In this document: positions 1 through 63,171 of the stretch, piece by piece
Position numbering within the stretch: the stretch's first letter is position 1
Layout: each line of letters begins with the position of its first letter
NCBI GenBank assembly: GCA_947038515.1
Contig: CAMQWJ010000001.1
Location: forward strand, 269,580 to 332,750
Origin: an uncultured Fusobacteriaceae bacterium
Lineage (GTDB): Bacteria; Fusobacteriota; Fusobacteriia; Fusobacteriales; Fusobacteriaceae
Direction of reading: 5' to 3'
Length of the DNA stretch: 63,171 bases
Notes under the pieces: generated by a model
The model's database searches: none
Told to the model about the DNA's origin: nothing
Seen by the model: the letters and a program-made list of their open reading frames with translations, nothing else
Program-made: the position numbers and the translations under genes

Positions 1-756
1 AAATTTTAATATTTTAGAATCTAATAAAATTTTTAATTCTGGATCAACAATTATTCTATATGGATCTCTGGCATTTTCTTCTCTTGAATTAAGACTTGGA
101 TCATCTTGTAATAAAGTATTAATTCCAATCATAATTCCTGAGTATCTATTTCTTAAAGTCATTACTTTCTTTCTTGCACTTTCATTTGTTATCCATTTTG
201 AATCAAATGTTCTAGTTGCTATTTTACCATCTAAAGTAATTGCACACTTAAGAAAAACATAGGGTAATCCTGTTGTTATATAGTGAAAAAATACTCTATT
301 TAACTCTTGCCCTTCATTTTCTAATATCCCTACTCTAACTTCTATTCCAGCATTTTTTAATTTTTCTATTCCCTTCCCACTTACTAAAGGATTAGGATCT
401 AGCACTGAAACAACACATCTTTTCACTCCCATAGCTATTATTTTATCCACACAAGGTGGTGTTTTTCCAAAATGTGAACAAGGTTCTAAGTTTACATATA
501 TAGTACTATTTTCACTATTTTTTCCTGCCATATTTAGAGCATTTACTTCAGCATGAGCCTCCCCATAGGACTCATGATAACCTTCCCCAACAATATGATC
601 ATTCTTAACTACAATTGCTCCCACTAAGGGGTTAGGATTTACTTTTCCTACACCCTTAAGAGCTAACTTGAATACTAACTTCATATATTTTTTATCTTGT
701 TCTAAATATTTTTCATCATTGATATTTTTAATACTTTCTCTATCTTCATTTTTCAT
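1..756 (-). CDS. ribD: RibD, bifunctional riboflavin biosynthesis deaminase/reductase (partial)
   Basis: Converts the first pyrimidine product of the riboflavin pathway by deamination and then NADPH-dependent side-chain reduction. I translated the minus strand from the ATG at 754-756; it stays open for 252 codons to the window edge, so the C-terminal part of the reductase is missing. The N-terminal half has the zinc deaminase signature: HAE near residue 68 and PCSHFGKTPPC near 95. The second half matches the reductase start (LDGKIATRTFDSKWITN). It begins only 3 nt after the ribH stop, which implies translational coupling in one operon under the FMN riboswitch. There is no strong ribosome site of its own. 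Confidence 0.95.
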   Translation of the reverse strand, partial: MKNEDRESIKNINDEKYLEQDKKYMKLVFKLALKGVGKVNPNPLVGAIVVKNDHIVGEGYHESYGEAHAEVNALNMAGKNSENSTIYVNLEPCSHFGKTPPCVDKIIAMGVKRCVVSVLDPNPLVSGKGIEKLKNAGIEVRVGILENEGQELNRVFFHYITTGLPYVFLKCAITLDGKIATRTFDSKWITNESARKKVMTLRNRYSGIMIGINTLLQDDPSLNSREENARDPYRIIVDPELKILLDSKILKF

Positions 757-759
757 ATC

Positions 760-1221
760 TTAAATCTCTTTTAATAGATTTACCATTTCGATAGCAGTCA
801 TTCCAGCATCAAAGCCTTTATTTCCAGCTTTTGTTCCTGCTCTTTCAATTGCCTCTTCTATACTGTTTGTTGTTAAAACTCCAAATATAACTGGAATCTC
901 CACTTCTAAGCCTACACTTGCCACACCCTTTGAAACTTCTGAACAAACATAGTCAAAATGTGGAGTGGAACCTTTAATAACAGCTCCTAAAGCAATAATA
1001 GCATCATATTTTCCTGATTTTGCCATTTTTTTAGCTATAAATGGTATTTCATAAGCTCCAGGAACCCATACTAGAGAAATATTCTCATCTGATATCCCAT
1101 GTCTTTTTAATGAATCTTCAGCTCCACTTATAAGTTTTCCTGTTATAAACTCATTAAATCTTCCTGCTACAATTCCAATTTTTAAATCCTTTCCTAAAAA
1201 ATCCCCTTGAATAACTTTCAT
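760..1221 (-). CDS. ribH: RibH, 6,7-dimethyl-8-ribityllumazine synthase
   Basis: Condenses 5-amino-6-ribitylaminouracil with 3,4-dihydroxybutanone phosphate to lumazine, the penultimate riboflavin step; the family forms capsid-like assemblies in the cytosol. The 153-aa length is typical. Family motifs visible are GRFNEFIT near the start, VPGAYEIPF near residue 53, [16 protein letters not shown] near 77-92 and the C-terminal [15 protein letters not shown] ribosome site precedes the ATG. It is the first gene after the FMN riboswitch, with ribD following. In many Firmicutes ribH is instead the last gene of the operon, so the order here is less usual. Confidence 0.97.
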
Positions 1222-1249
1222 AATTTACTCTCCTTTTTTGTCAGGACAA

Positions 1250-1276
1250 ATAAAAAAGCCTGGATAGACTCCAGGC
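1250..1276 (-). terminator. Intrinsic terminator of the FMN riboswitch expression platform
   Basis: On the minus strand an 8-bp stem GCCTGGAG..CTCCAGGC-like hairpin (positions 1258-1276, arms gcctgga/tccaggc) is followed by a T-rich run, just before the ribH ribosome site. A smaller stem (tagcc/ggcta, 1296-1312) lies between it and the aptamer. This placement fits transcription attenuation when FMN is bound. Confidence 0.8.
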
Positions 1277-1320
1277 ATGATGAAATAAATTTAAATAGCC
1301 AAAAAAAGGCTATCTTTATT

Positions 1321-1440
1321 TTCTTCTTTCATCCAGACTATACTGTCGGTTTTGGAATTGCACCAAATCAAGAACTTACGTTCTTCGCGGACTATACCGC
1401 CGGTCGGGAATTGTAATAAATTACGCACCCTGCCCTGAAG
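1321..1440 (-). promoter_or_regulatory. FMN riboswitch (RFN element)
   Basis: The minus strand begins with CTTCAGGGCAGGGTG (1426-1440), contains TTCCCGACCGGCGGT (around 1396-1411), and ends with GGATGAAAGAAGA (1321-1333). These are the conserved strands of the FMN aptamer in the right order and spacing. It lies directly upstream of ribH-ribD with a terminator between, so it should shut down the riboflavin operon when FMN is abundant. Confidence 0.96.
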
Positions 1441-1503
1441 ATTATTTTGATATGTTTTAATTATAATTTATTAGGAAGGGAAAGTCAAGAGCCTTTTAAT
1501 CTT

Positions 1504-2343
1504 TTATTTTGTATTCTGATTTAAAAATTTATTAATTGAAATTAATCTATTTTTACTATTTTCATCTAATCCTCTGCTAATAAAAGTCAAAATAAACTCT
1601 AAAAGACTCTGGGTTGGAACAATAGAGTTAAAATAACTTAATCCCCCAACCTCTGTCAATAAAGTTACATCACCCAAATTAGCCACTGGTGAAACTGCTC
1701 TATCTGTGACTATAATAATAGAAGCCTCCATAGTTTTTGCTTGCTCTATTAAAAGTTGATATGTTTTTGAATACTTTGGATGTGCAATTAAGAATAAACA
1801 ATCTCCCTTTTTTATATCAATAATATCTTTTATAAGTTCAGAATTATTCAAGCTATATGTTTTAACATTTTCTAATACAAATCCTAACCTTAATCCAAAA
1901 AAAGATGCTACACCTGAAGTACTTTTGAATCCTACAACAAATTTTTTCCTTGATTTTAAAATCAAACTAATTGCTTTTTCAATTTTTTCCAAATTATTTA
2001 TATTTAAAGTCTTTTCAATATTTTTATTTATAGATTCTAAAAAAATACCTACCAAATTATTATTTTTCAACATTTCTTCATTTAAACTAAGCTTTTCAGT
2101 CGGTGTCAATATTTTTTCACTTACTTGCCTTCTTATATCATTTTTAAATTCTTTAAAACTGCTATATCCTAATTTTTTTACAAATCTAATTACAGAAGTG
2201 TCACTTATTTTTAGCTCCTCTCCTATCTCAGTAGATGTTAAAAAATATAATCTATTTTCATTATGATAAAAAAAGTTAGCAATAAGTTTTTCTATCTTTG
2301 TTAAACTCTTACTTATTAATTTTTCTTCTAAAGAATGAATCAT
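1504..2343 (-). CDS. MurR/RpiR-family transcriptional regulator
   Basis: A cytosolic DNA-binding repressor or activator that senses a phosphorylated or small metabolite. It has an N-terminal helix-turn-helix (residues about 25-65, with ISDTSVIRFVKKLGYSSFKEF, the RpiR recognition helix region) and a C-terminal SIS domain (about 125-250, GFKSTSGVASFFGLRL). An upstream in-frame ATG exists, but GGAGG lies 7 nt before the ATG at 2341-2343, so I chose that start (279 aa). It is divergent from the yfcC-M20 pair and probably controls it. A palindrome and promoter lie in the shared 174-bp gap. The ligand cannot be told from sequence. Confidence 0.9.
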   Translation of the reverse strand: MIHSLEEKLISKSLTKIEKLIANFFYHNENRLYFLTSTEIGEELKISDTSVIRFVKKLGYSSFKEFKNDIRRQVSEKILTPTEKLSLNEEMLKNNNLVGIFLESINKNIEKTLNINNLEKIEKAISLILKSRKKFVVGFKSTSGVASFFGLRLGFVLENVKTYSLNNSELIKDIIDIKKGDCLFLIAHPKYSKTYQLLIEQAKTMEASIIIVTDRAVSPVANLGDVTLLTEVGGLSYFNSIVPTQSLLEFILTFISRGLDENSKNRLISINKFLNQNTK

Positions 2344-2421
2344 AAAGACCTCCATAAAGTTTGCTTCTTTATAGCTTATCATATTTATTTTAATATTAAT
2401 ATAAATATAATTAAAAAAAGT

Positions 2422-2450
2422 TTGACTATTTTGAAAAAAAAAAGTATATT
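2422..2450 (+). promoter_or_regulatory. Sigma-70-type promoter of the yfcC-M20 operon
   Basis: TTGACT at 2422-2427 and TATATT at 2445-2450 are separated by exactly 17 nt, 67 bp upstream of the YfcC start codon. Confidence 0.7.
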
Positions 2451-2460
2451 AAAAGAATAC

Positions 2461-2492
2461 AAATAAACATTTTTTTATAATTATGTTTATTT
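2461..2492. promoter_or_regulatory. Palindrome, candidate RpiR operator
   Basis: AAATAAACAT (2461-2470) and ATGTTTATTT (2483-2492) are perfect 10-bp inverted arms with a 12-nt spacer. It lies just downstream of the promoter at 2422-2450 and next to the divergent RpiR gene, where a repressor would block transcription. The function is inferred from position only. Confidence 0.5.
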
Positions 2493-2517
2493 AAAAATAT
2501 TTTTTCAGGGGGATATA

Positions 2518-3927
2518 ATGTCTAAAAAATCTGATAATAAGAAAAAATTTGAATTTCCACACACTTATGTAATTATTTTTGCTTTGATTGTTTTTGCAGT
2601 TTTATTAACTTGGATTGTTCCATCTGGTCAATTTCCTAGAATAAAAGATCCTACTTCAGGAAAAATTACTATTGTAGCAGATCAATTTGCTTTTATTAAA
2701 AATACACCAGTAAGCTTTCTTGACATTCCTTTTAAAATAGTAGCTGCTTTAAATAAATCTAGTAGTATCATATTTTTAGTTTTAATTGTTGGTGGAACTT
2801 TTAATGTCATAATAAAAACTGGAATGTTTCAAGCATTAACTTCCAAAGTTACAAAAATTTTTGCTCATAAAGAAGAAATGTTAATTCCTGCATTTACAAC
2901 AATATTTGCGATTGCTTGTATGAGTATGGGAGTTAACACATTTATCGGATTTGCTCCCGTTGCAATAATTCTAGCTCGTTCTATGGGATATGATGCTATT
3001 GTTGGTATCTCCATGGTTGCTCTCGGTGGTGCAATTGGTTTTAGTACAGGTTCTTTTAACCCTTTCACAACAGGAGTTGCACAAGCTTTAGCTGGTCTTC
3101 CTATGTTTTCAGGAGTAGGATATAGAATTTTTTGCTTAGTAGTATTTTTAATAGTAACAAATATCTATATTATTATGTATGCTAAAAAAATTAAAAAAAA
3201 TCCTGAACTTAGTGTAGTTTATGATTTAGAGCAATTAGAAAATAATCCCAATAACCGAAATGATGTTATGCCAGAAATCGAAAAGAAACATTACCTAGTT
3301 TTAGCTATTGTTGTAGTCCTTTTTGGGGTCCTTATTTATGGTGGATCAGCTTGGCATTGGAAGCTTAATCAAAGTGCTGGTCTATTCATCTGGATGGCAA
3401 TATTAACAGGGTTAGCTTATGGTTTTTCTCCAAGTATAATTGCAAAAGAATTTGTTGCTGGAGCGAAAGGTCTTGTCTTTGGAGCTTTAATTATAGGAAT
3501 TGCTCGAACAATCTCTATAATTTTAGATGATGGAAAAATACTTGATACATCTGTTTATTACCTTGGAAATTTATTAGCATCACTTCCACAAGTATTACAA
3601 TCAATAGGAATGTTCCTTCTTCAGTTATTTATAAATGGATTAGTGACTTCAGGAAGTGGGCAAGCAGCAGTAACAATGCCTATTATGTTACCAGTTGCAG
3701 ACATGATTGGTATGACACGTCAAACAGCCGTTTTAGCATTTAACTTTGGAGATGGATTTAGTAATTATGTTTTACCAACTTCCTCTGCACTTATGGGTTT
3801 CCTTGCTATTGCTAATGTTTCGTATGAAAACTGGATGAAATATATGGGGAAATTATTTCTAATTTGGATAGTCACAGGATCAATATTGATAATTATAGCG
3901 AATAGAATTGGATATGGTCCATTCTAA
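2518..3927 (+). CDS. YfcC-family inner-membrane carrier
   Basis: A polytopic transporter of the YfcC family (C4-dicarboxylate anaerobic carrier superfamily) of 469 aa with about 11-12 hydrophobic segments. Family features are the first membrane helix ending in TWIVPSGQFPR (near residue 35), a polar substrate-site stretch GFSTGSFNPFTTGVAQ (near 180), and the second re-entrant region TSGSGQAAVTMPIM near 380. GGGGG lies 5 nt before the ATG. It is followed after 15 nt by an M20 amidohydrolase, so it probably imports an amide-containing peptide or amino-acid conjugate that the hydrolase cleaves. The substrate is not known. A paralogue lies at 18433-19944. Confidence 0.9.
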   Translation: MSKKSDNKKKFEFPHTYVIIFALIVFAVLLTWIVPSGQFPRIKDPTSGKITIVADQFAFIKNTPVSFLDIPFKIVAALNKSSSIIFLVLIVGGTFNVIIKTGMFQALTSKVTKIFAHKEEMLIPAFTTIFAIACMSMGVNTFIGFAPVAIILARSMGYDAIVGISMVALGGAIGFSTGSFNPFTTGVAQALAGLPMFSGVGYRIFCLVVFLIVTNIYIIMYAKKIKKNPELSVVYDLEQLENNPNNRNDVMPEIEKKHYLVLAIVVVLFGVLIYGGSAWHWKLNQSAGLFIWMAILTGLAYGFSPSIIAKEFVAGAKGLVFGALIIGIARTISIILDDGKILDTSVYYLGNLLASLPQVLQSIGMFLLQLFINGLVTSGSGQAAVTMPIMLPVADMIGMTRQTAVLAFNFGDGFSNYVLPTSSALMGFLAIANVSYENWMKYMGKLFLIWIVTGSILIIIANRIGYGPF

Positions 3928-3942
3928 TAAAGGAGATATAAA

Positions 3943-5118
3943 ATGAAACAAAATCTTTTTAAATATATTGAAGATATAAAAGAGCCTCTTCTTACTTTAG
4001 GAGATTTCATCTTTGATACCCCTGAAATTGGGTTACAAGAATTTGAAAGTTCTAAAAAAATAACAGAAATTTTAAAAGAAAATGGTTTTGAAATAGAATA
4101 TAATATTGGAGGGCTGGAAACAGCTTTTAGGGCAACATACCAAAATGGTATTGGTGGACCTTCAATTGGTTTACTATGTGAATATGATGCTCTAGAAGGA
4201 ATTGGGCATGCCTGTGCTCACCATATGCAAGGTCCTAGTATTTTAGGAGCTTCATTAGCTTTAAAAAATCTTATTACAGATCTTAATTATAAATTAGTAA
4301 TTTATGGTACTCCTGCTGAAGAAACTATCGGTGGAAAAGTCACTATGTTGGCCAATCAATGTTTTAATGATATTGATGTAGCACTTATGATGCATGGAGC
4401 CCCTGATACTACTACTGATGTTAAATCTTTAGCACTATCAAACTTTACTGTTAAGTTTCATGGAATTCGTTCACATGCTGCTTTAGCTCCTGAAAAAGGT
4501 AGAAGTGCATTAGATGGTCTTTTAATTTTATTTCAAGGAATTGAATTTTTAAGAGAACATGTAAGAGAAGATGTTAAAATGCATTATACTATCATCAATG
4601 CTGGAGGACCTGCTAATGTTGTACCTAAATATGCAGAGGCAAAGTTTAGTCTTCGTTCTTATGATAGAGCTTACTTAAATCAAACTATTGAAAGATTTAA
4701 AAAAGTTGTACAAGGTGCTTCTTTAATGACTGAAACAGAATATGAAGTTATTGAAACTAAATCCCTTGATAATAAAATACCTGTTTTAACTCTGAATAAT
4801 CTTTTAATGGATAATGCTGGACTTGTTAATGCTCCTAGAATTTCTCCACCTCGAGAAAAAACAGGTTCTACAGATTTTGGAAATGTTATGTATCACGTAC
4901 CTGGCTCTTGCATTAGAATTGCCTTTGTTCCACCTGGAACTTCTTCTCACTCAGATGAATTTTTACAAATGGGAAAAACAAAAGAAGCACATGATGGAAT
5001 TATCTTAGCAGCTCAAATACTTGCTGGAACAGCATATGATATTATCTCTAATGAAGAAAATTTTGAAAAAATAAAATCAGAATTTAAAGAAAATAAAGAG
5101 AAAAGTGTTAAGCTTTAA
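3943..5118 (+). CDS. M20-family metallo-amidohydrolase (AbgB/PM20D2-like)
   Basis: A cytosolic zinc amidohydrolase of 391 aa, no signal peptide. It shows LLCEYDALEGIGHACAHH (about 83-100), the metal site of this subfamily, and GTPAEETIGGK near 126-136 carrying the catalytic Glu pair. Best general match is the branch that includes p-aminobenzoyl-glutamate hydrolase subunit B and PM20D2-type dipeptidases. It is co-transcribed with the YfcC carrier upstream (AAGGAG ribosome site). The last 48 nt of the gene plus the following bases are repeated at 11491-11544, about 6.4 kb away. The exact substrate is unknown. Confidence 0.9.
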   Translation: MKQNLFKYIEDIKEPLLTLGDFIFDTPEIGLQEFESSKKITEILKENGFEIEYNIGGLETAFRATYQNGIGGPSIGLLCEYDALEGIGHACAHHMQGPSILGASLALKNLITDLNYKLVIYGTPAEETIGGKVTMLANQCFNDIDVALMMHGAPDTTTDVKSLALSNFTVKFHGIRSHAALAPEKGRSALDGLLILFQGIEFLREHVREDVKMHYTIINAGGPANVVPKYAEAKFSLRSYDRAYLNQTIERFKKVVQGASLMTETEYEVIETKSLDNKIPVLTLNNLLMDNAGLVNAPRISPPREKTGSTDFGNVMYHVPGSCIRIAFVPPGTSSHSDEFLQMGKTKEAHDGIILAAQILAGTAYDIISNEENFEKIKSEFKENKEKSVKL

Positions 5119-5124
5119 TAAAAA
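5071..5124 (+). repeat. Left copy of a 54-bp direct repeat (M20 gene 3' end)
   Basis: The stretch starting ATAAAATCAG and ending GCTTTAATAAAA, covering the last 16 codons of the M20 gene and its stop, matches 11491-11544 with 52 of 54 identities (differences at 5100 and 5108). The two copies are exactly 6420 bp apart and bracket the symporter, ade and arsenic genes. Confidence 0.9.
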
Positions 5125-5145
5125 GTCTCACTAAAAATAAACTGT

Positions 5146-5195
5146 AACCATGAAACTAGACACATATAAAAAAGTGTCTGTTTCATGGTTTTTTT
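5146..5195 (+). terminator. Terminator of the yfcC-M20 operon
   Basis: Long stem AACCATGAAAC..GACAC pairing with GTGTC..GTTTCATGGTT (one internal mismatch), followed by TTTTTTT. Confidence 0.9.
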
Positions 5196-5233
5196 GATTA
5201 TAATTTTTTAATAAGAATCAAAAGGAGAGAAAT

Positions 5234-5353
5234 ATGTCTAATCAATTTGTCCTTTTCAACTTAAAAAAGATGACTCCCGTGCAATACCGGAATCATCTTT
5301 TATCAATAACAGGACTATACCTTTTTTCAAATTTTATATCCAAGAAAAAATAA
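5234..5353 (+). pseudogene. IS3-family transposase C-terminal remnant
   Basis: A 39-codon frame contains LKKMTPVQYRNHLL, the characteristic end of IS3/IS150-type OrfB transposases (normally ..MSPVQYRTH.. just before the stop). Nothing transposase-like precedes codon 9, so only the tail survives. The same DNA can fold as AAAAGATGA-CTCC/GGA-ATCATCTTTT, so a terminator-like role is possible too. No terminal inverted repeats are recognisable. It lies inside the interval bracketed by the M20 repeats, fitting an insertion or rearrangement history. Confidence 0.55.
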
Positions 5354-5437
5354 AAATATAAAATTTAATAATCTAACTATAGAAAAATACATTACTAAAC
5401 CTCCTTTTAAAAAGGTTCTTTGTCAAGTAGACAACTT

Positions 5438-5459
5438 TAAAAAACGATTAAACGTTTTT
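5438..5459 (-). terminator. Hairpin terminator after the DAACS symporter
   Basis: AAAAACG/CGTTTTT arms around a short AT loop followed by T-runs in both directions, a few bases after the symporter stop at 5466. Confidence 0.55.
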
Positions 5460-5465
5460 AGTTTT

Positions 5466-6728
5466 CTATTTTACTATATTTTTTTCTCTAATAAAGTAAT
5501 CTTTAAGCCATTCTTTTCCTTCTATAAGACGAGTTACCATCATTGCTGAAACTGAATCTCCAGCTGCATTTACCATAGTTGCAGGTGGATCGACTAAGAA
5601 TCCAAGTGTTGCAATTATTGGGAATGCTTCTGGTGGGAATCCATAAAGATTAACTATAAGCATTTCTCCTATTAATCCACCACCAGGAACTCCACTCATA
5701 ACAACTCCACCTAATACTGAAATTAACATGGCAGTTAAAAATGTTTCTATTCCTGTAAATTCTTTGCCAAATATTCCAAATAAAAATGATATTTTAAGAA
5801 TAGATGATAAACATGTTCCGTCCATATGCATAGTAGCACCTATCGGCAATACTATTTCACGAATATCTTTTGGTACACCCATTTTTTGAGCAGCATCTAA
5901 GTTTACAGGTAATGTTGCTATTGAACTACCTGTTGCAAAAGCAGTGATTGCTGGAGGTAAAATATTTTTAAAACATGTTTTTACTCCAAGCTTTCCACCT
6001 GCTAAATATGAATACCCTGCAAATGCGATTATGAAATATAAGAAACAAACAGGATAATAAATTACCATTGCCTTTGCATAAGCTCCTAGAAGTTGTGGAC
6101 CAAACTCTCCTATTAAACTTGCAAAATACGCACCCAAACCAATTGGAGCATAAAGCATAATAATACTAATTAATTTCATGAAAACATTAGAAAGTGCATC
6201 TAAAAACTTTGCAACGATATTATCTTCTCCACCAACAGCACTTACACAAAATCCAAATAACATTGAAAATACAATAAGTGGAAGCATATTAGCTTTTGAA
6301 AAAAGACCTACAAAATCATTAACAGTAACTGCTTTTACTACCTGTTCAGCAAGAGATATTTCTTTTAGTACAGTATCTGAATTCATTACAATATTAACAC
6401 CTTCTGCTGGTGGAAATACTGTTACAACCATAAATATTATAGCAGCTGCAACTACTCCTGTTGCAAAGAAAACAAAAAACATATTTCCTAAAATACTTCC
6501 TAAACGTTTCATATTAAGCATATTTCCAACAGCACTAGCTATAGTTACAAAAACCATAGGAACAACTGCTGTAAACATTAAATTAATAAAAACATTTCCA
6601 AAAGGCTTAAAAACCATCGCATCTTTCCCCATGACGATACCTAAAATACTACCTATACCAATCGCTATTAATAAAATAATAGGAAAACGATAATTCTGCC
6701 AAAAACTTTTTTTCTCCACTGCTACCAT
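5466..6728 (-). CDS. Dicarboxylate/amino acid:cation symporter (DAACS family)
   Basis: A Na+ or H+ coupled uptake carrier for glutamate/aspartate or C4-dicarboxylates in the inner membrane, 420 aa, eight transmembrane helices plus two re-entrant hairpins. The serine-rich HP1 tip is present as FATGSSIATLPVNL (near 265-278), followed by the conserved ATMHMDGTCL of TM7 (near 298) and the HP2 region GVPGGGLIG near 350. A GAGGGGG ribosome site precedes the ATG. It is 32 bp downstream of the dapF remnant and may be transcribed with ade. It is distinct from the second DAACS gene at 12608, and it has no regulator next to it. Confidence 0.92.
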   Translation of the reverse strand: MVAVEKKSFWQNYRFPIILLIAIGIGSILGIVMGKDAMVFKPFGNVFINLMFTAVVPMVFVTIASAVGNMLNMKRLGSILGNMFFVFFATGVVAAAIIFMVVTVFPPAEGVNIVMNSDTVLKEISLAEQVVKAVTVNDFVGLFSKANMLPLIVFSMLFGFCVSAVGGEDNIVAKFLDALSNVFMKLISIIMLYAPIGLGAYFASLIGEFGPQLLGAYAKAMVIYYPVCFLYFIIAFAGYSYLAGGKLGVKTCFKNILPPAITAFATGSSIATLPVNLDAAQKMGVPKDIREIVLPIGATMHMDGTCLSSILKISFLFGIFGKEFTGIETFLTAMLISVLGGVVMSGVPGGGLIGEMLIVNLYGFPPEAFPIIATLGFLVDPPATMVNAAGDSVSAMMVTRLIEGKEWLKDYFIREKNIVK

Positions 6729-6760
6729 AAAACTTACCCCCTCTCTATTTTTGATACTTA

Positions 6761-6970
6761 CTAAATTAAATCCTCATCCATAATTTCTCCAATAGCAATT
6801 ATATTTGTATCACCAATTAGATATAAATTTTCTACTTTTTCTTTAAAATTTATGTTCACATCTAAATTAATATTTTGTGGATTATTTAATTTTTCAACTG
6901 GAATTTTAAGTTCAAAATTATTTATAACAATAAAATCATTACCTGCACCTTGAATTTTAGTAAATTTCAT
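6761..6970 (-). pseudogene. dapF: dapF remnant, internally deleted diaminopimelate epimerase
   Basis: The 69-aa frame starts with MKFTKIQGAGNDFIVIN, the DapF N-terminus, and then jumps near residue 27-35 to NLYLIGDTNIIAIGEI, a DapF C-terminal strand. A normal DapF is about 270 aa, so the central 200 residues with both catalytic cysteines are lost. The ribosome site AAAAGGAG is intact, so a short peptide could still be made, but it cannot be an epimerase. A lysA fragment lies immediately upstream in the same orientation, so this is the relic of a lysine/DAP gene pair. Confidence 0.8.
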
Positions 6971-7092
6971 AAATATCTCCTTTTAAATGCTATAAAGCCT
7001 CTATATTTTGTCTCGTATAGTGCTGGACAAATATTATCAGTCATTCCTCCATCAATTGATACATATTTTCTAATATCTCTATTAACAATATA
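6967..7092 (-). pseudogene. lysA: lysA remnant, diaminopimelate decarboxylase C-terminal fragment
   Basis: I translated the minus strand between ade and the dapF remnant. A 41-codon open frame, preceded by an in-frame TAG at 7093-7095, contains RKYVSIDGGMTDNICPALY followed by ETKYRG. This is the conserved LysA motif (..VDGGM.DN.RPALY.A.Y..) near the C-terminus of a roughly 400-aa PLP enzyme. The frame ends by overlapping the dapF ATG. Only about a tenth of the gene remains. Confidence 0.75.
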
Positions 7093-7142
7093 CTAATTTT
7101 TCTTTAAAGTAAAGGATAATATGTGAATACATTAAAAAATTA

Positions 7143-8843
7143 CTAAATAAATTTAAAGTTTACACAATCAAACATACCATAATTAGTGATACGAACTTCT
7201 GGGATAACTGGTAATGCCATAAAACTTAAAGTAATAAGAGGATCAATATCAGTTCCAACACCATGACTACGAATTGTGGAAATTATTCCACTAATACTAT
7301 TATTAATTTCTATTTGTGTCATATTGCTCATAAGTCCTGCTATTGGCAGAGGGACCTCTCCCTCTATTTTACCATTATATGCATAAGCATATCCACCATT
7401 TAAATCAATAACTCGCTGAGCAGCTAAAAGCATATCATCACGAGAATTTCCAATAACCATTAAATTATGACTATCATGAGCAACTGTACTAGCAACAGCC
7501 CCCTCACGTAATCCATAACCACGGATTAGCCCTATACCAATAGTACCACTCTTTCCATAACGTTCAATTACTGCAATTTTGCATAGAGTACCTTCTCCAA
7601 TTTCTTTACACATATTATCATAGGAAATAAAATCTAATTTAGTCAATATCTCACCTGTTATTATATTAATAACAGGATATTTTTCTTTTTCTATTAAAGT
7701 GAAGCTATCTTTAGTTAATGTAGGAGTTTTTACACTGTGTGAAATTCGATTAATAACAGGTTCTCTTCTTGGAGTTTCGCCTATATACATACCATTTTCT
7801 ACAACGATTTCTCCACTTTTTATCACTTTATTTACTTTCATATCTTCTAAATTGTCCCATATAGCAATATCTGCTATATAACCAGGTGCAATAGCTCCTT
7901 GTTTTTTTAAACCATATATTCTAGCACCGTTAATAGTAGCCATTTGTATGGCTTTTATTGGAGAAAGTCCCATTTTGATAGAAAGACGAATACAATGGGC
8001 AATACTACCTTCTTTACGAATATGTTCTAGATGTTTATCATCAGTACAGAAAGCCATATTAGTAGTATCTAGATTTTCTTTAATAAAACCACTTAAAATA
8101 TTAACAAGATTTTTACAAGCACTTCCTTCTCTTACAAGAATAGATAATCCTTTGGATAGTTTTTCTATCGCTTCATCAAAATTAGTACTCTCATGGTCAG
8201 TTTGTATACCACCTAAAATATAAGCATTAAGAGAATTACCTGAAAGACCGGGAGAATGTCCATCAATAATAGTATCTTGATAGTCATTTAGTTTATCCCA
8301 TACCAGGCTATCTCCATTAATTACACCTGGAACATTCATCATTTCACCCAACCCTATTACCCAGGGATGCCCATGATATTGAAACAAATCATTATTGTCT
8401 AGGCTAGAGCCTGTCTCTTCAAATGGTGTTGCAGGAACACAAGAGGGAATTTGAACATAATAATTTAGAGGAAGTTTACCACAATAAGAGAGCATGTAAT
8501 CAATACCATCATTACCTGCCACATTTGCAATTTCATGTGGATCTGTTATTATAGTAGTCGTTCCCCATAAAAGTTCCTCAAGAGCATAGATATTAGGAGT
8601 AACCATTGAGCTTTCTACATGACAATGACAGTTTATTAATCCAGAGGTTATATATTTATTAGAGCAATCAATTTCTTTTATACCAGTATAAACTCCAATA
8701 CCTAGTATTTTATCCCCACTTATTGCAATATCATTTTTTATAATTCTACCAGTAAAAACATCTATAATATTTCCATTTTTAAGAACTAATGGAGCCTTTT
8801 TTTCTCCTTTTGCTATCTTTAATATTTTTATATCTAGACCCAT
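7143..8843 (-). CDS. ade: Adenine deaminase
   Basis: Hydrolyses adenine to hypoxanthine and ammonia for purine salvage; cytosolic, amidohydrolase fold with a binuclear metal site. The 566-aa length is standard. Visible motifs are GLINCHCHVESSM (metal ligands, near 70-82), TDPHEIANVAG near 100, ICHxH-type DDKHLEHI near 267, and the C-terminal domain STVAHDSHNLMVIGNSRDDM near 466. AGGAGG precedes the ATG at a good distance. The gene has a long upstream region with a T-tailed hairpin (8983-9020). Downstream are lysA/dapF relics and the DAACS symporter on the same strand. Confidence 0.97.
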   Translation of the reverse strand: MGLDIKILKIAKGEKKAPLVLKNGNIIDVFTGRIIKNDIAISGDKILGIGVYTGIKEIDCSNKYITSGLINCHCHVESSMVTPNIYALEELLWGTTTIITDPHEIANVAGNDGIDYMLSYCGKLPLNYYVQIPSCVPATPFEETGSSLDNNDLFQYHGHPWVIGLGEMMNVPGVINGDSLVWDKLNDYQDTIIDGHSPGLSGNSLNAYILGGIQTDHESTNFDEAIEKLSKGLSILVREGSACKNLVNILSGFIKENLDTTNMAFCTDDKHLEHIRKEGSIAHCIRLSIKMGLSPIKAIQMATINGARIYGLKKQGAIAPGYIADIAIWDNLEDMKVNKVIKSGEIVVENGMYIGETPRREPVINRISHSVKTPTLTKDSFTLIEKEKYPVINIITGEILTKLDFISYDNMCKEIGEGTLCKIAVIERYGKSGTIGIGLIRGYGLREGAVASTVAHDSHNLMVIGNSRDDMLLAAQRVIDLNGGYAYAYNGKIEGEVPLPIAGLMSNMTQIEINNSISGIISTIRSHGVGTDIDPLITLSFMALPVIPEVRITNYGMFDCVNFKFI

Positions 8844-8982
8844 ATAAAAACCTCCTACTTTAATTAATCATTTAACAAGTAAAGGAATATCATTTTATAT
8901 ATAATACCACTATTTATTTAACATTGTAAGTATTTCTATATAATAGAGTAATGTCAATAAATTATATTGAATTATTATAAAA

Positions 8983-9020
8983 ATAAAAAAACTCTAATAG
9001 TTGAGTTTCCATCAGAGTTT
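8983..9020 (-). terminator. T-tailed hairpin in the ade upstream region (attenuator or orphan terminator)
   Basis: On the minus strand AAACTCTGAT pairs with ATTAGAGTTT (10 bp with one G-U, 12-nt loop) and is followed by TTTTTT. No minus-strand gene lies upstream, so it either attenuates the ade leader or is a relic. I compared the flanking leader with known riboswitch consensus strands and saw no match. Confidence 0.6.
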
Positions 9021-9143
9021 GGATTTCCTTATTAAGATCATATGATAAAACATATAAACCGTTGGAATTATAAATCTAAAATTATATGAACATTTATTAC
9101 AGAACGATAGATATCACACAAATCAAACCCGTATGATACTCAT

Positions 9144-9159
9144 ATCAAAATAATTTGAT
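9144..9159. promoter_or_regulatory. ArsR operator 1
   Basis: Palindrome ATCAAAATAATTTGAT, upstream of the -35 box. ArsR/SmtB repressors bind AT-rich dyads of the form ATCAA..TTGAT. Confidence 0.7.
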
Positions 9160-9167
9160 TTAATATC

Positions 9168-9196
9168 TTGACATTTTTTTTTGTGTGGTATATAAT
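9168..9196 (+). promoter_or_regulatory. Promoter of the arsenic-type operon
   Basis: Consensus TTGACA at 9168-9173 and TATAAT at 9191-9196 with a 17-nt spacer, between two ArsR-like palindromes. Confidence 0.85.
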
Positions 9197-9203
9197 AACA
9201 CAT

Positions 9204-9219
9204 ATCAAAATAAATTGAT
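9204..9219. promoter_or_regulatory. ArsR operator 2
   Basis: Palindrome ATCAAAATAAATTGAT, downstream of the -10 box and before the ribosome site, exactly 60 bp from operator 1. Confidence 0.7.
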
Positions 9220-9233
9220 TTGAGGTGGTAATA

Positions 9234-9536
9234 GTGGAAGAACATACTAGAAATGCTAAGATATTCAAAGCTTTCTGTGATGAGAAAAGGCTTAAAATTT
9301 TAGAACTTTTGAGAAATGGAGAAAAATGTGTTTGTTTTCTCGCTGAGGAAATGAAGATTGGGCAGTCATCTCTATCCTATCACATGAAAATACTTTGTGA
9401 GTCAGGAGTAGTAGATAGTCGACAAGACGGTAAGTGGACGTATTATTATTTGAGTGAAAATGGATGTAAGTATACATCAAATTTATTAACTCAAATTACA
9501 ACACCAAATGTAGCAAAGAACACTAAAAATTGCTGA
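9234..9536 (+). CDS. arsR: ArsR/SmtB-family metalloregulator
   Basis: A dimeric winged-helix repressor released by As(III)/Sb(III) or a similar thiophilic ligand. The protein has the ArsR metal box CVCFLAEEM (near residues 35-43) in the DNA-recognition region, then QSSLSYHMKILCESGVV and the wing DGKWTYYYL; another Cys pair candidate is the C-terminal NC. I chose GTG at 9234 because GAGGTGG lies 6 nt upstream; the earlier GTG at 9225 would overlap that site. It is the first gene of the operon and has operators on both sides of its promoter, so autoregulation is expected. Confidence 0.9.
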   Translation: MEEHTRNAKIFKAFCDEKRLKILELLRNGEKCVCFLAEEMKIGQSSLSYHMKILCESGVVDSRQDGKWTYYYLSENGCKYTSNLLTQITTPNVAKNTKNC

Positions 9537-9631
9537 AAAGAAATTCGTCATCTATTGATGGCTTTATTTCCACAGTACATATCATTTTTTGGATATGAAA
9601 ACAACTTTATAGAGGAAGGGAGGTATTTATC

Positions 9632-10645
9632 ATGCATATATTACAAATAGGTTGGGTATTCTTTCAAGAACAAATACTTGGAATGAAATGGCTGAATACC
9701 TTGGCAGGTGATTTACTTACAATGGTTGGTATTGATATATCAGGCAAGGTGGGAGCAAGCATACAATTTTTTATTTATGACGTGGTTAAAATTACAATTT
9801 TACTATGTTCATTAGTCTTCATTATTTCATATATTCAAAGCTATTTCCCACCAGAGCGTAGTAAAAAGATTTTAGGTAAATTCAAGGGGATTTGGGCAAA
9901 TGTTATGGGGGCTTTACTTGGAACAGTTACACCATTTTGCTCGTGTTCCTCGATACCACTGTTTATTGGATTCACAGGAGCAGGGCTTCCAGTTGGAGTA
10001 ACTTTTTCTTTTCTAATTTCATCACCTATGGTGGATTTAGGAAGTCTAGTTCTACTTATGAGTATCTTTGGTACAAAAGTGGCTCTTATTTATGTAATTG
10101 CAGGATTGATTATAGCAATTATAGGTGGAACAATTATAGAAAAAATGGGTATGCAATCTCAAATACAAGATTATGTTTTGTCAGCGGGGAATATAGGTGT
10201 CGACTCCCCAACACTGACAAAACAAGAGCGTGTTATTTTTTCTAAAGAACAAGTCTTAAATACATTTAAAAAAGTTTTTCCATATATTCTTGTAGGAGTA
10301 GGAATTGGTGCTGCCATCCACAATTGGATTCCACAGGAACTTGTTGAAAAAGTATTAGGTCATAAGAACCCATTCGGAGTTATTTTAGCAACACTTGTTG
10401 GTATTCCCATGTATGCTGATACCTTTGGGGTAATTCCAATAGCAGAATCGCTTTTGGCAAAAGGTGCACAGCTAGGTACGGTATTATCCTTTATGATGTC
10501 TGTAACGGCTCTTAGCCTACCCTCAATTATTATGCTTAGAAAAGTAGTCAAACCAAAACTATTGTCATTATTTGTTGCTATCTGTGCAATTGGAATTATT
10601 ATAGTTGGATATTTATTTAATGTCTTGCAACCGTTCATCTTATAG
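9632..10645 (+). CDS. arsP: ArsP-like permease (PF03773 family), probable organoarsenical efflux
   Basis: An inner-membrane permease of 337 aa with about 8-10 helices. The family hallmark TPFCSCSSIPLFIGF (near 105-119) is present, followed by GLPVGVTFSFLISSPMV. The second half repeats the fold, with GIPMYADTFGVIPIAESL near 260. In Campylobacter jejuni the family member ArsP exports trivalent organoarsenicals such as methylarsenite. Location after an ArsR and before a Cys-rich thioredoxin fits that role. Other PF03773 proteins are only called permeases, so the substrate is an inference. The ribosome site is GGGAGG. Confidence 0.8.
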   Translation: MHILQIGWVFFQEQILGMKWLNTLAGDLLTMVGIDISGKVGASIQFFIYDVVKITILLCSLVFIISYIQSYFPPERSKKILGKFKGIWANVMGALLGTVTPFCSCSSIPLFIGFTGAGLPVGVTFSFLISSPMVDLGSLVLLMSIFGTKVALIYVIAGLIIAIIGGTIIEKMGMQSQIQDYVLSAGNIGVDSPTLTKQERVIFSKEQVLNTFKKVFPYILVGVGIGAAIHNWIPQELVEKVLGHKNPFGVILATLVGIPMYADTFGVIPIAESLLAKGAQLGTVLSFMMSVTALSLPSIIMLRKVVKPKLLSLFVAICAIGIIIVGYLFNVLQPFIL

Positions 10646-10672
10646 ATGAGTTCATCATAGAGGGAGAATTAA

Positions 10673-10863
10673 ATGAAGAGAAGCAGTCAAAGTTCAAAAT
10701 TATAGTGGTTTTGTTAATCGTTGTTGGGCTAGCCACTATTTGGCTTTACATTACTGCTACTATATGCAACAAGACATCGAATTTTGGTTGTTTTATTTAT
10801 AGATTTTTATATGTTCTATTGGGATTTAAATACAAATCAAAGATATGTGAAATAGCTAATTAA
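10673..10863 (+). pseudogene. Small single-TM protein, probably frameshifted
   Basis: GGGAGAA is followed by ATG at 10673, but that frame stops after 10 codons. A second frame, open through 10863, encodes KFKIIVVLLIVVGLATIWLY and then a loop with TICNKTSNFGCFIYRFLY, about 52 aa if begun at the GTG at 10705. The ATG frame and the membrane frame would join with a single frameshift around 10690-10705. It could be a real short protein started at GTG (without a good ribosome site), a programmed shift, or a decayed gene. I do not recognise the family. Confidence 0.4.
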
Positions 10864-10932
10864 GCCTATATTTATCTCAGTTAAGGTGTAAATATAGGTG
10901 GCTAATTAATATAAAATAAGGAGGAAATTATT

Positions 10933-11304
10933 ATGGGTTTATTTAATTTCGGAAAAAAGAAAGAAGAGCAAGGTGCTAATGACAGTGGTAAAAAAATTGA
11001 AACAGGTTGTGCTTGTGGCAATAAATGTGGTATTAGTGATGTAAAAACCGTAAAATTTATTGTTCTAGGGGCTTGTTGTAAAAAAAGCAGTGATACTTTT
11101 ATAAATGTAAAAAATGCAGTAGCAGAGCTAGGTTTTGAAGATGAAGTTATCAATATTGGTGATTTCATTGAAATTGCAAAATATGGTGTTATGCAAACGC
11201 CAGCCTTTGTTATTAATGGCAAAGTAGTATCTTATGGAAAATTGATTACAACAGAAGAAGCTAAAGAATTCATAGAGAAATTCGAGCTAACAAAGGGTGA
11301 ATAA
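10933..11304 (+). CDS. Thioredoxin-fold redox protein with CC active site
   Basis: A 123-aa cytosolic protein. Residues about 38-118 have the small thioredoxin fold of the MTH895/redox-active disulfide protein type: FIVLGACCKKSSDTF (active site), then YGVMQTPAFVINGKVVSYGKL with the cis-Pro motif. The usual CxxC is replaced by an adjacent CC. The N-terminal tail (residues 1-35) is charged and has a second Cys cluster TGCACGNKCG. It sits in the arsR-arsP operon with AGGAGG upstream and overlaps the next gene by one base. A role in handling thiol-bound arsenic or reducing the permease partner is inference. Confidence 0.8.
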   Translation: MGLFNFGKKKEEQGANDSGKKIETGCACGNKCGISDVKTVKFIVLGACCKKSSDTFINVKNAVAELGFEDEVINIGDFIEIAKYGVMQTPAFVINGKVVSYGKLITTEEAKEFIEKFELTKGE

Positions 11305-11489
11305 TGGCTTGTATTAATGTAAAAGATTGCTCATGTCCTAAAGTGAGTTGTCCTAATCATGGAAAATGCTGTGACTGTGTAGTTAAACATAAAAAAACTG
11401 ATAGTTTACCATTCTGCCTTTTCCCCAATAATGATGGAGATAAAAGTGTCAAAAATTATTACATAAATTTAAAAAAGAGGTTTGAATAG
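11304..11489 (+). CDS. Small cysteine-rich protein (DUF6485-like)
   Basis: A 61-aa protein with eight cysteines in its first 38 residues, arranged CSCPKVSCPNHGKCCDCV..H and FCLF. This resembles the DUF6485 family, whose members carry the same CCxCVxxH core and are probably metal- or zinc-binding. It overlaps the thioredoxin stop codon by one base (TAATG), indicating translational coupling, and is the last gene of the arsenic-type operon. The C-terminal 20 residues are basic and unlike the core. Function unknown; thiol-metal binding is inferred. Confidence 0.7.
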   Translation: MACINVKDCSCPKVSCPNHGKCCDCVVKHKKTDSLPFCLFPNNDGDKSVKNYYINLKKRFE

Positions 11490-11490
11490 C

Positions 11491-11544
11491 ATAAAATCAG
11501 AATTTAAAGAAAATAAAGAAAAAAGTGCTAAGCTTTAATAAAAA
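11491..11544 (+). repeat. Right copy of the 54-bp direct repeat (M20 gene 3' end)
   Basis: Begins two bases after the Cys-rich gene's stop codon. It copies 5071-5124 with two substitutions and encodes the last residues of the M20 enzyme with its stop, but no M20 gene precedes it here. Confidence 0.9.
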
Positions 11545-11581
11545 AAATTTGTATAAATAATAATAAAATACTTTAAAATAA

Positions 11582-11626
11582 TTATTACTGGAACTTATTT
11601 AATAATTAAATAAGTTCCAGTAATAA
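11582..11626. terminator. Perfect 20-bp-arm hairpin between the ars cluster and sfsA
   Basis: Arms 11582-11601 and 11607-11626 are perfectly complementary (core ACTGGAACTTATTTA) around the loop ATAAT. It separates converging genes and most likely terminates both. The U-tracts on either side are only moderate. Confidence 0.65.
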
Positions 11627-11638
11627 CTTTAAAGTTTT

Positions 11639-12403
11639 TTAACTTTTTCTAATTTTTTTAACTTTTACTTTCTCTATATTCAAATTTTTATTTCCACATA
11701 TATTTATTATTTTTTTTATCCAGTATATATTACCATTTTCCAATTTAAATTGTATTGGATATACTTCCACTCCTAATTCCATAGCTTTATAAAAAGTCTC
11801 ACTAAAAATTGGATCAGTTTCCCATTTAGGTTCAAAAGTTTCAGAATCCCGTAAAACAATAAGAACTACAGCTGCTCTATTTCCTTGTTTTTTTAATTCT
11901 ATAAGTTCATTTAAATGTCTTGTTGCTCTTATACTTGGTGCATCTGGAAATGTTGCTACTTTATTTATAGAAAGAGACACCCCTTTAGTTTCTACCCATA
12001 TTTTTTCATTATTTTTTTCTATTAAATAATCTAGTCTACTTTCTCCATATTTTACCTCTGCCTTTATTTTATCTATTTTTCCAAACGGAGATATTTCACA
12101 ATCATTAAATAATATATCTGTTATATATCTATGAAAAGATGAATTAATAAGTATCTCTTCATTATCATCAGAAAGTGCTGCTATCATATCCCATTCTGTT
12201 TTTCTTTTCGTTAAATCTTTCGCTTTTCTCAAAAATACTTTGTTATTTTCAAATAAGAGTTCTTTTAATCGCCCTGAATCATGAACATGTGATATTACCT
12301 CTTCTCCAGTATCTAATTTTACTTTAGCTATAAATCTATTGGGTCTTTCCAAAAAAAATCCTTCCTCATCTATATCTATTTTATAAATTAATTTTTTATT
12401 CAA
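11639..12403 (-). CDS. sfsA: SfsA-family DNA/RNA nuclease
   Basis: The SfsA family has an OB-like N-terminal domain and a PD-(D/E)XK nuclease domain. Present are FLERPNRFIAKV with HVHDSGRLKELL (near 15-50) and the nuclease core SRLDYLIE..KIWVETKGVSL (near 117-140), then FPDAPSIRATRHLNEL. An ATG at 12457 is in frame but lacks a ribosome site. AAGGAG lies 6 nt before a TTG at 12401-12403, which gives 254 aa, close to the roughly 235-aa family length. I therefore chose TTG. An internal segment (11784-11809) resembles DNA after the M20 gene. Confidence 0.9.
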   Translation of the reverse strand: MNKKLIYKIDIDEEGFFLERPNRFIAKVKLDTGEEVISHVHDSGRLKELLFENNKVFLRKAKDLTKRKTEWDMIAALSDDNEEILINSSFHRYITDILFNDCEISPFGKIDKIKAEVKYGESRLDYLIEKNNEKIWVETKGVSLSINKVATFPDAPSIRATRHLNELIELKKQGNRAAVVLIVLRDSETFEPKWETDPIFSETFYKAMELGVEVYPIQFKLENGNIYWIKKIINICGNKNLNIEKVKVKKIRKS

Positions 12404-12492
12404 TTTTTTCTCCTTTTTAACTTTTCTAAATTTTAACCTATTTTCAGTAATTTTCATAGTCTATTATTATATTTTAAAAAAACTTCTCTCTA

Positions 12493-12545
12493 TTTTTAGA
12501 AATAAATTTTCATTTTTTATAAAAATAAAAATTTATTTCTAAAAA
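12493..12545. promoter_or_regulatory. Large palindrome upstream of the second DAACS gene
   Basis: Perfect 18-bp arms (core AGAAATAAATTTT and its complement) at 12493-12510 and 12528-12545, ending 3 bp before the -35 box. The GAAA..TTTC symmetry and the RpiR gene in the operon make it a candidate operator. Confidence 0.5.
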
Positions 12546-12548
12546 AGC

Positions 12549-12577
12549 TTGTTTTTTTTATTTTTTTTTTGTATAAT
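12549..12577 (+). promoter_or_regulatory. Promoter of the DAACS-RpiR operon
   Basis: TTGTTT at 12549-12554, 17-nt T-rich spacer, TATAAT at 12572-12577; the start codon follows 30 bp later. Confidence 0.65.
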
Positions 12578-12607
12578 TAAAACAGAATAAAACTTACGGG
12601 GGGAAAA

Positions 12608-13864
12608 ATGAAAAAATTAAATTTAACAAACAGAATTTTTATCGGACTTATCAGTGGAATTATACTAGGTATAATTATGCATAACTTTACAGAAATACCT
12701 TTTATAAAAACTTATGTAATCGATTTTACATTTCATTTCATGGGCAATATTTTTATACGAAGTATTCGAATGTTGGTTATTCCTCTTGTGATTTTTTCTT
12801 TAATTTTAGGTGCATCAGGTATAGAAGATGTTTCTAAATTGGGTCGAATAGGAATTAAAACTCTTATTTTTTATTTAGGTACTACTGCTGTCGCTATATT
12901 AATTTCATTATTTGTAGGTAATTTGATCAATCCTGGTTTAGGAGTAGAACTTTCATCTATTGAGAATACCAAAATAACTATCAGCCAGTCCAAATCTTTT
13001 GTACAGATTCTTCTTGGAATGATACCAGTAAACCCAATTGAATCCATGGCAAAAGGTGAAATGTTATCAATAATTACATTTTCTATAATAATAGGGGTTG
13101 CAATATCTCTATTAAATGATAAAATACCTGTAGTAAAAAAAATAGTTTCTGAAATCAATATAATTAATCTGAAACTAGTAGAAATGGTTATGCTCCTTGC
13201 TCCATTTGGTGTATTTGGTCTTATAGCTCAAACTTTTGCTACTTTAGGATATGCAGCTATTATTCCAATTTTCAAATACCTTTTAGCTGTTGTTATTGCT
13301 CTTTTATTACATGCACTTATCACTTATCAAGGACTCTTGGTTTTTGTTGCCAAATACAATCCTTTAACATTCTTAAAAAAGTTTTCACCAGTTATGATTT
13401 TAGGATTTTCAACATCTTCTAGTGCTGCCTGTCTACCTTCATCTTTAAAAACTATGGAAGAAGATTTTGGAGTATCTACCACTGTTGCAGCTTTTACTCT
13501 TCCTTTAGGAAATACTATTAACATGGATGGAACTGCTATTATGCAAGGTGTTGCTACAATCTTTATTGCACAAGTATATGGAATAGACTTAACTATGGGG
13601 AACTATGTAACTATTATCTTAACTGCTACTTTGGCTTCTATTGGTACTGCTGGTGTTCCTGGCGTTGGTGTTATTATGCTAGGTATGGTCTTAACAGAAA
13701 TCGGTCTTCCATTAGAAGGAATAGGTCTAGTTATGGGAATTGATAGAGTAGTTGATATGTTTAGAACAGCTATCAACGTAACTGGAGATGCAATTTGTAC
13801 ATTAGTTATTGCTAAAACGGAAAACAATATTATTGAACCTTTAGAAAATATTACTTCCAAATAA
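12608..13864 (+). CDS. Dicarboxylate/amino acid:cation symporter (DAACS family), second copy
   Basis: A 418-aa secondary uptake carrier for acidic amino acids or dicarboxylates. HP1 is FSTSSSAACLPSSL (near 268-281), TM7 has LGNTINMDGTAIMQG (near 298-312), and HP2 is TAGVPGVGVIM near 345-356, followed by GIDRVVDMFRTAINVTGD, the TM8 substrate-binding motif. The TM8 Arg is retained, as in acidic-amino-acid transporters. GGGGGG precedes the ATG. An RpiR regulator follows after 26 bp, so uptake is probably controlled by a sugar- or amino-sugar-type signal or by the transported compound's metabolism. Confidence 0.92.
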   Translation: MKKLNLTNRIFIGLISGIILGIIMHNFTEIPFIKTYVIDFTFHFMGNIFIRSIRMLVIPLVIFSLILGASGIEDVSKLGRIGIKTLIFYLGTTAVAILISLFVGNLINPGLGVELSSIENTKITISQSKSFVQILLGMIPVNPIESMAKGEMLSIITFSIIIGVAISLLNDKIPVVKKIVSEINIINLKLVEMVMLLAPFGVFGLIAQTFATLGYAAIIPIFKYLLAVVIALLLHALITYQGLLVFVAKYNPLTFLKKFSPVMILGFSTSSSAACLPSSLKTMEEDFGVSTTVAAFTLPLGNTINMDGTAIMQGVATIFIAQVYGIDLTMGNYVTIILTATLASIGTAGVPGVGVIMLGMVLTEIGLPLEGIGLVMGIDRVVDMFRTAINVTGDAICTLVIAKTENNIIEPLENITSK

Positions 13865-13890
13865 TAACTTACTTTATTGAGGAGAAAATA

Positions 13891-14739
13891 ATGAAAAAAG
13901 ATTTTTTAAACTACATTGAAACAAATTATAGTAAATTTAGTGCTGGTCATAAGAAAATTGTTGATTTTATCAAATTTAATCAAAATAAATTAGCTTTTAT
14001 CAATATAAAAGCTTTAGCAGTAGATACAAATACCAGTCCTGCAACTATTACTCGATTTGTTCAAGAAGCTGGTTTTAAAGGATATGCTGATTTTCAGCAA
14101 CTATTTCAAATAGATGTTGTAAATAAAACAGCACCTATGAAAGATCTAAAGACTAGTATTATGGAATCTGATAATGAACATAGTCTGATTAATGTTATCA
14201 ATATGAATATTGAACTATTAAAAGAAATGGACATTGATGAGCTAGAAAAAAAATTAGATGAAGCTTTATATTTATTCAAGCATAGTCGAAAAGTTTATAT
14301 TTTAGGAGCTCGAGGTTCTTATTCTTTAGCTCACTATCTTTATTTTATGTTAAAAGAATTTAGAGATGGAATAGAGTTAATGATTTCAGGCGGGTCTGAT
14401 TTTACAGATAAACTTCTTTATTCACATAAAGATGACCTTCTTGTTACTATATCTTTTCATCCATACACTAATTTCACTTGCCAAGTAACTGAATTTTTCA
14501 AAGATAATGGAAATAATATCATCACTATTACAGATAAATCTGATTCTCTTCTAGCTAACCTTTCAACTTTAGTTATTCCAACTAATAATGGAGGTAAAGC
14601 ACATACTCTGATTCCTGCTATTGCCATTTTAAATGCCTTGTTTCTTAAACTTGGCTCTGCAAATAAAGGGGAAACTTTAGATAAATTAGATAAATTAGAA
14701 AGTATTACAAAAAAATTTAATATCTATAGTAAAAACTGA
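13891..14739 (+). CDS. MurR/RpiR-family transcriptional regulator, second copy
   Basis: A 282-aa regulator with an N-terminal helix-turn-helix (AVDTNTSPATITRFVQEAGFKGYADF, written here in parts: TSPATITRFVQEAGF near 50-64) and a C-terminal SIS domain (VYILGARGSYSLAHYLYFML near 132-151, ITDKSDSLLANLS near 212). It is in the same operon as the DAACS symporter, with GAGGAG before the ATG. The protein is only moderately similar to the RpiR at 1504-2343. Autoregulation through the palindrome at 12493-12545 is a reasonable guess. Confidence 0.9.
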   Translation: MKKDFLNYIETNYSKFSAGHKKIVDFIKFNQNKLAFINIKALAVDTNTSPATITRFVQEAGFKGYADFQQLFQIDVVNKTAPMKDLKTSIMESDNEHSLINVINMNIELLKEMDIDELEKKLDEALYLFKHSRKVYILGARGSYSLAHYLYFMLKEFRDGIELMISGGSDFTDKLLYSHKDDLLVTISFHPYTNFTCQVTEFFKDNGNNIITITDKSDSLLANLSTLVIPTNNGGKAHTLIPAIAILNALFLKLGSANKGETLDKLDKLESITKKFNIYSKN

Positions 14740-14765
14740 TAAAAAGTAAAAAAAATTTTCATCAT

Positions 14766-14809
14766 AAAAAACCTCCAAATTAGGAAATGAACTAATTTGG
14801 AGGTTTTTC
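14766..14809. terminator. Bidirectional terminator
   Basis: AACCTCCAAATTAG pairs with CTAATTTGGAGGTT, flanked by A-run and T-run, between converging RpiR and PD-(D/E)XK genes. Confidence 0.9.
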
Positions 14810-14814
14810 TTTAC

Positions 14815-16065
14815 TTATTTATTCTCTATTTCCAAGAATTTATCTTTTAATTTTTTAATTTCTTTTATATTTTTTAATATTTCTTTAGCTGTTTCTTCCA
14901 CATTAATAGTTCCTGTATCATGTAAAACGATAAAATTTTTAACTATCCCTTGTGTCATATGTAATCCCTTTCTAAAACTTAATGTATAAAACTTTTTTTC
15001 TTCTTTCCATTTTTCAGGTAAAATTTCTAATCCTATAGGAAGTAATTCACTATTTTTTTCTTCACTCCATAATTTTAATACTAACTTCAATCTTTTATTA
15101 TTCTCTTCAGATATTTCATTTATACTTGAATCTACTATAGTCACTTTAGAATTTTCATATTCTTCTGAAGAGTCATAAGATGCTTCTATTTGAAAAAAAT
15201 AATCAAATTTTTTGAAATTAAACATCGTAGAGAAATAATAGCAGATAAATCCACCACTTGGGTTTGATACATAATGCCAATTAAAGACTATATCAGAATC
15301 TTTTGCTTTTAATTCTTGAAATTTTTTATCTAGTTCATGATAAAAGCCAATTATTTCTTCTTCTTTAAAATAAGAATTTAGTAAGTTTCTATCCTTGAAA
15401 GCCTCTTTTTTCTTCTTAACAATTAATAAATTGAATAAATAATCCTGAAATATGATATTATTCCCCTTATATCCTTTAAATATCTCTATTATTTGATCAC
15501 TAAGTATAGTTGTAATCTGTTGTTTTTTCTTATCTTCTATATTTTGAAAACTTTCATCTCCAGTTTTATAATAAATTGAATAAATATTTTCTTCATTAGC
15601 ATTTTTTATACTTTCTATATTTCCTATATTTTTTATCAATTTATCAATATAACCATTTATTTGATTTTTTCCTTCACTAGTAAACGTTTTATCTTCTATT
15701 ATAACATAAACATCTTTATCAATTATTAATAATACATCTATCTTTAGAAACTGTTTTTTAATTTCCACCTCAATATGCTCTTTATTCATTTTTTTTATTA
15801 TTTCTTCTAATTTTTCTAGTTTTTTCAACATTTTTTCATCTTTTAAACTTTTTAATTGCTCTAAAGATTCTTCTAATAATTTTTTTAAAAAATTTTTGGC
15901 AAACTCATACTCTAATTTATTATCAACTTCCAATCCCTTAGAATAAAAACTTAACACATAACATATCAAAGCATCTTGTGATAGTTCACTAGTAGCATAT
16001 TTAAATAAATTTGGTCTCATAACTCCTCCTAAAATTTCTGTTGTGTTCTTACTTACTGTCTTCAT
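14815..16065 (-). CDS. PD-(D/E)XK nuclease superfamily protein
   Basis: A 416-aa cytosolic protein with the N-terminal signature NLFKYATSELSQDALIC (near 19-35) of the PDDEXK_4-type family and a nuclease core KIDVLLIIDKDVYVIIEDK (near 108-126: Asp, Glu-x-Lys), followed by QINGYIDKL. A lysine/glutamate-rich helical stretch (60-100) lies between. Two starts have good ribosome sites: ATG at 16063-16065 (GGAGG, 8 nt) and ATG at 16018-16020 (GGAGGAG, 4 nt), the latter matching the usual family start. Relatives often occur alone in phage-defence or prophage settings. The biological role is not established. Confidence 0.75.
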   Translation of the reverse strand: MKTVSKNTTEILGGVMRPNLFKYATSELSQDALICYVLSFYSKGLEVDNKLEYEFAKNFLKKLLEESLEQLKSLKDEKMLKKLEKLEEIIKKMNKEHIEVEIKKQFLKIDVLLIIDKDVYVIIEDKTFTSEGKNQINGYIDKLIKNIGNIESIKNANEENIYSIYYKTGDESFQNIEDKKKQQITTILSDQIIEIFKGYKGNNIIFQDYLFNLLIVKKKKEAFKDRNLLNSYFKEEEIIGFYHELDKKFQELKAKDSDIVFNWHYVSNPSGGFICYYFSTMFNFKKFDYFFQIEASYDSSEEYENSKVTIVDSSINEISEENNKRLKLVLKLWSEEKNSELLPIGLEILPEKWKEEKKFYTLSFRKGLHMTQGIVKNFIVLHDTGTINVEETAKEILKNIKEIKKLKDKFLEIENK

Positions 16066-16343
16066 AATTTAATCCTCCATATTTTTATTTTTGATTCCTA
16101 TAGACCATAACGCTTATAGAGGACTTATAAAGCCTACTTTTAAAATATTCTTAATAATATTAAATATGTTTTTTATACAATATCTTTTATTATAACATAA
16201 TTTTGATAGTTAAAAATACAAATAAAAATCACTTTAAAATAGGAGAAACATTAAAATTTTTAGTTCATTAAGCATTTGAGATTTAGATAAAAAATCTGAG
16301 TAATAATTTTAATAAGAGAACATTCTAATATCTGGAATCAAAT
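16066..16343. other. Gene-free stretch
   Basis: AT-rich DNA upstream of the PD-(D/E)XK gene holding its GGAGG ribosome site. I see no RNA gene, repeat or coding frame here. Confidence 0.5.
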
Positions 16344-16382
16344 AAAAAAGACTGAAATTATTATAAAGTTTCAGTCTTTTTT
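16344..16382. terminator. Terminator after the YtcJ-like amidohydrolase
   Basis: AAAAAGACTGAAA pairs with TTTCAGTCTTTTTT around an AT loop; T-runs on both strands. Confidence 0.88.
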
Positions 16383-16403
16383 AATATTTTTACCCTCAAT
16401 ATT

Positions 16404-18119
16404 TTATTTTTTATATATTACTTTTCCATTTTTTATTGTTTCAATAACTTTTAAATCCAATAATTTCTCTTTAGGTATTTCTAAAGGATTTTCATTAAGT
16501 ATGACAAAATCAGCTATTTTTCCTACTTCTATAGTTCCTTTTGTCTTTTCTTCCCCTAGTTGCCATGCTGCATTTGATGTAATGGCTCTTAAGGCATCTA
16601 AATTAGTTACTCGTTCTTTTTCACCTAAAACTTCTCCACTTCTAGTAACTCGATTTGTTGCAGTCCACATTGTCATAAATGGGTTTAATGGTGTTATTGA
16701 AAAATCTGTATGATTAGTTCCAATAAGACCTTTTTCTTTTGCTGATTTCATAGGACTAATATAAGAAGCTAATGTTTTTCCTAAATTTTTAACATGAACA
16801 TCTCCCCAGAAAAATACATGATTTGTAAAAAACGAAGGTGAAAGTCCTAATTTCACATATTCATCTAATTGATAAGGGTGCATAATTTGAGAATGTATAA
16901 CTATATCTCTTCTTCCATCCCCTTTTTTCCCACCAGAATATTTTACTGCTTCTATTATCATGTCTATTCCATTATCCCCATTAGCATGTGTCCAAACTTT
17001 TATATTATTTTTTACTAGTTTTTTATATAACTCATTCAAACTTTTTTGATCCAGTAACTTTTCTCCTTTCCAATGTTTTTCTCCATTTGGTCCTAATGTT
17101 TTCAATTCATCTTTAAATGAAGCTGTTTTCCCTTGAGGCGAACCATCAATAGCAATTTTAATTCCACCTATTTTCAAATTATTATTATATTTTCCAAACT
17201 CTTTAGGCAATTTATCTAATAAATTTTGTTTATCTGACGGATTTCCTAAATATTCACTTATTAAAATTGGAACTTCTGTTATTAAAGGTAAACTAACTAT
17301 ATCTAAATATATTTTTTGAGTACTGGCTCCCTTCTTTAAGAGTTTTAACTCATTAGCATGGGTAGCTCCCTCCTGAACAGTAGTATAACCCTCTTTTGCA
17401 TATAGTTGTTGAGCTTGATCTAATTTTTTTAAAAGCTCCTCTTCAGAGGGTTGAGGAAGATTAGCAAAAACTTTAATGAAGGCTGTCTCCATTAGAAGTC
17501 CTTCAGGTTCCTTTGTTCCTGCAACTCTAGAAATAAGTCCACCTTTTGGTGTTGGAGTATCTTTAGTTATATTAAAAAATTTCAAAGCTAAACTATTAAG
17601 GACTGCACCATGATTTGAAACATGTAGAATAAGAATAGGATTATTAGGAAACTCTTTATCTAAATCAAATTTTGTTAATGGCTTCTCTAAAAAGTTTTCA
17701 TCATATCCATAACCTATTATCCATTCACCATCCTTAATCTTCCCTTTTGATTTATGCTCTTTTAAAACTTTAATTATATCATCAATTGTTTTTACTGGTC
17801 CTACTGGTGGAGCTGATAAATTTGCCCACTCTGTTATTCGAAGTGCATTCATAAAATGACTATGTATATCAATAAAACCAGGTGACATTGTTTTTCCATT
17901 TAAATCGATTTTTTCAATAGATTTATTATTAAATTTCTTTGATAATTTTTCATTTGTTCCTACTTCTATTATTTTTCCATCCTCAACATATACAGATTCT
18001 GCTACGGTTCCCTTTTTATCCAGTGTTAGTATTGCTCCATTATAGTAAAGCTGCCCTGTTGAATTTGCAAAAGAATTAATAGTACTTAAAAGTAAAAAAG
18101 AAAATAAAAATAATTTCAT
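16404..18119 (-). CDS. Secreted amidohydrolase (YtcJ-like, amidohydrolase 3 family)
   Basis: A 571-aa metal-dependent hydrolase with an N-terminal signal peptide (residues 1-18, FLFSFLLLSTINSFA then NS), so it acts in the periplasm. It has no lipobox Cys. Motifs are MSPGFIDIHSHF (first metal site, near 78-89), the GGIKIAIDGSPQGKTA stretch near 317-332, WTHANGD near 376-382, VIHSQIMHP near 403 and the C-terminal GKIADFVILNENP. AGGAGGG precedes the ATG. The YfcC carrier upstream on the same strand suggests that the hydrolysis product is imported. The substrate is unknown; members of this family act on amides, carbamates or N-acyl compounds. Confidence 0.88.
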   Translation of the reverse strand: MKLFLFSFLLLSTINSFANSTGQLYYNGAILTLDKKGTVAESVYVEDGKIIEVGTNEKLSKKFNNKSIEKIDLNGKTMSPGFIDIHSHFMNALRITEWANLSAPPVGPVKTIDDIIKVLKEHKSKGKIKDGEWIIGYGYDENFLEKPLTKFDLDKEFPNNPILILHVSNHGAVLNSLALKFFNITKDTPTPKGGLISRVAGTKEPEGLLMETAFIKVFANLPQPSEEELLKKLDQAQQLYAKEGYTTVQEGATHANELKLLKKGASTQKIYLDIVSLPLITEVPILISEYLGNPSDKQNLLDKLPKEFGKYNNNLKIGGIKIAIDGSPQGKTASFKDELKTLGPNGEKHWKGEKLLDQKSLNELYKKLVKNNIKVWTHANGDNGIDMIIEAVKYSGGKKGDGRRDIVIHSQIMHPYQLDEYVKLGLSPSFFTNHVFFWGDVHVKNLGKTLASYISPMKSAKEKGLIGTNHTDFSITPLNPFMTMWTATNRVTRSGEVLGEKERVTNLDALRAITSNAAWQLGEEKTKGTIEVGKIADFVILNENPLEIPKEKLLDLKVIETIKNGKVIYKK

Positions 18120-18334
18120 GTTACCCTCCTAATATTATAAATTAAGTTTCTATTAAATATATTCTCTTTTTTTTCTTTACTTCCTTTATATTAGAAGAAA
18201 ACTCTAAGTTCAATATATTAATTAATCTATTACTTTAATAACAGTCCTCCTCTAACTTATCTCTAATACTTAGCTTTTTTCTTTAATCTTATTCTCAAAA
18301 AATCTAATTTAAAACTATATTTTATCATTATAAA
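18120..18334. other. Gene-free stretch
   Basis: AT-rich leader region of the amidohydrolase gene, with its AGGAGGG site. No coding or RNA feature is visible. Confidence 0.5.
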
Positions 18335-18367
18335 TAAAAAATGCTTGGACAACTTCCAAGCATTTTT
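18335..18367. terminator. Terminator after the second YfcC gene
   Basis: AAAAAATGCTTGGA pairs with TCCAAGCATTTTTT around CAACT; followed by T-runs in both directions. Confidence 0.9.
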
Positions 18368-18432
18368 TTATAAGTTTAAAGTAATAAAACTATATTTATT
18401 TAATAACAAAAATTATTTTAAAATATATTTTG

Positions 18433-19944
18433 TTATAGGTATGCACTTAAAATAAGCATTCCTATTGAGTAAACTGCCATAATTCCCATTAAAGGTAAAA
18501 TATATTTTAACCATTTATTAAAAGTAGTTTCAGCCATTTCTAAAGTTACTAGAATAAGACCAGTTGGAGTAATAAATGACATTAATCCTTGTCCCCAATT
18601 ATAAGCATTTACAACAACTTCACGAGAGACACCTACAGTATCAGCTAATGGAGCCATAATAGGCATTGTTAGAACTGCTAATCCTGATGATGATGGAATA
18701 AAGAAGCCTAAGAATGAGAAAATAATCATCTGAACAATTGCAAAGAATCCACTATTCATTTGTGAAATAATTTCAATTGAATAATTTAATATTGTATCTG
18801 AAATTAAACCATTATCCATAACTATATTTATAGAACGTGCCAATCCAATTGTAAGAATAACACCTATCAATTCTCCTGCTCCTGAAATAAATGTACCCAC
18901 AGCCTCTTTTTCACTTAAACCAGATAAAAACATAAGAAGAATAGCTATTCCTAAGAAAAGAGCTGACATTTCTTCAAACCACCAACCATTAGCTGCCACT
19001 CCCCAAATCATTACTGGAAAAGCTAATGCAAATATAGCTAGCATAAGTTTTTTTCTTGTAGTAAATACAGCCTCTATTGTTGGGTCAAAATCTTTCAAAA
19101 ATCTTTGATGAATCTGGTCTTTATTTTCATAAACCAATGACTTTGTAGGGTCATTACTGACTTTTTTAGCATATTTATACATGTAAAGTAATGTGATAAA
19201 ACAAGCTATAAGCAAAGCAATTATTCTAAAAACTATCCCAGAAGTAAAACTTATTCCAGCTGCATTTGAAGCAATAACTACTGAAAAAGGGTTTGTTGTA
19301 GAAAACATAGTTCCAATAGAAGAACCCATATATATAGCTGCAATACAAGTTATTGCATCAAAACCACTAATTAAAAATATTGGCATTAAGATGGGGTAGA
19401 ATGCAATAGTTTCCTCTGCTAGACCAAAAGTTGTTCCACCCAAAGTTGTTAATCCAAAAACTAATGTTACTAGTAGAAATTCTTTTCCTTTTGTTTTCTT
19501 AGATAATGCAGCAATTCCTGCATCAAAGGCACCCACTTTATTAATTATTCCTATAATACCACCAAGAATTAAAACAAAAATTATAATATCAATAGTTTCC
19601 ATAGTTCCTTTTATTGGTGCTATTAAAACATCAAAGAAACCTTGTGGTTGCTGTTTAATTTTTGTAAATGTCCCTGGAATAGCAATTGGTTTTTTTATAT
19701 CTTCATTTTTAAATTGTTCAAGTTTTATTTGTATTTTCAAATCATTTAAAGTATCTTGTGTCCCTGGTAGAGAACTTTCTACATTTTCAGGACTTGTTAT
19801 ATTAAATTCATTTGATGTGGAATTATAGACTAATCTTGAAAACCGACCTGATGGAATAACAAAGGTAAGTATTGAAGCAAAAATTAAAATGATAAAAAGT
19901 ACTGTAAATGCTGTTGGAAAACTTCTTTTTTTAGATTTTGTCAT
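18433..19944 (-). CDS. YfcC-family inner-membrane carrier, second copy
   Basis: A 503-aa polytopic carrier. It shares the layout of the YfcC protein at 2518: first helix ending LTFVIPSGRFSR, motif GTMFSTTNPFSVVIASNAAG near 210-230, and PSSSGLAVLTMPIM near 428. Compared with that copy it has an extra hydrophilic insert of about 40 residues after the first helix (residues 45-85). The ATG has no clear ribosome site, although AAAGGAGG occurs about 80 bp upstream, so the 5' end is less certain. Gene order with the downstream secreted amidohydrolase mirrors the YfcC-M20 pair. Confidence 0.88.
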   Translation of the reverse strand: MTKSKKRSFPTAFTVLFIILIFASILTFVIPSGRFSRLVYNSTSNEFNITSPENVESSLPGTQDTLNDLKIQIKLEQFKNEDIKKPIAIPGTFTKIKQQPQGFFDVLIAPIKGTMETIDIIIFVLILGGIIGIINKVGAFDAGIAALSKKTKGKEFLLVTLVFGLTTLGGTTFGLAEETIAFYPILMPIFLISGFDAITCIAAIYMGSSIGTMFSTTNPFSVVIASNAAGISFTSGIVFRIIALLIACFITLLYMYKYAKKVSNDPTKSLVYENKDQIHQRFLKDFDPTIEAVFTTRKKLMLAIFALAFPVMIWGVAANGWWFEEMSALFLGIAILLMFLSGLSEKEAVGTFISGAGELIGVILTIGLARSINIVMDNGLISDTILNYSIEIISQMNSGFFAIVQMIIFSFLGFFIPSSSGLAVLTMPIMAPLADTVGVSREVVVNAYNWGQGLMSFITPTGLILVTLEMAETTFNKWLKYILPLMGIMAVYSIGMLILSAYL

Positions 19945-20291
19945 TTTATTTTTCTATTAGTAATAAAATTATGAATTTCTATACTTTAGATTTTCATCAT
20001 AATTAGAGCTAATAGAATCCTCCTTTTAAATCAAAATAGTATTTCTTATTTCTTAAGTTTACTAGAAAAACATTAAAAAGTCAAAAAAATTAATTTATAA
20101 AGAAATTTTTTATTAGTAGTATCTCTTGAAAAATATACAAATAACATTTCAATATTGAGTAAAGAAAGAATTTTAATATCATAATAGGTATCCTATAAAA
20201 ATATAACTAGTATAAACCTAAAAATCATTTTTAAATTAGTACAAAACAAACTAATTTAAAGATTGTTATGACAAAAAAATTATTAGTAAAG
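19945..20291. other. Gene-free stretch upstream of the second YfcC gene
   Basis: Contains AAAGGAGG near 20022 on the minus strand with no ATG at a useful distance; a 15-codon ATT-initiated frame follows but I do not call it a gene. Otherwise AT-rich and featureless. Confidence 0.45.
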
Positions 20292-20326
20292 AAAAAAAGG
20301 TAACAATATTATTTGTTACCTTTTTT
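20292..20326. terminator. Terminator after the autotransporter
   Basis: AAAAAAAGGTAACAA pairs with TTGTTACCTTTTTT around TATTAT, directly after the autotransporter stop. Confidence 0.92.
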
Positions 20327-20342
20327 CTATTTTTTAAATATT

Positions 20343-23300
20343 TTAGAATTTATAACCTATTCCAATTGTTGCATTTACATTTCTATTATAATCTTTTGAA
20401 AATTCTATACTTACTCCTGCTGTGTATATCATTCCATTTGTTTGTTCTAATTCTAGGTTATATGAAGCTTTTCCTGATAAGTCTGGTAATTCTGTTTCTT
20501 GAATCTCAAAATCACTTCCTTTCTTGTTTGCTCCTAGGATTCTTCCTCTTAATTTTTTTGAATCACTTCCTAATGTATTTATTACTCCTAAAGAGAAAAT
20601 GTTATTTAATTTCCCTTTTTCTAATTGAACTGTTTTTACGAAATCTACTCCTACTTCTAAATCTAATGTATCACTGCTGGCTTTATCTACTTCTATTGAT
20701 AATTGTCCAGGGTTATATCCTTCATCTACACTTCCTTGATTTATAGAGTAATAACTTAATCTAGCTTTTGGTTCTACTCTCCAATTTTGAGTTCCTTCAT
20801 ACACATACTTTGCTTCTAAAAATGCATTATAAGAATTAACATCATATTTATCATTTGTTTTAAATGAATCATATCCATTTGATACTTCTCTATCTGCATC
20901 TACTGATGTATATTGGTACCCTAATCCTCCCATAAATCTGAAATTATTCATCTCTGTTTTAGCAAATGTTCCTACATATACTGAGGTTCCTTCTACTTCA
21001 CTTGAACCTTTGAAATTAATACTCTGATTATTTCCACCAACTACTAATCCTACTGAAGTTTTATCTGTTAATCCATATTCAAATGTTGCTAATCCTCCGA
21101 TTGTATTCGTTGTTGTATTGTAGTTTCTATGTCCTGTGTCAAATCCATAATAATTTTTTCCGTTATCTGTATTATCATTTTTTACTCCTGTATATATTGC
21201 TTTTCCTTGAGTTATTAATTCATGTTTTTTTGGTTTTATTGTTAAATATGATATATTATCTTCAAATAACTTTAAACTATCTCTTGATGATTTTAATGTA
21301 TATGAATAAGGACTATTTGCATATATTTGATCTAACATAGTTAGTAATCCACCTAAAGATTCTTCATATGTCTTGTCTCCTAAATAAGTTGTATTTGCTA
21401 ATTTTCCTATTTCTCCTGCACTTATTATTGATTTATACACTTTATTTAATTGTATATATAAAAGATCATCTGTAACTGTTGGTGGCACTGGTTTAGATGG
21501 TTCTACTGGTATAGACGGATCTACTGGTGTAGAGGGACCTACTGGTATTAATGGTAAATCTTGAAATAAAGTTATTTTTATATTTTTATCAGCTAATAAG
21601 GTAGCATTTAGAACTAATGAATCAGTTCTTAGTTTATTCTTCTCTTCATCATATACTGTATCTATATTTTCATCTACTATTGACCCATTCGTTGCAATAA
21701 TTGCATTCTCTCCCAAACCGTTTAATCCCATCACGAATTTTCCGCCACTAGAAGTAATATTTCCTGTATGATTATATAAAGCATGTCCAGTTATGTAGTC
21801 ATTTGAATCTCGTTGTGAAGAATCAATTCTTAAAGTTAGATCTCCACTCTCTATATTTATATTTCCATCACTAACTTTTGCTGTTTCAAATAGAGTTACA
21901 TTACTATTTGTCTTTATTTCTTCAAAACCTGCTATCTCATGAAAAATATTTAGAGTTGTATTGCTTATTGTTGCTAATTTTTCTCCTAAATTTAGAGTAT
22001 CATTTCCTAATCCTCCATTTAGATTCCCATTTATTTGAACTGTATTTCCTAGAGTTAATGTATCTTCTCCAGCTCCTAAATCAACAGAACCATTTATTAT
22101 AGAATTTCCAGATATATTTAACTTGTTGTTTCCTAAATCTCCTTTGATTATAGCATCTTTATTCTCAATTCCTCCACCATTAAAAATGGTATTTGTTGCA
22201 CTCAAGCTAGAATTGTCACCCTTTAAATGAACTGCTGTCTTATAACCATTAATTACTGAATCTGTTGTAGTTACTTTTGCTCCATTATCTATATTTAGAG
22301 CCCCTGTTGATATTCCTGCTCCATTTATTATATAATCACTATATGTTGTATCTGATGAAATAGTTGTTGAACTATCTAAATCATTTGTAACTAAAGTTCC
22401 AGTAATTCCAGAATTTAATATTGTTTTTCCTGCAATCACTCCTCCTGCCTCATTGACTATATTGTTAACAGTTCCATCTGCTTTCAAATATACAAAAACT
22501 CCATTATTCTCAACAGGACTAGTCGTGTTCGGATGACTAGTTATTTCTACTATATTTTCTCCTATAAGAATACCATTATTTACTACTGCAGATATCTGTT
22601 GCTGTGGTAGTCCCCGATTATGGTTAATCGAAATAGCACTAACATTACTTTTTATTACTCCATTATTTGAAATTTTTGAATCTAACACTCCATGTGGAAC
22701 AACGTTTATTCCAGCTGCTGAGTAATAAAAATTAGTTTTTTCAAGAGAATTGTAGCTAGAAATAGTTCCAGTATTTTCAATAACCAATTTACCTTGTACG
22801 CCCATGTTACCTTCAACTAGAATTCCAACTCCACTTACTGGATTAGAGGGTCCTCCTGATAGAAAATTTTGAGCTCCTTCGTATCCTGAAATTATTCCTT
22901 TATTATTAATAGTCGAAGTTTGACCTGCAGTATTACTTAATCCAAAATCCATTCCATATCCTACATAACCAGCTGAACCAGTAGCTAAGTGATATCCTCC
23001 TATCAAACCTATATTTTCAAATGTACTATCTAATGTAGAAGCCTTTGTTGCAAGACCTATAGCATAATCATTACCTATTCCTGCCAGTGCTCCTGTTCCT
23101 GTTTTCCCTATTATAACTCCACTATTTTTAAAGTCTGTTATAATGCCAGCTTCAACTCCCACTCCTGAAAGAGTAGCTCCATGTTCAAGATAACCAGTAA
23201 TTACACCGTTATTTTCAAATGAATCAATTATTGCATTTAGATGCATTCCATATCCTGTGCCTGCTGAAAAACCTGCCACTGAAGTATAATCTGCACTTCC

Positions 23301-23999
23301 TGAAATTAACCCTTCATTTTTTACAACCGAAATCTTACCTATTGTAGCAAATACTCCATTTCCAATATTTGATTTTACAGTGGATTGAGAAACCTCTCCT
23401 TTAATTACACCCCTATTTTCAAATAAATCCATCGAGCTTCCTGCTGCTCCTCCATAAAGAACAACTCCATTTCCTGAGTTTGATTTGTCTATGGTAGATT
23501 TATAGTGTCCAGCAATCAATCCATTATTTATAAAGTTACCTAATGTTAGTGCATGCGATTCATTAAAAACAAATACTCCATTTCCTGATTGCACGTGTGC
23601 AGCTGCTGTTCCTAAAGAATCTTTAGCTATAATCAACCCATTATTTTTTATTTCATCTATATTTATGTTTCTAAAAGTTGTTCCAGCTGGATAGGCATCA
23701 CGTGTATCAAAATATATTCCACTTTTATTTCCAGTCGCTATAATATATCCATTATTAGTAATTTTTATTAAATCCGTGTTTGGATTAATTAAATTTAAGT
23801 ATATTTCTCCTGTAATTTTTTGATTTTGATCTATCACTAAAGATTTATCTGGAATTAAAAGTTGTTCTATAGTACCATCATTAAAATAAATTGAACCGAT
23901 ATCTAATGGTGCTCCATATCCAATACTTTTAGTAACTAAAAAAGCCACTAATAACGTTTTTTTTAGTTGAACATAATTTTTACAATTTTCTTTTTTCAT
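20343..23999 (-). CDS. Type Va autotransporter, repeat-containing passenger
   Basis: A 1218-aa outer-membrane/surface protein. It has an extended signal peptide (about 1-30, cleavage near YGA), a passenger of about 800 residues, a proline-rich linker (near 820-845, repeats of P-x-x-P-V-x-P-S), and a C-terminal beta-barrel from about 915 ending IGIGYKF, with the terminal Phe required for BAM recognition. The first 560 residues hold at least ten degenerate units with an N-N-G-x-I-x-G core about every 30 residues, typical of a beta-helix. AGGGGGG precedes the ATG. It is likely an adhesin or fusobacterial autotransporter; the ligand is unknown. No subtilase or esterase motif is visible. Confidence 0.92.
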   Translation of the reverse strand: MKKENCKNYVQLKKTLLVAFLVTKSIGYGAPLDIGSIYFNDGTIEQLLIPDKSLVIDQNQKITGEIYLNLINPNTDLIKITNNGYIIATGNKSGIYFDTRDAYPAGTTFRNINIDEIKNNGLIIAKDSLGTAAAHVQSGNGVFVFNESHALTLGNFINNGLIAGHYKSTIDKSNSGNGVVLYGGAAGSSMDLFENRGVIKGEVSQSTVKSNIGNGVFATIGKISVVKNEGLISGSADYTSVAGFSAGTGYGMHLNAIIDSFENNGVITGYLEHGATLSGVGVEAGIITDFKNSGVIIGKTGTGALAGIGNDYAIGLATKASTLDSTFENIGLIGGYHLATGSAGYVGYGMDFGLSNTAGQTSTINNKGIISGYEGAQNFLSGGPSNPVSGVGILVEGNMGVQGKLVIENTGTISSYNSLEKTNFYYSAAGINVVPHGVLDSKISNNGVIKSNVSAISINHNRGLPQQQISAVVNNGILIGENIVEITSHPNTTSPVENNGVFVYLKADGTVNNIVNEAGGVIAGKTILNSGITGTLVTNDLDSSTTISSDTTYSDYIINGAGISTGALNIDNGAKVTTTDSVINGYKTAVHLKGDNSSLSATNTIFNGGGIENKDAIIKGDLGNNKLNISGNSIINGSVDLGAGEDTLTLGNTVQINGNLNGGLGNDTLNLGEKLATISNTTLNIFHEIAGFEEIKTNSNVTLFETAKVSDGNINIESGDLTLRIDSSQRDSNDYITGHALYNHTGNITSSGGKFVMGLNGLGENAIIATNGSIVDENIDTVYDEEKNKLRTDSLVLNATLLADKNIKITLFQDLPLIPVGPSTPVDPSIPVEPSKPVPPTVTDDLLYIQLNKVYKSIISAGEIGKLANTTYLGDKTYEESLGGLLTMLDQIYANSPYSYTLKSSRDSLKLFEDNISYLTIKPKKHELITQGKAIYTGVKNDNTDNGKNYYGFDTGHRNYNTTTNTIGGLATFEYGLTDKTSVGLVVGGNNQSINFKGSSEVEGTSVYVGTFAKTEMNNFRFMGGLGYQYTSVDADREVSNGYDSFKTNDKYDVNSYNAFLEAKYVYEGTQNWRVEPKARLSYYSINQGSVDEGYNPGQLSIEVDKASSDTLDLEVGVDFVKTVQLEKGKLNNIFSLGVINTLGSDSKKLRGRILGANKKGSDFEIQETELPDLSGKASYNLELEQTNGMIYTAGVSIEFSKDYNRNVNATIGIGYKF

Positions 24000-24083
24000 A
24001 ATTCCCCCCTATTCTATTCTTCCATTTTTTATTCCTTGCTCTCCGATTTACTCATTACTTATTTGAGTATCCTTATTAAGAGA

Positions 24084-24135
24084 AAATACTGCTTCTAAGG
24101 GACAAGTTATATTTCAGCTCATATCTTCTCCTTAA
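24084..24135 (-). pseudogene. HxlR regulator 5'-end remnant
   Basis: On the minus strand AAGGAGAAGATATG then M-S-stop-NITCPLEAVFS, matching the first 13 residues of the intact HxlR protein (27109 start, MRENITCPLEAVF) and its ribosome site. DNA similarity to 27070-27122 is high. A nonsense codon at position 3 and the lack of the rest show it is dead. Confidence 0.8.
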
Positions 24136-24172
24136 ATTACTCTTCTAAATAATAAATTACTCTTCTAAATAA
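24133..24172. repeat. Perfect tandem duplication of 20 bp
   Basis: Unit TAAATTACTCTTCTAAATAA occurs twice head to tail (24133-24152, 24153-24172), within the remnant region. Confidence 0.9.
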
Positions 24173-24242
24173 AAGATATTATATCATAATAACATACAAT
24201 TACAATAAATATACATATAGAATATATGTATAAGATATATGT

Positions 24243-24325
24243 ATAACTAATCCATTCTACATTGTCTTTATACACTAGTTTCTCTATTGATATAGTCCCA
24301 CTATAATTCTTTTTACTATCTAATA
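24243..24325 (-). pseudogene. Remnant of the 3' end of the 128-aa ABC-operon gene
   Basis: On the minus strand the frame reads KLVYKDNVEWISY, identical to the end of the intact protein encoded at 27188-27574 (residues about 110-122), and the DNA closely matches 27206-27289. Beyond this the frame diverges. With the HxlR fragment it reproduces the order found at 27.07-27.29 kb. Confidence 0.8.
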
Positions 24326-24326
24326 A

Positions 24327-24362
24327 TATATGTTATACTATTCATATATGTTATACTATTCA
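24327..24362. repeat. Perfect tandem duplication of 18 bp
   Basis: Unit TATATGTTATACTATTCA occurs twice (24327-24344, 24345-24362). With the next 26 bases it resembles DNA at 33929-33983 upstream of the GIY-YIG gene. Confidence 0.85.
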
Positions 24363-24420
24363 TAATATTATGTACTAAAATATATGAATAATAATGATTA
24401 ATATCATAACAATTATTCTA

Positions 24421-24482
24421 TTTTTAAATAGCATTAAAACTACAGACTGAAAAACAATCTCCGTATCCTATACATGAGTCTA
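24421..24482 (-). pseudogene. 4Fe-4S ferredoxin-domain remnant
   Basis: The minus strand reads SCIGYGDCFSVCSFNAI then a stop. The family motif is CxxCxxCxxxC; the second Cys is Tyr here, so no cluster could form. DNA is about three-quarters identical to 51731-51790, inside the intact flavin/4Fe-4S gene. No start or further domain is left. Confidence 0.7.
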
Positions 24483-24541
24483 CAACAAGAGTTAATGAAT
24501 GGAACAAAAAGGCTTGGAAAACTATAATTCAAGGAGGGAAG

Positions 24542-25171
24542 ATGTTTAAAACTAAAAATTTAACATTTAAAGGATTTCTAAAATATAATGATATTCATAT
24601 TTTAGGTCAAAAAATAAATTTCATACAAGGACCCAGTGGTGCCGGAAAAAGTACATTACTAAAACTATTTAACAGAACAGAAAATTTTTCTACTGGTGAT
24701 ATAATTTTTAAAGAAACTTCCATCTTAGAATATGAAAGTATTTCTCTTCGAAAAACTGTGAAATTAATCTCACAAACTACGTTCTTATTTCCAACCACAA
24801 TTAGAGAGAATTTCAAAATATTTCACAACTACTGTAATTACAAAATAGAATTAAATGATAAAATATTAAGCACTTTTTTAAATATAACATCAGCAGATTT
24901 TGATTTAAATACAGACTGTAACAATCTATCTGGAGGAGAAAAGCAAAGAGTTTATATTGCTATATGTCTTTCCATGGAATCTGAAGTTATTATGCTTGAC
25001 GAACCAACCTCGTCCCTGGATCCTACATTATCACATAAAGTTATGGAAAATATTATTAACTATATAAAAACAAATAATAAAACACTAATTGTAATAAGCC
25101 ATGACACTTCACTAGTTGATAAATTTGCAGAAAATATTATACTACTAAAAGGAGATATAAATCATGGATAA
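24542..25171 (+). CDS. fetA: FetA-like ABC transporter ATP-binding protein
   Basis: A 209-aa ABC ATPase that energises the FetB permease; in E. coli the pair (YbbL-YbbM) exports iron and protects against oxidative stress. It has Walker A GPSGAGKSTLLKL (near 30-42), Q-loop SQTTFLFPTTIREN (near 78), signature LSGGEKQRVYIA (near 128), Walker B VIMLDEPTSSLDP and the H-loop ISHD. AAGGAGGG precedes the ATG. It overlaps fetB by 8 bp. Upstream is the remnant-rich region, and the frame just before the start (EWNKKAWKTIIQGGK) looks like the end of an unidentified protein. Confidence 0.88.
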   Translation: MFKTKNLTFKGFLKYNDIHILGQKINFIQGPSGAGKSTLLKLFNRTENFSTGDIIFKETSILEYESISLRKTVKLISQTTFLFPTTIRENFKIFHNYCNYKIELNDKILSTFLNITSADFDLNTDCNNLSGGEKQRVYIAICLSMESEVIMLDEPTSSLDPTLSHKVMENIINYIKTNNKTLIVISHDTSLVDKFAENIILLKGDINHG

Positions 25172-25937
25172 TGTAGTAAAAATTAGTATAATAAATTTTT
25201 TCATTATATATTTATTATTAATTGTTGTTGGAGTTATAATGAAAATAAGTAAAATTAATCAAAGTAAATTACTTATTATTGCAAGTATTAGAATGACATT
25301 ACAACTGGTTATTGCAGGCTATATTCTAATATATTTGCTTGACAACCCCTCTCCAATACTAATAATAGCATATGTTCTCCTTATGTCAATCTTTGCTATT
25401 CACAGAATACTTTCAGTTAACAAAGGATTAAATAAGAAGTTCAAACTTATTATCGCTATATCAATTATAGCTTCCAGTATTTCAATTATCACTTTTTTTA
25501 TTTGTGTAATAATCAATCAAAGTATATTTAACCCGCAATATACTATCCCTATCAGTGGTATGATATTAGGTAATGCCATGACAGGAATATCACTGGGAGT
25601 AAGATCATTCATGGCAAAAATTAAAGACTCTCAACTACAAATTGAAGTTCTATTAAATCAAGGAGCTCTTCCTAAAAATATATTATTACCAATGGTTAAT
25701 ACATCCATTGAAACTGCATTACTTCCAACAATTAATTCCATGCTTGGAATGGGAATTGTATCCCTCCCTGGTATGATGACAGGACAAATACTTGCAGGGG
25801 GATCTCCCTCTACTGCAATTTTTTATCAAATTACAATTACTATTTGTATCTCAACCGTTGTATGTTTATCAGTATTTTTATCACTCTACTTAGGTTATAA
25901 AACATTATATAATAAAGAAAATCAATTTATTATCTAG
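25164..25937 (+). CDS. fetB: FetB-like (UPF0014) ABC permease, putative iron exporter
   Basis: A 257-aa inner-membrane protein with about seven helices. It carries the UPF0014 hallmarks GMILGNAMTGISLGVRSF (near 130-147), an EVLLNQGALPKN stretch, and the C-terminal LPGMMTGQILAGGSPSTAI (near 210-228). It is translationally coupled to fetA. The pair is well conserved and probably functional; iron export is taken from the E. coli homologue. The pair lies between the two copies of the HxlR/128-aa-gene junction sequence. Confidence 0.9.
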   Translation: MDNVVKISIINFFIIYLLLIVVGVIMKISKINQSKLLIIASIRMTLQLVIAGYILIYLLDNPSPILIIAYVLLMSIFAIHRILSVNKGLNKKFKLIIAISIIASSISIITFFICVIINQSIFNPQYTIPISGMILGNAMTGISLGVRSFMAKIKDSQLQIEVLLNQGALPKNILLPMVNTSIETALLPTINSMLGMGIVSLPGMMTGQILAGGSPSTAIFYQITITICISTVVCLSVFLSLYLGYKTLYNKENQFII

Positions 25938-26063
25938 TGGGATACTTAACAAACCAGTATTTTATGAAATAAAAACATCAGATTTAACCATTTTAAATAA
26001 TGATTAGGTTAGAAAAAAACGAGGAATGAAGTATCCAATTTAAACAATATTTAAATTAATATG

Positions 26064-26098
26064 AAAAAAAACCTTAGAAATTAATCTAAGGTTTTTTT
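26064..26098. terminator. Bidirectional terminator between fetB and the PEBP gene
   Basis: AAAACCTTAGA pairs with TCTAAGGTTTT around AATTAA, with A- and T-runs on either side. Confidence 0.9.
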
Positions 26099-26114
26099 AT
26101 TTAGAATCTTAATA

Positions 26115-26666
26115 TTATTTATTGTAGTTTCCTTTTAATATAACTTTATCAAGAATATGCCCTTCCATCTCTTTATATAATTCATTTAAATAAAAACCTG
26201 ACTTTAATTCTAAATTTTTATCAAGAGCATACAAAACTATAGTATATGTATGAGCTTTGTCTGGAGGAGCAGGACCACCAAAATGTGAAGCATCACTTTT
26301 ATTTAATCCACCCATTTTAGAAATCCAACTGTTAACACCTTGAATAATATCTTTATTTTCTAAACTTGCATTTTCTTTTAATTCAGTTGTAGTTCCCGGT
26401 ATTATAGTAACCCAATGTATCCAAGAAAACCCTGTAACAGGAATAGCATCAAAATCTTCTATTACTAAAGCATAGCTTTTAGTGTTTTTAGGAGCATTAT
26501 TCCATTTTAACGGTAATGATAATGATGGTACTCCATTTAAAGTTTGGCTACCATATTTACCATATTTTTCTTGGATATAACCATTTTCAATCCCATTACT
26601 CTCTAAAGTAAATCCAAGTGCCGATACAGATAAAGTAGTTAAAGCTACTGATATAATCTTTTTCAT
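26115..26666 (-). CDS. YbhB/YbcL-family PEBP-like protein, secreted
   Basis: A 183-aa phosphatidylethanolamine-binding-protein/Raf-kinase-inhibitor-like protein. It has a signal peptide (residues 1-18, MKKIISVALTTLSVSALG), the family ligand-site motifs YALVIEDFDAIP and WIHWVTIIPG (near 70-95), and HFGGPAPPDKAHTYTIVLYAL near 131-151. I chose ATG at 26664-26666 because GGAGG lies 8 nt upstream; the longer in-frame start is a TTG inside that site. An HxlR regulator lies upstream on the same strand and probably controls it. The bacterial function of this family is poorly defined. Confidence 0.9.
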   Translation of the reverse strand: MKKIISVALTTLSVSALGFTLESNGIENGYIQEKYGKYGSQTLNGVPSLSLPLKWNNAPKNTKSYALVIEDFDAIPVTGFSWIHWVTIIPGTTTELKENASLENKDIIQGVNSWISKMGGLNKSDASHFGGPAPPDKAHTYTIVLYALDKNLELKSGFYLNELYKEMEGHILDKVILKGNYNK

Positions 26667-26691
26667 AAATATTACCTCCAATTTTTTTATT

Positions 26692-26723
26692 TAACTTAAG
26701 TTTTTATTTGGTTTAACTTAAAT
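26692..26723. promoter_or_regulatory. TTAACTTAA direct repeats, candidate HxlR operator
   Basis: TTTAACTTAA appears twice about 22 bp apart, the first inside the palindrome AACTTAAGTT (26693-26702), between the PEBP gene and the HxlR gene. Repeats of this kind and position suit HxlR-type regulators; not tested. Confidence 0.35.
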
Positions 26724-26794
26724 TTTTCTTAATTAAAAGATAACATTTAGAAGATTTTCTGTCAATAACTCACTTTTTTGTAAGTATTAAAGTA

Positions 26795-27109
26795 TTATTT
26801 CTCTAATAAATATTTAATTCCTATTTCTTGGAATTTTGCAAAAGTAGGAATTAGTTCTTTTCCAAAGTTAGTTAGTTTATATTCAGTATGTTTTGGATAT
26901 ACATCAAATTCAATTTTTTCTAAAAGTCCATAATTAACCATATCATTTAAATGTTGAATTAACATTTTTTCATTGCATCCAGCAATATCCTTTTTTAAAT
27001 TAGTCAAACGTTGATTCCCCAGTCGCATTCGCCATAAAATAATAGGGGTCCATTTTCCTTTTAAAACAAAAAATACTGCTTCCAAGGGACAAGTTATATT
27101 TTCTCTCAT
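26795..27109 (-). CDS. HxlR-family winged-helix regulator
   Basis: A 104-aa DNA-binding protein. It has the HxlR start CPLEAVFFVLKGKWTPIILW (Cys at 7) and RLTNLKKDIAGCNEKMLIQHLNDM, then the wing YPKHTEYKLTNFG. Members sense redox, aldehyde or quinone stress through the N-terminal Cys. AAGGAGAATAT lies before the ATG. The neighbouring PEBP gene is the likely target. Its 5' end is duplicated at 24084-24135. Confidence 0.92.
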   Translation of the reverse strand: MRENITCPLEAVFFVLKGKWTPIILWRMRLGNQRLTNLKKDIAGCNEKMLIQHLNDMVNYGLLEKIEFDVYPKHTEYKLTNFGKELIPTFAKFQEIGIKYLLEK

Positions 27110-27187
27110 ATATTCTCCTTAATTATTATTCTAATAAGCATTATTTTTTTATTATATCATTAGAATATAGAATTACAAATATAATTG

Positions 27188-27574
27188 TTATTTATACATC
27201 TCTTTATAACTAATCCATTCTACATTATCTTTATACACTAATTTCCCTATTGATATGGTCGCATTATAATTCTTTTTAATAATAAATTCTTTCTCTACTA
27301 TAATTTTTTTATTTTCTTTTGTCTTATAAGAAAGATTTATTATATGTTTTTTTCCTTTTACATCTACTTTAGATTTCTTATTTGTTTTAACCTTTAATAT
27401 TTTCCCACCATCCATTGAATAATAAACATCTCCTAAAGGTGGAAAGTCTTCTATTTTAAAGTTTTCTATAAAAATTCCATGTCCTTGTCCACTCTCATAT
27501 ATTTTTGTCATTCCAAAAAATAAAAAACTCAAAACCACTAGCCAAATCACTATTTTTTTCTTATCTTTTATCAT
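27188..27574 (-). CDS. Small membrane-anchored protein of an ABC transporter operon (DUF6672-like?)
   Basis: A 128-aa protein with one N-terminal transmembrane segment (about 7-24, KIVIWLVVLSFLFFGM) and a Lys-rich extracytoplasmic domain with beta pattern (GGKILKVKTNKKSKV, IINLSYKTKENKK). It overlaps the permease gene by 4 bp (ATGA), so it is the last gene of the DUF3798-type operon. I recall small proteins labelled DUF6672 beside such transporters in fusobacteria but cannot confirm the match. No enzymatic motif is seen. It could be an accessory subunit of the transporter. Its 3' end is duplicated at 24243-24325. Confidence 0.7.
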   Translation of the reverse strand: MIKDKKKIVIWLVVLSFLFFGMTKIYESGQGHGIFIENFKIEDFPPLGDVYYSMDGGKILKVKTNKKSKVDVKGKKHIINLSYKTKENKKIIVEKEFIIKKNYNATISIGKLVYKDNVEWISYKEMYK

Positions 27575-28680
27575 TTAACCTCACACCCCTCTCCTCTATA
27601 TAGAGCAAATGCTTTTTCTCTTTTTATTTTATTTTCTTTCTCACGTCTCCATTGGTGTAAAACTAGAACTAAAGCTATTATTCCATATGATATAAACACT
27701 CTAAAAAACTCACCTATTTGTGCTGATCCAACAAGCTCTTTTCCTGCACGAGGTGATATTATAAACATTAAGTGAAATAATATTACTCCTGTTAAGGCAT
27801 TGGAAATATTCGCTTTATATATAGAAGCTCCACCCATTAATAATGCTGCTATTGAAAACATTCCTATTTGCTCATGACTATTATATGTATTCATTGTCCC
27901 TATATTTTGCAAATATATTATTTGTCCAAATGCTGCTAAAATAGTTGATATTACAATTGCTATTATTCTTGTTTTTTCAACTTTTATACCAGCAGCTCTA
28001 GCTACTTCCATATCTTGACCAATAGCTTTCATATCTTGTCCTAATTTTGTTTTTCTTATCCAAGTTATTAAAATACATAATAGTCCTATTATTAAAAATG
28101 TAGCTACTGGTATATTAATCCCTTGAATCTTAACTTCTAATATAGTGTCAAGAGCACGTCTTATACCTTTTAAATCTATAGCATTTCTAATACCTATTCC
28201 TGTTGATAAAACTAATTTAGGATTTATTATTTTTATAATAACACCCATTCCATATAATACTAATAACTGATAAACTCCATTTAAAAAGAAGCCCAACATC
28301 ATAGAAGTTATCATTTCACTACCTTTTGCTCTATTTAAAACCATTCCACAAACTATTCCTAGCAAAATAGCTATTGGTATTGAAATTATTCCTGCTAAAA
28401 TTACCCCCTCTATACCTATTATATTCCATTCCACAATAAAAATAAGTGCTATTTGTCCTGCCATTGCTCCAAGAACTATACCAAAGTTTAATCCCATTCC
28501 AGCAATTATAGGTATTAATAATGAAAGTATTAAAAATAAATTTCTACTTAATCTATCTATTATTTCTTGAATTAAATAAGATGGACTTAGTTTTGACATT
28601 GGTATAGTAAGTAGTATCAATAGAAATATTACCAGTGGAACTATGTTATCCTTTATAAATTTTTTCCCTTTCGTTTTCAT
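27571..28680 (-). CDS. ABC transporter permease (BPD_transp_2 type), subunit 2
   Basis: A 369-aa inner-membrane permease of the ribose/nucleoside (CUT2/BMP-type) group with about 9-10 helices. It shows the motif GLNFGIVLGAMAGQIAL near 63-79, the coupling region KLGQDMKAIGQDMEVARAAGIKV (in parts: LGQDMKAIGQDMEVA near 211-225), and QIGMFSIAALLMGGASIYKA near 270-289. It starts 2 bp after the end of the other permease. GAGGGG precedes the ATG. It should form a heterodimer with the upstream permease. Confidence 0.92.
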   Translation of the reverse strand: MKTKGKKFIKDNIVPLVIFLLILLTIPMSKLSPSYLIQEIIDRLSRNLFLILSLLIPIIAGMGLNFGIVLGAMAGQIALIFIVEWNIIGIEGVILAGIISIPIAILLGIVCGMVLNRAKGSEMITSMMLGFFLNGVYQLLVLYGMGVIIKIINPKLVLSTGIGIRNAIDLKGIRRALDTILEVKIQGINIPVATFLIIGLLCILITWIRKTKLGQDMKAIGQDMEVARAAGIKVEKTRIIAIVISTILAAFGQIIYLQNIGTMNTYNSHEQIGMFSIAALLMGGASIYKANISNALTGVILFHLMFIISPRAGKELVGSAQIGEFFRVFISYGIIALVLVLHQWRREKENKIKREKAFALYRGEGCEVK

Positions 28681-28682
28681 AC

Positions 28683-29711
28683 CTATCCCCTCGCCTTTCT
28701 TGTAAGAGCATAAAGAATCATTCCATTTGATATTATGACCCTTATTGTCTCTGACATATCAGTTTTTATTATCCCACTAATAACTACTGGTGTCATAGTT
28801 ATTATTCCTTGAAATAAAAAAGTTCCTACAATCACATTTACTATATTAACTTTTTTTATTGATGCTCCCCCTATTAATATTGCAGCAATTGCAGGAAAAG
28901 CCATATAAAATGGTGCTAAATATAGTTGGATAAATCCAAAACTTTGTTGATAAACAATAATTCCTATTGCAGCAATCACAGTTGACATGATAACAGAATT
29001 TATTCTTATTTTATCAATATTTATTCCTATTCCTCTAGAAAATTTTTCATTACTACCTACAGCTTTCATTGCCATACCTTTTCTTGTTTTGAAAAACTTA
29101 ACAACTATTGTAGCGATTATTAAGAAAAATATGATTTCTCCAATATAGGATACTGTTTTTGGAATGCCCACTACACTAGCTAAAATTTTATCCCAATATC
29201 CCTCTATACTTATAGTTGTTCTAAGTCCTTCTCCACCATATGCCCATATCATATTAGGCTTCTTAAATGGTAAAACTAACCACATAATACACATCAAAGC
29301 TACTGATGAAAATCCAACATAAGTTGAAATCATCATCTCGCTCCCTTTAACTTTATTAAGTAATTTTCCATATATATAACCAAACAATACTCCAAATGGT
29401 ATCGAAATAATAATTGCTCCTATAAATCCATAAATTCCAGTTAGTCCAAGTTCAATACTTATTACTGCTCCTAATAAACCTGCTTCTATTCCTAATGGCA
29501 TTCCAAAATTTAGTCCAGTTCCTGACTGTATCATTGGTACAAGAGATAAAACTAAAATAACATTCATTCCAACTCTTACCATAGTGTCATTAAATGCAGT
29601 TTTTAAGCTAATTCCTATAAAAGGAGCTATTATATATAATGAAAGTAAAAAAATACTTATTATTATTCTTGGAATCCCCACTTTTTTTATAAAATTATTT
29701 ATTATTTTCAT
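28683..29711 (-). CDS. ABC transporter permease (BPD_transp_2 type), subunit 1
   Basis: A 342-aa paired permease with the same fold: GTGLNFGMPLGIEAGLLGAV near 62-81, KGMAMKAVGSNEKFSRGIGI near 213-232, and PAIAAILIGGASIKKVN near 280. I chose ATG at 29709-29711 because AAAGGTGG lies 8 nt upstream; a GTG four codons earlier sits in that site. It overlaps the ATPase gene by 17 bp, so the genes are coupled. The pair resembles nucleoside-type (YufP/YufQ-like) permeases, though no nucleoside specificity can be read from sequence. Confidence 0.9.
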   Translation of the reverse strand: MKIINNFIKKVGIPRIIISIFLLSLYIIAPFIGISLKTAFNDTMVRVGMNVILVLSLVPMIQSGTGLNFGMPLGIEAGLLGAVISIELGLTGIYGFIGAIIISIPFGVLFGYIYGKLLNKVKGSEMMISTYVGFSSVALMCIMWLVLPFKKPNMIWAYGGEGLRTTISIEGYWDKILASVVGIPKTVSYIGEIIFFLIIATIVVKFFKTRKGMAMKAVGSNEKFSRGIGINIDKIRINSVIMSTVIAAIGIIVYQQSFGFIQLYLAPFYMAFPAIAAILIGGASIKKVNIVNVIVGTFLFQGIITMTPVVISGIIKTDMSETIRVIISNGMILYALTRKARG

Positions 29712-31296
29712 CTTTTCTACCACCTTTTATTCCAACCATCAGTTTTCCAAAATCAATTAAGCTTTCTTCTGGAGATAAAATTCCTATTATTTCTCCTTCT
29801 GTAACTATTGCAATTCTATGACAAATCTCTCTTAGCTCCTCTATTTCAGAAGATGTTACAACTATAGTTGTTCCTTCATTTTTATTATATTCTTGTAGTG
29901 TTTCCAATACTAATTTCTTTGCTCCTACATCTATCCCTCTTGTTGGTTCTGATACAAACAAAAGTTCTGGATTCATAGTAAACGCTTTGGCTAAACATAT
30001 TTTCTGCTGATTTCCACCACTTAATTCTCCAACTTGTTGCTCGCCAGTGGTACAACGAATTTCTAATTTTTCAATATATTTCTCTGTGTTTTTCTCCATT
30101 TTTTCAACATCTAACATCTTATACAATCCACATAATTTAGTTTTCAAAAATTCCTTTTTAACTTCTAAACTAGGATAAATAATATTTTCATTTATACTTT
30201 TATCTAAAATTAATCCTACCCCTTTTCTATCTTCAGAAACAAAATATATTCCTTTACTTAAAGGTACAAAAGGGTCATTTAATTTTAGTATTTCATTTTT
30301 ATATTTTACTTCTCCACCACTATACTCAAGTCCCATTATTCCATTTGCTATTCCAATTTTTCCTTGTCCTGCCATTCCTGCTATTCCTAAAATTTCACCT
30401 TTTTTTACCTCTAAATTTATTTTTTTTACCATCTCTCCTGGCATATCTACCCATAAATTTTTAATTTCCATAATATTTTCTTTATCTATAAAAACGTTCT
30501 TCTTACTTTTTTTAGAATTTAATTTTCTTCCTATCATCCATTCAGTTATTTCATCTACATTAGTATTTTTAATATATTCTTCTTTTATTAATTCCCCATC
30601 TCTTAGTACAACCACTCTATCACATACATTCATAATCTCATTCAATCTATGAGTAATGAACAATATTGAAATTCCCTCTTCAGACAATTTTTTCATAGTT
30701 TTTAAAAGTATCTCTGCCTCAACTTCTGTAAGAACTGCTGTTGGTTCATCTAATATTAATAATTTTGTGTTCTCTCTTTCTATTTCTCTCGCAATTTCAG
30801 TAAATTGTTTATGAGCTACTGACATCTCTTCTATTTTTGTTTTTGGTAAAATATCTGTTCCTAAATGAGAAAAAGCAGATTTTGCTCTTGTTAAGTTTTT
30901 TTCTTTATCAATCTTATTTAGTCTTTCACCAAATAAATTTTCTAATAATGAACTCTTTGTACTCTCTCTATTCAAAACAATATTTTCTTGAGCTGTAAAC
31001 CCTTCTATAAGAGAAAATTCTTGATGAACCATTCCAATCCCTTCTTCTAGTGCATCAAATGAAGAATGAAACTTAACTTCTTTTCCACCTAAAATTATTT
31101 TTCCTTTATAGCCACCTGTTTCCTCAATTATAGACATTCCAAATATTATTTTCATTAAAGTTGATTTTCCAGCACCATTTTCTCCTACTAGCCCTATAAT
31201 TTCACCTTTTCCTATCTCAATATTTATATCTTTTAATATTAGATTATCTCCAAAACTTTTGGATAAACCTTCTATTTTAAGTAAAATTTCTTTCAA
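29695..31296 (-). CDS. ABC transporter ATP-binding protein with two ABC domains
   Basis: A 533-aa double-domain ATPase of the sugar/nucleoside group (RbsA/YufO type). The first domain has Walker A VGENGAGKSTLMK (near 35-48), HQEFSLIEGFTAQENI and LILDEPTAVL. The second has the degenerate Walker A GMAGQGKIGIANG (near 300) usual for this family, with LSGGNQQKICLAKAF and FVSEPTRGIDVGA. The start is TTG at 31294-31296 with GAGGTGA 6 nt upstream; no ATG is better placed. A hairpin separates it from the binding-protein gene and probably lowers its expression relative to that gene. Confidence 0.93.
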   Translation of the reverse strand: MKEILLKIEGLSKSFGDNLILKDINIEIGKGEIIGLVGENGAGKSTLMKIIFGMSIIEETGGYKGKIILGGKEVKFHSSFDALEEGIGMVHQEFSLIEGFTAQENIVLNRESTKSSLLENLFGERLNKIDKEKNLTRAKSAFSHLGTDILPKTKIEEMSVAHKQFTEIAREIERENTKLLILDEPTAVLTEVEAEILLKTMKKLSEEGISILFITHRLNEIMNVCDRVVVLRDGELIKEEYIKNTNVDEITEWMIGRKLNSKKSKKNVFIDKENIMEIKNLWVDMPGEMVKKINLEVKKGEILGIAGMAGQGKIGIANGIMGLEYSGGEVKYKNEILKLNDPFVPLSKGIYFVSEDRKGVGLILDKSINENIIYPSLEVKKEFLKTKLCGLYKMLDVEKMEKNTEKYIEKLEIRCTTGEQQVGELSGGNQQKICLAKAFTMNPELLFVSEPTRGIDVGAKKLVLETLQEYNKNEGTTIVVTSSEIEELREICHRIAIVTEGEIIGILSPEESLIDFGKLMVGIKGGRKDENNK

Positions 31297-31317
31297 TTTT
31301 TATCACCTCTTAAAAAA

Positions 31318-31347
31318 TTTGCCACTATTTTAGAAAATAGTGGCATT
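31318..31347 (-). terminator. Intercistronic attenuator hairpin
   Basis: TGCCACTATTTT pairs with AAAATAGTGGCA and is followed on the minus strand by AAATTTTTT, between the binding-protein gene and the ATPase gene. This is a common way to express the binding protein above the transporter. Confidence 0.75.
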
Positions 31348-31398
31348 TTAAAATTTATTTACTTTGTTTTATTTCAGTATTTTTTATCTGATTATTCT

Positions 31399-32580
31399 CT
31401 ATCTTATATTAAAATATTTCTCTGGAACCTCTACATCAGTCATCTTTAAATAACCTTTACCAAACATATAAGTATCTTGATATATTGATAAGAAAGTTTC
31501 TTTTTCTACACCATCTAAATCTTTATAAACCATGGCATTCCATTTTGCTCCAGGTGTTTGCTTAGTTAGAATTGCCTTAACAGCTTCTAAATCATTACTT
31601 TCTCCACCTTTTTCAATAATATTCATAGCATGTTCTCCTAGTGCAACAGTTGTACTAAAGTTATATGAATATGCCCAAGTTCCCATTCTATTTGCTCCAC
31701 CTTTTTCTATAACAGTTTTTTCCACTTTGGCTAATATTTTTTTCCAATTTCCTTTTTCATCTTCAGAAAACTGAATTCCTAAAGCTCCTGGATATCCCAT
31801 TGTTGGTGAAGGTAAATCTGCCTCTATAAAATAACCACCCATTTCTGCTACTCTTTTTAATAAAGGTTCAGTATGAGAGTCATTTGTTACAAAAAAGGCT
31901 GTATCTTTTCCATATTTTTTTATCCAACTAGGCACTTGTTCCAAAATAAATTGTTGTGCTCCTGCTACCCCTACGTCACTTACTGGATCTGGAGCAGTCA
32001 TTTCTATAAATTCCATACCTAAATCTTTAGCTGCTTGTCTCATTATATTTCTTCTTCTTGATAACAATTCATAACTCATATGTCTTGGAAAAGAAATATG
32101 CATAAATTTTTTAGCTCCTAAATCATAAGCACTTTTAACAATTAAATATCCTCTAGCAAGACTATCTGGATTAATTACTAAGTCTGACACTTTTGCAATC
32201 ATCTCTGGGTCTTCATGAGGAGAATTTACAAAAAGTAGGATCTCGGGTCTTTTTACTCTTATTCTTCTAAAAGCTTCCACTGTTCCCGGAATTCCCTCTC
32301 CCACTATTACTGCTTTTATTTTAGGATTATCTGCTAGTGATACAATTTGAGAAATAGTTGTTTCCATTTCTTGCATAAAATTATCCGGATATGTTATATG
32401 AATAATTTTTCCACTACCTGTATCTCCATTTCCATAAAGTTTTATTAACTCTTCAGCTCCTCTCAATCCATCTTCTGACTGAGAAACTGTTCCTGTAACA
32501 ACTCCAATCTGATAATCTTTTTTAGAAAAAGTTAAAACTGAACCCCCTAACATTAATAATAGCAATAGTAATCTTTTCAT
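31399..32580 (-). CDS. DUF3798-family substrate-binding protein of the ABC importer
   Basis: A 393-aa exported protein with a signal peptide (1-18, KRLLLLLLMLGGSVLTFS). It looks like a periplasmic binding protein of the type I fold: YQIGVVTGTVSQSEDG near 22-38, ITYPDNFMQEMETTI near 60, VIVGEGIPGTVEAF near 89-105, INPDSLARGYLIV near 137. It matches what I know as DUF3798. There is no lipobox, so it is free in the periplasm. AGGAGG precedes the ATG. It heads a five-gene operon (binding protein, ATPase, two permeases, small protein). Nucleoside-type ABC systems normally use BmpA; here the binding protein is different and the ligand is unknown. Confidence 0.85.
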   Translation of the reverse strand: MKRLLLLLLMLGGSVLTFSKKDYQIGVVTGTVSQSEDGLRGAEELIKLYGNGDTGSGKIIHITYPDNFMQEMETTISQIVSLADNPKIKAVIVGEGIPGTVEAFRRIRVKRPEILLFVNSPHEDPEMIAKVSDLVINPDSLARGYLIVKSAYDLGAKKFMHISFPRHMSYELLSRRRNIMRQAAKDLGMEFIEMTAPDPVSDVGVAGAQQFILEQVPSWIKKYGKDTAFFVTNDSHTEPLLKRVAEMGGYFIEADLPSPTMGYPGALGIQFSEDEKGNWKKILAKVEKTVIEKGGANRMGTWAYSYNFSTTVALGEHAMNIIEKGGESNDLEAVKAILTKQTPGAKWNAMVYKDLDGVEKETFLSIYQDTYMFGKGYLKMTDVEVPEKYFNIR

Positions 32581-32763
32581 GTTCTCCTCCTTTTTTTGGT
32601 ATTGTGGATTAGTCTACTCTCTTTCGGTTCATTTGTAAAATATATATTGTATATAACAAATATATTGCATATATGTTTAGTCCACGATTTGTATATTTTA
32701 TATATTTTTTTAATACCTATTATCTTTCTATTTTTTTCTAAATTTAAAGAGTTATTCTCCTAT

Positions 32764-32803
32764 AAAAAAAGCTAACTGATCTTGATATCAGTTAGCTTTT
32801 TTT
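32764..32803. terminator. Terminator overlapping the 3' end of the PhzF gene
   Basis: AAAAAAAGCTAACTGAT pairs with ATCAGTTAGCTTTTTTTT around CTTGAT. The last codons and the TAG of PhzF (32772-32774) lie within the stem. Confidence 0.9.
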
Positions 32804-33689
32804 TATTTATAGTGTGAAAAAATTCTTCTAATATTACAGAAAGACTTACTACTGCACTTCCTCCTATTTTAATATTTAATATACCTTTACAAACACTAAG
32901 TTTACTTAATATTTCTGAAGGACTCCCCATAGTTTCCCCTTGTAAAAATATCACTTCTTGTCCTATAGCCACATAATTATAGCTATGAAGATAGTAAGTC
33001 AATGCTCCATTAGAGGTCCCTGTTGCCGCTTCCTCGTCAATATCATAAAGTGGTGCAAAGTTACGACAGTGAACTGGTTCTCCAACCTGTTTAGGGGGAC
33101 AGAAGAGATGAAAACCAATGACATCATATTTTTTAGAAAGTTCCATAACTTGTTGACGATTTTGCTTTGCTCTCTGCAATGTTTCTTTATCTTTTACAGG
33201 AAGCATAATATCACGAAGACCAGTACTTATAATTTGTGGTACAAGATCAGTAGGAAAATCTCCTCTAGTTAGACCATAAGCCTCATAAAATGGCATAAAC
33301 TCTTCTTCATTAAAAGTCCGTAGCGATACTGGTGGTGCCATGTCCATCCATACTGCTGTTTCTGTTATTGCAATAGATAATGTTCCTGCAAGAGTTACCA
33401 AAAAATATTCTCCAATAGATATTTTATTTTTTTCTCGTAACAAAGTAAAAAGGGCAATTGTTGCATGACCACATAAATCCACCTCAGTTATAGGGGTAAA
33501 AAAACGAGCATTAAAAGTGGTGTCGTTTAATCGTTTACAAAAAACAGTTTCTGAATGTTTAAGTTCCTTTGCCAGTGACTTCATAAATATATCTGTAGGA
33601 AATTCCTCATTGTGGGAAAGTAGAGCAACACCAGCTTGATTACCTGAAAAACGTTGTTTGGTAAAAGCATCAACTATATAGAGTTCCAA
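32772..33689 (-). CDS. PhzF-family isomerase/epimerase-like protein
   Basis: A 305-aa cytosolic protein with the two-domain DAP-epimerase fold. Motifs are QRFSGNQAGVALL near 12-24, the catalytic-Glu region SETVFCKR, VDLCGHATIALF near 70-81, and EEAATGTSNGALTYYL near 218-233. The start is TTG at 33687-33689 with AAGGAGG 9 nt upstream. The final residues KKKLTDIKIS are encoded in the terminator stem and are probably a non-family extension of about ten residues caused by loss of an earlier stop. Substrate unknown; most family members are uncharacterised. Confidence 0.9.
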   Translation of the reverse strand: MELYIVDAFTKQRFSGNQAGVALLSHNEEFPTDIFMKSLAKELKHSETVFCKRLNDTTFNARFFTPITEVDLCGHATIALFTLLREKNKISIGEYFLVTLAGTLSIAITETAVWMDMAPPVSLRTFNEEEFMPFYEAYGLTRGDFPTDLVPQIISTGLRDIMLPVKDKETLQRAKQNRQQVMELSKKYDVIGFHLFCPPKQVGEPVHCRNFAPLYDIDEEAATGTSNGALTYYLHSYNYVAIGQEVIFLQGETMGSPSEILSKLSVCKGILNIKIGGSAVVSLSVILEEFFHTINKKKLTDIKIS

Positions 33690-34005
33690 AATTATAGCCT
33701 CCTTTTGTATGGGGGGATATTAAAAATAATAATAAAATTCATTTATATTTCTCACTCACGCTTTATCAAATGATAACATAATTTGTATGATAATTCTATT
33801 AGTTTTTTACAAAAATTTTTACTGTTAATATGACCTGTAATAACCAACTATCTCTTGTCTTTTTTCTTTCTTATTGAGCTCCTTGTCTATTTTTTTTAAT
33901 ATTTTTCTTCTAAATATATTAAAGAGTTTAATAATATATGGTATACTACTCATAATATTATGTACTGAAATATCTGAACAATATAGCATATACAAGGAGA
34001 AAAAA
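33690..34005. other. Divergent intergenic region with a repeated promoter-like segment
   Basis: Holds the PhzF ribosome site and, at 33929-33983, a segment (TAATAATATATG..TACTCATAATATTATGTACT) that resembles 24321-24388. AAGGAG at 33994 serves the GIY-YIG gene. No further gene is visible. Confidence 0.6.
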
Positions 34006-34854
34006 ATGACCTTTAGTAAAACAATTCAAATGTATATTTTTGATGGCAATCCCAATGGACGAATTATGTGTGAATTATCAAATTGGAATGGTAGAGTTTA
34101 TAAAGTTTCACGTAATGAAATATCAGAATTTTCTAAACGGGAAGATGCTGAAAATACAGGTGTATATTTTTTATTTGGTAAAGATGAAAATAATGTTGAT
34201 ACAATTTATATTGGTGAAGCAGAAAAAATGTTAACAAGAATAAAACAGCATTTAAAAGATACTGTATATTGGAATAATTGTATCCTTGTTGTTAGTAAAG
34301 ATAACCTTTTAAATAAAGCTCATGTCAAATTTTTAGAAAATAAGTTCTATTTAATAGCCAAAGATTCTGGTAGAGCAGTTGTTATAAATAGTACAATTCC
34401 AACTCGTTCTTCAATCTCTGAATACGATGAAGCCATGTTAGAAGAGTTTATCAGTAATACAAAACTTCTTGTTAATACATTAGGGTACAAAGTATTTGAT
34501 ACTATTGAAGAGAGTACTATAAAAAATGAAGATAATAGTATGAACTTTTCTATTACAACTACTAAAGGGGTAAAGGCAAATGGATTACTCGTTGCTGATG
34601 GATTTGTAGTCTTGGCAGGATCAATTGTTACTAATTCAACAGTTCCAAGTATGTCACCTAATTTAAAAAAGTTACGTGATAATTTATTTACAAAAGAAAT
34701 AATAAATAAAGATAATGTGTTTAATCAGGATCATATATTTACTAGTCCATCATTAGCAGCAGCAACGGTATTAGGAAGAAATGCCAATGGTAGAACTGAA
34801 TGGAAAACACAAGATCAGAAATCTATAAAGGATTTAGAAGAAAATAATAAATAA
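34006..34854 (+). CDS. GIY-YIG nuclease-domain protein with DUF4357
   Basis: A 282-aa cytosolic protein. The GIY-YIG core is TGVYFLFG (near 53-60) and TIYIGEAEKMLTRIKQH (near 68-84), followed by an Asn/Glu-containing helix region. The C-terminal 90 residues have the DUF4357 pattern KANGLLVADGFVVLAGS and PSLAAATVLGRNANGRTEWK. I chose ATG at 34006 with AAGGAG 6 nt upstream rather than an earlier ATG at 33874, whose N-terminal 44 residues are low complexity and lie over the repeated segment. Such proteins are frequent companions of type I restriction loci; the activity is not established. Confidence 0.88.
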   Translation: MTFSKTIQMYIFDGNPNGRIMCELSNWNGRVYKVSRNEISEFSKREDAENTGVYFLFGKDENNVDTIYIGEAEKMLTRIKQHLKDTVYWNNCILVVSKDNLLNKAHVKFLENKFYLIAKDSGRAVVINSTIPTRSSISEYDEAMLEEFISNTKLLVNTLGYKVFDTIEESTIKNEDNSMNFSITTTKGVKANGLLVADGFVVLAGSIVTNSTVPSMSPNLKKLRDNLFTKEIINKDNVFNQDHIFTSPSLAAATVLGRNANGRTEWKTQDQKSIKDLEENNK

Positions 34855-34863
34855 AATGTTTAT

Positions 34864-34899
34864 AGACAGATCAATTAAAACTCGATTTGTCTTTTTTTT
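34864..34899 (+). terminator. Terminator after the GIY-YIG gene
   Basis: AGACAGATC pairs with GATTTGTCT (one G-U) followed by a long T-run. Confidence 0.8.
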
Positions 34900-34990
34900 A
34901 TATTTAATTTGTAAAATTAAAACTTTTTATTTAATAAAAATGAAATAAGTGATATAATTTATTATAAATATAACTAAAAGGAGTTGTAAA

Positions 34991-36070
34991 ATGAAAAATG
35001 TATTTTCACCTAAAAAACTACCTTTAGAGATGAGTAGTGATGATCTATTAATACTATATAAAAAAGCTATGGAAGCTAGAGTAAAACTAGAAAAATTTAA
35101 TCATATGCTTGAAATTAGTCCAGTTCAAGAAACAGCTATTATGTTTTTCTCATTAAATGAATCAGTGGAGTCTACTAAAATTGAGGGAACTCAAGCTACT
35201 TTTGATGAGGTGATAGAAGCTGAAATTACAGGTAAAATTAATACAGATATCCAAGAAGTAAGAAATTATATGGAAGCTTTAGAAGTGGGAAATAATTTAT
35301 TAAAAACATTTCCAATTAGTACAAGAATGATTTTAAAACTACATGAAATTATATTGAAGGACTCTAGAGGTCAAAACATAAATCCGGGTGAATATAGAAA
35401 AACCCAAAATTTTATAGGACCAACGAATAAGATAGAAGATGCTTCGTACATACCACCTGAACCACAATTAGTAACTGAATATATGTCTAACTTAGAAAAA
35501 TATATTAATGATGAATTAGAAGATGATATTGACCCAATTATAAAAGCTGGTATAATTCATGCACAATTCGAGACTATCCATCCTTTTTTAGATGGTAATG
35601 GTAGATTAGGTAGAATTCTAATGATTTTATATTTATTAGAAAAGAAAGTTATTTCCAAACCAGCATTTTTTATGAGTGAGTATCTTGAAAAAAATAAGTA
35701 TAAATATTATGCCCTTTTAAATGGTCTTAGAACGGAAAATCCTTCTTGGGTAGAGTGGTTATCATTTTTCTTAGATGCAGCAATAAAGCAAAGTGAAGCA
35801 TATATAGAAAAGTTAACGAGAATTGAAAATCTTTTAATAGAATTATTAGAATTTACAAAAACAAATAATATGAATCCTTTATTTGTTTTTGCTATATTTA
35901 AAAAACCATACTTTACTATTAAAGATATCGAATCTATGGTTGGAGTAAGTTATAATGCTGCGAATACTAATATAAAAAAATTACTTACAACAGGAAGAAT
36001 TTTTCCAGATGATAAAAAGAGAAATAAAACCTATAGATTCTATGATTTATTAGATATCTTAAGAAAATAA
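34991..36070 (+). CDS. Fic-family AMP-transferase, autoinhibited class
   Basis: A 359-aa cytosolic enzyme that transfers a nucleotide (usually AMP) to hydroxyl side chains. The catalytic motif HPFLDGNGRLGR (near 197-208) is intact. The inhibitory helix motif STKIEGT, of the (S/T)xxxE(G/N) form, lies at about 60-66, N-terminal of the core, so it is a class II Fic protein with its own inhibitor. A winged-helix-like domain (FTIKDIESMVGVSYNAANTNIKKL) is at the C-terminus. AAAGGAG precedes the ATG. It sits between the GIY-YIG gene and hsdM with its own upstream region. Confidence 0.92.
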   Translation: MKNVFSPKKLPLEMSSDDLLILYKKAMEARVKLEKFNHMLEISPVQETAIMFFSLNESVESTKIEGTQATFDEVIEAEITGKINTDIQEVRNYMEALEVGNNLLKTFPISTRMILKLHEIILKDSRGQNINPGEYRKTQNFIGPTNKIEDASYIPPEPQLVTEYMSNLEKYINDELEDDIDPIIKAGIIHAQFETIHPFLDGNGRLGRILMILYLLEKKVISKPAFFMSEYLEKNKYKYYALLNGLRTENPSWVEWLSFFLDAAIKQSEAYIEKLTRIENLLIELLEFTKTNNMNPLFVFAIFKKPYFTIKDIESMVGVSYNAANTNIKKLLTTGRIFPDDKKRNKTYRFYDLLDILRK

Positions 36071-36228
36071 TCTTTTAAGAAACTTAGGAATGCTACTTGC
36101 TATAAAGTTAGTTAAATTACAAAAATTTTAAATAAGTGAACCTTATTCTTATACATTCATGAAAAAATATAAATAATAATCAATGGAATAAGAAAAAAGT
36201 AAATAATCGGATTAAATGGAGGAATAAA

Positions 36229-37779
36229 ATGACAAGTGCAGCACAAAGAGCCGAACTACAATCTCAAATTTGGAAAATAGCAAATGAAGTCCGTGGATCA
36301 ATAGATGGATGGGATTTCAAACAATATGTTTTAGGAACACTTTTTTATCGTTTTATTAGTGAAAATTTTTCTAACTATATTGAAGCTGGGGATGAGAGTA
36401 TTAATTATGCAGAACTTTCAGATGATATAATAACTCCAGAAATTAAAGCTGATGCAATAAAAACAAAAGGGTATTTTATTTATCCTAGTCAATTATTTTC
36501 AAATATTGCAAAAACTTCAAATACAGATGAAAGTTTAAATACAAAATTAGCAGCTATATTTTCTAGTATTGAAAGTTCAGCAAATGGTTATTCTTCTGAA
36601 GAAAGTATTAAGGGATTATTTGCTGATTTTGATACAACAAGCAATAGATTAGGAAATACTGTAAAGGATAAAAACAAGCATTTATCAGCAGTTATAAAAG
36701 GTGTTGAAGGCATTAATTTTGGAGAGTTTAAAGATAATCAAATTGATTTGTTTGGAGATGCCTACGAATATTTAATATCTAATTATGCTGCCAATGCAGG
36801 AAAATCAGGTGGGGAATTTTTCACACCACAAAGTGTATCTAAACTTATTGCACAATTAGCAATACACAAGCAGACAACAATTAACAAAATTTATGACCCT
36901 GCTGCTGGTTCAGGTTCATTACTATTACAAGCAAAAAAACAATTTGATGACCATATTATTGAAGATGGTTTTTATGGACAAGAAATCAACCATACAACTT
37001 ATAACCTTGCTCGTATGAATATGTTTTTACATAATATAAACTATGATAAGTTTAATATTAAACTGGGTAATACTCTTTTAAATCCACATTTTGGAGATGA
37101 GAAACCTTTTGATGCCATTGTATCAAATCCCCCATATTCAATAAATTGGATTGGTAGTGATGATCCAACTCTTATTAATGATGATCGTTTTGCCCCGGCA
37201 GGAGTTCTTGCACCAAAATCTAAAGCTGATTTTGCATTTATACTTCATACACTAAATTATCTTTCAAGCAAAGGTCGTGCAGCTATAGTTTGTTTCCCCG
37301 GTATTTTTTACCGTGGTGGTGCAGAACAAAAAATCAGAAAATATTTGATTGATAACAACTTTGTTGAAACTGTTATTTCATTAGCATCAAATCTTTTTTA
37401 TGGTACTTCAATAGGTGTTAATATACTGGTTCTATCAAAACATAAAAGTGATACTAAAACTCAATTTATAGATGCAAGTGGTGTAGATTTTTATAAAAAA
37501 GAAACTAATAACAATATTTTGACAGAAGAACATATTGCAGAAATTATGAATATCTTTGATAATAAGGAAGATAACCAGTATGTTTCAATATCTGTTGATA
37601 ATGATAAAATTGCTGAAGAAAATTATGCTCTTTCTGTGAGTACTTATGTAGAGGCAAAAGATACAAGAGAAGTGATTGATATAAAGGTGCTTAATTCAGA
37701 AATAAAAACAACGGTATCAAAAATAGATGCACTTCGTGCTGAGATTGATAAAATTGTATCTGAGATTGAGGGGGTATAG
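36229..37779 (+). CDS. hsdM: Type I restriction-modification methyltransferase subunit HsdM
   Basis: A 516-aa N6-adenine methyltransferase subunit that, with HsdS, protects host DNA and forms the core of the restriction complex. The N-terminal HsdM domain starts at residue 5 ([20 protein letters not shown]). The AdoMet motif [11 protein letters not shown] is near 222-232 and the catalytic NPPYS near 299-303. GGAGG precedes the ATG. The stop overlaps the RhuM start by one base, so all four hsd-region genes are coupled. Confidence 0.97.
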
Positions 37780-38792
37780 TGAAAAATGAATTGAATTTTT
37801 TGATTTATAATACCCCAAATGAAGATGTATCTGTTAATGCAGTGGTTAAAGATGAAACTATTTGGCTAACACAAAAAGCAATGTCAGAATTGTTTGAAGT
37901 TGAAATTCCTGCTATTTCTAAACATTTAACAAATATTTTTTCTGAAGGTGAATTACAGGTTGAGGCAACTGTTTCCAAAATGGAAATAGTTCAAATAGAA
38001 GGTACTCGTAATGTAAAGCGTACTTTAGATTTTTATAGCCTTGATGCAATTATTTCAGTTGGTTACAGAGTAAACTCAAGAAAAGCAACTAACTTTAGAA
38101 TATGGGCAACAGGTATTTTAAAAGAATATATGATTAAAGGTTTTACCATGGACGATGAACGTTTAAAGCAAGGAAAAACAGCTTTTGGTAAAGATTATTT
38201 TAAAGAACTCTTAGAGCGTGTTCGTTCTATTCGTGCAAGCGAAAGAAGAATATGGCTACAGATTACAGATATCTTTCAGGAATGTAGCATTGATTATGAT
38301 AATCAATCTGAAATAACTCATAACTTTTATGCTACTGTACAAAACAAATTTCATTTTGCAATTACAGGAAAAACAGCAGCAGAAATTATTGAAACAAGTG
38401 CTGATAGAACAAAAGAAAATATGGGATTAACTACTTGGAAAAATGCACCTCAGGGTAGAATTTTAAAAAGTGATGTAATAGTTGGAAAAAATTATTTAGA
38501 TGAAAAACAAATTAAAAAACTAGAAAGAACAATTACAGGTTATTTTGATTATATTGAAGATTTGATTGACCGAGAAAATAGTTTTACTATGGAAGAATTT
38601 GCATTAAGTATCAATGAATTTTTAGCTTTTCGTAAATATGAAATATTAGAAGGGAAAGGTAAAATAACAAAAGAACAAGCTGATAAAAAGGCTAAGAGTG
38701 AATATGATGAATTTAATAAAATACAAAAAATAAGTTCTGATTTTGATAAAGAGATAAAAAAATTATCGAGAAGAGATGGTGATAACAGATGA
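37779..38792 (+). CDS. rhuM: RhuM-family protein inside the hsd operon
   Basis: A 337-aa cytosolic protein of the virulence RhuM family. Family features are the N-terminal DNA-binding-like region ETIWLTQKAMSELFEVEIPAISKHL (in parts: TIWLTQKAMSELFEV near 27-41) and the repeated TLDFYSLDAIISVGYRVNS near 86-104, then SIRASERRIWLQITDIF. The start is GTG, one base into the hsdM stop, and the stop overlaps hsdS by 4 bp (ATGA). Its place between hsdM and hsdS, with full coupling, suggests it works with or regulates the restriction system. The biochemical role of RhuM is not known. Confidence 0.88.
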   Translation: MKNELNFLIYNTPNEDVSVNAVVKDETIWLTQKAMSELFEVEIPAISKHLTNIFSEGELQVEATVSKMEIVQIEGTRNVKRTLDFYSLDAIISVGYRVNSRKATNFRIWATGILKEYMIKGFTMDDERLKQGKTAFGKDYFKELLERVRSIRASERRIWLQITDIFQECSIDYDNQSEITHNFYATVQNKFHFAITGKTAAEIIETSADRTKENMGLTTWKNAPQGRILKSDVIVGKNYLDEKQIKKLERTITGYFDYIEDLIDRENSFTMEEFALSINEFLAFRKYEILEGKGKITKEQADKKAKSEYDEFNKIQKISSDFDKEIKKLSRRDGDNR

Positions 38793-40000
38793 GTAAGTTA
38801 GATGAATTAATAAAAGAATTTTGCCCTGTTGGGGTGGAGTATAAAAGCTTAAATACAATATGTAAATTTCAAAATGGTTTTGCTTTTAAAAGTAATAAAT
38901 TTACTGATAGTGGTTATCCAATATTAAGAATAACTAATATAAACAACGGTAAATTATCTAATGATGCTCATGCTTATTTCAGCAAAGATGATTATACTGA
39001 AAATTTAGAACAATACAAAGTAAAAAAACACAATATAGTTGTTGCTATGTCTGGTGCAACAACTGGAAAAATAGGATATAATTATAGTGATAAAACATAT
39101 TATCTTAATCAACGAGTGGGTATGTTTCTACCATATTTAGAACGTCTTAACAATCGGTTTTTATATCATTGGTTATTAAGTAAATCAACAGATATATTAA
39201 ATGTGTCATCGGGAACTGGAGCACAACCAAATTTAAGTTCCGTAAAAATGATGGAGTTCAAAATCCCCCTACCTCCTCTACCAGTTCAAGAGGAAATTGT
39301 CCGTATACTGGATAATTTCACAGAGCTTACAACAGAGCTTACAACAGAGCTTACAGCAAGAAAAAGACAGTATGAGTATTATAGAGATAGTTTATTAATC
39401 AACAACAAAAATCATAATAGGGTGAAACTTAAAACAGTAGTCAAGAAAAGTTATTCTGGAACTACTCCTAATAAAGGAAATAGTGAATTTTACTTAAATG
39501 GAACAATTCCATGGTTAAGAACACAAGATGTTAAGTTTAATGAAATTTTTAAAATTACAAGCTTTATAACTGAAGAGGCAGTAAAGAAAACACCAGCAAA
39601 ATGGATTCCAATGAACTGTGTTATTGTTGCTATTTCAGGAGCAACTGCTGGTAGATGTGCAATAAATAAAATTCCTACTACAACCAATCAACACTGCTAT
39701 AATATGCAAATCGATGAAACTAAAGCACTTTATAAATATATCTATTATTGTGTTTGTAGTCAGTATGAGGAATTACTTTCAAAAAAACAAGGGGCAAGAG
39801 GTGACTTAAATTCCTCACTAATAACAGGCATTGAGATTCCTCTTCCTCTTATTGAAGAACAACAGCGAATTGTTGATATTCTCGACCGTTTCGACACACT
39901 TTGTAATGATATTTCACAAGGGTTACCTGCTGAAATAAAAGAAAGACAACAACAATATGAATATTACCGTGATAAGCTCCTTACTTTTCCTAAAATTTGA
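38789..40000 (+). CDS. hsdS: Type I specificity subunit HsdS
   Basis: A 403-aa subunit with two target-recognition domains. The first (about 15-165) ends in [17 protein letters not shown], the first conserved helix. Then come three TEL repeats (residues about 177-189) and the linker [13 protein letters not shown]. The second domain (about 215-365) ends with [19 protein letters not shown], followed by [13 protein letters not shown]. Each domain recognises one half of a bipartite target, and the central repeats set the spacer length. It is followed by hsdR after 13 bp. Confidence 0.96.
39320..39355 (+). repeat. Three perfect 12-bp tandem repeats in hsdS (TEL repeats)
   Basis: ACAGAGCTTACA occurs three times without a mismatch and in frame, coding T-E-L-T units in the helix between the two recognition domains. 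Slippage by one unit keeps the frame. In EcoR124I/R124II the comparable TAEL repeat differs by one copy and changes the target spacer by one base. Confidence 0.92.
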
Positions 40001-40013
40001 ATGGAGGCAACAG

Positions 40014-43000
40014 ATGACTGAGTATAACCCTATAGCTGAATCTAAAAACTTTATCATTTTAGATAAATACACCAAAATTTTATCTATTGGTGAATCTTAT
40101 CAAAGTGAATATGATTTAGAAAATGAATTTATAAACGATTTGAAAAATCAAGGCTATGAATCTTTACCAAAGACAACAACCCCTAAAGAAATGCTTGAGA
40201 ATGTTCGAGTGCAGTTACAAATACTTAACAATATGCAATTTTCAAATGAAGAATGGCTTAGATTCTGTGAAGAATACTTAGATAAACCAAGTGATAATCA
40301 TATTGATAAAATGGCTAAAATTCATAATGACTATATTTATGACTTTGTTTTTGATGATGGTCATATTCAAAATATCTATTTACTAGATAAAAAAAATCTA
40401 ACAAAAAATAAATTACAGGTTATTTCACAGTTTGAACAAAAAGGTACACATGCTAACCGATATGATGTTACTATTTTGGTTAATGGTCTACCACTAGTTC
40501 AAGTGGAACTAAAAAAACGTGGAATAGCTATAAGAGAAGCATTTAATCAGGTGCATAGATATAGTAAAGAGAGCTTTAATTCAGAAAACTCTTTATATAA
40601 GTATTTACAGATTTTTGTAATATCTAATGGTACTGATAGTCGATATTTTGCTAATACAACTAAACGAGATAAAAATAGTTTTGATTTTACTATGAACTGG
40701 GCAAAGTCAGATAATACTCTTATTAAAGATTTAACAGATTTTACAGCAACATTTTTCCAAAAAAATGTATTAATAAATGTATTATTAAATTATTCAGTTT
40801 TTGATACTAGCAATACTTTGTTAGTTATGCGTCCCTATCAAATAGCTGCAACAGAAAGAATTTTGTGGAAAATAAAAAGTTCATATGAATCTAAAAAACG
40901 AGAAACTGCTGATAAGGGTGGATATATTTGGCATACAACAGGTTCAGGAAAAACATTAACTAGTTTTAAAGCAGCACGGTTAGCAACAGAACTTGATTTT
41001 ATAGATAAAGTCTTTTTTGTAGTAGATAGAAAAGATTTAGACTATCAGACGATGAAAGAGTATCAACGGTTTTCACCAGATAGTGTTAATGGTTCAGAAA
41101 ATACTGTAGGACTTAGACGAAATATTGAAAGAGATGATAATAAAATTATTGTAACAACCATTCAAAAGTTAAACAATCTTATTAAAAGTGAAGAAGTTTT
41201 ATCAGTTTATAATAAACAAGTTGTTTTTATTTTTGATGAGGCTCATCGTTCACAGTTTGGAGAAGCCCAAAAAAATATTAAGAAAAAGTTTAAAAACTAC
41301 TATCAATTTGGTTTTACAGGTACACCAATATTTCCAGAAAATGCTCTTGGTTCTGAAACTACTGCTACAGTATTTGGACACGAGTTACATTCCTATACTA
41401 TAACTGATGCTATCAGAGATGAAAAGGTTCTTAAATTCAAAGTTGATTATAATGATGTACGTCCAAACTTTAAATCTATAGAGATGGAACTAGATGAAAA
41501 AAAATTATCTTCATCAGAAATGAAAGCAGCTTTATTACACCCTGAAAGAATTAAAGAAATTTCACAATATATTCTTAATAACTTTAGAATAAAAACTCAT
41601 CGTTCACACATGGGTGCAAAAGGTTTTAATGCAATGTTTGCTGTAAGTAGTATTGAAGCTGCTAAATTGTATTATGAAGCATTCAAAAACCTACAAAAAG
41701 ATAGTGATAAGCCACTTAAAATTGCAACTATTTTTTCTTTTGCTCCTAACGAGGAACAAAGTGCAGTAGGTGAAATTATTGATGAAACTTTTGAGCCATC
41801 TGCAATGGATAGTACAGCAAAAGAATTTTTAACATCTGCAATTAATGATTACAATACTATGTTTAAAAGTAATTTTGGAGTAGATAGTAAAGAATTTCAA
41901 AACTATTACCGTGATTTAGCTATTCAAGTGAAAAATCAAAAAATTGATCTACTAATTGTTGTAGGTATGTTTTTAACTGGTTTTGATGCACCAACACTTA
42001 ACACTTTATTTGTTGATAAAAACCTTAGATATCACGGTTTAATGCAAGCTTTTTCAAGAACAAACCGTATATATGATTCTACTAAAACCTTTGGTAATAT
42101 AGTTACCTTTAGAGATTTAGAGCAAGCTACAATTGATTCTATAAAATGTTTTGGTGATGGTAACACAAAAAATATAGTTCTAGAAAAAAGCTATAAAGAA
42201 TATATGGAAGGCTTTACTGACATTTCCACAGGTGAAGCACATCGTGGTTATGTAAATGTAGTTACAGAGCTAGATTCCCTTTTTCCTGATATTGATGCGA
42301 TTGTTACAGACAAACAAAAAAAATCATTCGTTAAATTATTTGGGGAATATTTAAAAGTTGAAAATATATTACAAAATTATGATCAATTTTCAAGCTTAAA
42401 AGCCTTACAATCAGTTGATATGAACGATTCAAATGCTGTTGAAGAATACAAAAATACTTATCATGTAAATGATGAAGATATAGAAGCTATGCAAGAGATT
42501 CAAATACCAAAAGAAAGAACAATTCAAGATTATAAATCTACATATAATGATATTCGTGAGTGGATTCGTCGAAGAAAAGAGAGCGGAGAAAAAGAAGAAT
42601 CTTTGATTGATTGGGATGATGTTGTTTTTGAAGTAGACCTTTTAAAATCACAAGAGATAAACTTAGATTATATTCTTGAACTAATTTTTGAAAAAAATGA
42701 AAAAATAAAAGATAAAGCAGTCTTACTTGAAGAAGTGCGACGTTTAATCCGTTCAAGTACTGGAAATCGTGCAAAAGAAGATTTAGTAGTTGATTTTATA
42801 AATCAAACAGATTTAGACCAGATTCAAGATAAAGCAAGTATTATAGATGCCTTTTTCACATTTGCTCAAATAGAACAAAAAAAAGAAGCAGAGGAATTAA
42901 TTGCTAAAGAAGAGCTTAATGTGGAAGCAGCAAAAAGATATATTACTACCTCATTAAAAAAAGAATATGCTAGTGAAAATGGAACTGAATTAAATGAAGC

Positions 43001-43112
43001 TCTTCCTAAGATGAGCCCTCTTAATCCTAAATATTTAACAAAAAAACAGAGTGTTTTGGAGAAAATAGCTGCCTTTGTTGAGAAGTTTAAAGGGGTTGGG
43101 GGGAAAGTATAA
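40014..43112 (+). CDS. hsdR: Type I restriction translocase/nuclease HsdR
   Basis: A 1032-aa restriction subunit. The N-terminal nuclease has D..VQVELKK (PD-(D/E)XK, near 148-165). The motor has Walker [11 protein letters not shown] (near 309), the DEAH box [10 protein letters not shown] near 407, [10 protein letters not shown] near 437, and motifs [18 protein letters not shown] and [11 protein letters not shown] near 655-695. The C-terminal third is helical. I chose ATG at 40014 (GGAGG 7 nt before) instead of an in-frame codon 57 nt upstream inside hsdS. It lacks signs of truncation. Confidence 0.97.
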
Positions 43113-43237
43113 GTAGTGAAATAATAATTGTGAGTGGAGAATAGAAAGTTTTGAATTGGTTTAGGGTAATTTACTAATGTTGAAATGAATTGGGAAGATA
43201 TTTTTATTAATTTTTTTCTCTTAGGAGTTTTTAGAGA

Positions 43238-43273
43238 GATAAAAGTATCTTTTTTATTAAAGATACTTTTATC
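43238..43273. repeat. Perfect 14-bp-arm hairpin after hsdR
   Basis: GATAAAAGTATCTT (43238-43251) and AAGATACTTTTATC (43260-43273) pair perfectly around an 8-nt T-rich loop. No T-run follows on either strand, so its function as terminator is uncertain; it separates the hsd operon from the next module. Confidence 0.7.
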
Positions 43274-43358
43274 TAATGAAAAAATAACCATAAATAAACT
43301 CTTCAAAAGTTATACTATGTTCTAACAAATAATAACTTACTAGTTTAGAGGGAGAAAA

Positions 43359-44234
43359 ATGAAAAAAATAAATAAAAGTATTATTATTATTACTATTACT
43401 ATTATTATTATAGTGTTACCAATAATAATAGATAAAACTATAATAGGGAGTAGAGTCCCATCGAATATATCCAATACAGAATGGGTAAGTTTTCTAGGAA
43501 GTTATATGGGAAGTATAATAGGTTCTATTGGAACAATTGCAGGAGTCTATTTAGCAATAAAATTAAATAAAAAAAAAGAGTTGGAGGAGATAAATAGGTA
43601 TTTTGATAATATATTTTCAAATAATCTTAGGGAAAAAAAGAACATAAGGAAGGAATTATTACATAATATTATATATAAAATAAAATATATAGAAAATATA
43701 AATAGTAAAATATATGAGGAAAATTTATTAAATATATTACAGCTAAAGAAATATGAAGAAATTTTAAATATTTACTCTATTCAAAATGAACTTGAAAAAA
43801 TGATAAAAAATGATAATATAACAGGATTTGGCGGTCATATAATAATTAAAAGTTTCGAAGGACTTAAAGAAATTTTAGGAAATAAAGAAGAATTGAGATA
43901 CATACAAAATGTATTGGAAGCAATATCTGTATTAATAGGTACTACAAATGAAAAAAAAATAAAAAATTATTTTGAAAGAAAAGAAAATTTTTTAGAAGAT
44001 GAAATAACAAGTTTTTTAAATAAATACCAAGATCCTTTTCTGAGATTAGAACATTTTATAAATGAGTTACTGATAAATGAACATGCAATGATAAAATGGG
44101 ATGAAATAGACAATAATAAAAAAAGGGAATGTATAAACTTACAAGGAGAAACATTTCTAAGTTTATACGAAATAAAAGAAGTAAGTAAAAGGATTAAAGA
44201 ATATTACTCGTGGGTGGATAAATATTTTTGTTAA
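43359..44234 (+). CDS. Two-TM membrane protein of unknown function in the defence island
   Basis: A 291-aa protein with two N-terminal membrane helices (about 7-27, isoleucine-rich; and 43-66, WVSFLGSYMGSIIGSIGTIAG) and a roughly 220-residue helical, charged cytosolic part with the sequence LNKKKELEEINRYF after the second helix. The WxxFLGSYxGxIIG segment is common in proteins with two membrane helices, including putative phage abortive infection proteins, but I cannot assign a family. GAGGGAG precedes the ATG. It begins 246 bp after hsdR and is followed by another unassigned gene and mrr, all on the same strand. No enzyme motif is seen. Confidence 0.75.
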   Translation: MKKINKSIIIITITIIIIVLPIIIDKTIIGSRVPSNISNTEWVSFLGSYMGSIIGSIGTIAGVYLAIKLNKKKELEEINRYFDNIFSNNLREKKNIRKELLHNIIYKIKYIENINSKIYEENLLNILQLKKYEEILNIYSIQNELEKMIKNDNITGFGGHIIIKSFEGLKEILGNKEELRYIQNVLEAISVLIGTTNEKKIKNYFERKENFLEDEITSFLNKYQDPFLRLEHFINELLINEHAMIKWDEIDNNKKRECINLQGETFLSLYEIKEVSKRIKEYYSWVDKYFC

Positions 44235-44296
44235 AATATTAGTAAAGAGGAAAAAAGATTTTTATGAAGAAGAATAAAAATAAAAAAGGAGAAAAA

Positions 44297-44677
44297 ATGT
44301 TAAAAAGTATAGGTGGAGATAGAATTAAAGAAGTACCTCATAAAAAAGAACTAGAAAAATGTAAGCAAAGATTGACACATAATGAAATAGAAAAAATAAA
44401 AGAAGAACTAGGCGTTTTATTAAATGAGAAATATAATCATGTAGACCCTGAAGAAAGAATAGTAACTTCAAGTTGGATACCAGGAAAAACTTGGGAAGGA
44501 ACTCCTTATCAAGTTATCTATGAAAAGGGAGCAGAATGTAATGAAGGATTAGCAGCAGGATACTTTGGATTATTATTAATGGAAACAGTAATAGAAAGAG
44601 AAGGGGAAGAATGGATATTTATGAAGGCTGAATCAGAGACAGTAAAAGGTTCTTATTATTTTAGAAATAGAAGTTAA
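44297..44677 (+). CDS. Small protein of unknown function upstream of mrr
   Basis: A 126-aa cytosolic protein I do not recognise. The first 45 residues are helical and charged (KELEKCKQRLTHNEIEKIKE). Residues 55-110 have conserved-looking features: VTSSWIPGKTWEGTPYQVIY, then AAGYFGLLLMETV and EEWIFMKAE, ending KGSYYFRNR, a compact fold with many aromatic residues. I chose ATG at 44297 (AAGGAG 6 nt upstream) over an ATG 33 nt earlier. It lies 19 bp before mrr, which indicates co-transcription. A partner, inhibitor or effector role for the Mrr-type nuclease is possible but not shown. Confidence 0.75.
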   Translation: MLKSIGGDRIKEVPHKKELEKCKQRLTHNEIEKIKEELGVLLNEKYNHVDPEERIVTSSWIPGKTWEGTPYQVIYEKGAECNEGLAAGYFGLLLMETVIEREGEEWIFMKAESETVKGSYYFRNRS

Positions 44678-44695
44678 AACTAAGGAGAATTAAGA

Positions 44696-45616
44696 ATGGT
44701 ACCAACGTACGATCAAATTATGTTACCCTTATTAAGAATTATTGAAAATGGAAAAAATTATTCTAATAAAGAATGTGAAGAAAAACTTGGAAAACACTTT
44801 AAACTAACAGAAATAGAACTAAATGAAAAAGTATCTACAAAAGATAGTAAAAGAAAATTTTATGATAGATTAAATTGGGCAAAAACATATTTAAAAAAAG
44901 CAGAAGCAATAGAAACAACAGATAAAAGAGGGGAATTTAAGATAACAAAAAGAGGAAAAGAAATACTTAATGAAAAAATAGATAAATTAGATAAAAATTA
45001 CCTTAAAAAATATCCTTCTTTTTTAAAGTTCTTAAAAATTCAAAATCTAGAAGAAAATAAAAAAAATAAAATAGAAGACAATATAGATACTCCAGTAGAA
45101 AATCTAGAAAAGACATATTTTTTGTTAAATCAAATACTAAAAGAAGATATTTTGGAAAAATTAAAAAATGTAAATCCTTATAAATTTGAAGAAATAGTAA
45201 TAGAGCTTATAGTGAAAATGGGTTATGGAGGATCAGAGGAAGAAATTAGTACAAAATTAACCTCAAAAGGTAGTGATGGTGGCATTGATGGTATTATAAA
45301 TGAAGATCGGTTGGGGTTAGATAAAATATATTTACAAGCTAAAAGATGGGGAGATAAAAATGTTGGAAGACCAGAAATACAAGCATTTGTGGGTGCTCTT
45401 TCAGGATTAGGCGCACTTAATAAAGGTATTTTTATTACAACATCATCATTTTCAAAAGATGCACTAAAATTTTCGGAAGAAATAAAAAATCATAAAATTA
45501 TTTTAATAAATGGAGTAAAACTTGTTGATTATATGTTAGAACTTAATATTGGAGTAAGTATAGAACAAACTTATGAAGTGAAAAAAATAGATATAGATTA
45601 TTTTTCAGAAGATTAG
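44696..45616 (+). CDS. mrr: Mrr-family restriction endonuclease
   Basis: A 306-aa protein with an N-terminal winged-helix domain (about 1-90, YDQIMLPLLRIIENG and KFYDRLNWAKTYL) typical of Mrr, a lysine-rich linker, and a C-terminal nuclease domain. The catalytic core is KGSDGGIDGII (near 192-202) and YLQAKRW (near 213-219), giving the D..QxK form of the PD-(D/E)XK site. Further on are PEIQAFVGALSGL and GIFITTSSFSKDA, conserved in Mrr. Mrr enzymes cut foreign methylated DNA, a natural complement to a type I system. AAGGAG precedes the ATG. Confidence 0.92.
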   Translation: MVPTYDQIMLPLLRIIENGKNYSNKECEEKLGKHFKLTEIELNEKVSTKDSKRKFYDRLNWAKTYLKKAEAIETTDKRGEFKITKRGKEILNEKIDKLDKNYLKKYPSFLKFLKIQNLEENKKNKIEDNIDTPVENLEKTYFLLNQILKEDILEKLKNVNPYKFEEIVIELIVKMGYGGSEEEISTKLTSKGSDGGIDGIINEDRLGLDKIYLQAKRWGDKNVGRPEIQAFVGALSGLGALNKGIFITTSSFSKDALKFSEEIKNHKIILINGVKLVDYMLELNIGVSIEQTYEVKKIDIDYFSED

Positions 45617-45731
45617 AATAATATAATAAATTTTTTAAGATAATTAGTTAATTAATTTTATGAATAATGATAGATAGTATTGATTTATTTATAACAAAGT
45701 AATAGAAATTTGAATTTAAAGGGAGAAAAAA

Positions 45732-46685
45732 GTGACTTTATTTATTATTGGAAATGGATTTGATCTTAGTCATAATTTAAAAACTTCATATCTAGATTTT
45801 AAAAATTTTATATCCAAAGAAGAACCAGAACTTTTAGTAAAAATTTTTGAATGTTATAAATATTCTTTTAAGAGAACTTATAAAGATCACTTTTCAGAAG
45901 AAGAATTGGATGTGGAATCTCTATTATGGGCAGATTTTGAAAAAAATATGGGTACTATAAATCATGAAGAGATACTTGAAATAGATTCTGATTTAGGATT
46001 AGAGTATCCAGAAGCAAGTGGCTATGATACTCTCGAAAGTCATCTTGATTTAGAATCTATAGATATATCAGAAGATTTATTTAATATTCTTCATTGTTGG
46101 ATTAAAAGTATTGACGTTGAAAACAGTAGTAAGAAAACCAGTTTTATTTCTACAGAAGATGAAAATCTATTTTTAACATTCAATTATACTCTCCTGTTGG
46201 AGGAGTGTTACAGGATAGAAGAAGAAAATATTTGTTATATACATGGTTCCATCCATACTAGTCCTATTATGGGACATAATAATTTAAAAGAAATTGAGTT
46301 CCTTTGTGTGGAAGCAAAATCTTTTGATTCTGATGATGATAACGATTATGACGATTATAATAAAATTAAAAAATTACAAATTACAAAAGCTATAACTCTT
46401 TATGAAAAAACATTAAAAAATATAGAAGAAAATATTGATATGAATATTAATTTTTTTGAACAGTTAATAGAAATTAAAGAGATTAAAATAATTGGACACT
46501 CTTTAGGTGAGGTAGATTTACCTTATTTTGAAGAAGTTTCAAAAAGTGTAGAAGAAAATGCTCTTTGGAAGGTCTATTATTATAAAGAAGAAGATAAAGA
46601 CATTTTCAAAGAAAAATTGATGAATATAGGTATTAATGAAAGTAATATTTTAATGTGTCCAAATGAACATTTTTTTAATATTTAA
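45732..46685 (+). CDS. abiH: AbiH-family abortive infection protein
   Basis: A 317-aa cytosolic protein with the AbiH N-terminus LFIIGNGFDLSHNLKTSYLDF (in parts: FIIGNGFDLSHNL near 3-16) and C-terminal KIIGHSLGEVDLPYFEE near 255-270. In lactococci AbiH blocks phage multiplication; the mechanism is unknown. The start is GTG at 45732 with GGGAG about 7 nt upstream. The central 60 residues are acidic (DSDDDNDYDDYNK). It has its own upstream region of 115 bp and is followed 41 bp later by the OLD-type nuclease gene. Confidence 0.9.
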   Translation: MTLFIIGNGFDLSHNLKTSYLDFKNFISKEEPELLVKIFECYKYSFKRTYKDHFSEEELDVESLLWADFEKNMGTINHEEILEIDSDLGLEYPEASGYDTLESHLDLESIDISEDLFNILHCWIKSIDVENSSKKTSFISTEDENLFLTFNYTLLLEECYRIEEENICYIHGSIHTSPIMGHNNLKEIEFLCVEAKSFDSDDDNDYDDYNKIKKLQITKAITLYEKTLKNIEENIDMNINFFEQLIEIKEIKIIGHSLGEVDLPYFEEVSKSVEENALWKVYYYKEEDKDIFKEKLMNIGINESNILMCPNEHFFNI

Positions 46686-46726
46686 ACATTTAAACATTGA
46701 GAGAATAATTTAAATTGGAGGAATAT

Positions 46727-48922
46727 ATGCAAATTTCAAAAATTAATATTAAAAATTTTCGTCTTTTAAAAGATATGGAATTTAATTGTGAAAAAGATTT
46801 ATCTATAATAGTGGGAAAAAATAATTGTGGAAAAACATCATTTCTTTCTATTTTAGAAAAATGTATAGGAAATAGTAGTATAGATAATAAATTTGAGTAT
46901 TATGATTTTAATTTAGCATTTCAAAAAAAATTATATTCTATTGTACAAAATAGAGAAAACTTTAATGAAAAATTTGATGATACTGAATTAGCAGGTATTG
47001 TATTGGAGATTTTGATTAGCTATGAGGAAGACGATAATTTAGCTAATATAAGTGCCTTAATGCTAGATTTAGAACCTGAGAATAAAACTATAGTTCTCCA
47101 ATTTAGTTATCTAATAAATCATGACAAATTTAAAAGAATGATGTCTGATTATGAAGAGTATAAAGAGATAAGAAATAAAGAGGAAGGAGAAAATACCTTT
47201 CAAAAATTTATAAGTAAAAATCATAAAAAATATTTTGAGTATACAAAAAAAACGGTATTATATGATTATGTAAATAAAATAATCGATAACACAATTTCAA
47301 GGATTATAGATAAAAAAACAATAGATTTAAAGAAAATAATTACATTTAATTCTATTGATGCAACAAGAAATGTATCAAATACAGATGTTGGGCATTTGTC
47401 TTCTCTCTCTTCTAATTACTATGAAAGAACTGAAGGAAAAGATAAGGAAAGTGAAACTATAATAGAGTTTGAAAATCAAATAGAGGAAACAGACACTCAA
47501 CTAAATAGTTTATATAGTGGTGTTTTTGAGAAGCTTATTCAAAAGATATCTAAATTTGGTGGGATTAAAGAAGACGAAACAAAAATAGAAATAATTTCAA
47601 GTATAAACTCTTTGAATTTATTAAAAAATAATACAACAGTAATCTATAAAGATGAAACAAATAGCTTACCAGAGACTTATAATGGACTGGGATATTTGAA
47701 CTTAATAAGCATGATAATTAATATTGAAACATTATTGAGCGATTTTAGAAAAGATAAAAAAGATAAAGAAGTAGTAGCAGATATAAATCTTTTATTTATA
47801 GAAGAACCAGAAGCTCATACACACCCACAAATGCAATATGTATTTATAAAAAACATAAAAGCCCTTCTTAAAGAAGGAAAGAAGTTAGGCGGTAGCGATA
47901 AGGAAATTAATTTACAAACATTTATGACTACTCACTCCGCACATATTGTTGCAGAAAGTAATTTTGATGATATTAAATATTTTGTAAAAGAAAACGATAA
48001 GTATGGGAAAAAGATAATATCAAAAAATTTAAAAGAACTTAAAACTATTTATCAAAAAGAAAATGGAGAAGATAATAATCACTATAAATTTTTAAGACAG
48101 TATTTAACATTAAATCGTTCTGAAGTTTTTTTTGCAGATAAAATAATTTTAATTGAAGGAGACACAGAAAGAATTCTTTTACCAGCTATGATGAAAAAAA
48201 TTGACCAAGGAGCAAGTGATAAGACTCCACTTTTATCACAAAATATTTCTGTTGTTGAAGTAGGGAATTATTCACAGATATTTGATAATTTCATTAGGTT
48301 TATTGGAATAAAAACATTAATTATTACTGATATTGACTCAGTAAATAAAGATTCAAAAAGTTGTAAAGTAGAAGAAGGAAAATTTACAACCAACAAATCA
48401 TTAAAACATTATTTAAAAGAAAAAATAGAAGAAAATGAAGGAGATTCTCTACAAATATTAACTAAACTTACATTAAAAGATAAAATAATTAAAGCTTCAC
48501 AACAACAAGTTGAAGGTGGAGAAGATATTCCGAGTTGGACATCAGATGAAGCTGGTACTGTATTAATAGTCTATCAAACTAAAGAAATTGGTTATGAAGG
48601 CAAAGAATATAATGCAAGAAGTTTTGAAGATGCTTTTTTTCATATAAATAGAGAACTATTTACTCAAATGGGTCACGGAAATGTAGAAGATAATCAAAAT
48701 GAACTTAAAAATAGATTCCAAGGGCTAAAAAATAGAGATTGTTTTTTCGATTCTGAATGTGATGCTTATTCTCTAGCAGAAAAATGTGTAAATAAAAAAC
48801 CTTCCTTAGCAATGGATATTTTATTAAATAGTAAAAGAGATGATAGTTCAAATGATGAATTTTCAAACTGGAAAACTCCTAAATATATAGAGGAGGGACT
48901 AGAGTGGCTACAACAGGATTAG
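46727..48922 (+). CDS. GajA-like OLD-family ATPase/TOPRIM nuclease
   Basis: A 731-aa protein with an ABC-type ATPase and a C-terminal TOPRIM nuclease, the architecture of class 2 OLD proteins and GajA of the Gabija anti-phage system. It has Walker A VGKNNCGKTSFLSIL (near 29-43), Walker B FIEEPEAHTHPQMQY near 355-370, the THSAHIV motif near 400, then the TOPRIM IILIEGDTERILLPAM near 473-488 and ITDIDSV near 533-539. I chose ATG at 46727 with GGAGG 5 nt upstream. It is longer than GajA of Bacillus cereus (about 580 aa). It overlaps the helicase gene by 19 bp, fixing the pair. Confidence 0.88.
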   Translation: MQISKINIKNFRLLKDMEFNCEKDLSIIVGKNNCGKTSFLSILEKCIGNSSIDNKFEYYDFNLAFQKKLYSIVQNRENFNEKFDDTELAGIVLEILISYEEDDNLANISALMLDLEPENKTIVLQFSYLINHDKFKRMMSDYEEYKEIRNKEEGENTFQKFISKNHKKYFEYTKKTVLYDYVNKIIDNTISRIIDKKTIDLKKIITFNSIDATRNVSNTDVGHLSSLSSNYYERTEGKDKESETIIEFENQIEETDTQLNSLYSGVFEKLIQKISKFGGIKEDETKIEIISSINSLNLLKNNTTVIYKDETNSLPETYNGLGYLNLISMIINIETLLSDFRKDKKDKEVVADINLLFIEEPEAHTHPQMQYVFIKNIKALLKEGKKLGGSDKEINLQTFMTTHSAHIVAESNFDDIKYFVKENDKYGKKIISKNLKELKTIYQKENGEDNNHYKFLRQYLTLNRSEVFFADKIILIEGDTERILLPAMMKKIDQGASDKTPLLSQNISVVEVGNYSQIFDNFIRFIGIKTLIITDIDSVNKDSKSCKVEEGKFTTNKSLKHYLKEKIEENEGDSLQILTKLTLKDKIIKASQQQVEGGEDIPSWTSDEAGTVLIVYQTKEIGYEGKEYNARSFEDAFFHINRELFTQMGHGNVEDNQNELKNRFQGLKNRDCFFDSECDAYSLAEKCVNKKPSLAMDILLNSKRDDSSNDEFSNWKTPKYIEEGLEWLQQD

Positions 48923-50781
48923 AGAAAGAGGTTATAAATATATTTAAAGAAATTGATAAAGGAAATAATTTTCTATTAAGTGGAGGCGCGGGAAGTGGAA
49001 AAACATATTCTTTAATATCAGTAATAAACGAAATTTTATTGAGAAGTCCTAATTCTAGAATTGCTTGCATAACATATACTAATGCTGCTGCTACAGAGAT
49101 TAGAAATAGAATTACAAGTGAGAATCTAGTAGTATCAACAATACATGACTTTTTATGGGGTAATATATCTTCATTTCAAACTTCATTAAAAGAAACATTA
49201 TTAGAGGCTATTAATGAAGAAATTATAAAACTTTCAGTGGTACTTCCATATAGTAATGATTTTTCGGAAGGGATAAAATACAAAGAACATTTAAGAATTG
49301 AAAATGGTGAAATATCACATGATGAAGTAATTATTTTAGCAAAACTAATGTATCAGAAATATAAAAAATTATGTGATATATTAAAAGATAAATTTAACTA
49401 TATATTGGTGGATGAATATCAAGATACGTCACCATATGTTATTGAACTATTATTAGATCATTTAAATAAAAGTGATAAAAAAAATATTATAGGTTTTTTT
49501 GGTGACTCGATGCAATCAATTTATGATAACAGTGTGTGCAATTTAGATGAATATATAAGCAGTAACAAGGTTATTGAGATTACAAAAAAACATAATAGAA
49601 GAAATCCACAATCAGTTATTAATTTAAGTAATTTATTGAGAAGAGATAGCCTAAAACAGGAACCATCCAATGATAAAACAGCACCTAATATGAAAGATGG
49701 CATAATAAAACTAGGAAGTATCAAGTATCTCTATGGAAGTGAAGTAGAACTTTCAGAATTGAAATCTAAAAGTTTTTTTTCTAATTGGGATTTTAGTGAT
49801 TCTAAAAAATGTAAAGATCTTAGATTAACCCATAATTTAATTTCTAAAGAAGTAGAATTTTCTGATTTAACTGATATTTATGATAAAGATCCTATTTTAA
49901 AATTTATAAAAGATTTAAAAAAACACTTAAAAGAATCAGGAGAAGTTCATGATGAAAACAAGACTTTGAAGAATATTCTTGAGTCTATAAACGGGAGAAA
50001 AAAAGGAAAGACTTATCTAGAAAATTTTTTAGAAAAAGAGGGAAATCAAGAATTATATGATGAGATTAAAGACAATCTATTTTCGGAAATAAGAAAAATA
50101 TATTTTGATAAAGATAATATTCTTTCAGATAAAAAAGAATCGGATGAAGAAATAACAATACCATCTAAACGGGATAAGTTAATTAAACATTTATTTAAAA
50201 TAAATGATATAATTACTACATATAAAAATAATGATATTAATGAATTTATAAAAAAAACATCTTTCAAGATTAAAAATAATAGTGATAAAAAAAATATCCA
50301 AAAAAAGGTTGATTTATTAAATTCAATGAGTGAAAATTTAATTAGTGAAGTCATTGAATATGCTGACAAGAGTGGCTTATGTATAAAAGATGATAATATA
50401 AAGGACTTTATTAAAAATAAAAACTATTTATATAATCGTGTATCTAAAGTAAAATACCAACAATTTATTAATTTATATAATTATCTAGAAGGTAATATTG
50501 CATTGTCTACCCAACATAAAGTAAAAGGTAGTGAATTCGATAATGTTTTAATTTTTTTAGATAATGGTAAATGGAGTAAATATAATTTTGAATATCTTTT
50601 TGATTGTACAAATCCTAACGTTAGAAAAACTGTATTAGAAAGAACTAATAAACTTTTTTATGTCTGTTGTACAAGAGCAAAGGAAAACTTGGTAGTAGTT
50701 CAGAAAAATCCTACGGGAAAAATGATTGAAACTGCTAAGGAATGGTTTGGAAAAGAGAATTGTCATAATTTGGGTACTTAA
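48904..50781 (+). CDS. GajB-like UvrD/Rep-family helicase
   Basis: A 625-aa superfamily 1A helicase. It has Walker A LSGGAGSGKTYSLISV (near 25-40), motif Ia CITYTNAAATEIRNRI, motif II YILVDEYQDTSPY (near 167-179), motif III GFFGDSMQSIYDN (near 198-210), motif V LSTQHKVKGSEFDNVLIF (near 535-552) and motif VI LFYVCCTRAKENLVVV (near 585-600). The region 250-510 between motifs IV and V is long and Lys/Asp/Asn-rich with little recognisable similarity. The start is GTG at 48904 with GGAGG upstream. B. cereus GajB is about 500 aa, so both members of this pair are larger than the founding ones. Confidence 0.88.
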   Translation: MATTGLEKEVINIFKEIDKGNNFLLSGGAGSGKTYSLISVINEILLRSPNSRIACITYTNAAATEIRNRITSENLVVSTIHDFLWGNISSFQTSLKETLLEAINEEIIKLSVVLPYSNDFSEGIKYKEHLRIENGEISHDEVIILAKLMYQKYKKLCDILKDKFNYILVDEYQDTSPYVIELLLDHLNKSDKKNIIGFFGDSMQSIYDNSVCNLDEYISSNKVIEITKKHNRRNPQSVINLSNLLRRDSLKQEPSNDKTAPNMKDGIIKLGSIKYLYGSEVELSELKSKSFFSNWDFSDSKKCKDLRLTHNLISKEVEFSDLTDIYDKDPILKFIKDLKKHLKESGEVHDENKTLKNILESINGRKKGKTYLENFLEKEGNQELYDEIKDNLFSEIRKIYFDKDNILSDKKESDEEITIPSKRDKLIKHLFKINDIITTYKNNDINEFIKKTSFKIKNNSDKKNIQKKVDLLNSMSENLISEVIEYADKSGLCIKDDNIKDFIKNKNYLYNRVSKVKYQQFINLYNYLEGNIALSTQHKVKGSEFDNVLIFLDNGKWSKYNFEYLFDCTNPNVRKTVLERTNKLFYVCCTRAKENLVVVQKNPTGKMIETAKEWFGKENCHNLGT

Positions 50782-50956
50782 AATAATTTCACTTTTAAAA
50801 TAGAGGTTTTGGAAAATTTTTCTTTTGAATTTATACTAACTGCTTTAAATATTTTCAATAGATATTCACCATATAATTTTGAAAAAAATCGCATATGGCT
50901 ATCAGAGTTTTTTATTTTAAAAATAGAATTTTAATTTACATCAATCTTATAAATAA

Positions 50957-50998
50957 AAAATGGGATTCTGTAGCTTAATTAACTACAAAATCCCATTA
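50957..50998 (-). terminator. Terminator between GajB-like gene and lipoprotein gene
   Basis: AATGGGATTCTGTAG pairs with CTACAAAATCCCATT (one mismatch) around CTTAATTAA, with TTTTTT on the minus side. Confidence 0.82.
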
Positions 50999-51027
50999 CT
51001 TCTAATTATACATTTTATTTCTAACAT

Positions 51028-51474
51028 TTATTTCTTAGCTACAGGGATATATAAACCCTCTGCATCTTTTACTACATATTCAAATTCGCCCTCTTCATTT
51101 TCTTCCAAATATAGCTCTTTATATTTCTCATTACCCACATTAACTATTAACCAACTATTATCACTTTCAAGAACATTATTTACTTGCCATATTGCAACTC
51201 CGTCAGCAGTATAAAGTGTCTGAGATAAAGTGTCATCAGCATCAAGAGTTCTAGTAAACTTATTACTATCAGTCCCTTCATATTTTACGCTAATTAATTC
51301 AACAGGTTTTGATAAATCTTGTAAAAGCTCATTCTTATAGATATTTGTTACCATTTCTTCTATTTTAGACTCTTCTTTTGGAAAAACTAGTAATTTTTCT
51401 GTATTTGATGCCACTTTCTCACCACATCCTATCATTGATAGTAGTAGTGCCATACTTAATAATATTTTTTTCAT
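51028..51474 (-). CDS. Small lipoprotein of unknown function
   Basis: A 148-aa exported protein with a lipoprotein signal: KKILLSMALLLSMIGCGE, lipidation Cys at residue 17, then GEKVAS. The mature domain has beta-rich character (LLQDLSKPVELISVKYEG, WQVNNVLESDNSWLIVNVG) and an acidic stretch LEENEEGEFEYVV. I do not recognise a family. AAAGGAGAG precedes the ATG. It marks the right border of the defence island. Confidence 0.8.
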   Translation of the reverse strand: MKKILLSMALLLSMIGCGEKVASNTEKLLVFPKEESKIEEMVTNIYKNELLQDLSKPVELISVKYEGTDSNKFTRTLDADDTLSQTLYTADGVAIWQVNNVLESDNSWLIVNVGNEKYKELYLEENEEGEFEYVVKDAEGLYIPVAKK

Positions 51475-51634
51475 TTTTCTCTCCTTTTAAATCTTTTTGA
51501 GTTTTTTTAATAATAATTTCTAATTTCCCTTACATAATAACATTAATTTTTCAATTATTGAATACTTAATTTTTTTCATCTATTTTTTTTTGTAATTTTT
51601 TTCCACTTCATTAAAAATAGGATTGTGACATGAG

Positions 51635-52300
51635 CTATTTTCTAATTTTTATAGCCCCTGTTGGACATTTTAAATAGCAATCTCCACATTCATCACAACG
51701 AGTAGAATCAATAGTATAAGAATTCTCATCTTTTTGAATAGCATTGAAACTACAAGCTGAAAAACATTTCCCACAACCTATACATTCTTGTTTCTGAAGT
51801 ATTAAATTTGGTTTTTTTGGTTCTGCCTCCCCCAATGTAAAGCGTACCCTTTCCAGTTTGTGGTCACGAAACTTCTTCTCAAAATCATAGTCAAATACTT
51901 CACCTCGCCCATTAAAAATGCAAAAAGTTACCATAGCAGGATATTTATGATTATCTTTTATGCAATAGTCAAAAATAGGGTTATTTTTTTCTTTGATTCT
52001 GTTCATTGATACTTCTTTTACATCTCCACTGATACGAATACTATACCCCGCTTCAAATAAAAGGTTGCCATGCTCGTCTATATTGGTATTGCTACTTGCC
52101 GAAAGACCACAAACAGAGACTTTTTCCGTTTCTTTTAGTTGTTTATAAAATGGTTTAGTAGTCATGGTCATAAAATATAAACCATCTGTATCATAGGCAA
52201 TAAAATGTGCTATTCTAGTTTCTGGATAATCACCATCTATCGTTGCAAATGTACAACATCCTATTGTATCAAACATTTTGTAAATTTCTTTAATTTTCAT
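51635..52300 (-). CDS. Flavin-binding pyridoxamine-oxidase-like protein with two 4Fe-4S clusters
   Basis: A 221-aa cytosolic protein. The N-terminal 140 residues have the split-barrel FMN-binding fold of the pyridoxamine 5'-phosphate oxidase family (TIDGDYPETRIAHFIAYDTDGLYFMT in parts: DYPETRIAHFIAYDTDGLYF). The C-terminal 60 residues hold two ferredoxin motifs, CIGCGKCFSAC and CDECGDCYLKCP. The combination suggests an electron-transfer flavoprotein or reductase. It lies 31 bp downstream of nhaC and is likely in the same operon, divergent from an HxlR regulator, a class that often responds to redox stress. The natural substrate is not known. Confidence 0.88.
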   Translation of the reverse strand: MKIKEIYKMFDTIGCCTFATIDGDYPETRIAHFIAYDTDGLYFMTMTTKPFYKQLKETEKVSVCGLSASSNTNIDEHGNLLFEAGYSIRISGDVKEVSMNRIKEKNNPIFDYCIKDNHKYPAMVTFCIFNGRGEVFDYDFEKKFRDHKLERVRFTLGEAEPKKPNLILQKQECIGCGKCFSACSFNAIQKDENSYTIDSTRCDECGDCYLKCPTGAIKIRK

Positions 52301-52331
52301 ATTTACACCTCTATTTTATTTTATTTTTCCT

Positions 52332-53729
52332 CTATAAAGCAAACCCCAATGCGATAAATAACATCATAGATATTCCTAGTGCTAATCCTGAATACGGCAA
52401 TTGAGTTTTAACATGGTTCATAACATCTGTACCTGTTACGCTAGATGTTAAAATAACACTATCCGATATGGGTGAAGATTGGTCTCCGAACACAGCTCCT
52501 GATACAACTGCACCTATCACATAATTTAAAGGAATCCCATTACTATATGCAATGGGTAACATAATAGGCATTAAAAGTATAATAGCAGCACTGCTAGAAC
52601 CAGAACTAAACGAGATGATAGAACTAATGATTAAAATCATAACCAACACAATAGAGGGCGGAATATATTGTGCAAACCTTGCAATGTATTCTGCTGTTCC
52701 CAACTGTGAAACAATATCACCAAAGGCATAGGCTAGAACCAAAATAACAACAATAGGGAATATATTTTTCATCCCCTCAAAGCACCACTGTATATAGGTT
52801 TCCATGGTTGTAAGTTTTTGATATATATAATATATTGCAGTAAAAAACAAAGTCACACAACCACCTGTAAATACAGCTGTTGCACCATCCCCTATCATCG
52901 GATTTCCGTTTCCAGTGTAAAATAAAATTATGAAAATGGATAGCATTAATAATACAATTGGAATAACCATATTACGTGCCAATGCCCTTTTCCCTTTAGG
53001 AATTTTTGTTTTATAATTTGTAATTTCTATATTTGTGTCTAGCTCTTGTGTTAATCTCTTCATTTTCCCAATTTCAACCTGAAATATAATAGAAATACTT
53101 ACAATCACAAGTATACTTATACTATAAAATTGAAAACCTATAGATTTTATCATGATATTAAATGCACTTTCTTCAATACCTATATTCAGTAATACATTGT
53201 GAATAACCGAAGTCAAAAGTGCTCCTGCTCCACCAAATGGAATCAGCCATGCAATGGGGGAACCTGTTGAATTTGAAATAAGTGCTAACTTCTCTTTAGG
53301 AAGCTTATATTTTTCAAAAAATGGTTTTCCTATCAATGCTGTTATTGCAATGGAACTTGTAGCATCTACAAAAATAAATAAGCCGGCAATAAAAGATATT
53401 AGTTGGGCGTCCATTTTAGATTTTACAATATCCTTTTTTTCTGTAAGATAAAGGATTAATCCTTCAACTCCACCAGAAATTTCTACTACAAATACCAATG
53501 AACCTGTTAATAATAAAAAATATGTAGTTTTAGCAGAGGAAGCTGATGCAAAAACCGATGCAATAGCATCAAATCCGATAAAGAAAGACCCTACATCGGC
53601 ACCAATGATAAATGCCCCTGTAAATAAACCTGCAAGGAGTGCTATAAATACATTTTTCTTCCAAAATGCCAAAACAAGCGATATAACCACAGGTAATAAT
53701 GATAATATTCCATAACTAGAATTCAACAT
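52332..53729 (-). CDS. NhaC-family Na+/H+ antiporter-like transporter
   Basis: A 465-aa polytopic membrane protein with about 12 helices. Features are the first helix AFWKKNVFIALLAGLFTGAF, LISFIAGLFIFVDATSSIAI near 120-140, SNSTGSPIAWLIPFGGAG near 155-173 and the C-terminal SFSSGSSSAAIILLMPIM and FGDQSSPISDSVILTSSVT, the last being a hallmark of the NhaC/tetracycline-type group. I chose ATG at 53727-53729 because GGGGGTGA precedes it closely; an upstream TTG has no ribosome site. Members exchange Na+ for protons, or malate/lactate in some relatives. Confidence 0.88.
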   Translation of the reverse strand: MLNSSYGILSLLPVVISLVLAFWKKNVFIALLAGLFTGAFIIGADVGSFFIGFDAIASVFASASSAKTTYFLLLTGSLVFVVEISGGVEGLILYLTEKKDIVKSKMDAQLISFIAGLFIFVDATSSIAITALIGKPFFEKYKLPKEKLALISNSTGSPIAWLIPFGGAGALLTSVIHNVLLNIGIEESAFNIMIKSIGFQFYSISILVIVSISIIFQVEIGKMKRLTQELDTNIEITNYKTKIPKGKRALARNMVIPIVLLMLSIFIILFYTGNGNPMIGDGATAVFTGGCVTLFFTAIYYIYQKLTTMETYIQWCFEGMKNIFPIVVILVLAYAFGDIVSQLGTAEYIARFAQYIPPSIVLVMILIISSIISFSSGSSSAAIILLMPIMLPIAYSNGIPLNYVIGAVVSGAVFGDQSSPISDSVILTSSVTGTDVMNHVKTQLPYSGLALGISMMLFIALGFAL

Positions 53730-53780
53730 ACTCACCCCCAATATATCTAATTTCAATCTAACTATTGCATTTTATTTTCC

Positions 53781-53824
53781 TACCTACTATAATATAGCAG
53801 TACAGATAATTTGTAAAGTAGGTA
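53781..53824 (-). promoter_or_regulatory. nhaC promoter flanked by an inverted repeat
   Basis: On the minus strand TTTACA (53812-53817), 17 nt, TATTAT (53789-53794). The arms TACCTAC (53781-53787) and GTAGGTA (53818-53824) flank it exactly. A second pair, ACAGTA/TACTGT, lies at about 53824-53857. HxlR binding is likely because that gene is divergent. Confidence 0.6.
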
Positions 53825-53886
53825 CAGTATTGTGGCATAGTTACCAAAAGATACTGTTATAAGAGTAGATTACCTAGGAGGATCAT

Positions 53887-54225
53887 ATGAATGAAAAATT
53901 ATTAATAGCTTGCCCTGTTGAAACAACATTAGCACTTATAGGTGATAAATGGAAAGTATTAATTTTACGTGACTTGATGGATGGCACAAGAAGGTTTGGA
54001 GAGCTTAAAAAATCTATTGGAAGTGTTTCTCAAAAAGTTTTGACAGCACAACTTAAAACAATGGAACAAGATGAATTAGTTCATCGAAAAGTATATGCCG
54101 AAGTTCCTCCTCGTGTGGAGTACACTCTTACTCAAATAGGTTATAGTCTTAAACCTGTTCTTGATTCAATGATGGAGTGGGGGTTAGAATATAAATATAA
54201 TTTAAGAGATGGAAAAAATATTTAA
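53887..54225 (+). CDS. HxlR-family winged-helix regulator, second copy
   Basis: A 112-aa DNA-binding protein with the HxlR hallmark CPVETTLALIGDKWKVLILRDL (in parts: CPVETTLALIGDKW near 9-22) and MDGTRRFGELKKSIGSVSQKVL, then the wing VPPRVEYTLTQIGYSL. The Cys at 9 fits redox or electrophile sensing. AGGAGG lies 6 nt before the ATG. It is divergent from nhaC and the flavin/4Fe-4S gene, which it probably controls through the inverted repeat at 53781-53824. Confidence 0.93.
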   Translation: MNEKLLIACPVETTLALIGDKWKVLILRDLMDGTRRFGELKKSIGSVSQKVLTAQLKTMEQDELVHRKVYAEVPPRVEYTLTQIGYSLKPVLDSMMEWGLEYKYNLRDGKNI

Positions 54226-54267
54226 GATTACTGAAAGGGACTTGCTTACAAATTAAAAATAACAGAA

Positions 54268-54306
54268 TAAAAAAACAGGATGATATAAAACCATCCTGTT
54301 TTTTAT
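54268..54306. terminator. Bidirectional terminator between HxlR and guaA
   Basis: AAAAAACAGGATG pairs with CATCCTGTTTTTT around ATATAAAAC; T-runs on both strands. Confidence 0.92.
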
Positions 54307-54353
54307 TTGAAACTATATATTTTAAAATTACTAAATTTTATTTGTTTAAAATC

Positions 54354-55892
54354 CTACTCCCACTCAATAGTAGCTGGTGGCTTAGAAGAAATATCATAAG
54401 TAAGTCTGTTAATTCCCTTAACTTCATTGATAATTCTATTTGAAACTTTGTCTAAAAATTCATAAGGAAGTCTTGACCATGTTGCAGTCATGAAATCTAT
54501 TGTATCAGCTGAACGAAGAACGGCAGTATACTCATAAGTTCTTTCATCTCCCATAACTCCAACAGATTTAACTGGTAATAATACTACGAAAGCTTGACTT
54601 ACTTTAGTATATAGTCCAGCACTTCTAAGTTCTTGTATGAATATATCATCAGCTTCTCTTAAAATATCAGCTTTCTCTTTATCAACAGCACCAATAATTC
54701 TTATTCCTAATCCTGGACCTGGGAACGGGTGTCTATCAATCATAAAATCAGGTATACCAAGCTCTCTTCCAACAGCTCTAACCTCATCTTTAAATAGTTC
54801 TCTCAATGGCTCTAGTAATTCCATTTTCATATCATCAGGAAGTCCACCAACATTGTGATGTGATTTTATTGTTGAAGAAGGACCATTTATAGACATAGAC
54901 TCTATAACATCTGGATATATTGTTCCTTGAGCTAAGAAATCTATTCCTTCTAGTGCACTTGCTTCTCTATCAAACACTTCAATAAATTCTTTTCCTATAA
55001 TTTTTCTTTTTTGCTCAGGGTCACTAACACCTTTTAATTTTTCTAAGAATACCTCTCCAGCTTCTACACATTTGATATTCATCTTATAGTTTTTCCCATA
55101 AACTTCCATAACATTTTTAGCTTCATTTTTACGAAGTAAACCTGTGTCTACAAAAATACAAGTTAATTGATCTCCAATAGCTTTATGAATAAGCATTGCA
55201 GCAACTGATGAATCCACTCCACCTGAAAGTGCAAGCATAACTTTTTTCTTTCCAACTCTTTCTTTTATATTTGCAACAGTTGTTTCAATGTAGTTCCCCA
55301 TAGACCAATTCTCTTCACATTTAGCAATATCAAATACAAAGTTTCTAAATATTTGAACACCAAATTCAGAGTGAGTAACTTCTGCATGGAACTGAATACC
55401 ATAAATATTTTTCTCTACATTTGAAATAGCAGCAATACAAGAATCTGTATGTGCAATAACTTTAAATCCTTTTGGTATCTCTGTTACGTGATCCCCATGA
55501 CTCATCCAAACTTGTGACTTATCAGGTATATTTTTAAATAAAAGAGAGTCCATATCATCTAAAAGAAGATGAGCTTTTCCAAATTCCTGTTTATCAGCAC
55601 AAGCTACAACTCCATCAAGAAGTTTTGTTGTAAGTTGCATACCATAGCAAATACCTAAAATTGGTATCCCAGCACTATATATAGCTGGATCAATAGTAGG
55701 AGAACCTTCCTTATATGTTGAAGAGGGACTACCTGATAATATTATTCCTGCTGGATTTCTTGCAAGAATTTTATCTAATGGTTCAAAATAAGGAACTACT
55801 TCTGCATATACACCCATTTCTCTTACTCTTCTTGCTATTAACTGATTAAACTGCGAACCGAAATCTAAAATAATTATACTTTTGTTTTTCAC
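54354..55892 (-). CDS. guaA: GMP synthase (glutamine-hydrolysing)
   Basis: Makes GMP from XMP with ATP and glutamine; cytosolic. The glutamine amidotransferase domain is about residues 1-190 with GICYGMQ (nucleophile Cys near 80) and QFHAEVTHSE. The ATP pyrophosphatase domain has LSGGVDSSVAAML near 223-235. The C-terminal dimerisation domain ends PATIEWE, as usual for GuaA. I chose GTG at 55892 because AGGAGG lies 4 nt upstream; an ATG 18 nt earlier would be within that site's reach only poorly. The result, 512 aa, is the usual length. It follows xpt, so salvage and synthesis of GMP are joined. Confidence 0.97.
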   Translation of the reverse strand: MKNKSIIILDFGSQFNQLIARRVREMGVYAEVVPYFEPLDKILARNPAGIILSGSPSSTYKEGSPTIDPAIYSAGIPILGICYGMQLTTKLLDGVVACADKQEFGKAHLLLDDMDSLLFKNIPDKSQVWMSHGDHVTEIPKGFKVIAHTDSCIAAISNVEKNIYGIQFHAEVTHSEFGVQIFRNFVFDIAKCEENWSMGNYIETTVANIKERVGKKKVMLALSGGVDSSVAAMLIHKAIGDQLTCIFVDTGLLRKNEAKNVMEVYGKNYKMNIKCVEAGEVFLEKLKGVSDPEQKRKIIGKEFIEVFDREASALEGIDFLAQGTIYPDVIESMSINGPSSTIKSHHNVGGLPDDMKMELLEPLRELFKDEVRAVGRELGIPDFMIDRHPFPGPGLGIRIIGAVDKEKADILREADDIFIQELRSAGLYTKVSQAFVVLLPVKSVGVMGDERTYEYTAVLRSADTIDFMTATWSRLPYEFLDKVSNRIINEVKGINRLTYDISSKPPATIEWE

Positions 55893-55919
55893 AACTCCTC
55901 CTCTATTCATAATTTTAAT

Positions 55920-56483
55920 TTATAAAATGACTTTTCCATTTTCAAAGCCTTTTATTATTGCTAATGATTCAACATGTAACCCTTTCTCTCGTAATAGTTT
56001 TGCACCTTCTTGAAAACCTTTTTCAATAACGATACCTACTCCTACAATCTCTGCTCCTGCTTGCTTAACTATACTTTCTAATCCTATAACTGCTCCACCC
56101 ATTGCTAAAAAATCATCAACAATAAGAACTTTCTCTCCAGCTTTTATAAAATCTTTAGAAACGATTATATCGTATTCTTTCTTTTTTGTAAAAGAAAATA
56201 CTTTTGAAGTATAAACTGAGTTTGCTGTTACTGGTTTTTTCTTCTTCGCAAATACTAGAGGAACACCAAAAAAATAGGCAACAGTGACACCCATAGCAAT
56301 TCCTGAAGCTTCAATAGTAAGAATTTTATCAATTTTTTTATCTTTAAATCTTTCCTTAAACTCTTTTCCTATCTCAAACATAAGGTTTGCATCTATCTGG
56401 TGATTTAAAAAACTATCAACTTTTAAAATTGAATTATCTATCACTTTACCATTCTGAATAATCAGTTCTTCTAATATTTTCAT
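55920..56483 (-). CDS. xpt: Xanthine phosphoribosyltransferase
   Basis: A 187-aa PRTase that converts xanthine and PRPP to XMP. The start MKILEELIIQNGKVID is the Xpt N-terminus. The PRPP-binding motif is VLIVDDFLAMGGA near 122-134, preceded by KPVTANSVYTSKVFSFTKKK near 82-101, characteristic of Xpt. GGGAGAG lies before the ATG at 56481-56483. Longer in-frame ATGs upstream lack ribosome sites. Its product XMP is the substrate of GuaA downstream by 27 bp. Confidence 0.96.
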   Translation of the reverse strand: MKILEELIIQNGKVIDNSILKVDSFLNHQIDANLMFEIGKEFKERFKDKKIDKILTIEASGIAMGVTVAYFFGVPLVFAKKKKPVTANSVYTSKVFSFTKKKEYDIIVSKDFIKAGEKVLIVDDFLAMGGAVIGLESIVKQAGAEIVGVGIVIEKGFQEGAKLLREKGLHVESLAIIKGFENGKVIL

Positions 56484-56519
56484 TTTCTCTCCCATTTTGA
56501 TAATTTTTTTGATTATTAT

Positions 56520-56548
56520 ATAATATCTTATAATTTCCAATGTGTCAA
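56520..56548 (-). promoter_or_regulatory. Promoter of the xpt-guaA operon
   Basis: On the minus strand TTGACA (56543-56548), 17 nt, TATTAT (56520-56525), followed by a short leader of about 30 bp before the ribosome site. I looked for a purine riboswitch in the leader and found none. Confidence 0.8.
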
Positions 56549-56664
56549 CACATATCCTATTAAGCACTTAAGATTTCTTAAATATTTTTTTTATCTTAAA
56601 AAATAAGAATTTTTCTAAATAAAAAAACAAATCTAAAAGTCCTTTTTAATACTCTAATTATACC

Positions 56665-58191
56665 CTATTTTTTTATAATTAAGTTCTCTCCATCCATTTC
56701 TAGTGGCTTAGAAATTTCTAATATTTCTAGAATTGTTGGGGCAATATCTCCAAGTTTTCCATCTTTTATCTGTGAGTGCTCATAATTTTTCCCTATTAAA
56801 ATAAAGGGAACTTTATTTGTTGTATGAGAAGTATACGGAACTTTAGTTATTGGATCCTCCATAAGCTCTGCATTTCCATGATCGGCAGTTATTAATATAG
56901 TACCATTTCTATCTAACATTTCTGGTACTACTTTTTTTAAACAATCATCTACTGTTTTTATTGCTTTTACTGCAGCTTCTAACTTTCCAGTGTGACCTAC
57001 CATATCTGGATTTGCATAATTTACTATAATCACACCATATTTTTCACTTTTTATTGCTTCTATAAGCTTATCAGTTAATTCTTTTGCTGACATTTCAGGT
57101 TGTAAATCATAAGTTGCAACTTTAGGTGAAGGAACTAAAATTCTTTCCTCACCTTTTAACGGTGTTTCTTTTCCACCATTAAAGAAAAATGTAACATGAG
57201 CATATTTTTCAGTTTCTGCCACTCTTAATTGTGAAATTCCATTTATAGAAAGAACATCTCCAAGTGTATTTAAAATCTCTTTATCTTCATAAATGAAAGG
57301 AGCTTCTATTGTAGCATCATATTCTCTCATACAATAATAAGATAGTTGTAAATTTTTTCTTTCAAACTCTTTAAAGTCTTTATCAACTAATGCTCTTGTT
57401 ATCTCCCTTGCTCTATCAGGACGATAATTAAAATTGATAACTACATTTTTTTCTTTTATTAACCCTTTCTTTTCTATAATAGTGGGTTCTATAAATTCAT
57501 CAGTTATATTTTTTTTATAGCTACCATTTATTGCTTCCGTAGCTGTTAAGGCATTTTCTCCAACTCCATTAACTATACAGTCATAAGCTTTCTCTATTCT
57601 ATCATAGTTCTTATCTCTATCCATTGTCCAATATCTACCACTTATAGTAGCTATTTTCCCTAGACCTATTTTTTTCATTTCATTTTCTAGATCCCTCAAA
57701 AATATTTCTCCAGATTTTGGTGGTGTATCTCTACCATCTAGTATTGCATGAACATATACTTCTTGAATCCCATATTCTTTAGCCATTCTTATTAGTCCAT
57801 ATAGATGTTCTATATGTGAGTGAACACCCCCATCAGAAAGAAGACCTAAAAAATGAACTGGTGAATTTATCTGCTTTGCAAGTTCAAAAGCTTCAATCAA
57901 TACCTTTTTTTTCATAATATTTCCAGTTTTTACATCTCTTGATATTTCAACAAGTGGTTGATAAACTACTCGACCTGCTCCAATATTTAAATGACCTACT
58001 TCTGAATTTCCCATCTGTCCCTCTGGGAGTCCTACTTTCTCTCCTGAAGCCTCTAAAGAAGAGTGTGGATAATTGTCTAGTAAACTATTAAAATATTCAG
58101 GATGAGCCTCTAACACAGCATTTTTTTCATTTTTTGAATCATTTAAACCCCAACCATCTAAAATCATTAGTAAAAGTGGATTTTTTTTCAT
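56665..58191 (-). CDS. gpmI: 2,3-bisphosphoglycerate-independent phosphoglycerate mutase
   Basis: Interconverts 3- and 2-phosphoglycerate in glycolysis; a two-metal enzyme of the alkaline phosphatase superfamily. At 508 aa it is the usual length. It has LMILDGWGLND near 7-17 (metal Asp), GNSEVGHLNIGAGR near 61-74 containing the catalytic Ser, HAILDGRDTPP near 123 and the C-terminal metal site TADHGNAE near 443-450. AAGGAG-like sequence precedes the ATG. It is transcribed alone. Confidence 0.97.
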   Translation of the reverse strand: MKKNPLLLMILDGWGLNDSKNEKNAVLEAHPEYFNSLLDNYPHSSLEASGEKVGLPEGQMGNSEVGHLNIGAGRVVYQPLVEISRDVKTGNIMKKKVLIEAFELAKQINSPVHFLGLLSDGGVHSHIEHLYGLIRMAKEYGIQEVYVHAILDGRDTPPKSGEIFLRDLENEMKKIGLGKIATISGRYWTMDRDKNYDRIEKAYDCIVNGVGENALTATEAINGSYKKNITDEFIEPTIIEKKGLIKEKNVVINFNYRPDRAREITRALVDKDFKEFERKNLQLSYYCMREYDATIEAPFIYEDKEILNTLGDVLSINGISQLRVAETEKYAHVTFFFNGGKETPLKGEERILVPSPKVATYDLQPEMSAKELTDKLIEAIKSEKYGVIIVNYANPDMVGHTGKLEAAVKAIKTVDDCLKKVVPEMLDRNGTILITADHGNAELMEDPITKVPYTSHTTNKVPFILIGKNYEHSQIKDGKLGDIAPTILEILEISKPLEMDGENLIIKK

Positions 58192-58297
58192 TTTTCTCCT
58201 TATGATACTATTTTATATTCTAATTAATTTATAATATTTCCAAAAATATAAGTAAATATATTTTATTCCAATTTTAACATTTAGTCAATTAGTATTT

Positions 58298-58331
58298 AAA
58301 AAAACTCTCTATTCTATGAATAAAGAGTTTT
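58298..58331 (-). terminator. Terminator after the HdeD-like gene
   Basis: AAAACTCTTTATTC pairs with AATAGAGAGTTTT (one mismatch) and TTTTTT follows on the minus strand. Confidence 0.82.
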
Positions 58332-58352
58332 CTTATAACAAATAATATATTT

Positions 58353-58976
58353 TTATTTTTTATCTATTCCTTCACACTTTAAGTTGTTCTCACATTTTAA
58401 AGCTTTTCTTATTTCACATCCTGTAATAAACAGTGATAATCCACCTAATATTAAGTAGAAAATAATCATGTATATTAATACACTTGCTGCAAAGAATGGA
58501 ATTACAAGTATTAATATACCAAATAATATATCTAATACTCCTCTTACAATATTCAATGTTCTAATACCATTCATATGCATATTTGTTTCATTAATATTCA
58601 TAATTGAAATTCTTGTTAGTATCAATGAAAAACCTTTAAATATTATTAATATTCCTACATAAACAGTTACAAGATATAGTGTTGATATTGGATTAAATAG
58701 TAATACTAATCCCATTAGTAACTCTAATATCCCTATAAATAATATTGCACCCCAAGAAAAATTTTCATTATTTCTTCCAGTTATTCCATAGAATATATTA
58801 CCTATTCCCATAAAGATAAAATACCAAGCTAAAATTATTATTAAATAAATTGAAAACATTCCTGGATTAAACAACCCTAATACACCTGCCAATAAAAATA
58901 TAAAACCTAAAGCAAAATAGTATTTCCAAAGCATTTTTAACGACTTATTTAAATCTAAAAAATCAAATTGTTTCAT
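58353..58976 (-). CDS. HdeD-like DUF308 membrane protein
   Basis: A 207-aa inner-membrane protein with six hydrophobic segments in three helical pairs. It resembles the HdeD/DUF308 family: YYFALGFIFLLAGVLGLFNPGM near 19-41 and GAILFIGILELLMGLVLLFNP near 78-98, repeated again near 135-160. The HdeD name comes from acid resistance in E. coli, but the molecular role is not known. I chose ATG at 58974-58976 with GGGAGGAG close upstream. The C-terminal tail is charged and contains three Cys. Promoter and regulation are not visible. Confidence 0.88.
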   Translation of the reverse strand: MKQFDFLDLNKSLKMLWKYYFALGFIFLLAGVLGLFNPGMFSIYLIIILAWYFIFMGIGNIFYGITGRNNENFSWGAILFIGILELLMGLVLLFNPISTLYLVTVYVGILIIFKGFSLILTRISIMNINETNMHMNGIRTLNIVRGVLDILFGILILVIPFFAASVLIYMIIFYLILGGLSLFITGCEIRKALKCENNLKCEGIDKK

Positions 58977-59057
58977 AACTCCTCCCTTTTCTAAGATAAT
59001 TTTTTTAATCACTTACTATAATAATACTTCTTTAATTAAATTTATCCTTTTTTAATT

Positions 59058-60950
59058 TTAATCTAATACTTTGATATTTATGGACTCAATATTCAAAGTT
59101 CTACCATCTTCAGACTTTTGAATAATTATCTCTCCATTTCTAATTTTTTCTATAACCTCTTCTCTTCTTGGAATTTTTTTTTCTTTTCCTATAATTTTCC
59201 AATTATTATCTATTTTAGGAACTAGTTTTCCTTTTAACTCTTCTTTAACATATTTAATAATAAGTTCTCTAATCCTTCCTCCATCCTGATATATTTCATA
59301 AGAATCATAATACTTATCTTCTAAATTTATTAATTTTAGTGTTTGTAATGTTCCTAATCTATAATTATTTACAGCCACTTTATAATTTTTTGTTTTTTCT
59401 AGTTTTTTACCATTAATATTGACATTTTTTATTCTTTTTCCCGGTTCCATACTAATATCAACATCATATTGTATTCCATCAAACATATCATAATTATATC
59501 CTCTAACATCTTTATTAAAAGATATCGTTACATCTCCTGGTGTTATTTTATTGTAGTACCCCACAGACCACTCCATATATTTCAGAAGATTTTCACCAGT
59601 CATATTGACACCTACTAATGTATTTGTATATTTATAAATAAATGCTACATCCTTCTTCTTAAATATTCCTTTTTTCAAATTTGAATTTGGATCAAAGATT
59701 GCTGCAGCTGAAACATCTGCCTTTGCATAAAATTTTTGAACTTCATTTATAAGTTCTATTACTGCATTATCTTGAATTTGTGATGTTGGTAATGTTGTTA
59801 CTTTATTTTTCCCTGTTATATTATCTACATTTGAAATAAAAGATTCTGCAACTTCCCCAATAACCTGATTTGAATCTTTTAATGATTCCTCATGAACATC
59901 TTTAAATTGTTCTTTAAGCTCTTCATCTGCTTTATAGTTTTTTGTTTCTATATTTTTTGCCTCAACATTTTCTATTTTCCATTTATCATTTATTTTTTTC
60001 AATTTCAACTTACCAAAAGAAACACCCCAACCATATGAGCCTGGAGATATAATTGGTACACCTTCCATATCTAATACATATCGAGCATGTTCATGTCCCG
60101 CAAAAACAATATCAAACTTAGGAACCTTTTTTACAATTTCAAGAATTCCTGCTGAATCTTGTGTATTTTTTCTATCAAGATGAAATGCCCCTACAAGAAC
60201 ATCATATTTCCCTTCTATTTCTTTTACTGTTCTTTCTATTGATACTAAAGGATTCTCAAATTTTAACCCTTTAAAATTTTCTGGAGACGATGCTTCCCAT
60301 TTTGGTACATGGGGTGGTAATACACCTATTACAGCAACTCTCACTCCCTCTATATCAAATATTTGATAAGGTAGTACAAAATTACTTCCATCATCTTCAT
60401 TTAAAATATTTGCACTTATAACAGCACCTTTAAACTTTCTTATATTTTTTTCTATAAATTCTTTTTTAAAATTAAACTCATGATTCCCTAAAATCCATGC
60501 ATCATATTTCATTATATTTAATGCCTTTACCATGGGATGTATCTCTAAATCATTAAATAATTCTGCATTATTATCTTGAACTGTATCACCAATATCAATC
60601 AGTAGTAAGTTTGGATTAGTTTTTCTTAATTCTTTCACTACAGAATTAGTTTTTGTAAATCCTACACTCTCATCCTCTTCACCTATTGCATATTCATAAG
60701 GATATATTCTTCCATGAACATCTGTTGTTGCTGCTATCCCTATAATTACTTCATTTTTTCCTTCTATTCCCTTTTTTATTATTCTTTTTTCTAAATTTAT
60801 TTTTTTTGTTTCATATTCTATACTTTGTTTTACCTCTTTTTTTAGGCTACTTTCTTTTTCTACTTCATTACATCCTAACATTCCTAAAAAAAGTAATAAT
60901 ATAACTACTAACATTTCTCCTTTCTGCTTTAATCTACTGACTATTTTCAT
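59058..60950 (-). CDS. 5'-nucleotidase/2',3'-cyclic phosphodiesterase-type lipoprotein
   Basis: A 630-aa surface or periplasmic metallophosphoesterase. The signal sequence has a lipobox LGMLGC with lipidation Cys at 27. The calcineurin-like domain (about 65-350) has ATTDVHGR (near 73-80), DIGDTVQDN near 118-126, LGNHEFNF near 154-161, and AGHEHARY near 286. The C-terminal 5'-nucleotidase domain (about 380-590) contains LLKYMEWSVGYYNKI and the aromatic substrate region NNYRLGT. It would release nucleosides and phosphate for uptake. AAGGAG lies 7 nt before the chosen ATG; a second start at codon 13 is possible. Confidence 0.92.
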   Translation of the reverse strand: MKIVSRLKQKGEMLVVILLLFLGMLGCNEVEKESSLKKEVKQSIEYETKKINLEKRIIKKGIEGKNEVIIGIAATTDVHGRIYPYEYAIGEEDESVGFTKTNSVVKELRKTNPNLLLIDIGDTVQDNNAELFNDLEIHPMVKALNIMKYDAWILGNHEFNFKKEFIEKNIRKFKGAVISANILNEDDGSNFVLPYQIFDIEGVRVAVIGVLPPHVPKWEASSPENFKGLKFENPLVSIERTVKEIEGKYDVLVGAFHLDRKNTQDSAGILEIVKKVPKFDIVFAGHEHARYVLDMEGVPIISPGSYGWGVSFGKLKLKKINDKWKIENVEAKNIETKNYKADEELKEQFKDVHEESLKDSNQVIGEVAESFISNVDNITGKNKVTTLPTSQIQDNAVIELINEVQKFYAKADVSAAAIFDPNSNLKKGIFKKKDVAFIYKYTNTLVGVNMTGENLLKYMEWSVGYYNKITPGDVTISFNKDVRGYNYDMFDGIQYDVDISMEPGKRIKNVNINGKKLEKTKNYKVAVNNYRLGTLQTLKLINLEDKYYDSYEIYQDGGRIRELIIKYVKEELKGKLVPKIDNNWKIIGKEKKIPRREEVIEKIRNGEIIIQKSEDGRTLNIESINIKVLD

Positions 60951-61056
60951 TTTTTACTCCTTTTTCATTTTTTTTATTCTTCAACTGTTTCTATACTACT
61001 TAGTTAGCTACATTCTAGTCTGATTTTATCTTTTAGTCAATCAGTATTTTATAAAC

Positions 61057-61096
61057 AAAAAAGTCACTTTTCTCTTAAATAAGTGACTTTTTTTTT
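61057..61096. terminator. Terminator after the ABC-F gene
   Basis: AAAAAAGTCACTT pairs with AAGTGACTTTTTT with a T-run; placed between the ABC-F stop and the nucleotidase start. Confidence 0.92.
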
Positions 61097-61142
61097 ATTC
61101 TACTAATATTTCTATTTATCTAGCAATTTAATCTGTTTTTAT

Positions 61143-63038
61143 TTACTCAATTTCTTCTATTTCATTTTGAATTAATTCCCATTCTTCCATCAAAGCTAGA
61201 AGACTCTCTTCATTTTTATCTATTTCTAGTTTCACTTCTAATAAGTGATCTAAATCATTAATTACTCCTGCTTTTTCATATTCTGCTTCTAGTTCTGTTT
61301 TTTGACTCTCAACTTTTGAAATTTTTTCTTCTATTTTTTCTAATTTTTTTATAAGAACTTTTCCTCGATTATTCATTTTTTTTTGCTCTTCATAAGAGAT
61401 ACCTTTGTTTTCATCTTTTATCTTTAGCTCTTTTTGAGAAATATATGCTTCATAGTCACCTGTGAATAAAATAGCTCCTTCTCTGTTAATCTCATAGATA
61501 CTATTAACAGTTGCCTCTAAAAAATATCTATCATGTGAAACAACAATTAAAGTCCCTTCATATTCTTCAAGAGCTTCTTCAAGTATTTCACGAGAGTATA
61601 TATCTAAATGGTTAGTTGGCTCATCAAATATTAAAAAATTAGGTTTTTTCAATATAAGTTTCATAAATTCTAATCTAGCACGCTCTCCACCACTTAGTAA
61701 ATCTATTTTCTTTTCAACCTCATCCTCTGTAAATAGGAAACCACCTGCAAAAGTTCTCGCTTCCTCATAACTCAATGGTGCTGTTTCCATTACTTCTTCC
61801 AATATGGTATTTCTAAAGTCTAAGCTACTATGATTTTGATCATAATATCCTATTTTTACTCTTTCACCTATTATTATTTCCCCAGTTGTTGGTTTTTCTA
61901 AATTATTTATTATCTTTAATAATGTTGATTTTCCAGCACCATTCTTACCAATTACTCCTATTCTATCCCCTTTATATATATCTAATTTAAGATTAGAAAA
62001 TAGTTGTAATTCCTCATAGTTTTTAGACAGATTATTTATTCTTAAAACTCTATCTGCACTGGCATTGTGAACTTTAAATTTTAAACGTATTTTTCTAACT
62101 GGTATTAATGGATTTTCCATTTTTTCCATTCGATTTAATATTTTTTCCCTTCCACGTGCCTGTTTACATTTTATTCCTGCTTTATATTTTCTTATAAATT
62201 CTTCCATTTTTTTTACCTTATCTTGCTCTTTATCAAATGCTCTTACAGCACCAGTTAGATAGGCCTCTTTTTGAATCTTATACTCTGTATAGTTTCCAGA
62301 GTAACAACTTATTGTCTTTCCTTCCATTTCAAAAATTCTATTTGTTACATTATCTAAAAATATTATATCGTGAGAAATTAAAAGAAAAGATTTTTTATAG
62401 TTTCTTAAAAATTTTTCTAACCATTCAATCGCCATTAAATCTAAATGGTTAGTTGGCTCATCCAATATTAATAAATCGGGTTCTTCTAATAGTATTTTTC
62501 CTAAAGCTACTCTTGAAACTTGACCACCTGATAATTCTGAAATCTTATTTTGCCATAATTTTTCATGAAGAGATAGTCCATTTAATACTTGCTTCACTTT
62601 ATATTCCAGTGCATATCCATCTCTACTTTCGTATCTTGTGTTAAGTTTTGCTAATTCTTCCATAATATTATCAAAATTTTCTTTTTCAAGAGTCAATCTA
62701 ATATTTAGTTCTTGAATTTTTTTATAGTCTTCTTGTAAGTCACTAAAAACTTCCATTAATTCATCAAAAACAGTATTTTCAAGGTTTAAATTAGTTTTTT
62801 GAGATAAATAACCTATTTTCAAATTACTTTTCTTTGAAATAACACCTCTTTTTTTGGTATTAAAATCAACATCTATTTCTTCTAACCCTAAAATCATCTT
62901 TATTAATGTTGTTTTTCCTGCTCCATTAACTCCAATTAATCCAATTTTATCTTTTTCATCTATATTAAAATTTATTTTATGAAAAAGCATCTCACCAGTA
63001 AAAGTTTTACAGATATCATTAACTTGCAATATTGCCAT
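61143..63038 (-). CDS. ABC-F family ATPase (translation or resistance type)
   Basis: A 631-aa soluble protein with two ABC domains and no membrane segment, as in ABC-F proteins that act on the ribosome. The first domain has Walker A GVNGAGKTTLIKM near 38-50 and LSGGQVSRVALGKIL near 167-181. Walker B is LLILDEPTNHLDL. The linker between domains is basic (KCKQARGREKILNRMEKM), the P-site tRNA interaction motif. The second domain has GKNGAGKSTLLKII and LSGGERARLEFMKLIL. A C-terminal coiled coil (about 550-630, LEKIEEKISKVESQKTELE) resembles Uup/YdiF-type members. Specific function is not determined. Confidence 0.94.
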   Translation of the reverse strand: MAILQVNDICKTFTGEMLFHKINFNIDEKDKIGLIGVNGAGKTTLIKMILGLEEIDVDFNTKKRGVISKKSNLKIGYLSQKTNLNLENTVFDELMEVFSDLQEDYKKIQELNIRLTLEKENFDNIMEELAKLNTRYESRDGYALEYKVKQVLNGLSLHEKLWQNKISELSGGQVSRVALGKILLEEPDLLILDEPTNHLDLMAIEWLEKFLRNYKKSFLLISHDIIFLDNVTNRIFEMEGKTISCYSGNYTEYKIQKEAYLTGAVRAFDKEQDKVKKMEEFIRKYKAGIKCKQARGREKILNRMEKMENPLIPVRKIRLKFKVHNASADRVLRINNLSKNYEELQLFSNLKLDIYKGDRIGVIGKNGAGKSTLLKIINNLEKPTTGEIIIGERVKIGYYDQNHSSLDFRNTILEEVMETAPLSYEEARTFAGGFLFTEDEVEKKIDLLSGGERARLEFMKLILKKPNFLIFDEPTNHLDIYSREILEEALEEYEGTLIVVSHDRYFLEATVNSIYEINREGAILFTGDYEAYISQKELKIKDENKGISYEEQKKMNNRGKVLIKKLEKIEEKISKVESQKTELEAEYEKAGVINDLDHLLEVKLEIDKNEESLLALMEEWELIQNEIEEIE

Positions 63039-63123
63039 CTTTTCTCCTATCTTACATCTTAATTTTAATAAAAAAAAGATATCATATAAGACCTAAGTCA
63101 CATAGATATCTAAAATTTTTAAA

Positions 63124-63171
63124 TGGCGCTTCTTGCTGGACTTGAACCAGCGACAACACGATTAACAGTCG
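63124..63171 (-). tRNA. tRNA-Asn(GUU), 3' part only
   Basis: The minus strand ends in CCA (encoded), preceded by the acceptor strand GAAGCG and the T arm GCTGGTTCAAGTCCAGC. The anticodon loop reads CTGTTAA, giving anticodon GTT. The 5' half lies beyond the window's right edge. Confidence 0.92.

Follow-up and report, generated by a model that had tools for sequence, protein, structure and literature searches.

Introduction

Gene remnants and pseudogene fragments occur in bacterial intergenic DNA. Mobile promoters, and the propagation of promoters in prokaryotes, were reportedly described by Matus-Garcia et al. 2012 and van Passel et al. 2014, and Harms et al. 2016 are said to have described short-patch double illegitimate recombination. 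Mobile promoters are similar promoter regions before unrelated genes of one genome (PMC8049555, PMC11111574). Promoter capture includes the activation of transferred genes (PMC11111574) and, in E. coli, a tandem duplication by which citT came under control of the rnk promoter (PMC5918244).

Here, we describe a 393-base patchwork (24083-24475) made up of three nearly abutting, decayed copies of other DNA from the window (the whole 63,171-nucleotide stretch that was analysed), with few bases left unassigned at the joins. The patchwork falls between three phenomena that are already described, namely gene remnants, mobile promoters and promoter capture; made of remnants, it is also a candidate double promoter capture and no new kind of system. 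The literature searched contained no published description of this patchwork.

Results

Three scraps match other parts of the window

The features are listed in Table 1. BLAST of the host intergenic stretch against the window gave three strong non-self matches, all direct (168, 68.9 and 62.6 bits), which we call scraps A, B and C. Among 300 dinucleotide shuffles of the stretch, the highest score was 42.8 bits when they were compared with the window, and 48.2 bits when they were compared with 453 kb of the genome. Each scrap outscored every shuffle. An inverted match of 39 bits (24333-24378 to 43656-43701) fell inside the shuffle range and was dropped. The scraps share one orientation and their order matches that of their sources. 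The first-pass annotation had recognised pieces of three window genes. Its outer pieces are sound, and it missed the middle one, scrap B; hence, the patchwork draws on three source loci and holds scraps of four genes.

Table 1. Positions of the patchwork, its sources and the adjacent genes in the window
Feature	Position	Strand	Remarks
Host intergenic stretch	24000-24541		between autotransporter gene (-) and fetAB-like operon (+)
Autotransporter gene	20343-23999	-	PF03797; downstream of hxlR promoter copy
fetA/fetB-like ABC operon	24542-25937	+	PF00005, UPF0014
Scrap A	24083-24318	-	copy of 27070-27281; BLAST 168 bits
hxlR 5' end remnant	24083-24122	-	hxlR codons 1 to about 13 (alignment, translation)
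Copy of hxlR/128-aa intergenic gap	24123 to about 24223	-	alignment
20 bp x 2 perfect tandem duplication	24133-24172		in scrap A
hxlR promoter copy (predicted)	24178-24205	-	TTGTAA-16-TATAAT with TG extension; source 27178-27151
128-aa gene 3' end remnant	about 24224-24318	-	alignment
Scrap B	24321-24393	+	copy of 33929-33983; BLAST 68.9 and 41 bits
18 bp x 2 perfect tandem duplication	24326-24361	+	in scrap B
Scrap C	24397-24475	-	copy of 51707-51785; BLAST 62.6 bits, 77.2% identity
Source of A	27070-27281	-	hxlR 5' end, promoter, 128-aa gene 3' end
Source of B	33929-33983	+	23-77 bases upstream of DUF4357 gene ATG (34006)
Source of C	51707-51785	-	3' half of 4Fe-4S gene (51635-52300)

Scrap A is a single local match that joins the hxlR 5' end to the 3' end of the 128-aa gene, as had been noted. 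Identity to the source is 76.7% over 236 columns with gaps, and 182 of 212 aligned bases are identical. The two gene pieces were said to keep the order and distance seen at 27070-27289. The order is the same and the distance nearly so: the copy has 236 bases to the 212 of the source, and the 24 extra bases are mostly the 20-bp duplication. That duplication and the 18-bp one are both perfect, as previously recorded. Codon 3 of the hxlR remnant (24114-24116) is a stop; the remnant reads M-S-stop, then NITCPLEAVF. The intact 128-aa gene (27188-27574) lies at the end of an ABC operon. Its best Pfam match, DUF6672, is below threshold (23.1 bits against 24.3), and relatives of its protein, with 25-38% identity, were found in 13 of 60 other genomes searched.

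Positions 24344-24393 of scrap B match 33934-33983 with 68.9 bits and 90% identity. A separate alignment of the other 18-bp unit (24321-24354 to 33929-33961) scores 41 bits, which alone is inside the shuffle range. Downstream of the source is a DUF4357 gene (34006-34854), and then type I restriction-modification genes (HsdM-, HsdS- and HsdR-like). The minus-strand translation of scrap C is CIGYGDCFSVCSFNAI and then a stop, where the 4Fe-4S gene has CIGCGKCFSACSFNAI. Thus, the Cys-to-Tyr change reported for this motif is real, and a stop accompanies it.

Similarity to intact genes is significant and the reading frames are truncated or interrupted, as in gene remnants. With these stops and the Cys-to-Tyr change, the coding parts of the scraps are dead. 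Differences from the sources at codon positions 1, 2 and 3 number 9/71, 11/70 and 15/72 of aligned coding columns. Small as these numbers are, the spread appears to lack the strong third-position excess expected of two copies that were long functional.

The patchwork is confined to this chromosome among the genomes searched

The first-pass annotation had proposed that a better source elsewhere in the genome would show that the fragments are not from these genes. For A and B, none was found in whole-genome searches, with direct BLAST over 453 kb (25%). None was found for C either; this negative is weaker because the genome search also failed to report the known match of C at 51707.

We compared the stretch with other intergenic DNA of the same genome. 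Intergenic stretches, taken as gaps of 60 bases or more between the ORFs found by a simple caller with a minimum of 70 aa, numbered 164 in 453 kb, or 25% of the 1,778,487-base genome; this part comprises one contig and 120 kb of a second and is not a random sample. Fifteen stretches had non-self matches that scored 55 bits or more. Three unrelated sources were found for 24000-24541 alone (1/164), and for none of the other 14. The latter include a tRNA-Met pair (confirmed), lipoprotein-like paralogues that lie next to each other, copies in one or two pieces, and repeats that resemble terminators.

Some further copies were seen in passing. Intergenic positions 11481-11544 are a stray copy of the 3' end of an M20 peptidase gene (3943-5118), taken from 5062-5124 (92% identity over 64 columns). 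It is a second remnant of the same sort, in a single piece. A repeat 3' of the M20 gene (5117-5215), which looks like a terminator, recurs at 243922-244020 and 245118-245175 of the contig with 87-95% identity. At L095, 9945-10154 (contig 149945-150154), a gap that adjoins a 500-aa transporter-like ORF holds two partial copies of 161510-161638 next to each other (82% and 87%).

Among relatives, hxlR and the 128-aa gene were adjacent at none of 13 loci of the 128-aa gene and none of 18 hxlR loci (flanks of about 1.5 kb, or as far as the contig extended); two of the 13 gave no tblastn match even to the 128-aa gene itself. A diverged 128-aa copy beside hxlR may be missed, because the relatives' proteins are only 26-39% identical. 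At 7 of the 18 hxlR loci, a PEBP gene accompanies hxlR. Scrap A spans a junction absent from the relatives examined; the copying therefore probably took place in this lineage or in one closely related to it as a sibling.

Matches to 24000-24541 were present in 12 of 40 other genomes, each short (27-114 bases) and scoring 51.8 bits at most. The patchwork as a whole was matched in none of the 40. Of two genomes from the same genus, one (G001) gave no match and the other (G002) a single match of 44.6 bits. The ABC operon to the right of 27.6 kb also occurs in the former, and the PEBP gene in the latter; neither has the patchwork. A search of viral contigs with three patterns gave no match.

These comparisons bear on whether the scraps were imported, in which case conspecific or sister-strain DNA with a different gene order would have entered by recombination and decayed afterwards. 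Import would be in keeping with the accessory DNA in the vicinity (fetAB and type I restriction-modification genes) and with the differences between pieces and sources, at 10-23% of aligned bases. Against this, the hxlR/128-aa junction is absent from the 13 and 18 loci above, and the codon positions carry no sign of two copies diverging as working genes. We regard import as very unlikely.

Two scraps carry promoter-like sites that face the adjacent genes

The copy of the hxlR promoter in scrap A points leftwards at the autotransporter gene. All 14 of its core positions are unchanged, whereas 13 of the remaining 64 aligned intergenic columns differ (Fisher test, one-sided p = 0.06, which alone is not significant). 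Only seven sites of hxlR quality, source and copy included, occur on both strands of the 63-kb window. Our promoter scan detected no further minus-strand promoter-like site between the copy and the autotransporter gene. Overall, the scan gave 9 sites in the stretch and 6.0 (sd 2.0) in shuffles, which is not far above chance.

On the plus strand, the 18-bp duplication in scrap B yields two copies of TGTTATACT, an extended -10 candidate (TGnTATACT), at 24331-24339 and 24349-24357. Both face fetAB, and a scan site at 24312-24339 includes the first. Scrap B has diverged too little from its source for a test of core conservation. The other plus-strand candidates in the scan are at 24267-24296, in scrap A, and at 24560-24589, inside fetA (11-of-12).

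The first-pass annotation called the stretch a gene graveyard. It was right that the gene pieces no longer code. The label is probably too simple, since the middle piece was overlooked and two scraps carry outward-facing promoter-like sites. In its pure form, this explanation takes the scraps as remnants of a copied segment that are merely decaying, with both neighbours served by other promoters. The broken coding parts, the drift without codon bias, the p value of just 0.06 for the promoter core and the other plus-strand sites all suit it. Conversely, the hxlR promoter core is intact amid 13/64 changes and 24 inserted bases, and both carried sites point at adjacent genes. Pure decay is thus possible but, in our estimate, on the unlikely side.

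The fetAB operon was probably acquired without a full promoter

In NCBIfam, the best names for the operon's products are FetB and, as one of several ATPases, FetA; none of these matches reaches its cut-off. Its DNA is 77% identical over 1415 columns (24523-25936) to L019, an Erysipelotrichaceae MAG contig, and the two proteins are 72% and 80% identical. Of 60 other genomes in the family to which the window belongs, only 2 have a fetB at E <= 1e-40, with 41-42% identity. Because L019 is the closest relative found and fetB is rare in the family, the operon was probably acquired horizontally. L019, being a MAG contig, may be misbinned.

Similarity to L019 begins at 24523, which is 19 bases upstream of the fetA ATG, at the ribosome-binding site. 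Hence, the cassette seemingly arrived without a full promoter. A TATAAT beside this ribosome-binding site is common to L019, and could act as fetAB's own -10.

Structured RNA was considered and rejected. The 196 nt upstream of fetA fold no better than shuffles (z = 0.25; 108/200 as good), and 23000-28000 held no Rfam match at gathering score; of two matches below it, neither is in 24083-24482. The window contains no tRNA or tmRNA.

The joins suggest a trimmed copy or a template switch

The sources of A and B both carry TTTAATAATA where the two scraps join (27275 and 33927). Of 5000 random AT-rich pairs, 32 had as long a match by chance, as did 122 of 20000 draws from intergenic DNA. By our reading of the alignment, the join departs from the expected deletion product by a 7-base insertion and single-base changes. 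This 10-bp repeat and the colinear scraps are compatible with a tandem duplication; the long second copy is absent. Microhomology at the B/C join is unremarkable, with 3734 and 4857 of 5000 random pairs scoring at least as high.

By counting, three pieces share both strand and order in 2 of 48 random arrangements. Such an arrangement suits a segment of about 25 kb with deletions, or one forward-skipping template switch. A long tandem copy normally collapses by homologous recombination without a scar, which counts against a segment copy. C is more diverged than A, by 18/79 to 30/212 (p = 0.11) or, with ungapped extension, 24/88 (p = 0.013), and this inequality does not favour a single event. 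B and A do not differ in divergence (p = 0.64).

The scraps could instead be separate short insertions, made at different times, each from elsewhere in the genome, for example by short-patch illegitimate recombination. The unequal divergence of A and C, the lack of microhomology between B and C and the length of those two scraps (<100 bases) would fit. The shared strand and order are expected in just 2/48 arrangements, and the 236 bases of A are reportedly long for that mechanism, both of which speak against it. We consider separate insertions decidedly improbable.

We give roughly even weight to the reading that the patchwork is the chromosome's own DNA, left by a trimmed segmental copy or by one template switch, and that two of the scraps are now promoters. 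In this scheme, a segment from about 27 kb to 52 kb would have been copied next to the autotransporter gene, and then cut down via deletions between short repeats, with the A/B join formed at TTTAATAATA. Alternatively, one template-switching event would have skipped forward through the 27-52 kb region. Scrap A would keep the hxlR promoter, which would now read into the autotransporter gene. Scrap B would keep the extended -10, later doubled by the 18-bp duplication, and would now read into fetAB; the incoming operon may have required a promoter from its new surroundings. Scrap C would be a passive leader.

A bolder version is that one rearrangement built a two-way control region from scraps of four genes, such that the hxlR promoter drives the gene of a surface autotransporter and the doubled promoter from the restriction-modification side switched on a promoterless fetAB. 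We hold this to be doubtful. The origin of the stretch as copied scraps is well supported, and a promoter role for two of the scraps is suggested.

Discussion

The patchwork shares with mobile promoters the presence of similar DNA upstream of non-homologous genes: hxlR and the autotransporter gene for A, the DUF4357 gene and fetA for B. Unlike mobile promoters, it combines two different promoters with coding scraps, and only two copies of each are known, which are more diverged. The likeness to promoter capture is that rearrangement, possibly through duplication at short repeats, places a silent or incoming gene behind the promoter of another gene. Here, however, the intact duplication is gone, two divergent neighbours may be served and the capture is a candidate. 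Gene remnants are likewise short, decayed, intergenic gene pieces with stops. The patchwork differs in that its pieces, which come from four genes at three loci, almost touch and follow the order of their sources, and in that one promoter core appears to be preserved. Finally, short-patch double illegitimate recombination also copies short segments of a genome to an unrelated place in it, whereas there are three colinear segments here, one of 236 bases.

New arrivals among genes need local promoters, and laboratory evolution has taught the most about how these are acquired. Should the scraps be active, the stretch would be a natural scar of promoter acquisition in which the sources, their order and one join are still recorded, and it would serve as a warning that gene debris between genes can hold working control elements. 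The stretch may be control DNA put to new use, beyond mere debris.
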